A DNA stretch of 26,941 nucleotides from a virus. Below, piece after piece: positions 1-26,941 of the stretch. The translations under genes were made by a program, and so were the position numbers. Location of the stretch: positions 1-26,941 of IMG/VR virus record IMGVR_UViG_3300047388_000210; one strand, given 5' to 3'. The number at the start of each line of letters is the position of its first letter. Positions within the stretch are counted from its first letter, which is position 1. The notes under the pieces were generated by a model. That model saw only the letters and a list, made by a program, of their open reading frames with translations. It had not been told where the DNA came from and ran no database searches.

Positions 1-8
1 GGGGGGGG

Positions 9-22
9 CCCGGCCGGCCGGG
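9..22. repeat. Perfect 14-bp GC palindrome
   Basis: CCCGGCCGGCCGGG is its own reverse complement and is flanked by G8 on the left and further Gs on the right. It may be the stem of a terminator for a gene lying left of the window, but no T-tract follows. No coding feature is visible in 1-173. Confidence 0.4.
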
Positions 23-82
23 GGGGCTCTTGCCGGCTGTCCCGTATCTTCCGGGGGTTTGTGGGTGATCGGTCTAGGCGTG

Positions 83-130
83 CCACACCAGTACCACACC
101 GCTTGGCTAAAACGGCCTGGTTTGTGGCAC
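83..130. promoter_or_regulatory. Operator-like repeats upstream of the first gene
   Basis: CCACACC occurs at 83-89 and again at 94-100, an 11-bp period, about one helical turn. GTGCCAC at 80-86 is the inverse of GTGGCAC at 124-130, and GTGGCA recurs at 169-174 over the start codon. Ribbon-helix-helix repressors are known to bind short repeats spaced by about one turn, and the next gene encodes such a fold. Autoregulation is therefore a reasonable inference, but it is unproven. Confidence 0.35.
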
Positions 131-161
131 GAATGCGGTACTCCTTGGGCTGAAACTGCGG

Positions 162-173
162 TAAACTTGTGGC
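162..173 (+). promoter_or_regulatory. -10 element of a leaderless-type promoter
   Basis: TAAACT at 162-167 fits the TANNNT consensus and ends 6 nt before the ATG at 174. Transcription would then begin at or next to the start codon. No Shine-Dalgarno sequence is visible before this ATG, unlike most genes here, which fits a leaderless mRNA. No good -35 is visible at the usual distance. Confidence 0.5.
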
Positions 174-476
174 ATGGGCAAGCGGACCAGCGTTTACCTG
201 AGCGACGAGCTTGATACGGCGGTGAAGGCGTCCGGCGTCCCGCTGGGCGAACTGGTGCGCCGGGGGCTCGGTGAGCGGGCACCGGAGGAGGCTGCGGCGG
301 AGTACGCGGCTGAGGCTGTCCGTGACGCCGTGCTGGGGGCGGTGCGCGATCTGGCGCGGTCTGTGGCTGCGGAGGCGGTCACTGGGGCGCATGATGATTC
401 GCAGCAGGAACTGGCGGAGATTGTGGAGCGCGCCGTGAAGTCGGCGCTGCGGGAGGCTCAGGGAGGTTCGTGGTGA
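174..476 (+). CDS. Ribbon-helix-helix-like DNA-binding protein
   Basis: The 100-aa protein starts with a strand-helix-helix pattern typical of RHH/CopG-type regulators: TSVYLSDELDTAVKASG, then PLGELVRRGL (roughly residues 5-34). The rest is an Ala/Glu-rich helical segment suitable for oligomerisation. The ATG at 174 lies 6 nt after a TAAACT -10 and has no ribosome binding site, suggesting leaderless expression. It heads a long co-directional string of tiny genes, so it may be their regulator, possibly acting on the repeats at 80-130. The RHH assignment rests on pattern only. The C-terminal half is unassigned. Confidence 0.65.
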   Translation: MGKRTSVYLSDELDTAVKASGVPLGELVRRGLGERAPEEAAAEYAAEAVRDAVLGAVRDLARSVAAEAVTGAHDDSQQELAEIVERAVKSALREAQGGSW

Positions 477-694
477 GCGCACTGGATGAGTTGTGGCGCG
501 TTGAGCACCATGGCCCGGGGCCGGTGGTGGCGATCGTCCATGCTGCGACCGCGTCGGCGGCGATAGAGGCGTTCCGGGATCACCTGGAGGGCTACGAGGG
601 CTGCTACCGGAACACGGGCAGCCAGACCGTCTCCCGCCTGAAGTTTGAGCCGGGCGATGAGGCAGTCATCTGCGTTGTTCTGAGGCCGTTCTGA
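473..694 (+). CDS. Small hypothetical protein
   Basis: A 73-aa protein of unknown function. GTG codons stand at 470 and 473. The GTG at 473 is preferred because it overlaps the previous stop as GTGA and lies 6 nt after GGGAGG (461-466). The sequence looks like a compact alpha/beta domain: an amphipathic helix near AASAAIEAFRDHLEG-type sequence, then a C-terminal strand AVICVVLRPF. There are no recognisable catalytic motifs. It is translationally coupled to genes on both sides. Confidence 0.6.
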   Translation: MSALDELWRVEHHGPGPVVAIVHAATASAAIEAFRDHLEGYEGCYRNTGSQTVSRLKFEPGDEAVICVVLRPF

Positions 695-933
695 TGACCG
701 CCGTGACCGGTTTTGGTGCCCATGAGGGCCACAGCGTCCATCCGCATGACCATGCCCAGGTGCCTGACCGCCGGGCTGCGGACTGGTGCTCGGGGCGGTG
801 GCCGTGCTCGAGCGGGGATGTTCCGAGGGGCGCGTGGTTCACCGGGCCGAAGTGCCAGCGCCCGAAGTGCCAGCGCCCGACTGCTGCTGCGCTTAACGGC
901 CAAGTGAAGGACGCTGAGAGGATGCCGGGATGA
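694..933 (+). CDS. Small His/Cys-containing hypothetical protein
   Basis: A 79-aa protein with ATGA overlaps at both ends (694 with the previous stop, 930 with the next start), which is the main support for it being real. The N-terminal part is His-rich (HEGHSVHPHDH), followed by Cys residues and an exact five-residue repeat PKCQR-PKCQR encoded by a 15-bp tandem duplication. The composition suggests metal binding or disorder. No family is recognised. Confidence 0.5.
   Translation: MTAVTGFGAHEGHSVHPHDHAQVPDRRAADWCSGRWPCSSGDVPRGAWFTGPKCQRPKCQRPTAAALNGQVKDAERMPG
847..876 (+). repeat. 15-bp tandem duplication inside a gene
   Basis: CCGAAGTGCCAGCGC occurs twice back to back (847-861 and 862-876), followed by a partial CCGA. 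It keeps the reading frame and gives PKCQR twice. The copies are identical, so the duplication is probably recent. Confidence 0.9.
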
Positions 934-1139
934 GCGAGCATCAATTTGCATTCGGCGTAGATCGTGCTGCCCGGCTCACCGTGGCCGATGACGGAGATGG
1001 CACCCGGGTCCGGGTCACGCTGATCGTCCGCGGCCTTGACGGCATTGATCACGCAGTCTCTGACATCATCTCGCAGGCCAGCGCCGTCGGTATCGCGGCC
1101 GGTTTCAGGGAAGCGGCCGGCGAGTATCGGCAGACCTGA
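930..1139 (+). CDS. Small hypothetical protein
   Basis: A 69-aa protein starting at an ATGA overlap and preceded by GAGAGGA. It begins MSEHQFAFGVDRAARL, continues with a beta-rich stretch (LTVADDGDGTRVRVTLIVRG), and ends in a helical segment with alanines and a tyrosine. The alternation suggests a small two-layer fold. No family is recognised. It is the last gene before a strong inverted repeat. Confidence 0.6.
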   Translation: MSEHQFAFGVDRAARLTVADDGDGTRVRVTLIVRGLDGIDHAVSDIISQASAVGIAAGFREAAGEYRQT

Positions 1140-1146
1140 TGACAGC

Positions 1147-1179
1147 GGCCCCCCGGCGGCGCACGGCAGCCGGGGGGCC
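1147..1179. terminator. Strong 11-bp hairpin between small genes
   Basis: GGCCCCCCGGC (1147-1157) is perfectly inverted as GCCGGGGGGCC (1169-1179), with an 11-nt loop. No T-run follows, so it could be an attenuator, an mRNA-processing or stability element, or a Rho-assisted terminator rather than a classical intrinsic terminator. It lies between the stop at 1139 and the ATG at 1202 and favours that later start for the next gene. Confidence 0.45.
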
Positions 1180-1201
1180 CAGGACCCGAAGGGAGGGGGG
1201 A

Positions 1202-1582
1202 ATGAGCGAGCCTGCCATGCCGGTGCGTCACGCGCTCAGCGCTGACGGGATGACCTTGGTGATCAAGCGCCGCGCGCCGGGCGGCATCCTGACCACCACC
1301 TACCACCGGGACAGTCACGCCGGGCCATTCACTGACGCCGACGTAGACCAGGCGCTCCGCTATTCAGTGGAGCGGCACCAGATGCAAACCGGTCAGCGGA
1401 ACCGCGCCCGCCGCACCACCACCAGGTTCGGCACACTGTGGACGCACGTTAATACCGGGCCGCCCACCTGGTGGCTCCCCCGCGCGAAGCGCGAGAAGGA
1501 CGGCACGGTCATGGCCGGCTGGTTCCGTCTCGCGGTGGCGGCCCGGTTTGACCGGCCGCCGGAGGGAGGGGGGCAGCGATGA
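1202..1582 (+). CDS. Hypothetical basic protein
   Basis: A 126-aa protein. The frame is open from an ATG at 1139, but the ATG at 1202 directly follows GGGAGGGGGGA and lies beyond a strong hairpin, so 1202 is chosen. The sequence has a basic middle (RNRARRTTTR) and two tryptophan-rich stretches (LWTHV, PPTWWLP, AGWFRL). It ends in a Gly-rich tail whose DNA supplies the ribosome binding site of the next gene. No motif identifies a function. Confidence 0.55.
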   Translation: MSEPAMPVRHALSADGMTLVIKRRAPGGILTTTYHRDSHAGPFTDADVDQALRYSVERHQMQTGQRNRARRTTTRFGTLWTHVNTGPPTWWLPRAKREKDGTVMAGWFRLAVAARFDRPPEGGGQR

Positions 1583-1845
1583 GCACCGTCAGCGCCGATC
1601 ATGTAACCGTGGATCGCATCGTGTACAGGTCGGCACTTATCGACGCCATTGAGTGTTACCGCCATACGTTGCCCGACCACCTGCTGGCTGGCTGCTGCAC
1701 GCGGGATGCCCAGTGCGCGCGATGGATGCGCGAGGCGGGGCGGTTCGCGTGGTACCGCGAAGCACTCGCCGCCTTGGGCGAACTGCCCGCGGCCCCCGTC
1801 TCCCGTGCGGGGCAGATGGGCCAGGACGGTGATCATGGTGAGTGA
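1579..1845 (+). CDS. Small hypothetical protein
   Basis: An 88-aa protein with an ATGA overlap at 1579-1582 and a purine-rich GGAGGGAGGGGGG sequence just upstream. It is mostly helical, with a CCTRDAQCARWMREAG segment (two adjacent Cys, then a third six residues on) and an aromatic run RFAWYREALAALGEL. Paired Cys could bind metal. No family is recognised. Its 3' end overlaps the next gene by 11 nt. Confidence 0.6.
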   Translation: MSTVSADHVTVDRIVYRSALIDAIECYRHTLPDHLLAGCCTRDAQCARWMREAGRFAWYREALAALGELPAAPVSRAGQMGQDGDHGE

Positions 1846-2110
1846 ACCGGTCAGGCTGACACTTGAGCAGTACATCGCCAAGTTCCCGAACCCGCAGGCC
1901 GGGCCCTGCACCGCCTGCGGTGCCACGGGCTACGGCCTGTCGATGGGCGGTCCCGGCATCTGCCCGGCGTGTGACTGCCTGCCGCCCGAGCGCCGCGTCG
2001 GGCAACTTGCCGAGGAGAACCGGCAGTTGCGGGAGCGCATCGCGGAACTGGAGCGCCTGCCCGCGGGGCAGACGGGTGAAAACGGCAGCGAGGAGGGCGA
2101 TCGGCCGTGA
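1835..2110 (+). CDS. Zinc-ribbon plus coiled-coil small protein
   Basis: A 91-aa protein read from the ATG at 1835 (a GTG at 1838 is equally possible). The frame is open far upstream, but that sequence is an Arg/Pro/Ser-rich shadow of the previous gene. Residues about 27-55 carry a CTACGATG segment and CPACDC, a two-knuckle zinc-ribbon pattern of the DnaJ-like type. This is followed by a heptad-like helix (GQLAEENRQLRERIAELERL) suitable for dimerisation. It is probably a nucleic-acid or protein-binding accessory factor. Confidence 0.6.
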   Translation: MVSEPVRLTLEQYIAKFPNPQAGPCTACGATGYGLSMGGPGICPACDCLPPERRVGQLAEENRQLRERIAELERLPAGQTGENGSEEGDRP

Positions 2111-2355
2111 GCGAAATGCCGATGCCAGAACCCGGCCAGGAGCCGCAGTTCATCGTTGCGACGCCCGAGGACTACGCGCTGGTCATCACGGTTGACCTGA
2201 ATGGCCTTGCTGACATGCGAACCAGCCTGCCACTGGGCACGGTCATCAAGTTCCTCCGCCAGTACGCCCATGATCTTGAGAGCGGGAACTACGGTCCCGG
2301 TGCCGTGGGGGGCCAGCCGGGGCAGGATGGCCCAGGACAGGAGGGCGGCCGGTGA
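2107..2355 (+). CDS. Small hypothetical protein
   Basis: An 82-aa protein starting at a GTGA overlap. The core is a strand-helix arrangement (YALVITVDLNGLADMR, then GTVIKFLRQYAHDLE). The tail is disordered and Gly/Gln-rich, and its DNA carries the purine-rich ribosome binding site for the next gene. Function is unknown. Confidence 0.6.
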   Translation: MSEMPMPEPGQEPQFIVATPEDYALVITVDLNGLADMRTSLPLGTVIKFLRQYAHDLESGNYGPGAVGGQPGQDGPGQEGGR

Positions 2356-2534
2356 ACACCCAGGAAGCGTGGGCGCGGGCAAGCTCGATGCACTTGCTCA
2401 TCCTGGGGATGGTCGCCAGGCTCCCGGCTGCAGGTGAGCCCTTCCCGAAGGCCAAGCGTGACCAGTGGCTAGAGGCGATGCGGCTGAACCTGGACGTGAT
2501 CTATGGCGACAGCGAGGAGGAGCGGGATGGGTGA
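2352..2534 (+). CDS. Small helical hypothetical protein
   Basis: A 60-aa protein starting at GTGA. Its helical sequence contains MHLLILGMVARLP and a C-terminal acidic end. The GAGGAGGAG encoding that acidic tail doubles as the Shine-Dalgarno for the following gene. No motifs are recognised. Confidence 0.55.
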   Translation: MNTQEAWARASSMHLLILGMVARLPAAGEPFPKAKRDQWLEAMRLNLDVIYGDSEEERDG

Positions 2535-2802
2535 GACGATCACGCGGCCGGGCGCGGTCCTGCCGGTTGAGGTCCGCACCGCGCGCAAGCAGCACGCCTG
2601 CAACGACTGCCCCGTGCCGATCGAACCGGGTACCAGGTACGAGCTGTCGGTCTCGCCTCCGCACCGGATACCGGAGTTCGACGTAGAGCGCTGGGTTACG
2701 TGGCGGACCCACTACCCGCGCCACGACGGGCTCCGGTTCCTGCCCGGATGCGCCGTGGCGGCGGCTTACCGCGAAAAAGCGGCGAGAGCGGGCACCCCGT
2801 GA
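2527..2802 (+). CDS. Small zinc-binding-like protein
   Basis: A 91-aa protein. The ATG at 2527 follows GAGGAGGAG and overlaps the previous gene by 8 nt; an upstream in-frame ATG at 2503 is less likely. After a strand-rich N-terminus it has RKQHACNDCPVPIEPGTRY, a CxxC pair next to a His. A later His (YPRHDG) and a Cys (PGCA) could complete a metal site. The arrangement is reminiscent of small treble-clef proteins common in actinophages. No catalytic HNH signature is seen. Confidence 0.6.
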   Translation: MGETITRPGAVLPVEVRTARKQHACNDCPVPIEPGTRYELSVSPPHRIPEFDVERWVTWRTHYPRHDGLRFLPGCAVAAAYREKAARAGTP

Positions 2803-2984
2803 GCGCCCTCTCCGGTGCCCAGGGCCAGGGCCGGCGCACGGGCAGCGTCAGCGCATTCTCGGCGGCTCTCGATGAGGGGTTCTGCCCCGAGTGCCTGGTG
2901 CCGTTGGTACCACACTCCAACCTCGGCTATTGCCCGGTCTGCCGGGGGTACTGGAGCCGGGCCAGGAAGGCGGAAGGCCAGTGA
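2799..2984 (+). CDS. Short zinc-ribbon protein
   Basis: A 61-aa protein beginning at the GTGA overlap at 2799. Two CxxC knuckles, CPEC and CPVC, are about 18 residues apart, which gives a compact zinc ribbon ending in a basic helix (YWSRARKAEGQ). It may bind nucleic acid; no specific role can be read. Confidence 0.55.
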   Translation: MSALSGAQGQGRRTGSVSAFSAALDEGFCPECLVPLVPHSNLGYCPVCRGYWSRARKAEGQ

Positions 2985-3205
2985 GTTACGCGGTCCACCG
3001 GGAACTACGGGAACCAGGGGAAGCGGCGGTGAGCGAGATCATCCCCGCGCTCTGCGCCCAGGCCCGCGCGCACCTCGCCGACGATGAACTGGAGTTCGCC
3101 GAGGCGGTAGCCGCCGGGGACCTCGAGCGGGCTAGCGCGGTCGCCGGGGAGTCCTTCGATCTGGCCGCGGCCCTGGAACGGCAGGAACGGGCGATGGAGA
3201 CGTGA
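2981..3205 (+). CDS. Small acidic helical protein
   Basis: A 74-aa protein from the GTGA at 2981, preceded by AGGAAGG; a second GTG at 3029 could give a 58-aa form. It is almost entirely helical and acidic (ARAHLADDELEFAEAVAAG, then LERASAVAGESFDLAAALE). No known motif. An antirestriction-like or protein-mimic role is conceivable from charge alone but unsupported. Confidence 0.5.
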   Translation: MSYAVHRELREPGEAAVSEIIPALCAQARAHLADDELEFAEAVAAGDLERASAVAGESFDLAAALERQERAMET

Positions 3206-3211
3206 GTAGCC

Positions 3212-3421
3212 GTGTTTTACGGCTACTTGGCGGGAGTCCTCGCCGCCACGTACATCCTCGCCGCGTTCGCCTGGGAGGAGGAGGGCGGCGCGAGGGAAAA
3301 CCTGCCCGCGATCGCCTTCGTGAGCCTCCTCTGGCCGATCGTCCTGGCGGTCCTGGCGATGTGGGCCCTGATCTACGGGCCGGGGCTTGTCGTGGAGGCG
3401 CGCCGGAGAGGCCGGCAGTGA
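3212..3421 (+). CDS. Small two-helix membrane protein
   Basis: A 69-aa protein from the GTG at 3212. It has two hydrophobic spans, GVLAATYILAAFAW near the N-terminus and IAFVSLLWPIVLAVLAMWAL in the middle, joined by an acidic loop (EEEGGAREN). It ends in a basic tail (EARRRGRQ) that should stay cytoplasmic. Size and topology fit a holin or a superinfection-exclusion peptide. Its place among early-type accessory genes, away from any lysin, leaves this open. Confidence 0.6.
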   Translation: MFYGYLAGVLAATYILAAFAWEEEGGARENLPAIAFVSLLWPIVLAVLAMWALIYGPGLVVEARRRGRQ

Positions 3422-3816
3422 GCGGTGCCCACCGCCCCGGTTACCGCGCCGAGCGGATCGCCGGAGCGCGCACCGGGGCCCGTGAGGTCAGCCACTGCAC
3501 GGAAAGCGCCTACAACTACGACGGGTGCCGGTGCGAGGAATGCAAGTTCGCCCACTCTTTCGCGCTAGCGCTCAAGCGGGCCAAGCGGAAACTCGCCCAG
3601 GGCATGCCGCTGCACGCGCTGTCAGCGATGGAGCGTGACCGCGTCGAGGACGAGCTGGCCTACCGGGAGGGGCGGCAGTGGTACCGGTGGGACGGCGGCG
3701 AGGACGGCCGGCTGCTGTGTGCGGTCATCCCCCGGTGGGCCGCTGATGGGTGGTTCACGCCACGGCGGACGGTGCTCCAGCAACTAGCCGCTGCGGCGGC
3801 AAACGGTGAGGAGTAA
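3418..3816 (+). CDS. GCRCxxCK-type small phage protein
   Basis: A 132-aa protein from the GTGA overlap at 3418 with GGAGAGG upstream. The frame is open back to 3202, but that part is a shadow of the membrane gene. Residues about 25-40 contain SHCTESAYNYDGCRCEECK, a His/Cys cluster like the HGTxxGYxxHGCRCxxC motif common in actinophage proteins. A basic helix follows (ALALKRAKRKLAQG), then a Trp-rich C-terminal part. It probably binds zinc and nucleic acid. Confidence 0.65.
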   Translation: MSGAHRPGYRAERIAGARTGAREVSHCTESAYNYDGCRCEECKFAHSFALALKRAKRKLAQGMPLHALSAMERDRVEDELAYREGRQWYRWDGGEDGRLLCAVIPRWAADGWFTPRRTVLQQLAAAAANGEE

Positions 3817-3820
3817 AGAC

Positions 3821-4231
3821 GTGGATGACGCTGCGGTCGCTTGGCTGCGGGAACAGGTGCTGGCACGGCGGGCGCGAGCGGAACGGGCTGCGACGGTGGC
3901 CGGGCTGTGCTGGCGCAGCGCCCACGTTCTCAAAGCGGAAGGTGGCGGGGCATGGTCGGGCACCTCGTGCGGGGTGCTCGGCGAAGGCGACGCCATCCTT
4001 GCCGACACGCTCAGTTGCCACGATGAGGAGATAGCGCCGTTCATCGCCGCCAACGACCCCCGGCAGATCATCGCGGACTGCGAATCCGGCCTGGGCATCC
4101 TCGACCTGCACGGCATCTGGAAGGACGACACCGGCATCGCCGCGGAAGTGGCCGCTGACGCTGTCCGCCACCTCGCGGGAGGGTACCGGCACCAGCCCGG
4201 CTACGAGCAGCACTGGGGCAGCGATGGATGA
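3821..4231 (+). CDS. DUF6221-like protein
   Basis: A 136-aa protein. The GTG at 3821 is chosen because GGAG (3809-3812) lies 8 nt upstream; a GTG at 3806 is the other option. The order of features matches the actinobacterial/actinophage DUF6221 family as I know it: an N-terminal AVAWLREQ helix, a central Trp-containing strand, a HDEEIAPFIAANDPRQIIADCE segment (the family's HIARHDPARVLAE-like motif), and a C-terminal HPGY-W-like end (HQPGYEQHW). Its function is unknown. Host and phage genomes both carry it. Confidence 0.65.
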   Translation: MDDAAVAWLREQVLARRARAERAATVAGLCWRSAHVLKAEGGGAWSGTSCGVLGEGDAILADTLSCHDEEIAPFIAANDPRQIIADCESGLGILDLHGIWKDDTGIAAEVAADAVRHLAGGYRHQPGYEQHWGSDG

Positions 4232-4499
4232 CCTGTGGGAACTACTCCTCCAGGCGTGCCACGGGACGCCCGACTGGTACGGCGTTTCCCGTCGGCACTG
4301 GGTGATGGACCTCGGCTGGTACAAGCAGATCCGGCGCTACGCGACGCAGTACCGGCCCGACCCTGAGCCGGATGAGGACAAGTGGGTGCCCGGCCCGGAT
4401 GACACCCTCTTTGGCTACCCGGTCACAGTCTGCGAGGACGGCTGCGAACCTTACCTCGCTGGTGATGGCCAGGGCTGGGGCAGCGAGGTGCGGGCGTGA
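4224..4499 (+). CDS. Small Trp-rich acidic hypothetical protein
   Basis: A 91-aa protein overlapping the previous gene by 8 nt. It is rich in Trp, Tyr and Asp (MDDLWELLLQACHGTPDWYG; DLGWYKQIRRYATQY; PDPEPDEDKW) and contains two nearby Cys (VCEDGCEPY). It is probably a small globular domain. No family is recognised. Confidence 0.55.
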   Translation: MDDLWELLLQACHGTPDWYGVSRRHWVMDLGWYKQIRRYATQYRPDPEPDEDKWVPGPDDTLFGYPVTVCEDGCEPYLAGDGQGWGSEVRA

Positions 4500-4915
4500 G
4501 TGTTGTTGTCGCCATCGCGGCGGCCGCCACCTACATCGTGATCTGGCTTACCGCTGCCCGGCTCCTGTATGGCCGCTGGCGGGCCCGGAGCCTTGACCTG
4601 TGCGCAATCCGCTCGCCAGCCCTCTACGGGGGCAACGCCGCTTACGCCACGTTCCACTGGAACGCGGAGAAGCGCACCCAGGTGACCGGGTGTGCGCTGT
4701 GGGCTGGACTCGCTTGGCCACTGGCGCTGCCTGTCGTATTGGTCATGGTCCCGGCAGTGGCAAGGTTCCTGGCCACTACGCGGGTGCTGTCCCAGGCCGA
4801 GACGCGGGCGCTGGCCGCCCAGCGTGAGCGCCATATAGCTGAACTTGAGCGTGAAGCGGGCATCAGCCAGGACTACGGCGATCACCCAGGCTACCGGCAG
4901 GAGCGGACACTGTGA
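4496..4915 (+). CDS. Small membrane protein with coiled-coil tail
   Basis: A 139-aa protein from the GTGA at 4496. Its first span is VVVAIAAAATYIVIWLTAA. Its second is a longer hydrophobic stretch, CALWAGLAWPLALPVVLVMV and onward. A charged helix follows (AETRALAAQRERHIAELERE), likely a cytoplasmic coiled coil. It is the second membrane protein of this cluster and is coupled to the next gene. Function is unknown. Confidence 0.6.
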   Translation: MSVVVAIAAAATYIVIWLTAARLLYGRWRARSLDLCAIRSPALYGGNAAYATFHWNAEKRTQVTGCALWAGLAWPLALPVVLVMVPAVARFLATTRVLSQAETRALAAQRERHIAELEREAGISQDYGDHPGYRQERTL

Positions 4916-5286
4916 GCGAGCCCAGCCTCTACCCGGACGGCTACCGTGACCCGGAATGGGACGGCAGCGAGAAGGAGTTCCGCGAGATCGTGCTCCCCGC
5001 CCGCGTCGCTGCGATCACGCAAGGGCTGAACGACCGGTTCGCGGACGTGCTGCCCGAGGGGATGCGGTTCGAGCGGGAGCGGCGAGGACGAGGCGCCGTG
5101 AGCGACAGGTACGCGCACGTGCGCCGGCTGGAAGACGACGCTGTCGCGCTCATCGCGGTCGCGCACCGGCAGTGGTGGCGTTTCTGGCTGAACCGCAAGC
5201 GCTACCAGGAAGCCCGCAGGCTGCTCGCTCAAGCCGGGCGCGAGGTAGACCTGATCGCGGCCCGCAACCGCCGCGCCGCCCCGTAA
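4912..5286 (+). CDS. Hypothetical basic helical protein
   Basis: A 124-aa protein from the GTGA at 4912, the last member of the first gene string. The acidic N-terminus (LYPDGYRDPEWDGSEKEF) is followed by long basic helices rich in Arg and Trp (HRQWWRFWLNRKRYQEARRLL). Nucleic-acid or membrane-surface binding is possible. No domain is recognised. About 100 bp without a gene follow, so a transcription boundary may lie here. Confidence 0.55.
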   Translation: MSEPSLYPDGYRDPEWDGSEKEFREIVLPARVAAITQGLNDRFADVLPEGMRFERERRGRGAVSDRYAHVRRLEDDAVALIAVAHRQWWRFWLNRKRYQEARRLLAQAGREVDLIAARNRRAAP

Positions 5287-5343
5287 CCATCCCGTGTTCA
5301 GCGTGTTGTACTTTGTTCACCCCGCCAGGCTGCTGCGGGTGCT

Positions 5344-5349
5344 TATGAT
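5344..5349 (+). promoter_or_regulatory. Candidate -10 before the HAD gene
   Basis: TATGAT at 5344-5349 is one mismatch from TATAAT and sits in the only gap (5287-5391) of this region, about 40 nt before the gene start. The best TTG-type hexamers (5306-5311 and 5313-5318) are too far away for a normal spacer, so the promoter, if real, is -10 driven. Confidence 0.35.
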
Positions 5350-5391
5350 GCAGCATGATCCCCGTTCACGCTGACTCCCGTCTGGGCTGTG

Positions 5392-5928
5392 ATGGCTAAG
5401 CCCGTCGTTCCCGAGCGCGCCGTCCCGGTGCTCTACCTCGACCTCGACGGCACCGTCCGCCAGGGCAAAGATGACCCGCTCGGCCGGTTCGTCAACGGCC
5501 CCGAAGACGTCGTGGTGTTCCCCGAAGCGGTGGAGATGATGCGCCGCTGGAAGGCTGGCGGCGGCCGGATCATCGGCGTCAGCAACCAGGGCGGCGTCGC
5601 GCTCGGCATCGTGTCCTACGACAAGGTCGCCGCCGCGATGGCCGAGACCTACCGGCAGGCCGGCAAGCTTTTCGACAAGATCGCGTTCTGCTGCCACCAC
5701 CCGAACGCTGATCACCCTGAGATGGCCCGGTGCTGGTGCCGCAAGCCATCCCCTGGGCTGATCATCGAGGCCGCGCTGGAGGCCGCCCAGAAGCACGGCG
5801 AGTTCTACCCGCCGTATATGGGCCTGATGGTCGGCGACCAGCCCGAGGATGAGCAGTGCGCCAAACTGGCCGGGCTCGACTTCCAGTGGGCCGCAGACTG
5901 GCGGGCGCAGGCGGCGAGTGATGCCTGA
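5392..5928 (+). CDS. HAD-family phosphatase, GmhB/HisB-like with zinc loop
   Basis: A 178-aa protein read from the ATG at 5392 (a GTG stands directly before it). It has the full HAD set: DLDGT with D17 and D19 (nucleophile and acid), SNQGG with S64, K118 in CRKPSPG, and GDQPED with D149 and D153. Between motifs II and III is CCHHP...CWCRKP, matching the zinc loop of D-glycero-D-manno-heptose 1,7-bisphosphate phosphatases and related histidinol-phosphate phosphatases. The reaction is likely removal of a phosphate from a small sugar-type or nucleotide substrate; a DNA 3'-phosphatase role is a second option. It is the only clearly metabolic enzyme in the early half. Confidence 0.85.
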   Translation: MAKPVVPERAVPVLYLDLDGTVRQGKDDPLGRFVNGPEDVVVFPEAVEMMRRWKAGGGRIIGVSNQGGVALGIVSYDKVAAAMAETYRQAGKLFDKIAFCCHHPNADHPEMARCWCRKPSPGLIIEAALEAAQKHGEFYPPYMGLMVGDQPEDEQCAKLAGLDFQWAADWRAQAASDA

Positions 5929-6151
5929 GGTTCTCCCGCCGCCCCGGAGCCTGCTCTACGTCAGGCCGGTCCCCGCCGAGCAGGGCGGCGGACTGGAGAT
6001 CGCCTGCGACTGCGGCACGGTCACCCAACTGATCATCGAGATCGCGGATGCGCTTGCCGAGACCCGCGAGGGTGCGTTCACCTGCGACGGGTGCTACAGC
6101 GTGCGCTGGTTCACGGTCGGGCCGCTTGGGGAGGCAGCCGATGGCGGATGA
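5921..6151 (+). CDS. Small zinc-ribbon protein
   Basis: A 76-aa protein read from the ATG at 5921, overlapping the HAD gene by 8 nt. Two Cys pairs, CDC in EIACDCGTV and CDGC in FTCDGCYSVRWF, lie about 30 residues apart around a helix (LIIEIADALAETREG). This looks like a zinc-ribbon domain with a strand after each knuckle. No specific role is evident. Confidence 0.6.
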   Translation: MPEVLPPPRSLLYVRPVPAEQGGGLEIACDCGTVTQLIIEIADALAETREGAFTCDGCYSVRWFTVGPLGEAADGG

Positions 6152-6338
6152 GGCCGGGGCCCGGTGCGGCTACTACGAGCGCAACCGGCACTGTCCTGAT
6201 CCAGGCGTTCACCAGGTGCAGTTCGACGGCAAGAAGTACCGCCTCTGCGAGCGCCATGTGCGGCCCGAGTTCCACCCGCCTGACCTGCACAAGAAACTAC
6301 CCGGGCCAGTGAAGCGCGCCGTGAGGAGGCTCCGGTGA
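6141..6338 (+). CDS. Small Cys/His zinc-binding-like protein
   Basis: A 65-aa protein from the ATG at 6141, overlapping the previous gene. The Cys/His order is RCGYYERNRHCPDPGVHQV, then YRLCERHVRPEFHPPDLH. It fits one zinc site made of two Cys and a CxxH. The C-terminus is very basic (KLPGPVKRAVRRLR), suggesting nucleic-acid contact. Confidence 0.6.
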   Translation: MADEAGARCGYYERNRHCPDPGVHQVQFDGKKYRLCERHVRPEFHPPDLHKKLPGPVKRAVRRLR

Positions 6339-6526
6339 GCACCGAAGGCCCTGCTGACCCGTTCGCCCTCATGGCTGAGGGAAGCGCGCAGATCGTCGCC
6401 ATGTGGGCTGGCCTTGTCGCCGCCGGGATGCCGCCCATGGTCGCCGCCGTGTACCTGGGGCAGATGACAGGCGCGATGACAGCGCAGAACAGCAAGCCGG
6501 AGGAGGTACCGCCTGATGGCCGGTGA
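6335..6526 (+). CDS. Small Met/Ala-rich hypothetical protein
   Basis: A 63-aa protein from a GTGA overlap. The central part is helical and moderately hydrophobic (AQIVAMWAGLVAAGMPPMVAAVYLG), possibly peripheral to the membrane. The 3' end carries GGAGGAGGT, the ribosome binding site for the next gene. Confidence 0.55.
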   Translation: MSTEGPADPFALMAEGSAQIVAMWAGLVAAGMPPMVAAVYLGQMTGAMTAQNSKPEEVPPDGR

Positions 6527-6899
6527 CGGCGTGCCCAATCCTGGCACAAAGGCGGCGACCGACACTGGCTGCACCTGCCCGGTGCTCGACAACAACCACG
6601 GCCAGTTCCCCGTGTTCCGCGACGAAGCGGGACGCGATCAGTGGTGGATCACCGAGGGCTGCCCGCTTCATGCCCCGCGTGAGGAGGCAACTGGTGCCCA
6701 GGGATTACCGCTCCGCCACGGCGCACGCGGTGGCGGAGGCCCCGGCCAGCGCCGAAGGGCAGCGCCTGTGCTCGAGAGGCCAGTGGTGCCAGGGCCGCAC
6801 CGTCACCGTGATCAACGGCGAGCGGGTCACCGCGCCGGCCCTGTGCTACCAGGCGTTCTGCCGCTCCGACTGGGACCTGATCGGCAACTGCCTGCGTGA
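6516..6899 (+). CDS. CPVLDNNHG-CPLH small phage protein with long overlapping tail
   Basis: A 127-aa frame from the ATG at 6516, which is well placed behind GGAGGAGGT. Residues 1-55 contain CTCPVLDNNHGQF and DQWWITEGCPLH, a pattern I recognise from many short actinophage proteins that normally end soon after CPLH. Here no stop occurs and the frame continues about 70 residues into the next gene. That tail is Arg/Pro/Gly-rich shadow-like sequence. Either a stop codon was lost or a frameshift exists near 6680-6700. The N-terminal part is secure; the tail is doubtful. Confidence 0.55.
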   Translation: MAGDGVPNPGTKAATDTGCTCPVLDNNHGQFPVFRDEAGRDQWWITEGCPLHAPREEATGAQGLPLRHGARGGGGPGQRRRAAPVLERPVVPGPHRHRDQRRAGHRAGPVLPGVLPLRLGPDRQLPA

Positions 6900-7623
6900 C
6901 CTGCCCGGCATCTACCTGCGCCTGGAACACGAACTCGCCCAGCCCGCCGTCACCGAGGCCAACGTCCACGTCCCGTTCGGCCCGTCTGTCCCGGTGCGGC
7001 TCGACGTCGACGCGGCGATGCGGCTGACCGCCGCCCTGCTGGCCATGTGGGAGTCCCGGGTCCGCACCGCCAAGTACGGCTCGCCCCGGCCGCCCGCGCC
7101 CGTGGTGGCCCCCGGGGCCGTGCGGGACGCCGCGCAGACCCTGACCAGGAACCTGTCCGTCCTGCTGGCGCTGCAGCCCGGGTGGATGACGCACAACGTG
7201 TCCCTGCACCCCGGCCGCCACGGGCAGCCCGCCTCGATCAGCGACGCGATCCTTGACGAGCACGGGGACGCCGAGATCGTCCGCGTCGGCGCCGACTTCA
7301 TCGGCCTGTTCATCCAAAGGGACGGCGCCGCCGCCGGCCTGGAAATCCTCCACCTGCACTACTGGGACCGGGCCGTCCTCCGCGAAACCCCCGCCCGGCC
7401 CGAGGAGCTGATCGGCGTCGAATGCCGCGCCTGCTCCCTGCGGGCCCTGCGCCGCGCCGAGCCCGCATGGTTCACCGGCGACCCCGGGTACTACTCGCAA
7501 TGCGCCGAATGCGGGGACCTGATGTCCGAGGACGACTACCACATGTGGGTCGGCCAGTTGCACGCCTACGAGCGGGCGAGGCTCGCCGCCACGCCGGTAC
7601 TCGGCGCGCCGCCAGCGGCGTGA
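6694..7623 (+). CDS. Cys-rich hypothetical phage protein (310 aa)
   Basis: The GTG at 6694 lies 6 nt after GAGGAGG (6681-6687); earlier in-frame starts (6523, 6670) lie inside the overlapping small gene and are rejected. The N-terminal third has a Cys cluster (LCSRGQWCQG, ALCYQAFCRSDW). A helical region follows with VPFGPSVPVRLDVDAAMRL. The C-terminal third has a two-knuckle zinc ribbon (ECRACSLRAL, SQCAECGDLM) and a final Trp/Tyr helix. Such proteins recur upstream of actinophage terminases, to my knowledge without an assigned role. A DNA-binding function is likely but unproven. Confidence 0.7.
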   Translation: MPRDYRSATAHAVAEAPASAEGQRLCSRGQWCQGRTVTVINGERVTAPALCYQAFCRSDWDLIGNCLRDLPGIYLRLEHELAQPAVTEANVHVPFGPSVPVRLDVDAAMRLTAALLAMWESRVRTAKYGSPRPPAPVVAPGAVRDAAQTLTRNLSVLLALQPGWMTHNVSLHPGRHGQPASISDAILDEHGDAEIVRVGADFIGLFIQRDGAAAGLEILHLHYWDRAVLRETPARPEELIGVECRACSLRALRRAEPAWFTGDPGYYSQCAECGDLMSEDDYHMWVGQLHAYERARLAATPVLGAPPAA

Positions 7624-7635
7624 CAGGCGTGATTG

Positions 7636-7665
7636 TTGCGTCCTGCCGATTCCTGACGGTAGATT
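7636..7665 (+). promoter_or_regulatory. Candidate sigma-70-type promoter
   Basis: TTGCGT at 7636-7641 and TAGATT at 7660-7665 are separated by 18 bp, close to the vegetative consensus. The site is in the 106-bp gap before the HTH/terminase block. Transcription would start about 7672, just upstream of an intrinsic terminator-like hairpin. Confidence 0.5.
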
Positions 7666-7683
7666 GCTGAGCAAGTTCATCAT

Positions 7684-7711
7684 GCCCGGGTGAGGCCGCC
7701 CCGGGCCTTTT
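7684..7711 (+). terminator. Intrinsic terminator
   Basis: GCCCGGG (7684-7690) pairs with CCCGGGC (7700-7706) around a 9-nt loop, followed by CTTTT. It can end the upstream transcript from 6694-7623. Because it sits downstream of the promoter at 7636-7665, it could also act as an attenuator. Confidence 0.6.
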
Positions 7712-7729
7712 CATGTCCCGGAGGCAGCC

Positions 7730-7987
7730 TTGGAGATCACGCCTACCCCCGATGGGCTGATCACCGTCGCGCAGGCCGCCCGCCTGACCGGCCGCAGCGA
7801 GAAAACCGTCTGGTCATGGACTTCCAAGGGCTACAAGGCGCCGGGCGGGGCGCGGGTCAGGGTCAGCGTGAAACGCCGGGACGGGTGGGCGATCCTGCTC
7901 GACCCGGTGGAAGTCGCCAAAGCTGACCTCGCCACCGACCCCAAGCGCCGGTTCCGCCCGGCCTTTCCCCTCCCCGCCGCTGCCTGA
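7730..7987 (+). CDS. MerR/AlpA-like helix-turn-helix protein
   Basis: An 85-aa protein with a TTG start at 7730, supported by GGAGG (7720-7724) 5 nt upstream. Residues about 10-45 (LITVAQAARLTGRSEKTVWS, then TSKGYKAPGG) form the winged-helix-turn-helix pattern of excisionase/AlpA/MerR-like small proteins. The later RDGWAILLDPVEVAKAD matches the helix that ends such domains. It begins the terminase block, so it may be a packaging-site-binding accessory or a regulator. Excisionase is less likely, as no integrase is seen. Confidence 0.65.
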   Translation: MEITPTPDGLITVAQAARLTGRSEKTVWSWTSKGYKAPGGARVRVSVKRRDGWAILLDPVEVAKADLATDPKRRFRPAFPLPAAA

Positions 7988-8001
7988 GCCGTAAGCGGGT
8001 G

Positions 8002-8151
8002 ATGCCCGTGTGGTTCATCAGCCACTGCCTCGCGGTTCACGGTACCTGCCAGCCGCGGAACTGGGCCGACCTCGGGGAAGTCATCGCCGGGGCCGCGCTG
8101 ATCGCCGCCGCGGCCATCGCGTTCTTCACCGGCCTGTCGGCGCTCGGGTGA
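8002..8151 (+). CDS. 49-aa single-span membrane peptide
   Basis: The reading frame from the ATG at 8002 (a GTG at 7999 is in frame just before it) to the TGA at 8149-8151 gives a 49-aa protein. The N-terminal half, with Cys9 and Cys16, is followed by one hydrophobic span, VIAGAALIAAAAIAFFTGL. The gene fills the gap between the HTH gene and the papain-like hydrolase. Size and position upstream of a cell-wall-hydrolase-like gene suggest a holin-like or anchor role. The ribosome binding site is weak. Confidence 0.5.
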   Translation: MPVWFISHCLAVHGTCQPRNWADLGEVIAGAALIAAAAIAFFTGLSALG

Positions 8152-8165
8152 AACCGGGAGGCACC

Positions 8166-8684
8166 ATGACCGGCCCGTTCATCCTCGGCGAGGAAGTCGG
8201 GGATGGTTCCTACATCTGCCTGCGCACCGGCTCCCCGCTGGGGTTCCTGGTCCGGATGTTCACGGGAAGCCAGTACGATCACACCATCTTGGTCACCGGG
8301 CCCGGTGAGATCATCCAGGCCACCGTCAAGGGCGTGAAAAAGGGCCTCCTGTCCCAGTTCCGCGGCTGCCTGGCCGTGGCCAACACCGCCGAGGAGATGA
8401 CCGCCCTCCAGCGGGTCACCGTCGTCAAGGCGGCCGAGCGCTACGACGGCGACGAGTACGCCTTCGGCGGCATCATCGTCATCGGCCTGCGGAAACTGGG
8501 CCTGCGCTGGGCATGGCTGCTGAAAGCGTCCGCTGACAAGGGTGCCGTGTTCTGCTCCGAGTTGGCCGCCCTCGGCGGGCAGGCAGCGGGCCTGGACTGG
8601 CTCTGCGGCACCGGCGACCCTGCCCTCGTCACCCCGGCCACGCTCGCCGTCCGGCCAGGCGTTCGCCGGATTACTATCACGTGA
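8166..8684 (+). CDS. Permuted papain-like hydrolase (YiiX/NlpC-P60-type)
   Basis: A 172-aa protein; the ATG at 8166 follows GGGAGG. The order of catalytic residues is that of permuted papain-fold amidases: an early His (H39 in QYDHTILV) after a small-barrel strand (GDGSYICLRTG), and a late Cys (C130 in VFCSEL) at the start of a helix. Members of this superfamily cleave peptide or amide bonds, including in peptidoglycan and lipids. Here it could be a lysin, a wall-opening enzyme or an unrelated amidase. No signal peptide is seen. The preceding 49-aa membrane peptide makes a lysis pair possible. Confidence 0.65.
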   Translation: MTGPFILGEEVGDGSYICLRTGSPLGFLVRMFTGSQYDHTILVTGPGEIIQATVKGVKKGLLSQFRGCLAVANTAEEMTALQRVTVVKAAERYDGDEYAFGGIIVIGLRKLGLRWAWLLKASADKGAVFCSELAALGGQAAGLDWLCGTGDPALVTPATLAVRPGVRRITIT

Positions 8685-8692
8685 AGGGCACC

Positions 8693-8966
8693 ATGGCCAC
8701 TGCGCACGCCTTTCCGCGCACCTTCACCGGCCTGCGGCCCAGCCCCCCCGGACGAGTACCGCGACAAGGGCATCACCAACGCCGGGCTCAGCGCCGATTA
8801 CGAGGGGGCCGTCTTCTCGGATGGCACGGTCGTGATCCGGTGGCTCACCGCCTACCGCTCACACAGCGTGTGGGCGTGCTGGGAGGACTTCTATCAGGTC
8901 CACGGGCACCCGGAGTACGGGACCGTGATCAGGTTCCACGATGGCGGCCCGGTGCCGCCCGCCTGA
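8693..8966 (+). pseudogene. Frameshifted FSDGTVVIRW/HGH-type small phage protein
   Basis: From the ATG at 8693 (or the GTG at 8681 overlapping the previous stop) the frame reads MATAHAFPRTFTGLRPSPP and then reaches a C7 run (8743-8749). The natural continuation, DEYRDKGITNAGLSADYEG, then FSDGTVVIRW and VHGHPEYGTVIRFHDGG, lies in the +1 frame and ends at the TGA at 8964-8966. That downstream frame has no start of its own after the stop at 8682-8684. Removing one C restores a 90-aa protein resembling a small protein common in actinophages. The cause may be a sequencing error, a real mutation or programmed frameshifting. Confidence 0.75.
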
Positions 8967-8978
8967 AAGGAGACTGCC

Positions 8979-9551
8979 GTGGAGTACCCGTCCGCCCACA
9001 AGGGCTCCTACCGTGCCAGGCGGCCGAACTCCACCAACCGCCGCACCCGCGCCCAGATCGACAAGGACCACCGCGCCCTGGACCTGTACTGCCAGGGGAA
9101 GAAGAACCGGGAGATCGCCGCGATCATCGGCTGGAAGTCCGACTCCACCGCGATCATGGCCGTCCAGCGGGCGCTGCGGGACCGGCGCGCGGGCGAACTG
9201 GACGCGATCGACAACTTCGCCCTCGCCACCGAGCGGATCCAGCAGGACATCGCCGAACAGCAGAAGATCATCGACACCCCCCACTTCGTGGTGTCCACGA
9301 CCGGCAAACTGGTCATGGACCCGGAGACCGGGGAGCCGATGCTGGACGACGGGCCCAAGGCACGGGCCCTCGACGCCAAAATGAAGCTGTACGACCAGCT
9401 CAACAAGCTCCAGGGCAACTACGCGCCGGCGAAGGTCCGGCAGGAGATCATCGAGCAGTCCACGGTGGACGCCGAGATCGCCCACCTCGCCGAGGAAGTG
9501 AACCGGCTTGCCCAGGAAACCCCTGGTCCAGGCGTCATCCGGGAGCCTTAG
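8979..9551 (+). CDS. Terminase small subunit-like protein
   Basis: A 190-aa protein from the GTG at 8979 with AAGGAG at 8967-8972. Residues about 25-70 (RALDLYCQGKKNREIAAIIG, then a second helix with AVQRALRDRRAG) form an HTH like those of small terminase subunits that recognise the packaging site. A helical oligomerisation region follows. Near the C-terminus, ALDAKMKLYDQLNKLQGNYA resembles the typical xRRxKLLGLxAP segment of these proteins. It lies directly before the large subunit and overlaps it by 44 nt, which supports the call. Confidence 0.75.
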   Translation: MEYPSAHKGSYRARRPNSTNRRTRAQIDKDHRALDLYCQGKKNREIAAIIGWKSDSTAIMAVQRALRDRRAGELDAIDNFALATERIQQDIAEQQKIIDTPHFVVSTTGKLVMDPETGEPMLDDGPKARALDAKMKLYDQLNKLQGNYAPAKVRQEIIEQSTVDAEIAHLAEEVNRLAQETPGPGVIREP

Positions 9552-11211
9552 GGCCCTCACCGAACTCCGGGCGCAGCGGGACGCGCTCGAGGCGCGGAAA
9601 CTCGCCAGCCTGGACGTGTTCGCGCTGATCGGGCATGAGCCGAACTGCCTGCCCCGGCACGCGGCCCGCAAGCGCGTCATGGCCACGCTGGGCGTCACCG
9701 ACATACACGACGCGCGCCTCGCGGAGCCCGGCGTGCTCCCCGGGTTCTGCGGGAAATGCCCGCAAGAGCAATTCCACAACGCCACCGAGGCCGATGTGCT
9801 TTACGGCGGGGCCTCCGGCGGCGGTAAGTCGCACGCCATCACCGCTGAGGGCATCAAGTGGTGCGCCAGGTACCCTGGCCTGCGCGTTCTTCTCGTCAGG
9901 AAGTCTTACGACGAGCTTGAGGAGTCCATTTTCCCCGCGCTGCGGAAGTTCGGTTACGCGCAGGCGCTGGGGTGCAAGTGGAACGGCGTCAAGAACGAGT
10001 TGCGGTTCCCCAACGGGTCCTACTTCCGGTTCCGGTACCTGGAGACCGTGGACGACGCGGCCCGCCGGCAAGGCGGCGAGTACCAGTTGCTCCTGGTGGA
10101 CGAGCTGGCGCTGATGATGCCCGGCGTGGTGGACATCCTGCGCTACGAGCGGCTCCGGTCCGCCGGCGGGCTGCCGGTCATCGGGGTGCGGGCCACCTCC
10201 AACCCCGGCGGCCCCGACCACGGCGGCGTCAAGAAACGGTACGTCGAAGCCACCGAGGACGGCACGAAAGTCGCCACCGACGAGCACGGCCTCACGGTGC
10301 GGTTCATCAAGGCGCGGGCGACCGACAACCCGTGGCTTGACCCGATGCAGCGCAAGCGCCTGGACGCCATCCCCGACCCCAACCGGCGCGCGGCGATGCG
10401 CGACGGCGACTGGGGGACCTTCTCCGGTGCGGTGTTCCCGCAGTTCAGCAAGGAACGGCACACCCTGGACCCGTTCCGGCTGCCGCAGTCGTGGCTGCGG
10501 CACGCCGGGGTGGACTGGGGCTACACGGCCCCGTGGGCCACGTTGTGGCTGGCCCTGGACGAGGACAAGCGGGCCTGGATCTACCGGGAGCTTTACCACC
10601 GGCAGGTCGGCGAGGCCGACCAGGCGAGGATGATCCTGGAAGCCGGGGACGGCGAAAGCGTGGTCTGCTACTGGGCGGATGACGCGATGTTTGCCGTCCG
10701 GGGAGACGCGAAGCCGATCAGCTCCATCTACGCGGAGAACGGCGTCCACCTGACCGCGGCGGGCAAGGGGCCTGGGTCGCGGATCACGGGCCTGCAGCGC
10801 TGGCACTCCTACATGGCCGAAGGGCCGGCCTGCCCGCACCACCGCTCTCTGGGCTGGCAAACCTGCCCGATGGTGCATATCTTCAGCACTTGCCGCAACC
10901 TGATCTCCGAACTGGAGTCGCTGCCCTACGCCACCAAGGGCAACACGGAAGACGCGGACACAAACGCCCCGGACCACGCCTATGACGCGGGAAGGTACAT
11001 CCTTCTCAACCTGGACGGCGGCGCGACGTTCTACGACTCCCCGGATCCGGGCCTCCCTCTCGGCGCCCCGGCCCCGCTGGCCCCCATGGGCCGGTTCGCG
11101 ATCCAGGAGGACGTGGCGGAAGCGCCGCAGCGGGCAGCAGGCAGTGAGCCGAACCCCCGGCAGGGCGCTACGCAGACGTGGGAGGAAGCGCTCGCGTCGA
11201 TGCAGGGCTAG
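9508..11211 (+). CDS. terL: Terminase large subunit
   Basis: A 567-aa protein, the usual size for TerL. The ATPase half has a Walker A-type GGASGGGKS (residues 100-108, K107), Walker B LLLVDE (D198, E199) and a coupling motif ATSNPGG (about 230). The nuclease half shows the RNase H-like acidic residues D336 (GVDWGY), D391/D392 (WADDAM) and D489/D493 (APDHAYDAGRY). It pumps DNA through the portal and cuts it. The TTG at 9508 lies 9 nt after GAGGAAG. No ATG or GTG close to it competes. The last 60 residues are Pro/Ala-rich and probably flexible. Confidence 0.93.
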   Translation: MPRKPLVQASSGSLRALTELRAQRDALEARKLASLDVFALIGHEPNCLPRHAARKRVMATLGVTDIHDARLAEPGVLPGFCGKCPQEQFHNATEADVLYGGASGGGKSHAITAEGIKWCARYPGLRVLLVRKSYDELEESIFPALRKFGYAQALGCKWNGVKNELRFPNGSYFRFRYLETVDDAARRQGGEYQLLLVDELALMMPGVVDILRYERLRSAGGLPVIGVRATSNPGGPDHGGVKKRYVEATEDGTKVATDEHGLTVRFIKARATDNPWLDPMQRKRLDAIPDPNRRAAMRDGDWGTFSGAVFPQFSKERHTLDPFRLPQSWLRHAGVDWGYTAPWATLWLALDEDKRAWIYRELYHRQVGEADQARMILEAGDGESVVCYWADDAMFAVRGDAKPISSIYAENGVHLTAAGKGPGSRITGLQRWHSYMAEGPACPHHRSLGWQTCPMVHIFSTCRNLISELESLPYATKGNTEDADTNAPDHAYDAGRYILLNLDGGATFYDSPDPGLPLGAPAPLAPMGRFAIQEDVAEAPQRAAGSEPNPRQGATQTWEEALASMQG

Positions 11212-11353
11212 GCTTGGCCGCGAGGTTGCCAGGTGCCGCCGGAACGCCACGGCCGGCAAGTACACAGGCTCAATTCCTCCGCCGTCACTCCGCTGATCCG
11301 CTGGCCACGGGGAGCACACGGGAAAACCTGGCATTAGGCGCGAGGGGGTCGCC
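11212..11353. other. Gap between terminase and portal
   Basis: The gap is 142 bp with no convincing gene. A T-arm-like GGCTCAATTCC is present, but no matching D-arm or acceptor stem was found. The only clear signal is GAGGGGG about 6 nt before the portal GTG. Confidence 0.5.
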
Positions 11354-13693
11354 GTGCCCCTCGCTGATTACCTCCCGTGGAATGTGGCGGAGGCGAAGAA
11401 GCGCAAGCAGGCACCATCAACAGCGCTGGTCCCCGCGACGACTGCCCCGAACCCGGACATCCTGCCGAACCGGACGGGGTTCGTGCAGGGCGTCCCCCGC
11501 GGCGGGTTCGGGGTGGATGCCGCCGAGTCGCAGACCGGCGCGGCGCAGAACACCACCCGGACCGAGTGGCTGCAGGCGCTGTGGGAGGAGTACCTGCGGT
11601 GCCCGTGGGCGTGGGCGTGCGTGAACGTGATCGCAAGGACGGTCACCGCCGGCGGGCTGGGGATGAAGTGGGACGGCGACACCGGCGAGGGCGATGTCAA
11701 GCAGCCCGTCAAGCCCGCCGCGGTGCTGGCGGTGGAGCGGCTGTTCGCCTTCGCCAACCCGGTGCAGGACATCCGCCAGTTGTGCCGCAACATCGTCGCC
11801 GACCTGCAGGTGTTCGGCGGGGCGATGGTGGAGGTCGTGTGGTTCGCCGGAATCCCGGCGGCGCTGTACAACCAGGACTTCCCGACGACCGTCCCGGAGG
11901 CGGACGAGCACGGCAACGTCAAGGGGTACAAGCAGACCACCGAAGACGGCCGCACCGCCAAGTTCCGGGCCGAGCAGATCATCCACATCACCCTCGACTC
12001 CGCCCGGCCGTCCATTTTCGGCATCTCCCCGACCCACGCGGCCGAGGAAAGCATCGTCGCGTGGATGTTCCTGCACGCCTGCGAGAAGGAAGCGGCGAGG
12101 AGGGGCCTGCCGCCGAACATCCACGCGGACCACCCGGCCGGCACCCCCGAAACCGACGTGCAAAGGTGGCAGAACCAGTACGCCACCCGCAACATCGGCC
12201 CGGCGAACATCGGCACGCCGATCGTCACCAAGGGCGGCGGGCATGTCAGCGAACTCCAGCAGACGAAGCTCCCTGACATCCTGCTGGCGAAGAAAGAGGC
12301 CCGCAACGAGATCGTCTCCTCCTACGGTGTCCCGCCGGCGAAGGTGGGGATCATCGAGTCGGGGAACCTCGGCGGCGGCACCGGGAGTGACCAGAACAAG
12401 TCGTTCTGGCTGGACATCATCGCCCCGTCCGCCGCCCTGATCGCCGAGAAACTCCAGTTCGCTATCGCGGTCAAAGGCTTCGGCGTCACCGGCTGGCATG
12501 TCGATTTCGGCGGCGTCGACTACCGCGACGACCAGACCATTGAGAACATCCGCGACATGCGGATGCGCAACGGGTCCTGGACCCGCAACCGGTATGCCGC
12601 CGACATCGGGGAGCCGCCGGTTGAGGGCGGCGACGACGCGGTCCTGGTCGCCCGGCAGGACATCGTGCTGTGGGCGGACATGAAAGCCCGGTCGGCTGCC
12701 TCGGTCGCCGCGCTGGCCCGGCTGGACGCCGTCGACAACCAGGCCGGTGGGCCGCCCCCTGCGGCAGGGACCGGCCGGCCGTCAGGAACCGGCGGGGCAC
12801 GCGATCCCCAGCCGCCGTCCGAGTCCGCAGCCGTCGCCGAGGCGGTGGTGCTGCGGCTGGTGCGCTCCGGCGTGCTCGAGGCCAGGGGCGGCGCGAAGCG
12901 TGCCGCGTACCGGGCGCTCAGGAGTGACTTCCCGCCGGGCGCCGTCGCCTGGGCGAAGGACGCTGACTGGTCCGGGCCGGCGAAAGTGCCGGTGTCCCGA
13001 ATCGACACCTCCAATAAGCAGAACTGGGCCGCCTGGGGCGATGACGCGAACATCAGCCACTTCCGCAAGCAGGTCCGCAAGGGGACGGTGAACCCGGTCA
13101 CGCTGGTCAGGCGGCCGGGCGTCAAGAAACTGCTGATCCCGGACGGGCATCACCGGCTGCTGGCCGCGATGGAGGAAGGCGAGCCGGTCCTCGCCTACAT
13201 CGCCACCGTGGGCACCGTCAAAGGCCCGTGGGACGCGATGCACCGGGCGCAGAGGGCCGGGCCCTCTGAGGCTGCGGAGGCCGTGGCCGAGCACACAGCG
13301 AAGCTGACCGCCCGGCAGCGGGCCTACAACCAGCTCGCCCGCAACTTCGCCGCGAAAGACCTGACCTGGGTGGACGACGCCACCTGGACCGGCCCGGTGA
13401 ACGTCGGCACCGATCAGATCGACTTCGCCGACAAGGACCAGTGGAACGCGCAGGACGACCGGGCGAAGGTGGCCCGGATCAGGAAGCGGATCCGGAAGAC
13501 GGGCGCGATGAAGCCCGCCATCCTCATCCGGGGCCCCGGACATGAGAAGGACGTCATCGCCGACGGCCATCATCATGTCCTCGCCGCGGTCGAGCTTGGG
13601 TTCCCGGTGCGGGCGTACGTGGCCCATGTGAACTCGGCGACGGGCCCCTGGACGACCTTGTCAACCAGGCAGCGCATGGCCCGCGCAGGCTGA
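11354..13693 (+). CDS. HK97-type portal protein with two C-terminal ParB-like domains
   Basis: A 779-aa protein; HK97-type portals are usually 400-500 aa. Residues about 60-480 resemble such a portal: a WACVNVIARTVTAGG helix, a RAEQIIHITLDSARPSIFG strand-loop, and a KKEARNEIVSSYGVPPAKVG segment with a Gly-rich loop after it. After a Pro/Gly linker (about 480-510) come two tandem copies of one domain, about 515-640 and 660-775. Each has W-x-GP, a central IRKG/VRKG-like segment, an R-x-PG turn, and a DGHH motif (D597-GHHR and D737-GHHH, exactly 140 residues apart). This matches the ParB/sulfiredoxin-like domain seen in phage and polymorphic-toxin proteins. In the second copy His replaces the usual Arg. 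Confidence 0.85.
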   Translation: MPLADYLPWNVAEAKKRKQAPSTALVPATTAPNPDILPNRTGFVQGVPRGGFGVDAAESQTGAAQNTTRTEWLQALWEEYLRCPWAWACVNVIARTVTAGGLGMKWDGDTGEGDVKQPVKPAAVLAVERLFAFANPVQDIRQLCRNIVADLQVFGGAMVEVVWFAGIPAALYNQDFPTTVPEADEHGNVKGYKQTTEDGRTAKFRAEQIIHITLDSARPSIFGISPTHAAEESIVAWMFLHACEKEAARRGLPPNIHADHPAGTPETDVQRWQNQYATRNIGPANIGTPIVTKGGGHVSELQQTKLPDILLAKKEARNEIVSSYGVPPAKVGIIESGNLGGGTGSDQNKSFWLDIIAPSAALIAEKLQFAIAVKGFGVTGWHVDFGGVDYRDDQTIENIRDMRMRNGSWTRNRYAADIGEPPVEGGDDAVLVARQDIVLWADMKARSAASVAALARLDAVDNQAGGPPPAAGTGRPSGTGGARDPQPPSESAAVAEAVVLRLVRSGVLEARGGAKRAAYRALRSDFPPGAVAWAKDADWSGPAKVPVSRIDTSNKQNWAAWGDDANISHFRKQVRKGTVNPVTLVRRPGVKKLLIPDGHHRLLAAMEEGEPVLAYIATVGTVKGPWDAMHRAQRAGPSEAAEAVAEHTAKLTARQRAYNQLARNFAAKDLTWVDDATWTGPVNVGTDQIDFADKDQWNAQDDRAKVARIRKRIRKTGAMKPAILIRGPGHEKDVIADGHHHVLAAVELGFPVRAYVAHVNSATGPWTTLSTRQRMARAG

Positions 13694-13726
13694 AGCCGCC
13701 AGCGGGGCCGCCTGAGCGGAGGTGCC

Positions 13727-14104
13727 GTGGCCAAGCGCCCCGCCGTCCGCTGGCTCAAAGCCCCCGACGCCCATGACTTCGGCGCGGCGCTCGATTACCT
13801 GTCGCTGATCATGCCGTCCCAGGACGCGGAGAAGTACGCGAAGCTCCTGGAGCAGTCCCGGCATTCCCTGGTCACCCGGAAGGCCAAGGACATCCTCCGG
13901 GCCTCCGGCCTGCCCCTGCTGCCGAAGTCCAACCCGCACGTCGCCAAAGACCTCGCCAGGATCACCAAGGGCGTGAAACTGTCCCCGGTGCTGCTGGTGC
14001 GGGGCAACTGGAACCGGCCCCTGACCATCGCTGACGGATACCACCGGGTCATCGCGTGCGAGCTTTGGGACGAGAACACCCCGATCGCCTGTGTCCTAAT
14101 TTAG
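13727..14104 (+). CDS. Stand-alone ParB-like domain protein
   Basis: A 125-aa protein from the GTG at 13727 behind GGAGGT. Its C-terminal half, LSPVLLVRG, then LTIADGYHRVIAC and DENTPIACVLI, follows the same pattern as the two portal-fused domains, with D103-GYHR in place of DGHHR. Its N-terminal half (ALDYLSLIMPSQDAEKYAKL and following helix) is different and helical. It lies 33 bp after the portal gene, so all three copies are probably made together. A virion component or a nucleic-acid-processing enzyme are both possible. Confidence 0.7.
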   Translation: MAKRPAVRWLKAPDAHDFGAALDYLSLIMPSQDAEKYAKLLEQSRHSLVTRKAKDILRASGLPLLPKSNPHVAKDLARITKGVKLSPVLLVRGNWNRPLTIADGYHRVIACELWDENTPIACVLI

Positions 14105-14114
14105 GGAGGCTGCC

Positions 14115-14252
14115 GTGCCCGACCCGCAGCCGCCCCCGGAGCAGCCCTACCAGATCCCGGGCACGCAGCCTGCGTGGGAGCCGCCGGTCCCGCCCGCGTG
14201 GCCGATGACCGCCGCGCAGGCTTCCCCGTTCATAAGGAAGATCGTGGCCTGA
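14115..14252 (+). CDS. 45-aa proline-rich peptide
   Basis: A GTG at 14115 behind AGGGAGG opens a 45-aa frame ending at 14252. The first 30 residues are Pro/Gln/Trp-rich (DPQPPPEQPYQIPGTQPAWE). The tail, TAAQASPFIRKIVA, is amphipathic. It fits tightly between two genes, which supports expression. It looks disordered; an assembly linker or chaperone peptide is possible. Confidence 0.5.
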   Translation: MPDPQPPPEQPYQIPGTQPAWEPPVPPAWPMTAAQASPFIRKIVA

Positions 14253-14254
14253 CC

Positions 14255-14419
14255 GTGCCCGCTGAGCCTTACGTCTGCCCCGCGTGCGCCCGGGGGGACT
14301 GCGCCGATGACCCCGATGCCTGCCAGTCGCTGCGCTGCGCGTGCTGCGGCGACGCTCCCGCTTCCTTGACCGCCCTTACGGGCCAATCTGCCAACCTGAC
14401 CCCAAGGGGGCTGTCGTGA
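14255..14419 (+). CDS. Short Cys-rich zinc-binding-like protein
   Basis: A 54-aa protein from the GTG at 14255, 2 bp after the previous stop. Cys residues are arranged as CPACARGDC, then DACQSLRCACC, enough for one or two zinc sites. The following gene starts at a GTGA overlap. There is no strong ribosome binding site, so translation may depend on coupling. Confidence 0.5.
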   Translation: MPAEPYVCPACARGDCADDPDACQSLRCACCGDAPASLTALTGQSANLTPRGLS

Positions 14420-14874
14420 CCATCCCGAACATGTTCAACCTGCCCGAGCTTGCCAGCCGGGCCGTGTCGTTCGCCCCGGCGAACCCGGCGGCCATCACCT
14501 CGGTCACCCCGGTCATGCTGGGCCTCGGCACCACTTGCCTTTTCACCCCGATCTCCTCGGGGAAGACGATGGTCGCCGTGTCCGGGTTCGCCTCGACCGC
14601 CACCGCCGCCGTCGCGGTGACCCTCAACGGCAGGTTCGGCACCGGCAGCGCCCCGGCGAACGCGGCCGCGGCGTCCGGGACCGTATTCGGCCCTGTCGGG
14701 AACATCGCGCTCACCGGCTCTGCGGTGAACCTGCCTTTGGCGTTCTCGTTCAATGCGGTGGTGACGCTCACCGCCGCGTCCACGTACTGGTTCGACCTGA
14801 CATGCGGCACCGCGAACGGCTCGGACGCGGCGTCGGTGGTCAACGTGACCATGTCGTTCTACGAGATCGCCTGA
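14416..14874 (+). CDS. Beta-rich virion structural protein
   Basis: A 152-aa protein from the GTGA at 14416. It consists of alternating Ala/Thr/Val strands with a GRFGTGSAPANAAAASGT loop and a final STYWFDLTCGT strand. This pattern resembles small phage surface or decoration domains (sequences of the xYGTGxAPANGAA...TTYWIDL type). It lies between portal and protease, so a head decoration or spike component is the best guess. Confidence 0.55.
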   Translation: MTIPNMFNLPELASRAVSFAPANPAAITSVTPVMLGLGTTCLFTPISSGKTMVAVSGFASTATAAVAVTLNGRFGTGSAPANAAAASGTVFGPVGNIALTGSAVNLPLAFSFNAVVTLTAASTYWFDLTCGTANGSDAASVVNVTMSFYEIA

Positions 14875-14918
14875 ACCCGCCGCCTATCCCCGCCCTGACG
14901 ACTGCCTGGAGGTGACTC

Positions 14919-15359
14919 GTGGCCACCTACGAGGACAGGGCGAAACTCCTCTGGTCGCTGTCCGGCTCAGGGCTGGGCACCACCATCACCGGCGCGGGGA
15001 ACTCCGGCGGCTTCACCGACGTGCCCCCGGCCCCGTTCCCGTCGTCGCCGATCGGCCTGGGACCGGCGTCGGACTTCCAGCTCATGGTCTACGTGACCGG
15101 GAAGACGAGCACGCCGACGTTCGCGGTGCAACTGGCCTACTACGACAGCCTGGGGAACCTGTTCACCCCGGCCTCGCTGCTGCTGCCCATCCCGGTCACC
15201 GCCGTCCCCGGCACGCCCGCCCAGGTGACCCTGAACACGGGCGTGCGCGCGGGCGGCGGCACCAGCGTTTACTTCGTCTTCCCGCAATACGGACAAATCT
15301 CCTGGACCTGCACGGCCGGCACGGTAAGCGGCGTCGAGATCGAGTTGTGGGGCAGGTAA
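14919..15359 (+). CDS. Beta-rich probable virion protein
   Basis: A 146-aa protein from the GTG at 14919 behind GGAGGTGA. It is rich in Gly, Thr, Pro and aromatic strands (DFQLMVYVTGKTSTPTFAVQ; TSVYFVFPQYGQISW; SGVEIELWG). It looks like a single beta-sandwich. No family is named. Position and composition, similar to the preceding gene, suggest a capsid-surface or minor structural protein. Confidence 0.5.
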   Translation: MATYEDRAKLLWSLSGSGLGTTITGAGNSGGFTDVPPAPFPSSPIGLGPASDFQLMVYVTGKTSTPTFAVQLAYYDSLGNLFTPASLLLPIPVTAVPGTPAQVTLNTGVRAGGGTSVYFVFPQYGQISWTCTAGTVSGVEIELWGR

Positions 15360-15362
15360 GCC

Positions 15363-17273
15363 GTGGCTAAGGCGATAGCGCACATCACCGGCACCGCCCT
15401 GCGGCCCGGGGTGTCCAGGAACAACCGCTGGTACACCAAAGAAACCATCGCCAAGGCGGTCGCGCGGGCGCAGGAGCGCATCGCCGGCGGCGAGAAGCCC
15501 ATGGTGATGCTGACCGTCCACCCGGACGGCCCGATCGACGCCGCCGGAATCTCCGCCTCGCTGACCGGCATGTCCCTGGACGAGGCCGGCAACGCCCGTT
15601 TCACCGCCGCCATCGCTGACACGGCGGCGGGCCGGGACATGGCCGCCCTCGCCGACACCAGCGACGGCCAGGTGCCGCACCTGAGGAACGTGAGCATCCG
15701 GGGCAACTGGCTCGGCATCGTCCGCAAGGTCAGGGGCCCCGAAGGGGGCATTGTCGAGACCGGCAGCGACCTGGAACTGGACGGCCTGGAGTTCACCCCG
15801 GCACCTGGGGTGCAGGGCGCGCAGATCGACACGTTCGCCTGGGCTGGCAGCGACGGCCAGACGGAAACCGACGAGCGGGTGCTCATCGCGGAGAGCGTGG
15901 AGGCTGCCGTGACGTTCACCGAAACGGCCGGGGATGGGCAGGAGGGCACGCCTGACGGGCCACCGGACGGCGTGCGTGAGGCGCTGGCCCTATTCGTCGG
16001 CGCCCCGCTCACCGAGGCGGACAGCGCCACGCCGGCCATCTCCAAGCGCGGATCCGGGACGACCGGTGGCGGCCGGGTGTGGGCCGACCCCGGCTACCAG
16101 GCGGACAAGAAGCAGCGGTACGACATCACCACCAAAGCCAAAGCGCTCACCGGGTGGCGGTACATCAACCAAGCCAGCAAGGCGTCCAAGTACAACTCCG
16201 CTCAACTGAAGCGGATCAAGGGCCGCATCCGGGCTGCCCTGGCGAAGTTCGGCGTGAAGGCCGCTGCCAGCACCGAGTCCGCCGCCGGGTGGGTATTCGA
16301 TGCCCCCTGCCAGGTTCCCGAGGCACTCACCGACGCGGTCGCCGAATGGTACGGCGGCGACCCGGCCCACGCCGGCTCCTGGAGTGTCAGCGCCTCCAAC
16401 GGCCCGGTCAACCTGAACATGTCGTCCTACAGCATGGACCCCGCCGACCTGGACGTGATCCTCCGCGCCGCCGCCGCTGCTGCCTGTGACGCGCTCAAGG
16501 CCCTCGACCCGGACATGGGCGGCGACGTCGACGTGCCCGGCGTAGGAAGCAACTCGGACACCGACGGCGACGCTGACGCTTTCTTCGGCAAGCCCGAGTC
16601 CGCGCCGGACGATGACGCCGCCGTCGCTGAAAACGCCCCCGCCACCGAAACAGCCCAGCCCGAGGAGGGCGGGGAAACCCCGGCGCCAGCCGGGCCAACC
16701 GAAAGCGAGGACTCCGGCATGGAGACCACCGCAACGACCACGGAGGCTGGCGCGGGCGCACCGGCTGGCCTGACCCCGGACATGCTCAGGGCCATCAGCG
16801 AGGCGACCGCAGCCACGGTCACCGCCGCGTTCGAGGCCCGCGACAAGGCCAAGGACGACGCCAAGAAGGCGCGCAAGGACGCCGAGGCGCGTGAGGCCGC
16901 CGAAACCGCCGCGCGCAAGACGGCGCTCACCGAGGCGCTCGCCGAACTGGGCATCAAGCCCCCGGCCACGGAGACCGCCCCCGCGCAGACCCCTCCCGCC
17001 GAGGGCACTGCGGCTGTCACCGAGACCGTGGACGAGCAGGTGGAACGGCGCGTCGGCGAGGCGATCACCGAGTTCAAGCAGCAACTGCTCGCTTCCGGCG
17101 CGATCCTCCCGGCCCGCGCGGGCCTGGTGGTCCGCGAGCACGCCGTCCCCGAGGACGCCGAGCCCACCGGCGAGGAACTCCGCGGCAAGAGCGACGACGA
17201 CCTGATGAACTACCTCGGCGGCGCGATGGCGCAGGTGGCGGACGCGCACCGCCCGGTCGGCGCCGGTTCCTGA
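15363..17273 (+). CDS. Prohead protease with embedded basic domain and scaffold
   Basis: A 636-aa protein. Residues 1-160 look like a herpesvirus-assemblin-type maturation protease, with a probable catalytic His53 in LTVHPDG and Ser111 in LRNVSIRGNW. Residues about 249-299 (KKQRYDITTKAKALTGW, then SAQLKRIKGRIRAALAKFG) resemble the DUF6582-like domain found in other actinophage head proteases. A long acidic, Pro/Glu/Thr-rich linker (about 390-460) leads to a coiled coil (about 488-530) of scaffold type and a short conserved-looking C-terminus. It directly precedes the capsid gene. The scaffold would be cut out on maturation. Confidence 0.8.
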   Translation: MAKAIAHITGTALRPGVSRNNRWYTKETIAKAVARAQERIAGGEKPMVMLTVHPDGPIDAAGISASLTGMSLDEAGNARFTAAIADTAAGRDMAALADTSDGQVPHLRNVSIRGNWLGIVRKVRGPEGGIVETGSDLELDGLEFTPAPGVQGAQIDTFAWAGSDGQTETDERVLIAESVEAAVTFTETAGDGQEGTPDGPPDGVREALALFVGAPLTEADSATPAISKRGSGTTGGGRVWADPGYQADKKQRYDITTKAKALTGWRYINQASKASKYNSAQLKRIKGRIRAALAKFGVKAAASTESAAGWVFDAPCQVPEALTDAVAEWYGGDPAHAGSWSVSASNGPVNLNMSSYSMDPADLDVILRAAAAAACDALKALDPDMGGDVDVPGVGSNSDTDGDADAFFGKPESAPDDDAAVAENAPATETAQPEEGGETPAPAGPTESEDSGMETTATTTEAGAGAPAGLTPDMLRAISEATAATVTAAFEARDKAKDDAKKARKDAEAREAAETAARKTALTEALAELGIKPPATETAPAQTPPAEGTAAVTETVDEQVERRVGEAITEFKQQLLASGAILPARAGLVVREHAVPEDAEPTGEELRGKSDDDLMNYLGGAMAQVADAHRPVGAGS

Positions 17274-17281
17274 CCTGTTCT

Positions 17282-17319
17282 CCGGGCGCGCCGGGTCGAG
17301 CGGGGACTGGCGCGCCCGG
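17282..17319. terminator. 11-bp hairpin before the capsid gene
   Basis: CCGGGCGCGCC (17282-17292) is perfectly inverted as GGCGCGCCCGG (17309-17319), loop 16 nt. No T-tract follows. It sits in the 170-bp gap between protease and capsid genes, where a terminator or an mRNA 5'-stabilising element for the highly expressed capsid message would be expected. Nothing else is seen in 17320-17423. Confidence 0.4.
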
Positions 17320-17443
17320 TAGTTCCCCTTCCCGTTCAAGAACAACTCCTGGCCGCTGGGCGCAAGCCTGCCCCCAGTGCCTCTGAGGCGGAGACGGCCA
17401 ACTGCCCAGTCACCACCACCCCAGAGAGGAGGCGTGCTCCAGC

Positions 17444-18826
17444 ATGCCTTTCAGCCAGGTTCGTGAAGCACTCACGGCACTCGGCGCCTCGCCATTCGTC
17501 CAAAAGGTCATTGACCCTACTCTGGTCGAATTGCAGCGCCGTTACATGCCCGTTCTGCGTGCAATTCCGACGCAAAGATGGACAACGGATATTTACAATT
17601 TCAACCAAAGGACAACCGTTCCTAGTGGCGGCTACGTCCCCGACGGTGGAGCGCGCACTGTGGCGAATAGCGCCTATGTGCAGCTCTCATTCCAGATGAA
17701 ACACATTCAGACCGTCGGCGCGGTCACCGGCTACGCGCAGGAGGTCGCCAACCTGGTTGACCTGCGGCGCACTGAAATCGCGGGTGCCACCCAGGGGTAT
17801 TATTGGGATGCCGAATGCGGCATCATGTGGGGCAACTCCGCGTCCACGCTGAACCAAGCGCAACCACAATTCGATGGCTTGGACACGCTGGTCAGCGACT
17901 TCACCACCGGCTACAAGAACTGCATCGACTTCACCAACTCGACGCTGACCCCCGGCATGCTCGACCAAATCGCGGACGTCGTGCAGAAGAACGCCAAGGA
18001 GCCGGTGTTCAACTCCCAGTGGATGTGGATCATGTCCACCACGGCGCATTCCCGCCTGGCGCAGCTCACCTCCCCCGGCTACGGCGGCCTGCAGCGGTTC
18101 AGCAACCAGGTCGAGGTCGACGCCGGCCTGATCGTGGACACCTACCGCAACATCCCGATCCTGGACACCTCGTTCCTGTCCGCGTTCGGCTTCTCGATGG
18201 GCGCGGTGACCACGGGCACCGCGACGACCGGCGGCACCCTGGCCAACGCCACCTACTGGTACCGGATCGCGCCCGTGGTGTCCCGCGCCGGAGAGGCCAC
18301 CGCATCCACCGAAGTGTCCCAGGTCGCGGGCGGGTCCAGCACGTCCACGATCACCCTGTCGTTCACCCCGCCCACCGGGTACGACGCCCTCGCCCCCCAG
18401 TTGTACAAGGTCTACCGGTCCACCTCCACCGGCACCGAGACGTTCCTCGGCTACGTGGACTCCACCGTCGGCCTGAGTTCCGATGGCGTGACCCCGATCC
18501 TGACCACGTCCATCATCGACACCGGGTCGGCCCTGGTGCCGCAGAACGGCTCCACGGTGCCCGCCACCCTGCCCACCGCCTACTTCGGCACCAACGCCTC
18601 CATGCTGCCCCCGGCGGCCGGGAGCGAGAACATCTACCTCATCTCCCGCAACCGGCGCAACGTGGTCCGGCCGTATGTCCGCGAAGCGAACATGCTGAAC
18701 GTCTATCCCACCACGTCCAGCCCCGACGCACTTCCGTTTGCGATCATGGGTGACACCTGCTTCGCCGTGAGGGCCAGCAGGTTCGTCGGCCGCGGATGCA
18801 GGATGGCTGTCGCGCTGGTCAACTGA
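17444..18826 (+). CDS. Major capsid protein with Ig/FnIII-like insertion
   Basis: A 460-aa protein from the ATG at 17444, behind GAGAGGAGG with a rather long 11-nt spacer. The N-terminal arm, the FQMKHIQTVGAVTGYAQEVANL segment and the end of the protein (ALPFAIMGDTCFAVRASRF) fit an HK97-fold capsid protein. Between residues about 251 and 373 there is an extra domain, GTLANATYWYRIAPVVSRAG to YKVYRSTSTG and GYVDST, which reads as a fibronectin-III/Ig-like module, probably displayed on the capsid surface. The first part of the gene is notably poorer in GC than the rest (17521-17640: 62 of 120 bases). Confidence 0.8.
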   Translation: MPFSQVREALTALGASPFVQKVIDPTLVELQRRYMPVLRAIPTQRWTTDIYNFNQRTTVPSGGYVPDGGARTVANSAYVQLSFQMKHIQTVGAVTGYAQEVANLVDLRRTEIAGATQGYYWDAECGIMWGNSASTLNQAQPQFDGLDTLVSDFTTGYKNCIDFTNSTLTPGMLDQIADVVQKNAKEPVFNSQWMWIMSTTAHSRLAQLTSPGYGGLQRFSNQVEVDAGLIVDTYRNIPILDTSFLSAFGFSMGAVTTGTATTGGTLANATYWYRIAPVVSRAGEATASTEVSQVAGGSSTSTITLSFTPPTGYDALAPQLYKVYRSTSTGTETFLGYVDSTVGLSSDGVTPILTTSIIDTGSALVPQNGSTVPATLPTAYFGTNASMLPPAAGSENIYLISRNRRNVVRPYVREANMLNVYPTTSSPDALPFAIMGDTCFAVRASRFVGRGCRMAVALVN

Positions 18827-18838
18827 TCCGCCCAGTAC

Positions 18839-18881
18839 ACCAGGGCTGCCTCCCGGCTCGGTCCCGGGGGGCGGCCCTGGT
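18839..18881 (+). terminator. Long hairpin after the capsid gene
   Basis: ACCAGGGCTGCC (18839-18850) pairs with GGCGGCCCTGGT (18870-18881), 12 bp with one T-G wobble. An inner CCCGG/CCGGG stem (18852-18856 with 18864-18868) lies inside the loop. It starts 13 nt after the capsid stop codon. No T-run follows, so partial termination or 3'-end protection of the capsid mRNA is likely. Confidence 0.55.
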
Positions 18882-18910
18882 AACCCCCGCTCGCGAGGAA
18901 GGACGCCCCC

Positions 18911-19354
18911 ATGGCTGAGCACGAGCAACTCGTCCGCCTGCGCAAGGCCGTGGGCGGCAACACGATGACCCACGACGGGGTCATGTACTCGTGGCCCGCG
19001 GGCGACCCCGTCGCCGACGTGCCCTACGGCCTGGCCGTGTCGCTGCTGGCCGTCCCGGAGTGGGGCTACAGCGTGGAAGCAGGGGGCGAGGCGCTGCACG
19101 TGCCCGGCAGCGAGGGGGCACCGGGGAGCGTGCGGGACGCCTCCACCGCCGGGCTCGCCGCCTCGAGGGAGGGCGCGCCGCAAGGCGTCACCGAGCCCGC
19201 CCCGGACGACGAGGAGCACAAGGTGACCGAGCCCGCGCCGAAGGCTGCGCACCCGGTGGCTGAGGGCGGGGAGAACACCGGCAGCCCGGTCACGCCCCGG
19301 CCGAGAGCAGGAACCCGCCAGGCGGCCAGGCCCAAGCCCAGCGCCAAGAAGTGA
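18911..19354 (+). CDS. Hypothetical protein after the capsid gene
   Basis: A 147-aa protein from the ATG at 18911 behind GAGGAAGG. The first 60 residues are a small folded domain (LVRLRKAVGGNTMTHDGVMY, then VADVPYGLAVSLLAVPEWGY) like short proteins often found just after actinophage capsid genes. The remainder is a disordered, acidic-then-basic Ala/Pro/Glu-rich tail ending in KPKPSAKK-like sequence. It may be a minor head or connector component. Confidence 0.6.
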   Translation: MAEHEQLVRLRKAVGGNTMTHDGVMYSWPAGDPVADVPYGLAVSLLAVPEWGYSVEAGGEALHVPGSEGAPGSVRDASTAGLAASREGAPQGVTEPAPDDEEHKVTEPAPKAAHPVAEGGENTGSPVTPRPRAGTRQAARPKPSAKK

Positions 19355-19360
19355 GAGGCC

Positions 19361-19672
19361 ATGGCTGACACGATCAAGTCCCTGCGGGCCGAACTGGCTG
19401 AACTCCGCGCCGAGGTGGAGCGACTGCGGGCATGGCAGAACGGCCACGTCTGCGCGGCCCCTCGGTGCACCTGTGGCTCCACAGCGATGCCCACGGCCTG
19501 CCCAGTCCACACGTGGACGGGCTACATCAGCCCGCCGAACGTCTGCGGCGCTGGCGCAGGTGTCCCCCCGACTATCACCTGGAACCCCGGTGACCCGCCG
19601 CTCAATATCCAGTACGACACGGCCGGTGCTGCTGGCTGCGCAGGGATGACGACGATCTTCGCAGGCATCTGA
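19361..19672 (+). CDS. Coiled-coil plus Cys-rich small protein
   Basis: A 103-aa protein from the ATG at 19361 behind TGAGAGG. The N-terminal 25 residues form a heptad helix (IKSLRAELAELRAEVERL). Next come C-APRCTCG and a CPVH, which may form a zinc site, and then a Pro/Thr/Gly-rich tail. Its place among head-completion genes suggests a minor virion protein, but nothing identifies it. Confidence 0.55.
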   Translation: MADTIKSLRAELAELRAEVERLRAWQNGHVCAAPRCTCGSTAMPTACPVHTWTGYISPPNVCGAGAGVPPTITWNPGDPPLNIQYDTAGAAGCAGMTTIFAGI

Positions 19673-19715
19673 CCGGAGGGGCGCACAGCCGGGACTTCTG
19701 CGGGTTTGCCCGGCG

Positions 19716-19750
19716 CCCGGCACTGAAGCCGACCCGCGTCAGGTGCCGGG
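19716..19750. repeat. 8-bp inverted repeat before the connector gene
   Basis: CCCGGCAC (19716-19723) and GTGCCGGG (19743-19750) form a stem with a 19-nt loop in the 112-bp gap 19673-19784. The flanking GCG bases extend it imperfectly. It may be a weak terminator. No other signal is seen in the gap besides the GGGGAGG ribosome binding site. Confidence 0.35.
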
Positions 19751-19784
19751 TGCGCTCCTTCGCTGAGCCCACGGGGGAGGCGCC

Positions 19785-20483
19785 GTGCCTGAAGGCGACA
19801 TCCTGGTCCCGCTGTGCACATACGCCCAGTTCACCGAGGGTGCCTACGCCGACCTGGTCGCCGGGTTCTCCCCGGCCGCGGTCAACGACATCCTGGTCGA
19901 GGCGACCCGGCAGTGCGAGGACCAGACGGGGCGGCGGCTGGCGCCGTTCACGGTCACCGAAACCGGCCGGGTCTCAGGCATCGACCCCAGCGAGTACGCC
20001 ACCAGCACCGGCATGCCCGTGTCCATCCAGGGCACCCTGGGCATGTCCGAAGCGGCGGCCCTGTCGGTGACGAACCTGGTGCGCCACCACTGGCTGCGGG
20101 AGTTCCCGCCCCGCTACCAGGATCTGTGGGCGTACTCGGGCGTCACGGTGAAGATCCTTCGCTCATTCGGCGGCTCCCAGACTCTTGGCACCGGGCAGAT
20201 CCTGTCCGGCCCCGACGACCTGGGGCACATCTGGTTCACCCTCGGCCAGTTCATCCCGGTCGCGTCCTACGCCCAGATCACCTACTCCGGCGGGTACACC
20301 GTGGCCACGCCGGCGTCGCTGCTGCGGGCGTCCAAGTTCCTCGCCGCGTCGATCGCGATTGACGAGCTGAACCCTGAGGACAACGAGCGCGACCCGGACC
20401 GGCTGTACAACCTGGCGCTGCGGTGGCTGGCCCCGTACGCCCGGGAAGGGTCACCCCTGGCCGGGGTGAGGGCGCGGGCATGA
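19785..20483 (+). CDS. Head-tail connector (adaptor) protein
   Basis: A 232-aa protein from the GTG at 19785 behind GGGGAGG. The sequence follows the pattern of gp6/gp15-type adaptors that bind under the portal: an early helix ending in a Cys/Asp turn (ATRQCEDQTGRRLAPFTVTE), a central strand-rich region, and a C-terminal helical bundle (ASKFLAASIAIDELNPEDNE, LYNLALRWLAPY). Position two genes after the capsid agrees. The match is by pattern, so connector is likely but not certain. Confidence 0.65.
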   Translation: MPEGDILVPLCTYAQFTEGAYADLVAGFSPAAVNDILVEATRQCEDQTGRRLAPFTVTETGRVSGIDPSEYATSTGMPVSIQGTLGMSEAAALSVTNLVRHHWLREFPPRYQDLWAYSGVTVKILRSFGGSQTLGTGQILSGPDDLGHIWFTLGQFIPVASYAQITYSGGYTVATPASLLRASKFLAASIAIDELNPEDNERDPDRLYNLALRWLAPYAREGSPLAGVRARA

Positions 20484-20689
20484 GCACCCGCTGCCCGCGC
20501 TGCCTGGATGACGGCATCGTCTGCGAAGAGCACCCCGAATATCCGTGGGACATGACGGTCGAAGGTCACCCGGCCGACTGCGGGCCACCCGGCATACCGT
20601 GCCCAGCGTGCTGCTCGCCGATCCCGGAAGACGGCACGCATTCCATTGCTGAGGCGTTCACGCCGGACTGGCAGCGGGCGCGGGCGTGA
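20480..20689 (+). CDS. Zinc-ribbon small phage protein
   Basis: A 69-aa protein from the ATGA overlap at 20480. CPRCLDDGIVCEEHPEYPW and a later CGPPGIPCPACC give the CxxC...CxxH...C...CxxC pattern of a small protein common in tailed phages. It probably binds one or two zinc ions. Function is unknown. A secreted-enzyme gene follows immediately. Confidence 0.65.
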   Translation: MSTRCPRCLDDGIVCEEHPEYPWDMTVEGHPADCGPPGIPCPACCSPIPEDGTHSIAEAFTPDWQRARA

Positions 20690-20715
20690 GCACCGCTGAC
20701 AAGGAAGGGACGCCC

Positions 20716-22206
20716 ATGAGGCATCAGTTCAAGGCCCTTGTCGTGGCCGCCGCCGCCGTTGCGGCCCTCTCCCTGCTCGCCGTCCCCGCGATGGCAGGTT
20801 CCCCCGCGCACCAGCACGCGCTCTCCAACGGCAGCGCGCCGCTGACCCCCACCTCCGGACTCGTCGGCCTCAAGGACCCCGTGTACACGGTGACGAACGC
20901 TGCAGGTGGCGGCGATGCACTCACCGTCGCCGGCGCGAGGAGCCTGTTCGTCAACAGCGGGGCTAACGTCATCAGCTACGGCGCACCCGACTGCTTCACG
21001 GGCAACACGTGCGGTGACCCGCAGACTAGCTCTTGTGCTACGAATGCGGCCACTGGCTGTCACAACGGGACGGTCAGCCAGGCCAACTTCGAGACACAGC
21101 TTGGGACCATCCTTAAAAGCAGCGCCAACAGCGGCCTGGGGGACCCGAGTATCGTTCTCCAGTTGTTCCCCGTCAATTTCAGCAACGGGACGTGCCCTCC
21201 CGGCACCGCTACGATCTGTGGTTCCAGCTTCTGCCCGACGCTCACCACTCAAGGTGCCGCGAGCCCGTCTTCCACGGAGTGGGGCCTGGACCTGGCGGCG
21301 GACAAGACGATCGTGGACTCGCTCGCTGCCGCGGTGAGCACGACTGGGGTGTCGCCGGCGTACGTGTTCTTGGAGTCGTCCAACGAGGGCGAGAACCAGT
21401 GCTGGTCCAAGTGGGGCTACACCAGCACGGTGCAGACTGGAGTGTCCAAGGCCCTCGGGCACATGTATGCGGCGGTGATGACGGGCACTGGCGGGCTCCT
21501 CACCTATGCCGCTAACGCCCTGCCCGGCTCCGGCGTTGCCGCTGACGGGTACATCGGCACCGCCGGCGGCATCCTCCGGGGCGATTCGTGCGTGACCAAC
21601 GTCAACTTCAGCTACGGCTACAAGTGCACTTTCACCAAGGCGTCTGCGCAGGTGGCCGACTTCAACAACGCGATCAAGACCGACGCAGGCAGCTCTGCGT
21701 ACCCCGGCCTGGAATCCATCCACTCCTACTGCCACAGCCCCGACTTCACCACGACGTCCGGCTACACGCTCGACAACAACGAGTGCTACGCCTACTACAA
21801 CCAGTGGCGGACAATGGCGGCGGGCCAGATCAACACCATCTGGGGTTCCACCGCGGTGAGCCTGATGGGCTTCGGCGTAACCGAGTGGCAGGCCGGGGTG
21901 TGCGGCTCCACCAACGCCACCTGCTGGAGCGGCTTCCAGAACGGCGCGAGCAACGGCACGGCCACGTACGACAGCGGCTTCTGGACAATGCTCACCGGCA
22001 ACAGCACCTTTTTCGGCACCACGGGCACGGCATACTTCCTCCAGGTGCAGTTCGATGATGCCGGGAACGCTGACGGCCAGGGTCTTCCTGGCGCGCCAGA
22101 CAACAACGCGCACCCCTCAGGCAACTACAACGTGATCCAGGAGGCCGGAACAAAGGGGGAGGGTTACACGGCCTTCTGCAATGCCGGAGCAGGAACTGGC
22201 TGCTAG
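20716..22206 (+). CDS. Secreted glycoside-hydrolase-like protein (clan GH-A pattern)
   Basis: A 496-aa protein read from the ATG at 20716 behind AAGGAAGGGA; a GTG at 20686 is the alternative. Residues 1-27 are a clear Sec signal peptide: basic MRHQFK, a hydrophobic stretch of Ala/Val/Leu, and AMA as cleavage site. The mature part has 16 Cys, likely disulfide-bonded. VFLESSNEGE with N223-E224 and GFGVTEWQ with E390 fit the acid/base and nucleophile of TIM-barrel GH-A glycosidases, and IHSYCH lies between them. A substrate cannot be read. An exported enzyme is unusual among connector and tail genes. Confidence 0.6.
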   Translation: MRHQFKALVVAAAAVAALSLLAVPAMAGSPAHQHALSNGSAPLTPTSGLVGLKDPVYTVTNAAGGGDALTVAGARSLFVNSGANVISYGAPDCFTGNTCGDPQTSSCATNAATGCHNGTVSQANFETQLGTILKSSANSGLGDPSIVLQLFPVNFSNGTCPPGTATICGSSFCPTLTTQGAASPSSTEWGLDLAADKTIVDSLAAAVSTTGVSPAYVFLESSNEGENQCWSKWGYTSTVQTGVSKALGHMYAAVMTGTGGLLTYAANALPGSGVAADGYIGTAGGILRGDSCVTNVNFSYGYKCTFTKASAQVADFNNAIKTDAGSSAYPGLESIHSYCHSPDFTTTSGYTLDNNECYAYYNQWRTMAAGQINTIWGSTAVSLMGFGVTEWQAGVCGSTNATCWSGFQNGASNGTATYDSGFWTMLTGNSTFFGTTGTAYFLQVQFDDAGNADGQGLPGAPDNNAHPSGNYNVIQEAGTKGEGYTAFCNAGAGTGC

Positions 22207-22274
22207 CCGGCAGCATGTTCCCCGTGTCGCCAGGCACGGCGGTCCGGTACACCCCAGCCTGAAGGGACCACCCG

Positions 22275-22787
22275 GTGACCACAGCCGACGCGGAAGCCCG
22301 CGAGGCGGCGTGGCTCGCGACCACCACCGACACGCTGCCCGCCCTGCTTGCCACCGCTGGCGGCCCGTTTGAGATCGTGCAGGCGTTCTGGCCGGGGGCG
22401 AAGTTCGCGGCGAGGCGGAACGCGGTCTACGTGCAGCGGACCCGGGCCATCATGCCCCGGTTCGGCGGCCGGCGGATCATGCCCGGCTACCAGTTCCTGC
22501 TCAAGATCGTGTGGCCGCTGAAAGCCACCGTGGCGGGGATCGCCGAAACCGAGGCGCAGAACCTCGCCAACGCCGTTGAGTTGCTGCTCCAGCGGATCGA
22601 CGGCCTCCCGGGCGACAAGACCCACAATGGCCGGTTCCTGTCCGCCGGGGAAGGCCTGGAGGGCACTTCGCTGGCCGGCTTGCACCCGGTGGTGGACTTC
22701 CTTGACCCCGAGGTGACGATCCCGCAGAACGGGTGGCTGCGCGCGCAGATCACCTACCCGGCGAACGATGTCGAGATTCTGGGCTGA
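22275..22787 (+). CDS. Tail-terminator/tail-completion-like protein
   Basis: A 170-aa protein from the GTG at 22275 behind GAAGGGA. It has a long helix (AEAREAAWLATTTDTLPALL), a basic centre, a second helix (EAQNLANAVELLLQRIDGLP) and a final strand with WLRAQITYPANDVEIL. This helix-plus-sheet arrangement and position after the connector are what is expected of a tail-terminator or head-tail joining protein. No catalytic motif. The assignment is by context and shape only. Confidence 0.5.
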   Translation: MTTADAEAREAAWLATTTDTLPALLATAGGPFEIVQAFWPGAKFAARRNAVYVQRTRAIMPRFGGRRIMPGYQFLLKIVWPLKATVAGIAETEAQNLANAVELLLQRIDGLPGDKTHNGRFLSAGEGLEGTSLAGLHPVVDFLDPEVTIPQNGWLRAQITYPANDVEILG

Positions 22788-22808
22788 CGACGCGGCGGTG
22801 CGGCCTAG

Positions 22809-23027
22809 TTACCGCGGTGGCCCCTCAAGGATGACGGGGACCAGGCATTCGCCCAGGTCATACGGGGATGCCTTGCACCAGTCCCGGCCGTAGAAGTCAC
22901 TCCAGCGGGACCATTCCCGGCCGTACTTCGCGGCTTCCGCTGGGAGGTACCGGCGGCGTGACACCTGCTTGCCGCACTGAATGCACTCGCCGTGCTGAAA
23001 CCGCTGGCTGACCTCGGTCTCGCTCAT
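22809..23027 (-). CDS. Minus-strand small zinc-binding protein
   Basis: A 72-aa protein, the only convincing minus-strand gene here. It contains HGECIQCGKQV, then a Trp/Tyr-rich section (AKYGREWSRWSDFYGRDWC) and a last Cys in LGECLVPV, giving CxxC plus two further Cys for a zinc site. The ATG at 23027 has no clear Shine-Dalgarno, but a TAAGCT -10 lies 6 nt upstream. No + strand gene covers 22788-23064. It may be an independently expressed moron or an accessory gene. Confidence 0.6.
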   Translation of the reverse strand: MSETEVSQRFQHGECIQCGKQVSRRRYLPAEAAKYGREWSRWSDFYGRDWCKASPYDLGECLVPVILEGPPR

Positions 23028-23039
23028 CTTCGCAGCTTA
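23028..23039 (-). promoter_or_regulatory. Leaderless-type -10 for the minus-strand gene
   Basis: On the minus strand TAAGCT (23039-23034) is followed by six bases and then the ATG at 23027. The spacing is the same as for TAAACT before the gene at 174. No consensus -35 was seen. Confidence 0.45.
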
Positions 23040-23064
23040 ACCCGGGGTTCCTTGACGTGGGGAG

Positions 23065-23409
23065 ATGGTCATCATCCTTCATATCCAGTGCAAGCAGTGC
23101 GGCGCGTGGACAACCACTGTGGACGGCGCCAGCCCTGACGCGGCCCTGACATGCCCGTGCTGCCCGGAGGCCCACGACCACGCTGCCGTAGCGAACGCCT
23201 GCCCCGGTGTGGGCCTGCGCCACGCGAAAGCCCCGTGCCCGGAACCGGCTAGCGGCGCCGGGTGCCTGGTGGTCACCGAAGCGGGCGAGGACTGCCCGGG
23301 CGGCCACTGCGGCCTAGGCGTTGACGGATGCACCGTGTGCCGCCCGGTGACCATCACCCTCATGGCTGGCTCGGCCTCTGTTCCCGCTGTGATAACCGCC
23401 GGAGGCTGA
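23065..23409 (+). CDS. Cys-rich zinc-binding-like protein
   Basis: A 114-aa protein from the ATG at 23065, divergent from the minus-strand gene with 37 bp between them. It begins with a two-knuckle ribbon (CKQCGAWTT, then CPCCPEAHDH). A second Cys-rich half follows, CPGGHCGLGVDGCTVC, with a hydrophobic end. GGGGAG directly abuts the ATG, which is a poor spacing, so the true start may be elsewhere. No family can be named. Confidence 0.5.
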   Translation: MVIILHIQCKQCGAWTTTVDGASPDAALTCPCCPEAHDHAAVANACPGVGLRHAKAPCPEPASGAGCLVVTEAGEDCPGGHCGLGVDGCTVCRPVTITLMAGSASVPAVITAGG

Positions 23410-23410
23410 C

Positions 23411-23872
23411 ATGCCAAACATGACTGACCGGAACACCGGCGGCAACAACCTGATCAACTGGCTGATGCAGGCGATCTACTGCCTGACGGCGACAACGACG
23501 TACACGCCCGGCGCGGGCGGCCCGTCAGCGAAGCTGGTCACGCCGCCGTTCAAGTTGCGGCTGATGACCGCGATGGCCGGCGGCCAGACGGCCAACAACA
23601 CCGAGTTGTCCGCCACCGGGTACACCGCGACGGGCAGCACGATGGGCTCGCCTGCGTTCGGCAACCCGGCCGCTGGCGTGATCAGTAACTCGAACGTCGT
23701 GTCGTGGACCGCTGGTGCCGCCTGGTCGGCAGTCATCGGCATCGAAATCTGGGACAGCGCGGCCACGCCGCTGCGGTACCTGCAGGGCTCGATCACCTCG
23801 GTCACTTTGGCGAACGGGAACACGCTGACCTTCGCCGCCGCATCCATCACAGCCGACGCGAGCGTCTGGTAA
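23411..23872 (+). CDS. Virion structural protein (tail-fiber-associated type)
   Basis: A 153-aa protein from the ATG at 23411. The central pattern, FKLRLMTAMAGGQTANNTEL, then GYTATGSTMGSPAFG, VVSWTAGAAWSAVIGIEIWD and LANGNTLTFAAASITADA, is that of a widespread phage beta-sandwich protein encoded near minor tail genes. It is likely a small virion component on the tail tip or head surface. The following gene is 13 bp away behind AAAGGGGAA. Confidence 0.65.
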   Translation: MPNMTDRNTGGNNLINWLMQAIYCLTATTTYTPGAGGPSAKLVTPPFKLRLMTAMAGGQTANNTELSATGYTATGSTMGSPAFGNPAAGVISNSNVVSWTAGAAWSAVIGIEIWDSAATPLRYLQGSITSVTLANGNTLTFAAASITADASVW

Positions 23873-23885
23873 AGGGGAATGACTG

Positions 23886-24350
23886 ATGGCTGAGCACCTG
23901 TACGAGGGCGGATTCACCTTCACCACTGGCGCTGCCGCCGCATCGTTCGGCGAGATCATCGCCGCCGCCATCGCCGCCGGGAAGCGGCTGCCCGAGATCC
24001 GTGAGATCGGGATCTTCAACCAGTCCGGTGTCGCCGCCGAGATCGGGGTTGGCCGCCCGGCCGCCGTTGGCATCACGCCCGCGACGCTGACCACCGTGCA
24101 GGCGCTGCACGCGGCCGACGTGATCGCCGGGAACACGACGATCGCCAAGACCTGGGGCACCGCGCCGACCGCGCCGACCAACTTCATGCGCCGCGCCGAG
24201 CTGCAGGGCGTGGTCGGTGCCGGGATCATCTGGACCTGGGGCCAGGGCGAGTTCGCCCTGTGGTCCGCCTCGGCGATCGGCACGATCGTCCTCTGGCAGA
24301 TCAGCGCGCTCGCGGTTACTTACGACTGCTACGTCAAAGTAGCGGAATGA
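23886..24350 (+). CDS. Virion structural protein
   Basis: A 154-aa protein from the ATG at 23886. The segments REIGIFNQSGVAAEIGVGRP, AKTWGTAPTAPTNFMRRAEL and GAGIIWTWGQGEFAL belong to a recurrent small phage structural protein with a beta-sandwich-like sequence. Its place beside another structural gene supports a virion role; the exact site is unknown. Confidence 0.6.
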   Translation: MAEHLYEGGFTFTTGAAAASFGEIIAAAIAAGKRLPEIREIGIFNQSGVAAEIGVGRPAAVGITPATLTTVQALHAADVIAGNTTIAKTWGTAPTAPTNFMRRAELQGVVGAGIIWTWGQGEFALWSASAIGTIVLWQISALAVTYDCYVKVAE

Positions 24351-24372
24351 TCACTGACGGTAGCCCAGGGTA

Positions 24373-24552
24373 ATGAAGTTCTACGACCACGGCCAGCATG
24401 TGCGCTGCCGCGCCGATGGGCGCACCGGCCACGTGAAGGACATCGAGGGCGTGCTCGCGAACATCCTCTGGGACGACGGGGCCCCGGACCAGTGGCTGCA
24501 TGTGGACGAGCTTGAGGCCGGCCCGGGGGAGCCCATCGCCATCCCGTGCTGA
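24373..24552 (+). CDS. 59-aa SH3/KOW-like small protein
   Basis: An ATG at 24373 (AGGG 3 nt upstream) opens a 59-aa frame to the TGA at 24550-24552. The sequence GQHVRCRADGRTGHVKDIEG, then ANILWDDG and QWLHVDELE reads as a small SH3-like barrel, a type common in phage and bacterial accessory proteins. No function can be given. Confidence 0.6.
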   Translation: MKFYDHGQHVRCRADGRTGHVKDIEGVLANILWDDGAPDQWLHVDELEAGPGEPIAIPC

Positions 24553-24579
24553 CCGGGCGGGCTCTCGTAGGGAGCGGAC

Positions 24580-26941
24580 ATGGGGAGCCTCTCCAACACC
24601 GTTGACGGCACCAGCGGGACCGCGATCAGCAACGCCAACTCCGCTGGCCCCAACCAGTTCAACACGGTCTCAGTCACCGGCACCGGCACCACCCTCACCT
24701 ACGACACCGCCCACGTCCACGCGGGCAGCACCGCAGCCAAGTTCAGCCTGGCCGCGATCTCCTCCACCGCGTACCTCGACTGGTCGGCGCTGCCCACCAC
24801 GCCATCGGCGAATGTTTACGTCCGGTTCTACGCCTACCTGACGGCGCTGCCGTCAGCGAACACTGTGCTGGCGAAGTTCCTCAACGGGGCCGCCGTCGAG
24901 TCTTCGATCCAGTTGCAGACGACGGGCATCGTCCGCACCCTTAACAACGCCGGTGGCACGCTGGGGTCGCTGACCGAGTCGTTCCCGCTGAACCAGTGGG
25001 TGCGGGTCGAGTTCGAGGTCACCGGCATTACGACTACCACCTCGACAACGGTGGCGTGCCGGATCTTCTCCGGCGCCAACCTGGAGACCAGCACCCCGGA
25101 CACCGGCGGGTCGGTCTCCACCGCGGGCACCAGCCTGTCCGGCACGGTCACCGACCTGCGCGTCGGCACCTCGTCGGCGGTGGTGGAGACCAGCACATTC
25201 ACCTACTGGCTCGATGACATCGCTTACAGCGATGTCGCCACTCCCGGCCCGCAAGCACTGGCGCTTGTGCGGGCCGCGCCGCTGCCGCTGCCGCCGGCAG
25301 TGCCCGTGCAGCAGCCCCGTATTGTCGGCGTCCCGGCCGGGGCGTTCACCGCCGTGGCGGCCCTGTCCGGCTCCGGCACCCTCACCGCGTCGCCGGTGTT
25401 CGCTGGGACCGCCGCCCTGACCGGCACGGGCACGCTGACAGTGGCCGCGCCCGGAATCGCCGGGCTGCCGGTCACCCAGGCAGTGGCACAGCCGCCCCGC
25501 CCTGCCCCGCCGCCGCCCGGGCAGATCATCGGGCCGGCTGTGCTGGCGGTCGCCGGTGCTGCATCGCTCACCGGTTCCGGCACCCTGACCGCGAGCCCCG
25601 TGTTCGCCGGCTCTGCGGCCCTGACCGGTTCGGGCACACTGACCGCCGCGCCAAGCGTGGGCGGCCCGATCGGCGCCATCCAGGCGGTTCGCGCCCAGCC
25701 TGGGCCCGCCCAGCCACCCCCGCCGCAGATCATCGGCAGCACGCCCCCCGCCCCGCCGGGCACCGCCGCCCTGTCGGGCTCGGGCACGCTGACGGCGGCC
25801 CCGGTATTCACCGGCACGGCCACCCTGACGGGCTCCGGCACCCTGACGGCAGCCCCCGCCTTCACTGCCACCGCCGCCCTGTCCGGGACCGGCACGCTAT
25901 CGGCCGCACCCGTGTTCGCTGCCGCGGCCGCCCTGTCCGGCTCGGGCACCTTGGCCGCCGCGCCCGTCTTCACCGCCGCCGCCACCCTGTCCGGTTCCGG
26001 CACGCTCACCGCCGTCTCCACGGTCACGGCCCCAGTGCCGTCGGTGATCATCCAGGCTCCCGCCGCGCCACGCGCCCCGCCACCGCCACCGTCGCCGCAG
26101 ATCATCCCAGCGGTGCAGAACCAGTTGTTCGTCGTCGTCGTCGCCGACATGCAGCCCGGAGGGGGCGTCAACCCGCCGCCTTCGGTGGTCGGCGCCCAGG
26201 TCGCCGGGCTGAACCCCGCGCCCGACCTGGTGCTGATGCCCGGCGACCTGGCCAACGACGGCACCACCGCCCAGTACGGCTTCTTCAACACCATGTACGG
26301 GAGCCTGCTGTCCAGGATTTTCCCCGTCCCGGGCAACCACGACTGGGTGCCAGGGAACCTGACCCAGTACGACACGTACTTCGGCAGCCAGGACTCCCCG
26401 CCGCATTACTTCAGCTTCAACACCGCCAACGGCTGGCACATCATCGGCCTGGAGTCCGACGCCGCCGCCGTGGGCGCGCCGAACATCGGCACCACCCAGT
26501 ACAACTGGCTCGCCGCCGACCTGGCCGCGAACCGGGGCAAGCCGATTCTCGCGTTCTGGCATCACCCGCGCTGGTCTGACGGCACCAACGCCGCCGACCC
26601 GGGCGGCACCAACGACTCGGTCGTCATGCGCGACCCGTGGAACCTGCTCCGGGCATACGCTGCCGACCTGGTGATGGTCGGGCACTGCCACTCCTACCAG
26701 CGGTTCCCGAAATGGGATGCTAACGCCAGCGCCGACCCGCTGGGCATCGCCGAGTTCGTCGTCGGCACCGGCGGTTCCGGGCTGTTCACGCTGAACTCGA
26801 CGCAGCGGTCGGTGGTGAACTCCTACCAGGCCGCTGCGTATGACCAGCTCAACAGCCAGTGGTTCGGCTACCTGAAACTGTGGCTGACCGAGTCGTCGTA
26901 CTCGTGGCAGTTCATCTCCCAGAACGCCGCCGGCAGCCAGA
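24580..26941 (+). CDS. Modular virion-type protein: lectin-like, 18-aa repeats, metallophosphoesterase (3' end missing)
   Basis: Open from the ATG at 24580 to the end of the window (787 codons). Residues 1-213 read as a LamG/concanavalin-like jelly roll ending in YWLDDIAYSD. Residues about 215-510 alternate Pro-rich linkers with nine 18-residue repeats of the GSGTLTAAPVF type. Residues about 515-787 are a calcineurin-like/purple-acid-phosphatase-type metallophosphoesterase: D523 (ADMQ), D556 (GDLAND), N586-H587 (GNHD), H661/H662 (WHHP) and H702/H704 (GHCHSYQR). The first motif is DMQ, not DxH. It probably acts on a phosphoester in the host envelope, as a tail or fiber enzyme; this is inferred. 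No signal peptide is seen. Confidence 0.8.
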   Translation, partial: MGSLSNTVDGTSGTAISNANSAGPNQFNTVSVTGTGTTLTYDTAHVHAGSTAAKFSLAAISSTAYLDWSALPTTPSANVYVRFYAYLTALPSANTVLAKFLNGAAVESSIQLQTTGIVRTLNNAGGTLGSLTESFPLNQWVRVEFEVTGITTTTSTTVACRIFSGANLETSTPDTGGSVSTAGTSLSGTVTDLRVGTSSAVVETSTFTYWLDDIAYSDVATPGPQALALVRAAPLPLPPAVPVQQPRIVGVPAGAFTAVAALSGSGTLTASPVFAGTAALTGTGTLTVAAPGIAGLPVTQAVAQPPRPAPPPPGQIIGPAVLAVAGAASLTGSGTLTASPVFAGSAALTGSGTLTAAPSVGGPIGAIQAVRAQPGPAQPPPPQIIGSTPPAPPGTAALSGSGTLTAAPVFTGTATLTGSGTLTAAPAFTATAALSGTGTLSAAPVFAAAAALSGSGTLAAAPVFTAAATLSGSGTLTAVSTVTAPVPSVIIQAPAAPRAPPPPPSPQIIPAVQNQLFVVVVADMQPGGGVNPPPSVVGAQVAGLNPAPDLVLMPGDLANDGTTAQYGFFNTMYGSLLSRIFPVPGNHDWVPGNLTQYDTYFGSQDSPPHYFSFNTANGWHIIGLESDAAAVGAPNIGTTQYNWLAADLAANRGKPILAFWHHPRWSDGTNAADPGGTNDSVVMRDPWNLLRAYAADLVMVGHCHSYQRFPKWDANASADPLGIAEFVVGTGGSGLFTLNSTQRSVVNSYQAAAYDQLNSQWFGYLKLWLTESSYSWQFISQNAAGSQ
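25357..26034 (+). repeat. Nine 54-bp repeats in a 204-bp higher-order array
   Basis: Copies of an 18-codon unit (consensus near AALSGSGTLTAAPVFTGT) lie at 25357-25464 (two), 25561-25668 (two) and 25765-26034 (five). The intervening linkers are both exactly 96 bp, so pairs recur every 204 bp. The linkers share QAV...QPP...PPP and QIIG-type ends. Copies differ at synonymous positions, so this is an old or selected array and not a recent slip. Confidence 0.85.

Follow-up and report, generated by a model that had tools for sequence, protein, structure and literature searches.

Tandem ParB/sulfiredoxin-fold domains on a phage portal protein represent a module attached to at least four unrelated portal types

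The portal gene of the virus analyzed here encodes two tandem domains of the ParB/sulfiredoxin (Srx) superfamily C-terminal to its portal core, and in environmental phages portals of four or more unrelated kinds bear the same domain. The window, i.e., the whole stretch of DNA that was analyzed, is a 26,941-base IMG/VR virus contig with a head gene block on the plus strand, which comprises the large terminase subunit (9508..11211; phrog_2, E=9e-34), the portal (11354..13693; 779 aa, GTG start), a head maturation protease that contains DUF6582 (15363..17273; phrog_207, E=4.3e-8; PF20223) and the major capsid protein (17444..18826; phrog_752, E=5.9e-31). Among the structural genes there is also a 506-aa protein (20686-22206) with a signal-peptide-like N-terminus and no Pfam match. 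The repeated capture of the domain across unrelated portal families, which the original prediction made from this DNA did not foresee, is the stronger finding. The explanation that we prefer, to which we would give about an even chance, is that the domains constitute a head-loaded, nucleotide-dependent enzyme module with SerK/Srx-like chemistry that would act at the start of infection.

The portal core spans approximately residues 1-490 (11354..12823, plus strand), with a match to PF04860 (Phage_portal) at residues 85-378 (E=7.6e-23). A Pro/Gly/Ala-rich stretch at about residues 464-486 lies upstream of a linker of approximately residues 491-512 (12824..12889, plus strand), which leads into domain A (residues 513-635; 12890..13258, plus strand), delineated by the family HMM, AlphaFold and Foldseek; domain B follows at residues 650-775 (13301..13678, plus strand). 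The DGHHR motif of A (D597-R601; 13142..13156, plus strand), which aligns with the DGHHR of SerK, and the DGHHH motif of B (D737-H741; 13562..13576, plus strand), with His in place of Arg, are 140 residues apart, just as originally described. The claim that the extension consists of two copies of one domain is likewise upheld: A and B are 42% identical over 122 aa (E=4e-35), with an alignment score of 264 as against a mean of 29 (sd 5, maximum 55) in 500 shuffles, and their DNA identity is just 55%. The PF04860 core and both domains reside in a single ORF (11354-13693) devoid of internal stops, and GC3 is 0.91-0.92 in the core, domain A and domain B alike. An assembly error at about position 12800 can be rejected as the source of this fusion, because the same C-terminal fusion occurs in 15 other window-like portals on other contigs and because GC3 is uniform.

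The AlphaFold model of domain A (pLDDT 91.7, pTM 0.85), computed from an alignment of A and B with 12 environmental relatives (14 members), recovers the ParB-like PadC (6ryk) as its best Foldseek match (E=6.1e-4). Next come plant sulfiredoxin, KorB, human Srx, Noc and ParB, with SbnI and SerK lower down and Srx at E=1.2e-3 (6ky4: TM 0.65 by target); these matches have probabilities of about 1.0 and modest E-values. From its identity to A, domain B is expected to share the fold. The domain profile retrieved SerK (5x0e, E=3.9e-6) as the top match among PDB chains, with ParB (7bnk, 4.9e-4), SbnI (1.6e-3) and Noc (3.7e-3) further down; 9 of the 14 members are also recognized by the SerK model in NCBIfam. 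The Pfam ParBc model PF02195 does not match the window portal even up to E=1, and Pfam, PHROGs and NCBIfam hold no clear model for the extension, its nearest PHROGs match being phrog_1033 'ParB-like' (E=1.9e-7). The fold and profile matches thus confirm ParB/Srx membership, as had been predicted, with a leaning to the SerK/Srx side.

Comparison with the known systems shows both the kinship and the distinctness of these domains. SerK, an ADP-dependent free serine kinase, is closest by profile, with SbnI also among the nearest solved relatives, and its DGHHR is identical in domain A, whereas domain B has DGHHH; however, SerK has about 242 aa as against about 125 aa in the domain, and the match covers just SerK residues ~12-83, so that the second lobe is absent. 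With sulfiredoxin, domain A has in common the fold and an H-R pair after a glycine, but the catalytic Cys of that enzyme is missing in the family, the position being occupied by H in 78 of 81 non-redundant domains and otherwise by N or Y. Phage P1 DdrB, the precedent of head-borne ParB domains to which the original prediction appealed, is likewise a head/late-gene protein with a domain of this superfamily, but it has a different motif, the window portal carries no metallopeptidase, and the A/B profile does not match P1 DdrB above noise (best hmmsearch domain score -4.2 bits; DdrB lacks DGHHR), so A and B are not of the DdrB-like family. Given the lack of a DdrB-like match, of the Srx Cys and of a full-length SerK architecture, we would class A and B as a separate ParB/Srx family associated with portals. 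Its own features are an N-terminal helix, a W..DA.W.GP motif and a GPW...H..Q end. P581, D597, G598 and H600 (the second H) are invariant in 81/81 domains; R601 is kept in 74/81 and the complete DGHHR in 70/81; and residue 563 is E in 42, D in 26 and Q in 10 (78/81), with the alignment of SerK Glu30 at this position uncertain by about one residue. In combination, these conserved residues resemble a catalytic site that would bind a nucleotide.

A profile-guided scan of IMG/VR yielded 239 confirmed stretches, the best 80 of which were fetched and supplemented with 19 further loci; once duplicates sharing the same final 300 residues had been removed, 80 ORFs remained for classification. Within this set, 62 are portals: 44 of the PF04860 type (16 of them compact and window-like), 6 of PF06381 (Phage_portal_3), 5 of PF06074 (Portal_Mu), 3 of the phrog_145/DUF4055 type and 4 assigned only by their position after the large terminase gene, these counts including close relatives and hence not representing independent events. 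The domain lies C-terminal to the portal core in 62/62, and among the portals found that of the window alone has two copies. Another 11 of the 80 ORFs are separate proteins of at most 300 aa, some of them near head or tail genes and three directly downstream of the portal (L052, L097, L099), while in L100 the domain is found in a larger gene that begins at the portal stop codon. Two Mu-I-type head proteases (L045, L065) bear the domain at their N-terminus, and that of L045 has its own tandem pair, DGHHR then DGHHH. The latter pair (L045:4596-7868), with its motifs ordered as in the window, appears to have arisen independently, and the two copies are sisters in the tree (95/87). As a separate observation, DUF6582 (PF20223) is found in the window protease (15363-17273) and in both domain-bearing proteases (L045:4596-7868, L065:4800-8093), and hence both modules may be carried together on head proteins.

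Companion domains in 45 scanned proteins include Nudix (8), MuF (7), 2H (4) and ADP-ribosyltransferase (1). Earlier surveys describe portal or MuF proteins joined to PBECR, 2H, Nudix or ART domains and predict that these are loaded into the head and injected as effectors (PMC5512222, PMC9503650). The window protein resembles such polyvalent portals in joining a recognizable portal core to further globular domains in one ORF, but differs from the published ones in having two ParB/Srx copies and no other recognized effector. A ParB/Srx domain on portals is absent from the passages of those two papers considered here, and no ParB/Srx-portal fusion was found in the open-licence papers searched. 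A recent survey of the ParB-CTPase fold (PNAS 2025; PMC12704722) gives a wide overview of the fold, in which phage fusions and NTP binding have their place; it relied on PF02195 together with TIGR/KOFAM models, and the word 'portal' does not occur in its text. Since the window domains miss PF02195, that survey may have missed the A/B family. Several of the loci have further peculiarities: one portal gene with the ParB/Srx domain carries a LAGLIDADG intein in the middle of its core (L018:3040-6855); a 2,505-aa portal polypeptide combines portal, MuF, Nudix and ParB/Srx regions (L016:964-8478), with a C-terminal region that is ADP-ribosyltransferase-like by eye; and one phage contig encodes both a DNA polymerase III gamma/tau-like ORF with an apparent intein (L015:371-2551) and a separate 264-aa ParB/Srx protein (L015:5902-6693).

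The His-bearing form of the motif is a recurrent one. The Arg-to-His change in B, in which the original prediction saw a possible sign of specialization, is not an isolated divergence: DGHHH is present in seven non-redundant domains, including those of the single-copy portals L013, L048 and L085. A domain tree of 81 sequences, built on few columns and with rough support, puts B together with the DGHHH domains of L048, L013 and L085, and puts A together with the DGHHR domains of L053, L081, L087, L098, L109 and L110. The portal-core tree recovers two pairs of sisters, the window with L013 (100/100), whose only domain is of the DGHHH form, and L110 (DGHHR) with L085 (DGHHH). The two trees suggest that domains have been exchanged between portal cores, and domain A was probably added in the window lineage or lost in that of L013. 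An in-window tandem duplication, the alternative to acquisition of A from a DGHHR portal, would make A and B a clade, which the AU test does not reject (p=0.24), and neither does it reject a single origin of DGHHH (p=0.09); parsimony requires three R-to-H changes. The seven occurrences, the three changes and the conservation of the other motif residues disfavor decay, and a stable subtype is the favored interpretation of DGHHH.

The gene 33 bp downstream of the portal presents a different picture. Its 125-aa product (13727..14104, plus strand), with a DGYHR motif at D103-R107 (14033..14047, plus strand), is confidently modeled by AlphaFold (pLDDT 96.0) and has Noc, SerK, KorB and Srx as best Foldseek matches (probability 0.87-0.97, E 0.04-0.12); against the portal domains, hhalign aligns 47 columns (probability 97%, E=3e-10). 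It had been taken for a third copy of the portal domain: its motif, position and superfamily are as claimed, but it belongs to another family borne by mobile elements, with just the catalytic core in common with A and B. It is a clear member, with 41-55% identity to plasmid and phage relatives, of an unnamed family of ~120-aa proteins whose hallmarks are W...PE.HDYPAA, KAKDI.RAS and ADGYHR. Its relatives are hypothetical orphans on plasmids of Rhodococcus, Xanthomonas, Pseudomonas, Caballeronia and Klebsiella, along with scattered phage genes. The portal seeds used found no portal at the viral loci of this family; at one of them (L022) a jumbo-type portal lies upstream. No stable neighbor was evident in the three plasmid contexts examined. 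The link of the gene to the portal is adjacency alone, and its placement is therefore probably incidental; its product is best seen as an accessory member of the superfamily.

Turning to function, the proposal of a head-loaded enzyme builds on where the carriers would place the domain. Portal crowns point into the capsid, where they meet packaged DNA (PMC10359639). In the window phage the C-terminus of the portal core would lead to the crown, toward the interior, which makes the original placement of the extension inside the capsid plausible; with 12 subunits bearing two domains each, about 24 copies would thus sit in the head beside the packaged DNA. Portal C-termini and head proteases would both be carriers that put a fused domain inside the head, and by riding on a structural protein the domain would be loaded into the head. 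The module might then perform phosphotransfer or NTP hydrolysis early in infection, acting at entry like the Nudix, 2H and ADP-ribosyltransferase domains found on the same polypeptides in its relatives. Portals normally remain in the virion, and therefore delivery would require cleavage or ejection; release might be effected by the head protease, though no cleavage site was identified. Against an enzyme count the missing second lobe of SerK, the absent Cys of Srx and the lack of the Arg in B.

The main rival to the head-loaded enzyme is a resident role at the crown, where the domains would form an NTP- or DNA-binding clamp, sensor or gate for packaging or retention in the style of the ParB-CTP switch, and would never be delivered. 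The strong preference for portals (62/80) across unrelated families speaks for it, as do the contact of the crown with packaged DNA (PMC10359639) and the capacity of ParB-fold proteins to act as NTP-switched DNA clamps that bind CTP, ATP or GTP (PMC12704722). However, most portals do without the domain, which therefore is not required for packaging; it is present on head proteases too, and in stand-alone proteins encoded close to head or tail genes; Nudix, 2H and ART domains are found on the same polypeptides; and an HTH, a dimerization domain and the canonical ParB motif are all absent. We consider a resident role possible, though less likely than the head-loaded enzyme. The same access to DNA in the head interior would suit a ParB-like nuclease that nicks host or rival DNA after delivery, and nuclease activity has been reported for some domains of the superfamily, with the DdrB-like ones proposed to be NTP-regulated DNases (PMC5512222). 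Yet nuclease claims for the superfamily are disputed (PMC3482391); the closest relative by sequence, long called ParB and credited with nuclease activity in its Pyrococcus homolog, has been identified as a serine kinase (PMC5120207); and 24 nucleases in contact with the packaged genome would put the phage itself at risk. We accordingly regard a nuclease as quite improbable.

The recurrence of the R-to-H form with the rest of the motif conserved would also fit binding without full catalysis, in which case the domains might sequester a nucleotide or signaling molecule, or just bind host proteins, with tandem copies raising the capacity of such a decoy. Its chances appear slim, as 70 of the 81 domains keep the full DGHHR and nearly all have an acidic or amide residue at position 563, as one would expect of a catalytic site. 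That the domains represent a ParABS partition protein fused to the portal or misplaced beside it, as the PHROGs label of their match ('ParB-like partition protein') might suggest, is barely credible, for they reside in structural proteins, the portal has no HTH or C-terminal dimerization domain by Pfam, NCBIfam or PHROGs, and no ParA was recognized among the window genes scanned.

No match to the family was obtained by tblastn with three domain queries in 50,697 phage records or with one domain query in 72,556 plasmids; two pattern scans of 84,980 prokaryote genomes returned chance-like candidates and no relative; and single-protein scans of viral contigs found nothing. Diverged members may escape a pattern scan, so that the lack of prophage hits is a provisional result; should it hold, it would point to rarely cultured, non-lysogenizing phages as the carriers. 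A family that is common in environmental phages, with none found in isolates, plasmids or, by pattern, genomes, points to a blind spot.

An extended form of the head-loaded enzyme proposal, which we consider unlikely as a whole, would see the portal as an enzyme ring: 12 to 24 SerK/Srx-type phosphotransferase domains on the inner crown, with differing roles for the Arg-type and His-type copies, acquired time and again by portals of unrelated families, in phages that are uncultivated and probably non-lysogenic, and countering nucleotide-based host defenses as the DNA enters. The DGHHR/DGHHH pair of the window portal offers a built-in catalytic comparison. In broader terms, a probable nucleotide enzyme would join the list of head-loaded phage effectors, in the form of a swappable module that recurs across at least four unrelated portal families and for which Pfam, PHROGs and NCBIfam lack a dedicated model. 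This convergence across portal families indicates a real selective use for the module at the interface of the head and its DNA.

Follow-up and report, generated by a model that had tools for sequence, protein, structure and literature searches.

Active glycosidases have been found in soil viruses. Peat viruses carry an active GH5 endomannanase (PMC6786970), and an active viral chitosanase has also been described from soil viruses (PMC9485262). Here, we analyzed a gene for a secreted, glycosidase-like protein that lies among the structural genes of a phage. The window, that is, the whole stretch of DNA that was analyzed, is the 26,941-base viral record IMGVR_UViG_3300047388_000210. Its genes follow in the order terminase, portal, protease, major head protein, head-tail adaptor, 69-aa Cys-rich ORF, secreted gene, 170-aa conserved gene and tail genes (Table 1). 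The earlier note on this DNA had placed the secreted gene between the connector and a tail-terminator-like gene. The upstream part of this placement holds, with the adaptor matching phrog_442. The downstream gene resembles a tail terminator only in its position, and its 170-aa product gave zero matches to named families.

Table 1. Features of the secreted gene and its surroundings (window positions unless a related locus is named)
Feature	Position	Strand	Basis or remark
Secreted Cys-rich glycosidase-like cargo gene (496 aa, P0001)	20716..22206	+	ORF, coding GC pattern, Shine-Dalgarno, homologues
Head-tail adaptor, left flank	19785..20483	+	phrog_442, E 1.7e-5; kept in relatives
Small Cys-rich ORF (69 aa), second insert in adaptor/tail-gene slot	20480..20689	+	not at this position in closest relatives
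Conserved tail gene (170 aa), right flank	22275..22787	+	tail-terminator-like by position; next conserved gene after adaptor in all resolved relatives
Insertion scar: left copy of downstream-gene start, GTGAGCACCGCTGAC (VSTAD)	20686..20700	+	14/15 bases identical to L050
Right, functional copy of gene start, GTGACCACAGCCGAC (VTTAD)	22275..22289	+	start of 170-aa downstream gene
Sec signal peptide, residues 1-27, predicted cleavage AMA/GSP	20716..20796	+	direct reading, hydropathy; export signals in homologues
N223-E224, candidate acid/base	21382..21387	+	invariant in three homologues
H336-S-Y338, candidate active-site motif (GH-A HxY, strand 6)	21721..21729	+	invariant within HSYCHSPDF
E390-W391, candidate nucleophile	21883..21888	+	invariant in three homologues
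Basic slot proteins, some NUMOD3 (PF07460, E 1e-13)	L075:20031-20642; L043:16825-17403		same slot in many relatives

A search with the terminase gave 45 related viral loci, and sequenced bacterial genomes contained a further 27. Of these bacterial loci, the prophage L068 in a Streptosporangiaceae MAG is the closest, and others lie in Streptomyces, Kitasatospora and Catenulispora. Since several related loci sit in large chromosomal contigs, the phage group includes temperate members. The virus is best explained as a siphovirus-like phage of soil-type actinobacteria, with hosts in the Streptosporangiaceae or near kin. Other genes of the window also gave matches. The C-terminal extension of the portal protein (11354-13693) matches ParB-like proteins (phrog_1033, residues 544-608, E 2e-7); tblastn matches reach this extension in some relatives (L050, L056 and L004) and stop short of it in others. 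The product of 8010-8684 matches a phage family annotated as enoyl-CoA hydratase-like (phrog_1128, E 2e-12). The tail- or fibre-like protein encoded at 24580-26940 has GSGTLTA repeats and a calcineurin-like metallophosphoesterase domain (residues 545-706; PF00149, E 6e-11).

In relatives, the 170-aa protein usually begins with [VM]STADAV or a close variant. It turned out that the window holds two copies of this gene start, which stand exactly on either side of the secreted gene. Among 890 plus-strand start codons, only those at 20686 and 22275 are followed by [ST][ST][AS]D, and the minus strand has none. The left copy, GTGAGCACCGCTGAC, overlaps the stop codon of the 69-aa ORF (GTGA), and this ORF overlaps the adaptor stop codon (ATGA). 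In the closest resolved relatives, L050 and L056, the adaptor and the downstream gene themselves overlap via GTGA. The stretch from the adaptor to the 170-aa gene is resolved in about 30 distinct relatives, and the secreted gene is absent from all of these slots as well as from the 35 related phage records. Because the flanking genes overlap in L050 and L056, the gene start is doubled and the relatives lack the gene, we regard the secreted gene as almost certainly inserted cargo. The suggested comparison of synteny did show an insertion: the gene is extra between genes that are adjacent in L050 and L056, and the scar lies in the window. The simplest reading of the order of events is that the 69-aa ORF came first, and the secreted gene would then have inserted where the tail gene begins, leaving the duplicated start. 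A host gene joined by error into the viral contig during assembly would be consistent with the single occurrence of the gene and with the lack of a second contig carrying the junction. However, the conserved phage genes on both sides, the overlap and scar of the downstream gene and the Shine-Dalgarno sequence make such a chimera extremely improbable.

The same slot varies in its contents among the relatives. About eleven of them have little or nothing in the slot (<90 bases). Most of the others have a Lys/Arg/His-rich protein there (about 40% K/R/H). NUMOD3 repeats were detected in two tested slot proteins, and one other tested protein was without them. NUMOD3 is normally tied to homing endonucleases; no nuclease gene was noticed in the slots with the NUMOD3-type basic proteins. 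Possibly, the basic proteins are a DNA-binding part of the connector or cargo specific to this slot. In L051 (14162-16786), the slot also contains 2.6 kb of DNA with a group of reverse-strand genes, among them DUF6221 (E 5e-29), and in L083 it encodes a membrane-protein-like product. The small Cys-rich protein of the 69-aa ORF (CPRCLDDGIVCEEHPEYPW...PCPACC) is encoded 3' of the adaptor in the window, and a similar protein 5' of the adaptor in L169 (about 3400-3620); judging from these positions, it seems to be mobile. We also considered the 69-aa ORF as a fixed partner of the secreted gene, and the similar protein elsewhere in L169 argues against this. For the phage biology, these data mark the connector/tail junction as a hot spot of insertion in a widespread group of actinobacterial phages, here with an insertion scar.

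The secreted gene extends from the ATG at 20716 to the TAG at 22206 (496 codons). An alternative in-frame GTG at 20686 would give a protein of 506 aa. The ATG is closely preceded by a strong Shine-Dalgarno sequence, AAGGAAGGG. The GC content is 0.85 at the third codon position versus 0.54-0.57 at the other two; therefore, the frame is coding. High third-position GC is also the pattern of nearly all neighbour genes. An overlapping 515-aa ORF on the minus strand does not have this pattern.

The phage protein has no significant match in Pfam, NCBIfam, PHROGs or PDB. In Pfam, there were zero matches up to E 1 for the phage protein and up to E 10 for its homologues. Relatives of the protein were also not found in viral contigs and genome contigs, nor, by tblastn, in phages and plasmids. 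We searched 341 genomes from the family of the closest prophage host, and one genome, G104 (Streptosporangiaceae), contained two homologues with E values of 3e-46 and 2e-44. These are L098:1345-2571 and L100:1429-2778, both matched over the full length. The homologues have 409 and 450 aa with an N-terminal signal peptide or lipobox-like signal; they are 57% identical to each other, and in the multiple alignment each shares about 37% identity with the phage protein. They share with the phage protein the export signal, the invariant NE, HSYCHSPDF and EW, and 8 Cys. In contrast to the phage gene, they are chromosomal, and their products are without its extra loops and three extra Cys pairs. Further Actinomycetota genome samples gave no more homologues, in a search where few candidates were scored per genome in most samples and weak relatives may be missed. 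The protein family is rare in the genomes sampled. The candidates L095, L099 and L104 were rejected as homologues because their match covers little beyond the signal peptide. The match L097 lies in a longer protein whose start resembles a FAD-binding enzyme. The gene L098 adjoins a GH65 phosphorylase, a HAD hydrolase and a berberine-type oxidase. L100 is located among housekeeping genes, just after a Collar-domain protein. In that region of the bacterial chromosome, the gene directly 5' of L100 (L102:8607-9251) encodes a protein with a phage Tail Collar domain (PF07484) whose N-terminus has a hydrophobic stretch. G104 belongs to the same family as the genome that contains the closest prophage, L068. 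The best explanation would be that the secreted gene was acquired from the host gene pool (Streptosporangiaceae or near kin).

The N-terminus of the phage protein reads directly as MRHQFK, the hydrophobic stretch ALVVAAAAVAALSLLAV and PAMA/GSP, where the slash marks the predicted cleavage site. The 12-residue mean Kyte-Doolittle hydropathy in this signal peptide reaches 2.7. All 16 Cys are in the mature part, where they make up 3.4% of 469 residues, versus 0.9% in 15 other ORFs of the window. Eight Cys are shared by all three homologous proteins, and C396/C403 are common to the phage protein and L098. The six Cys found only in the phage protein fall into three pairs at a spacing of 8 residues (107/115, 160/168 and 488/496). 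The Sec signal peptide and the 16 Cys described in the earlier note are therefore both present in the sequence. Its view of an exported, disulfide-type protein outside the conserved virion set also agrees with the signal peptide, the Cys content and the relatives that do without the gene. We consider export of the phage protein very probable, and the protein is not expected to be part of the virion. The location of the gene between connector and tail genes would also suit a depolymerase built into the tail, with an N-terminal hydrophobic stretch that does not work as a signal peptide. But the signal peptide is of the textbook type, chromosomal homologues with no virion block around them have an export signal as well, the protein has many Cys, and every relative with this connector lacks the gene. 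A tail-associated depolymerase is thus very unlikely.

We then consider whether the exported protein may be an enzyme. A GH-A-like pair of NE and TEW had been proposed, and the residue numbers given for it were correct: E224 is in SSNEGE, and E390 is in VTEWQAG. Between them lies the HSY motif, and we take HxY to correspond to strand 6 of GH5. Since NE, HxY, EW and 8 Cys are kept in the homologues, they are not chance features. The order NE, HxY, E is the same in GH5/GH39 domains. The H-to-E spacing is 54 in the phage protein versus 27-61 in GH5/GH39 domains of similar genomes, and the NE-to-H spacing is 103-112 in the family of the phage protein versus 55-98 in such domains. Permutation of the conserved columns reproduced the order and spacing of NE...HxY...E in 57/200,000 cases, in a post hoc test set up after the motifs were seen. 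The AlphaFold2 model of the three sequences has very low confidence (pLDDT 35, pTM 0.33). Almost without exception, its VIA matches are TIM barrels, many of which are glycosidases (GH138, GH5 and GH18 enzymes among them), and the best Z of 6.5 is below the informative range of the tool. The control model of the single sequence gave a best Z of 3.3 and zero TIM-barrel matches. In the low-confidence model (pLDDT 35), a predicted strand at residues 216-221 precedes N223-E224. Foldseek found no significant match in PDB and BFVD.

Profile comparison with GH5 and GH39 gave nothing. In hhalign, the probability was 0.2 for GH5 (PF00150) and 0.1 for GH39 (PF01229), within the range of column shuffles. 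As a positive control, sets of three GH39 sequences that are about as divergent recover GH5 at about 95%. PF01229 had no match in G104, which carries both homologues, and the Arg and His residues usual on early GH5 strands were not identified in the phage protein. Membership in GH5 or GH39 was rejected, since there is no Pfam match and the profile comparison is null although the control works. What stands of the proposed GH-A-like glycosidase is the invariant NE/HxY/EW and the TIM-barrel-type matches of a low-confidence model; what does not is a profile link to GH5 or GH39. We lean slightly towards a carbohydrate-active TIM barrel, and a GH-A-like retaining glycosidase is plausible, not proven. 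The missing profile link to the tested GH families and the poor model (pLDDT 35) would also fit exported cargo of another kind, namely a protein rich in disulfides that binds or blocks (for example, as a surface decoy or against superinfection) and in which NE/HxY/EW are structural. The Collar-domain protein beside the homologue L100 is consistent with it too. However, the invariant acidic, His and Tyr residues stand in catalytic order and spacing that arose in so few of the permutations (57/200,000), and the structural matches are to TIM barrels only once the homologues are included. Such a protein is conceivable, yet we consider it unlikely.

The secreted gene is co-directional with the structural genes and tightly spaced among them. 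On the plus strand between 19700 and 23500, we found no promoter or terminator of its own in a scan for the sigma-70 consensus and simple hairpins, which has limited power. Therefore, the gene probably rides on the late transcript, and late expression may be assumed from the layout alone. The proposal that the gene is a moron is partly retained: it is an extra gene between otherwise adjacent virion genes, and its own promoter or terminator was not found in this interval. The position in the late structural operon and the absence of detected expression signals of its own also speak against a glycosidase AMG for carbon gain, which would degrade plant or microbial soil polysaccharide for the host rather than serve release or exclusion. 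That soil viruses encode active glycosidases (PMC6786970, PMC9485262), and that the homologue L098 neighbours GH65 and HAD hydrolase genes, speak for such an AMG. We regard it as rather unlikely.

Host-derived late-operon cargo that encodes an exported retaining glycosidase acting outside the cell is our best overall explanation, and we give it an even chance. The gene would be made late together with the virion genes, or leakily in the lysogen. The host Sec system would export its product, with cleavage after residue 27, and up to eight disulfides would stabilize the mature form. Outside the cell, the mature protein may work as a (beta/alpha)8 glycosidase of the retaining type, in which E224 would be the acid/base and E390 the nucleophile, and its target may be a polysaccharide of the host surface or the environment. 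Most probably, the phage would benefit through the clearing of an extracellular glycan that impedes the release of progeny or keeps hold of them, or through additional carbon supplied to its host during infection or lysogeny. Each particular purpose, taken by itself, is unlikely. It is improbable, in the strongest version, that the protein founds a new clan GH-A-like family and, made late and exported by Sec before lysis, strips a glycan to free progeny as a phage counterpart of a receptor-destroying enzyme. The family is undescribed in the libraries used, and its conserved residues allow a direct mutational test. If the protein is active, the phage would encode a glycosidase that is made with the virion genes and exported by the host, and this raises the question of which glycan needs removal. 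If it is inactive as an enzyme, the gene would be an ordinary host-derived cargo gene.

Compared with clan GH-A (GH5, PF00150; GH39, PF01229), the phage protein has the same order and spacing of NE, HxY and E and a low-confidence TIM-barrel-like model, but it has neither a Pfam match nor a profile-profile match. Like morons and lysogenic conversion genes, the secreted gene is an extra gene between otherwise adjacent virion genes and is missing in close relatives; unlike them, it is without a detected promoter or terminator of its own. The soil viral GH5 endomannanase and chitosanase belong to recognised GH families and their activity was shown, whereas the enzyme considered here is putative and has no Pfam or NCBIfam match. 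In both cases, the candidate glycosidase is flanked on both sides by viral hallmark genes, here by the terminase, portal, head protein and adaptor upstream and the conserved tail gene downstream. Thus, viral glycosidases from soil already have precedent, and the novelty lies in the protein family and in the location of the gene within the late block.

Follow-up and report, generated by a model that had tools for sequence, protein, structure and literature searches.

The last gene of this phage fragment raises two questions: what a phage would do with a phosphoesterase mounted on a long repeat stalk, and where in the particle such a protein would be placed. The window, by which the whole stretch of DNA analysed is meant, is the IMG/VR record IMGVR_UViG_3300047388_000210, a linear fragment of 26,941 bases from an uncultured tailed phage. 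A sequence-only reading of the window had described the product as a candidate envelope-degrading tail protein, in which a LamG-like, presumably sugar-binding domain, a Pro-rich stalk with 18-residue repeats and a metallophosphoesterase (MPE) with nearly all metal-binding motifs are joined in one frame. The features that bear on this description are listed in Table 1; the loci used for comparison carry L numbers.

Table 1. Features of the phosphoesterase gene and its surroundings (positions in the window).
Feature	Position	Strand	Remarks	Evidence
Major head protein	17444..18826	+		phrog_752, E 6e-31
Head-tail adaptor	19785..20483	+		phrog_442, E 1.7e-5
Companion gene	23886..24350	+	154 aa; also 5' of the MPE gene in L004 and L005	81% (L004) and 56% (L005) identity
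Whole gene	24580..26940	+	N-terminal domain, repeat stalk and MPE; 787 aa, 3'-truncated	open frame, PF00149
N-terminal conserved phage domain	24580..25254	+	residues 1-225	conserved in 11 other phage loci
Pro/Ala-rich stalk	25255..26127	+	residues 226-516; PPPP(G)QIIG linkers	translation, autocorrelation
18-residue repeats, block 1	25360..25467	+	residues 261-296	
18-residue repeats, block 2	25564..25671	+	residues 329-364	
18-residue repeats, block 3	25768..26037	+	residues 397-486	
MPE domain	26128..26940	+	residues 517-787; C-terminus truncated	PF00149, alignment with phage relatives
Motif I	26137..26154	+	VVADMQ (D-x-Q)	
Motif V	26680..26703	+	GHCHSYQR	invariant in six phage members

Domain architecture

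The three parts do lie in a single frame, which starts with ATG a short way after an AGGGAG sequence and is still open at the contig end, so that the gene is cut. Past the cut point the proteins of relatives run on with ILDSGGPV..., and those of L006 and L002 contain further repeats there. The repeat stalk was likewise borne out: its self-match at a lag of 18 residues was 0.341, compared with 0.128 ± 0.019 (maximum 0.190) in 2000 shuffles. At a lag of 68 the self-match was 0.372, and the starts of the three repeat blocks are spaced 68 residues apart. A 54-bp tandem repeat is present in the DNA at 25761-26014.

Judged by its conservation, the N-terminal region is a genuine domain of phages, about 220 residues long and 27-53% identical among relatives from uncultured phages. 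It was also found in 2 of 396 Actinomycetota genomes, once in a prophage (L108/L120) and once on a short contig whose gene looks cellular (L109). Its identity as LamG was not upheld: none of the 12 family members had a Pfam LamG match, comparison with an alignment of Laminin_G_3 (PF13385) built here gave an hhalign probability of 0.2%, and a PDB profile search with the domain returned no match. LamG was therefore rejected at the profile level, which leaves the lectin part of the sequence-only reading unproven, together with the sugar binding that rested on it. Weak matches to the Cip1-like family PF21340 were obtained for 2 of the 12 members (best E 0.002), which makes a jelly-roll fold possible; a control search for PF21340 gave no match anywhere.

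The phosphoesterase domain

Pfam places the calcineurin-like family PF00149 at residues 545-706 (E 6e-11), and all five motifs of the MPE superfamily pattern as given in PMC4334965 (D-x-[H/X], GD, GNH[D/E], H, GHxH) are present: ADMQ at 522-525 (Asp523 and Gln525), GD at 555-556, GNHD at 585-588, HHP at 661-663 and GHCH at 701-704. Motif I takes the form of a D-x-Q variant. The same variant occurs in ADPRibase-Mn, an active enzyme with a D[V/I]Q first motif in which the side-chain carbonyl of the Gln was modelled as coordinating metal 1 (PMC4334965). Motif I of the window protein is thus of a kind that can bind metal, and because D-x-Q is known from active enzymes, the window MPE is probably active as well. 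ADPRibase-Mn belongs to a separate MPE family, and it was not among the matches of the window MPE in PDB sequence searches. The best PDB matches were purple acid phosphatases (PAPs) and one GpdQ-type phosphohydrolase.

By sequence, the closest known enzymes are the PAP-like MPEs of bacteria and plants (PF00149; PDB 6gja, 6git and 1kbp), which share with the window MPE the GD, GNHD, HHP and GHxHxYxR-like motifs. The phage enzymes differ from them in two motifs. In all four phage members that cover these positions, motif I is D-x-Q and is followed by GDxxN, whereas among 91 other sequences motif I is D-x-A/S/G/V and GDxxY occurs in 88. The tyrosine of GDxxY, which gives purple acid phosphatases their Fe(III) charge transfer, is thus replaced by Asn, and membership in that group was rejected. 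Nor is the window protein of the PhoD type, as it had no PF09423 match.

These departures from the nearest cellular relatives, namely the altered motif I and the lost tyrosine, would be compatible with a catalytically dead MPE fold retained for binding alone. We consider this very improbable, since the metal ligands are kept throughout the phage clade wherever they can be read and D-x-Q enzymes are active (PMC4334965).

Phage clade and cellular relatives

The MPE domain is 58-76% identical in the phage contigs L002, L003 (a near-copy of L002), L004, L005, L006 (partial) and L008 (partial). These sequences form one clade with an SH-aLRT value of 96, which rose to 100 once long branches were removed; the final tree was rebuilt without the rows behind the long-branch artefact of the first, and it omits the sequences that a profile had retrieved from 396 Actinomycetota genomes, with a best E value of 5e-49. 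Bacterial homologues (32-41% identity) fall outside the phage clade, as do the cellular-type MPEs of L009 and L011. The homologues are therefore not all cellular secreted phosphatases, and the gene is best described as a phage gene with phage-specific homologues.

Most of the cellular proteins closest to the phage clade are secreted enzymes of the PAP-like kind, and most carry signal peptides. By a crude hydrophobicity rule, a signal-peptide-like start was found in none of four phage members versus 58 of 80 cellular ones, the cellular set having been picked by WHHPR-like and GHCHSYQR patterns, so that closer relatives lacking both could be missed. That a phage phosphatase might be secreted to free phosphate from organic matter for the infected cell or in the lysate is suggested by this cellular kinship, by a signal peptide on the form encoded in L010 and by a reported link between soil phages and phosphorus metabolism (PMC8822697). 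For the window protein such an auxiliary role is unlikely, given its start without signal-peptide character, its long stalk and the position of its gene in the structural region.

The same missing signal peptide would be compatible with an enzyme that stays inside the cell and acts on nucleic acid or nucleotides as a counter-defence. A precedent is mycobacteriophage Gp48, an MPE that has the five motifs, acts as a phosphodiesterase and damages host DNA (PMC12287305). Gp48, however, is an early, intracellular protein for which no stalk is known, while the window gene lies in the structural region and is fused to a stalk and a domain common to surface-type proteins of phages. An intracellular role hence appears remote. 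That the gene encodes a phage-specific phosphoesterase on a stalk, probably active, is well supported.

Gene order and possible location in the particle

Terminase, portal, head maturation protease, major head protein and head-tail adaptor genes lie 5' of the MPE gene in the window. In several relatives the corresponding cassette lies between the gene of the major capsid protein and that of the head-tail adaptor. The MPE of L004 and L005 has a gene to itself, and a protein with the N-terminal domain and repeats is encoded further on, followed by the adaptor (phrog_442 in L004, with a 63% identical counterpart in L005). In L002, by comparison, N-terminal domain, MPE and repeats form one protein, encoded 5' of the major head protein gene and of a gene judged by eye to be prohead-protease-like, and in L006 window-type repeats are attached to the C-terminus of the MPE. 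This pattern of split and fused forms suggests that the MPE, the N-terminal domain and the repeats work together.

For the designation as a tail protein, gene order gives a mixed picture. As a narrower form of a virion surface enzyme, in line with the sequence-only reading, the protein could be a receptor-binding fibre at the tail tip whose MPE clips the receptor polymer. Consistent with this, the 154-aa companion gene of L158 follows the tape measure and Dit genes, and in the prophage L120 the N-terminal domain and repeats are encoded at the tail tip, after the tape measure and minor tail genes. A functional parallel exists in the glycerophosphodiester phosphodiesterases (GDPDs), an enzyme family other than the MPEs, with a TIM-barrel fold. 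Like the window MPE, the GDPDs found in the tail modules of enterococcal phages are phage-encoded and belong to the structural region; the presumed substrate of these phosphodiesterases is teichoic acid (PMC10194240). Against the tail tip, the MPE gene lies 5' of the head-tail adaptor in L004, L005 and L006. The genes after it in L006 encode an adaptor relative, the tail tube and the tape measure, beyond which comes a separate cassette for the tail tip; tape-measure and tail-tip genes are thus at a clear distance from the MPE. We therefore regard the tail-tip fibre as rather doubtful. Since companion or domain-repeat genes are found in both head and tail-tip regions, the cassette can occupy either, and gene order leans towards the head or neck in most MPE-bearing relatives. 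Gene position alone is no proof of location in the virion.

The reading that we favour, with moderate confidence, is a modular virion-associated surface enzyme, that is, an MPE carried on a stalk and encoded in an exchangeable cassette. Because the protein has no secretion signal and its slot is shared with polymer-cutting enzymes, it is probably an enzyme of the virus particle that acts at the host surface, and association with the virion is likely. The N-terminal domain and repeat stalk would attach the protein to the particle or hold it off the particle, and the C-terminal part would act as a two-metal phosphoesterase. The bond it hydrolyses would be a phosphate ester, most likely one within a polymer that coats or surrounds the host cell, and the phage would thereby be helped to reach its receptor. 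Location in the virion, catalytic activity, substrate and this role in adsorption are what we infer. Envelope degradation, which had been proposed with teichoic acids, phosphoglycans or polyphosphate as targets, may be the outcome, with teichoic acid as just one of several guesses.

An exchangeable slot for probable surface enzymes

Phage structural-region proteins with MPE domains were known already, and the window protein is a variant of these; the most interesting aspect of the locus is the slot in which the gene lies. The MPE gene belongs to an exchangeable late-structural cassette, in which relatives carry other polymer-active enzymes. In L150 a gene with FN3 and GH16 domains (8471-9580) takes the place of the MPE directly after a companion 84% identical to the window-type 154-aa protein, and the cassette of L004 additionally contains a polysaccharide deacetylase. 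The viral contig L010 encodes, near genes resembling head genes, a protein with a signal peptide, a GH99 domain and a cellular-type MPE (4438-6522). Different repeat proteins are encoded in the same region, 5' of the phrog_442 adaptor, in L155, L157 and L160, and the repeat proteins of L096 and L101 have parts that appear by eye to be beta-helix-like and glycosidase-like (no Pfam match).

A tentative extension is that high-GC uncultured phages have, between capsid and head-tail adaptor, an exchangeable slot for polymer-cutting arms of the head or neck, into which phosphoesterases, glycosidases, deacetylases and beta-helix modules may be swapped onto or beside repeat stalks. Such arms would be distinct from tail-tip depolymerases, and the window MPE would be the arm that cuts phosphate esters.

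A comparable arrangement is found in the cultured Microbacterium phages Rowlf (gp26, L145 18355-20409) and Phinky (gp36, L148 9001-11061), where, as in the cassette of the relatives, an MPE with extra domains is encoded between the major capsid and head-to-tail adaptor genes, adjoining the latter on its 5' side. Rowlf gp26 was called purple-acid-phosphatase-like by its authors, who assigned no function (PMC12352085). Both proteins belong to the PhoD family (PF09423), and neither is meaningfully similar in sequence to the window protein (BLASTP against Rowlf gp26, E 1.6). The same type of location is thus occupied by two different MPE families. The family of gp26 and gp36 was detected by tblastn in 65 phage records; these two proteins carry the annotations 'purple acid phosphatase' or 'hypothetical protein'.

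Should the cassette be carried on the virion, phosphate-ester hydrolysis of the MPE type would join glycan depolymerases and GDPDs among the means by which phages open a way to the cell. The slot offers a starting point in the search for more such enzymes at the surface, and through it the 'purple acid phosphatase' genes of cultured Microbacterium phages, so far unassigned, can be put directly to the test.

Database searches and other genes

No match was found among 50,697 phage records by tblastn with the whole protein, the N-terminal domain or the L006 repeats, and in the phage-record search neither megablast of 17 kb of the window nor tblastn with an Actinomadura homologue gave a match. As a guide to the host, the terminase of the window gave mixed matches.

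Between the head-tail adaptor and MPE genes of the window, a 506-aa protein (20686-22206, + strand) is encoded that has a signal-peptide-like N-terminus and, by eye, the glycosidase-like motifs ESSNEGE and VTEWQ; no Pfam or PHROG match above chance was obtained for it. Genes that appear by eye to be glycosyltransferase-like were seen in the capsid-to-adaptor region of the related phages L004 (7608-8261), L095 (3886-5730) and L157 (4322-4966). Elsewhere in the window, a 224-aa protein (8010-8684, + strand) matched phrog_1128, which carries an enoyl-CoA hydratase-like label (E 2.4e-12). The 779-aa portal protein (11354-13693, + strand) had, in its C-terminal part, a match to the ParB-like phrog_1033 (E 2e-7) and weak matches to DNA methyltransferase profiles, and it is possibly a portal fusion.
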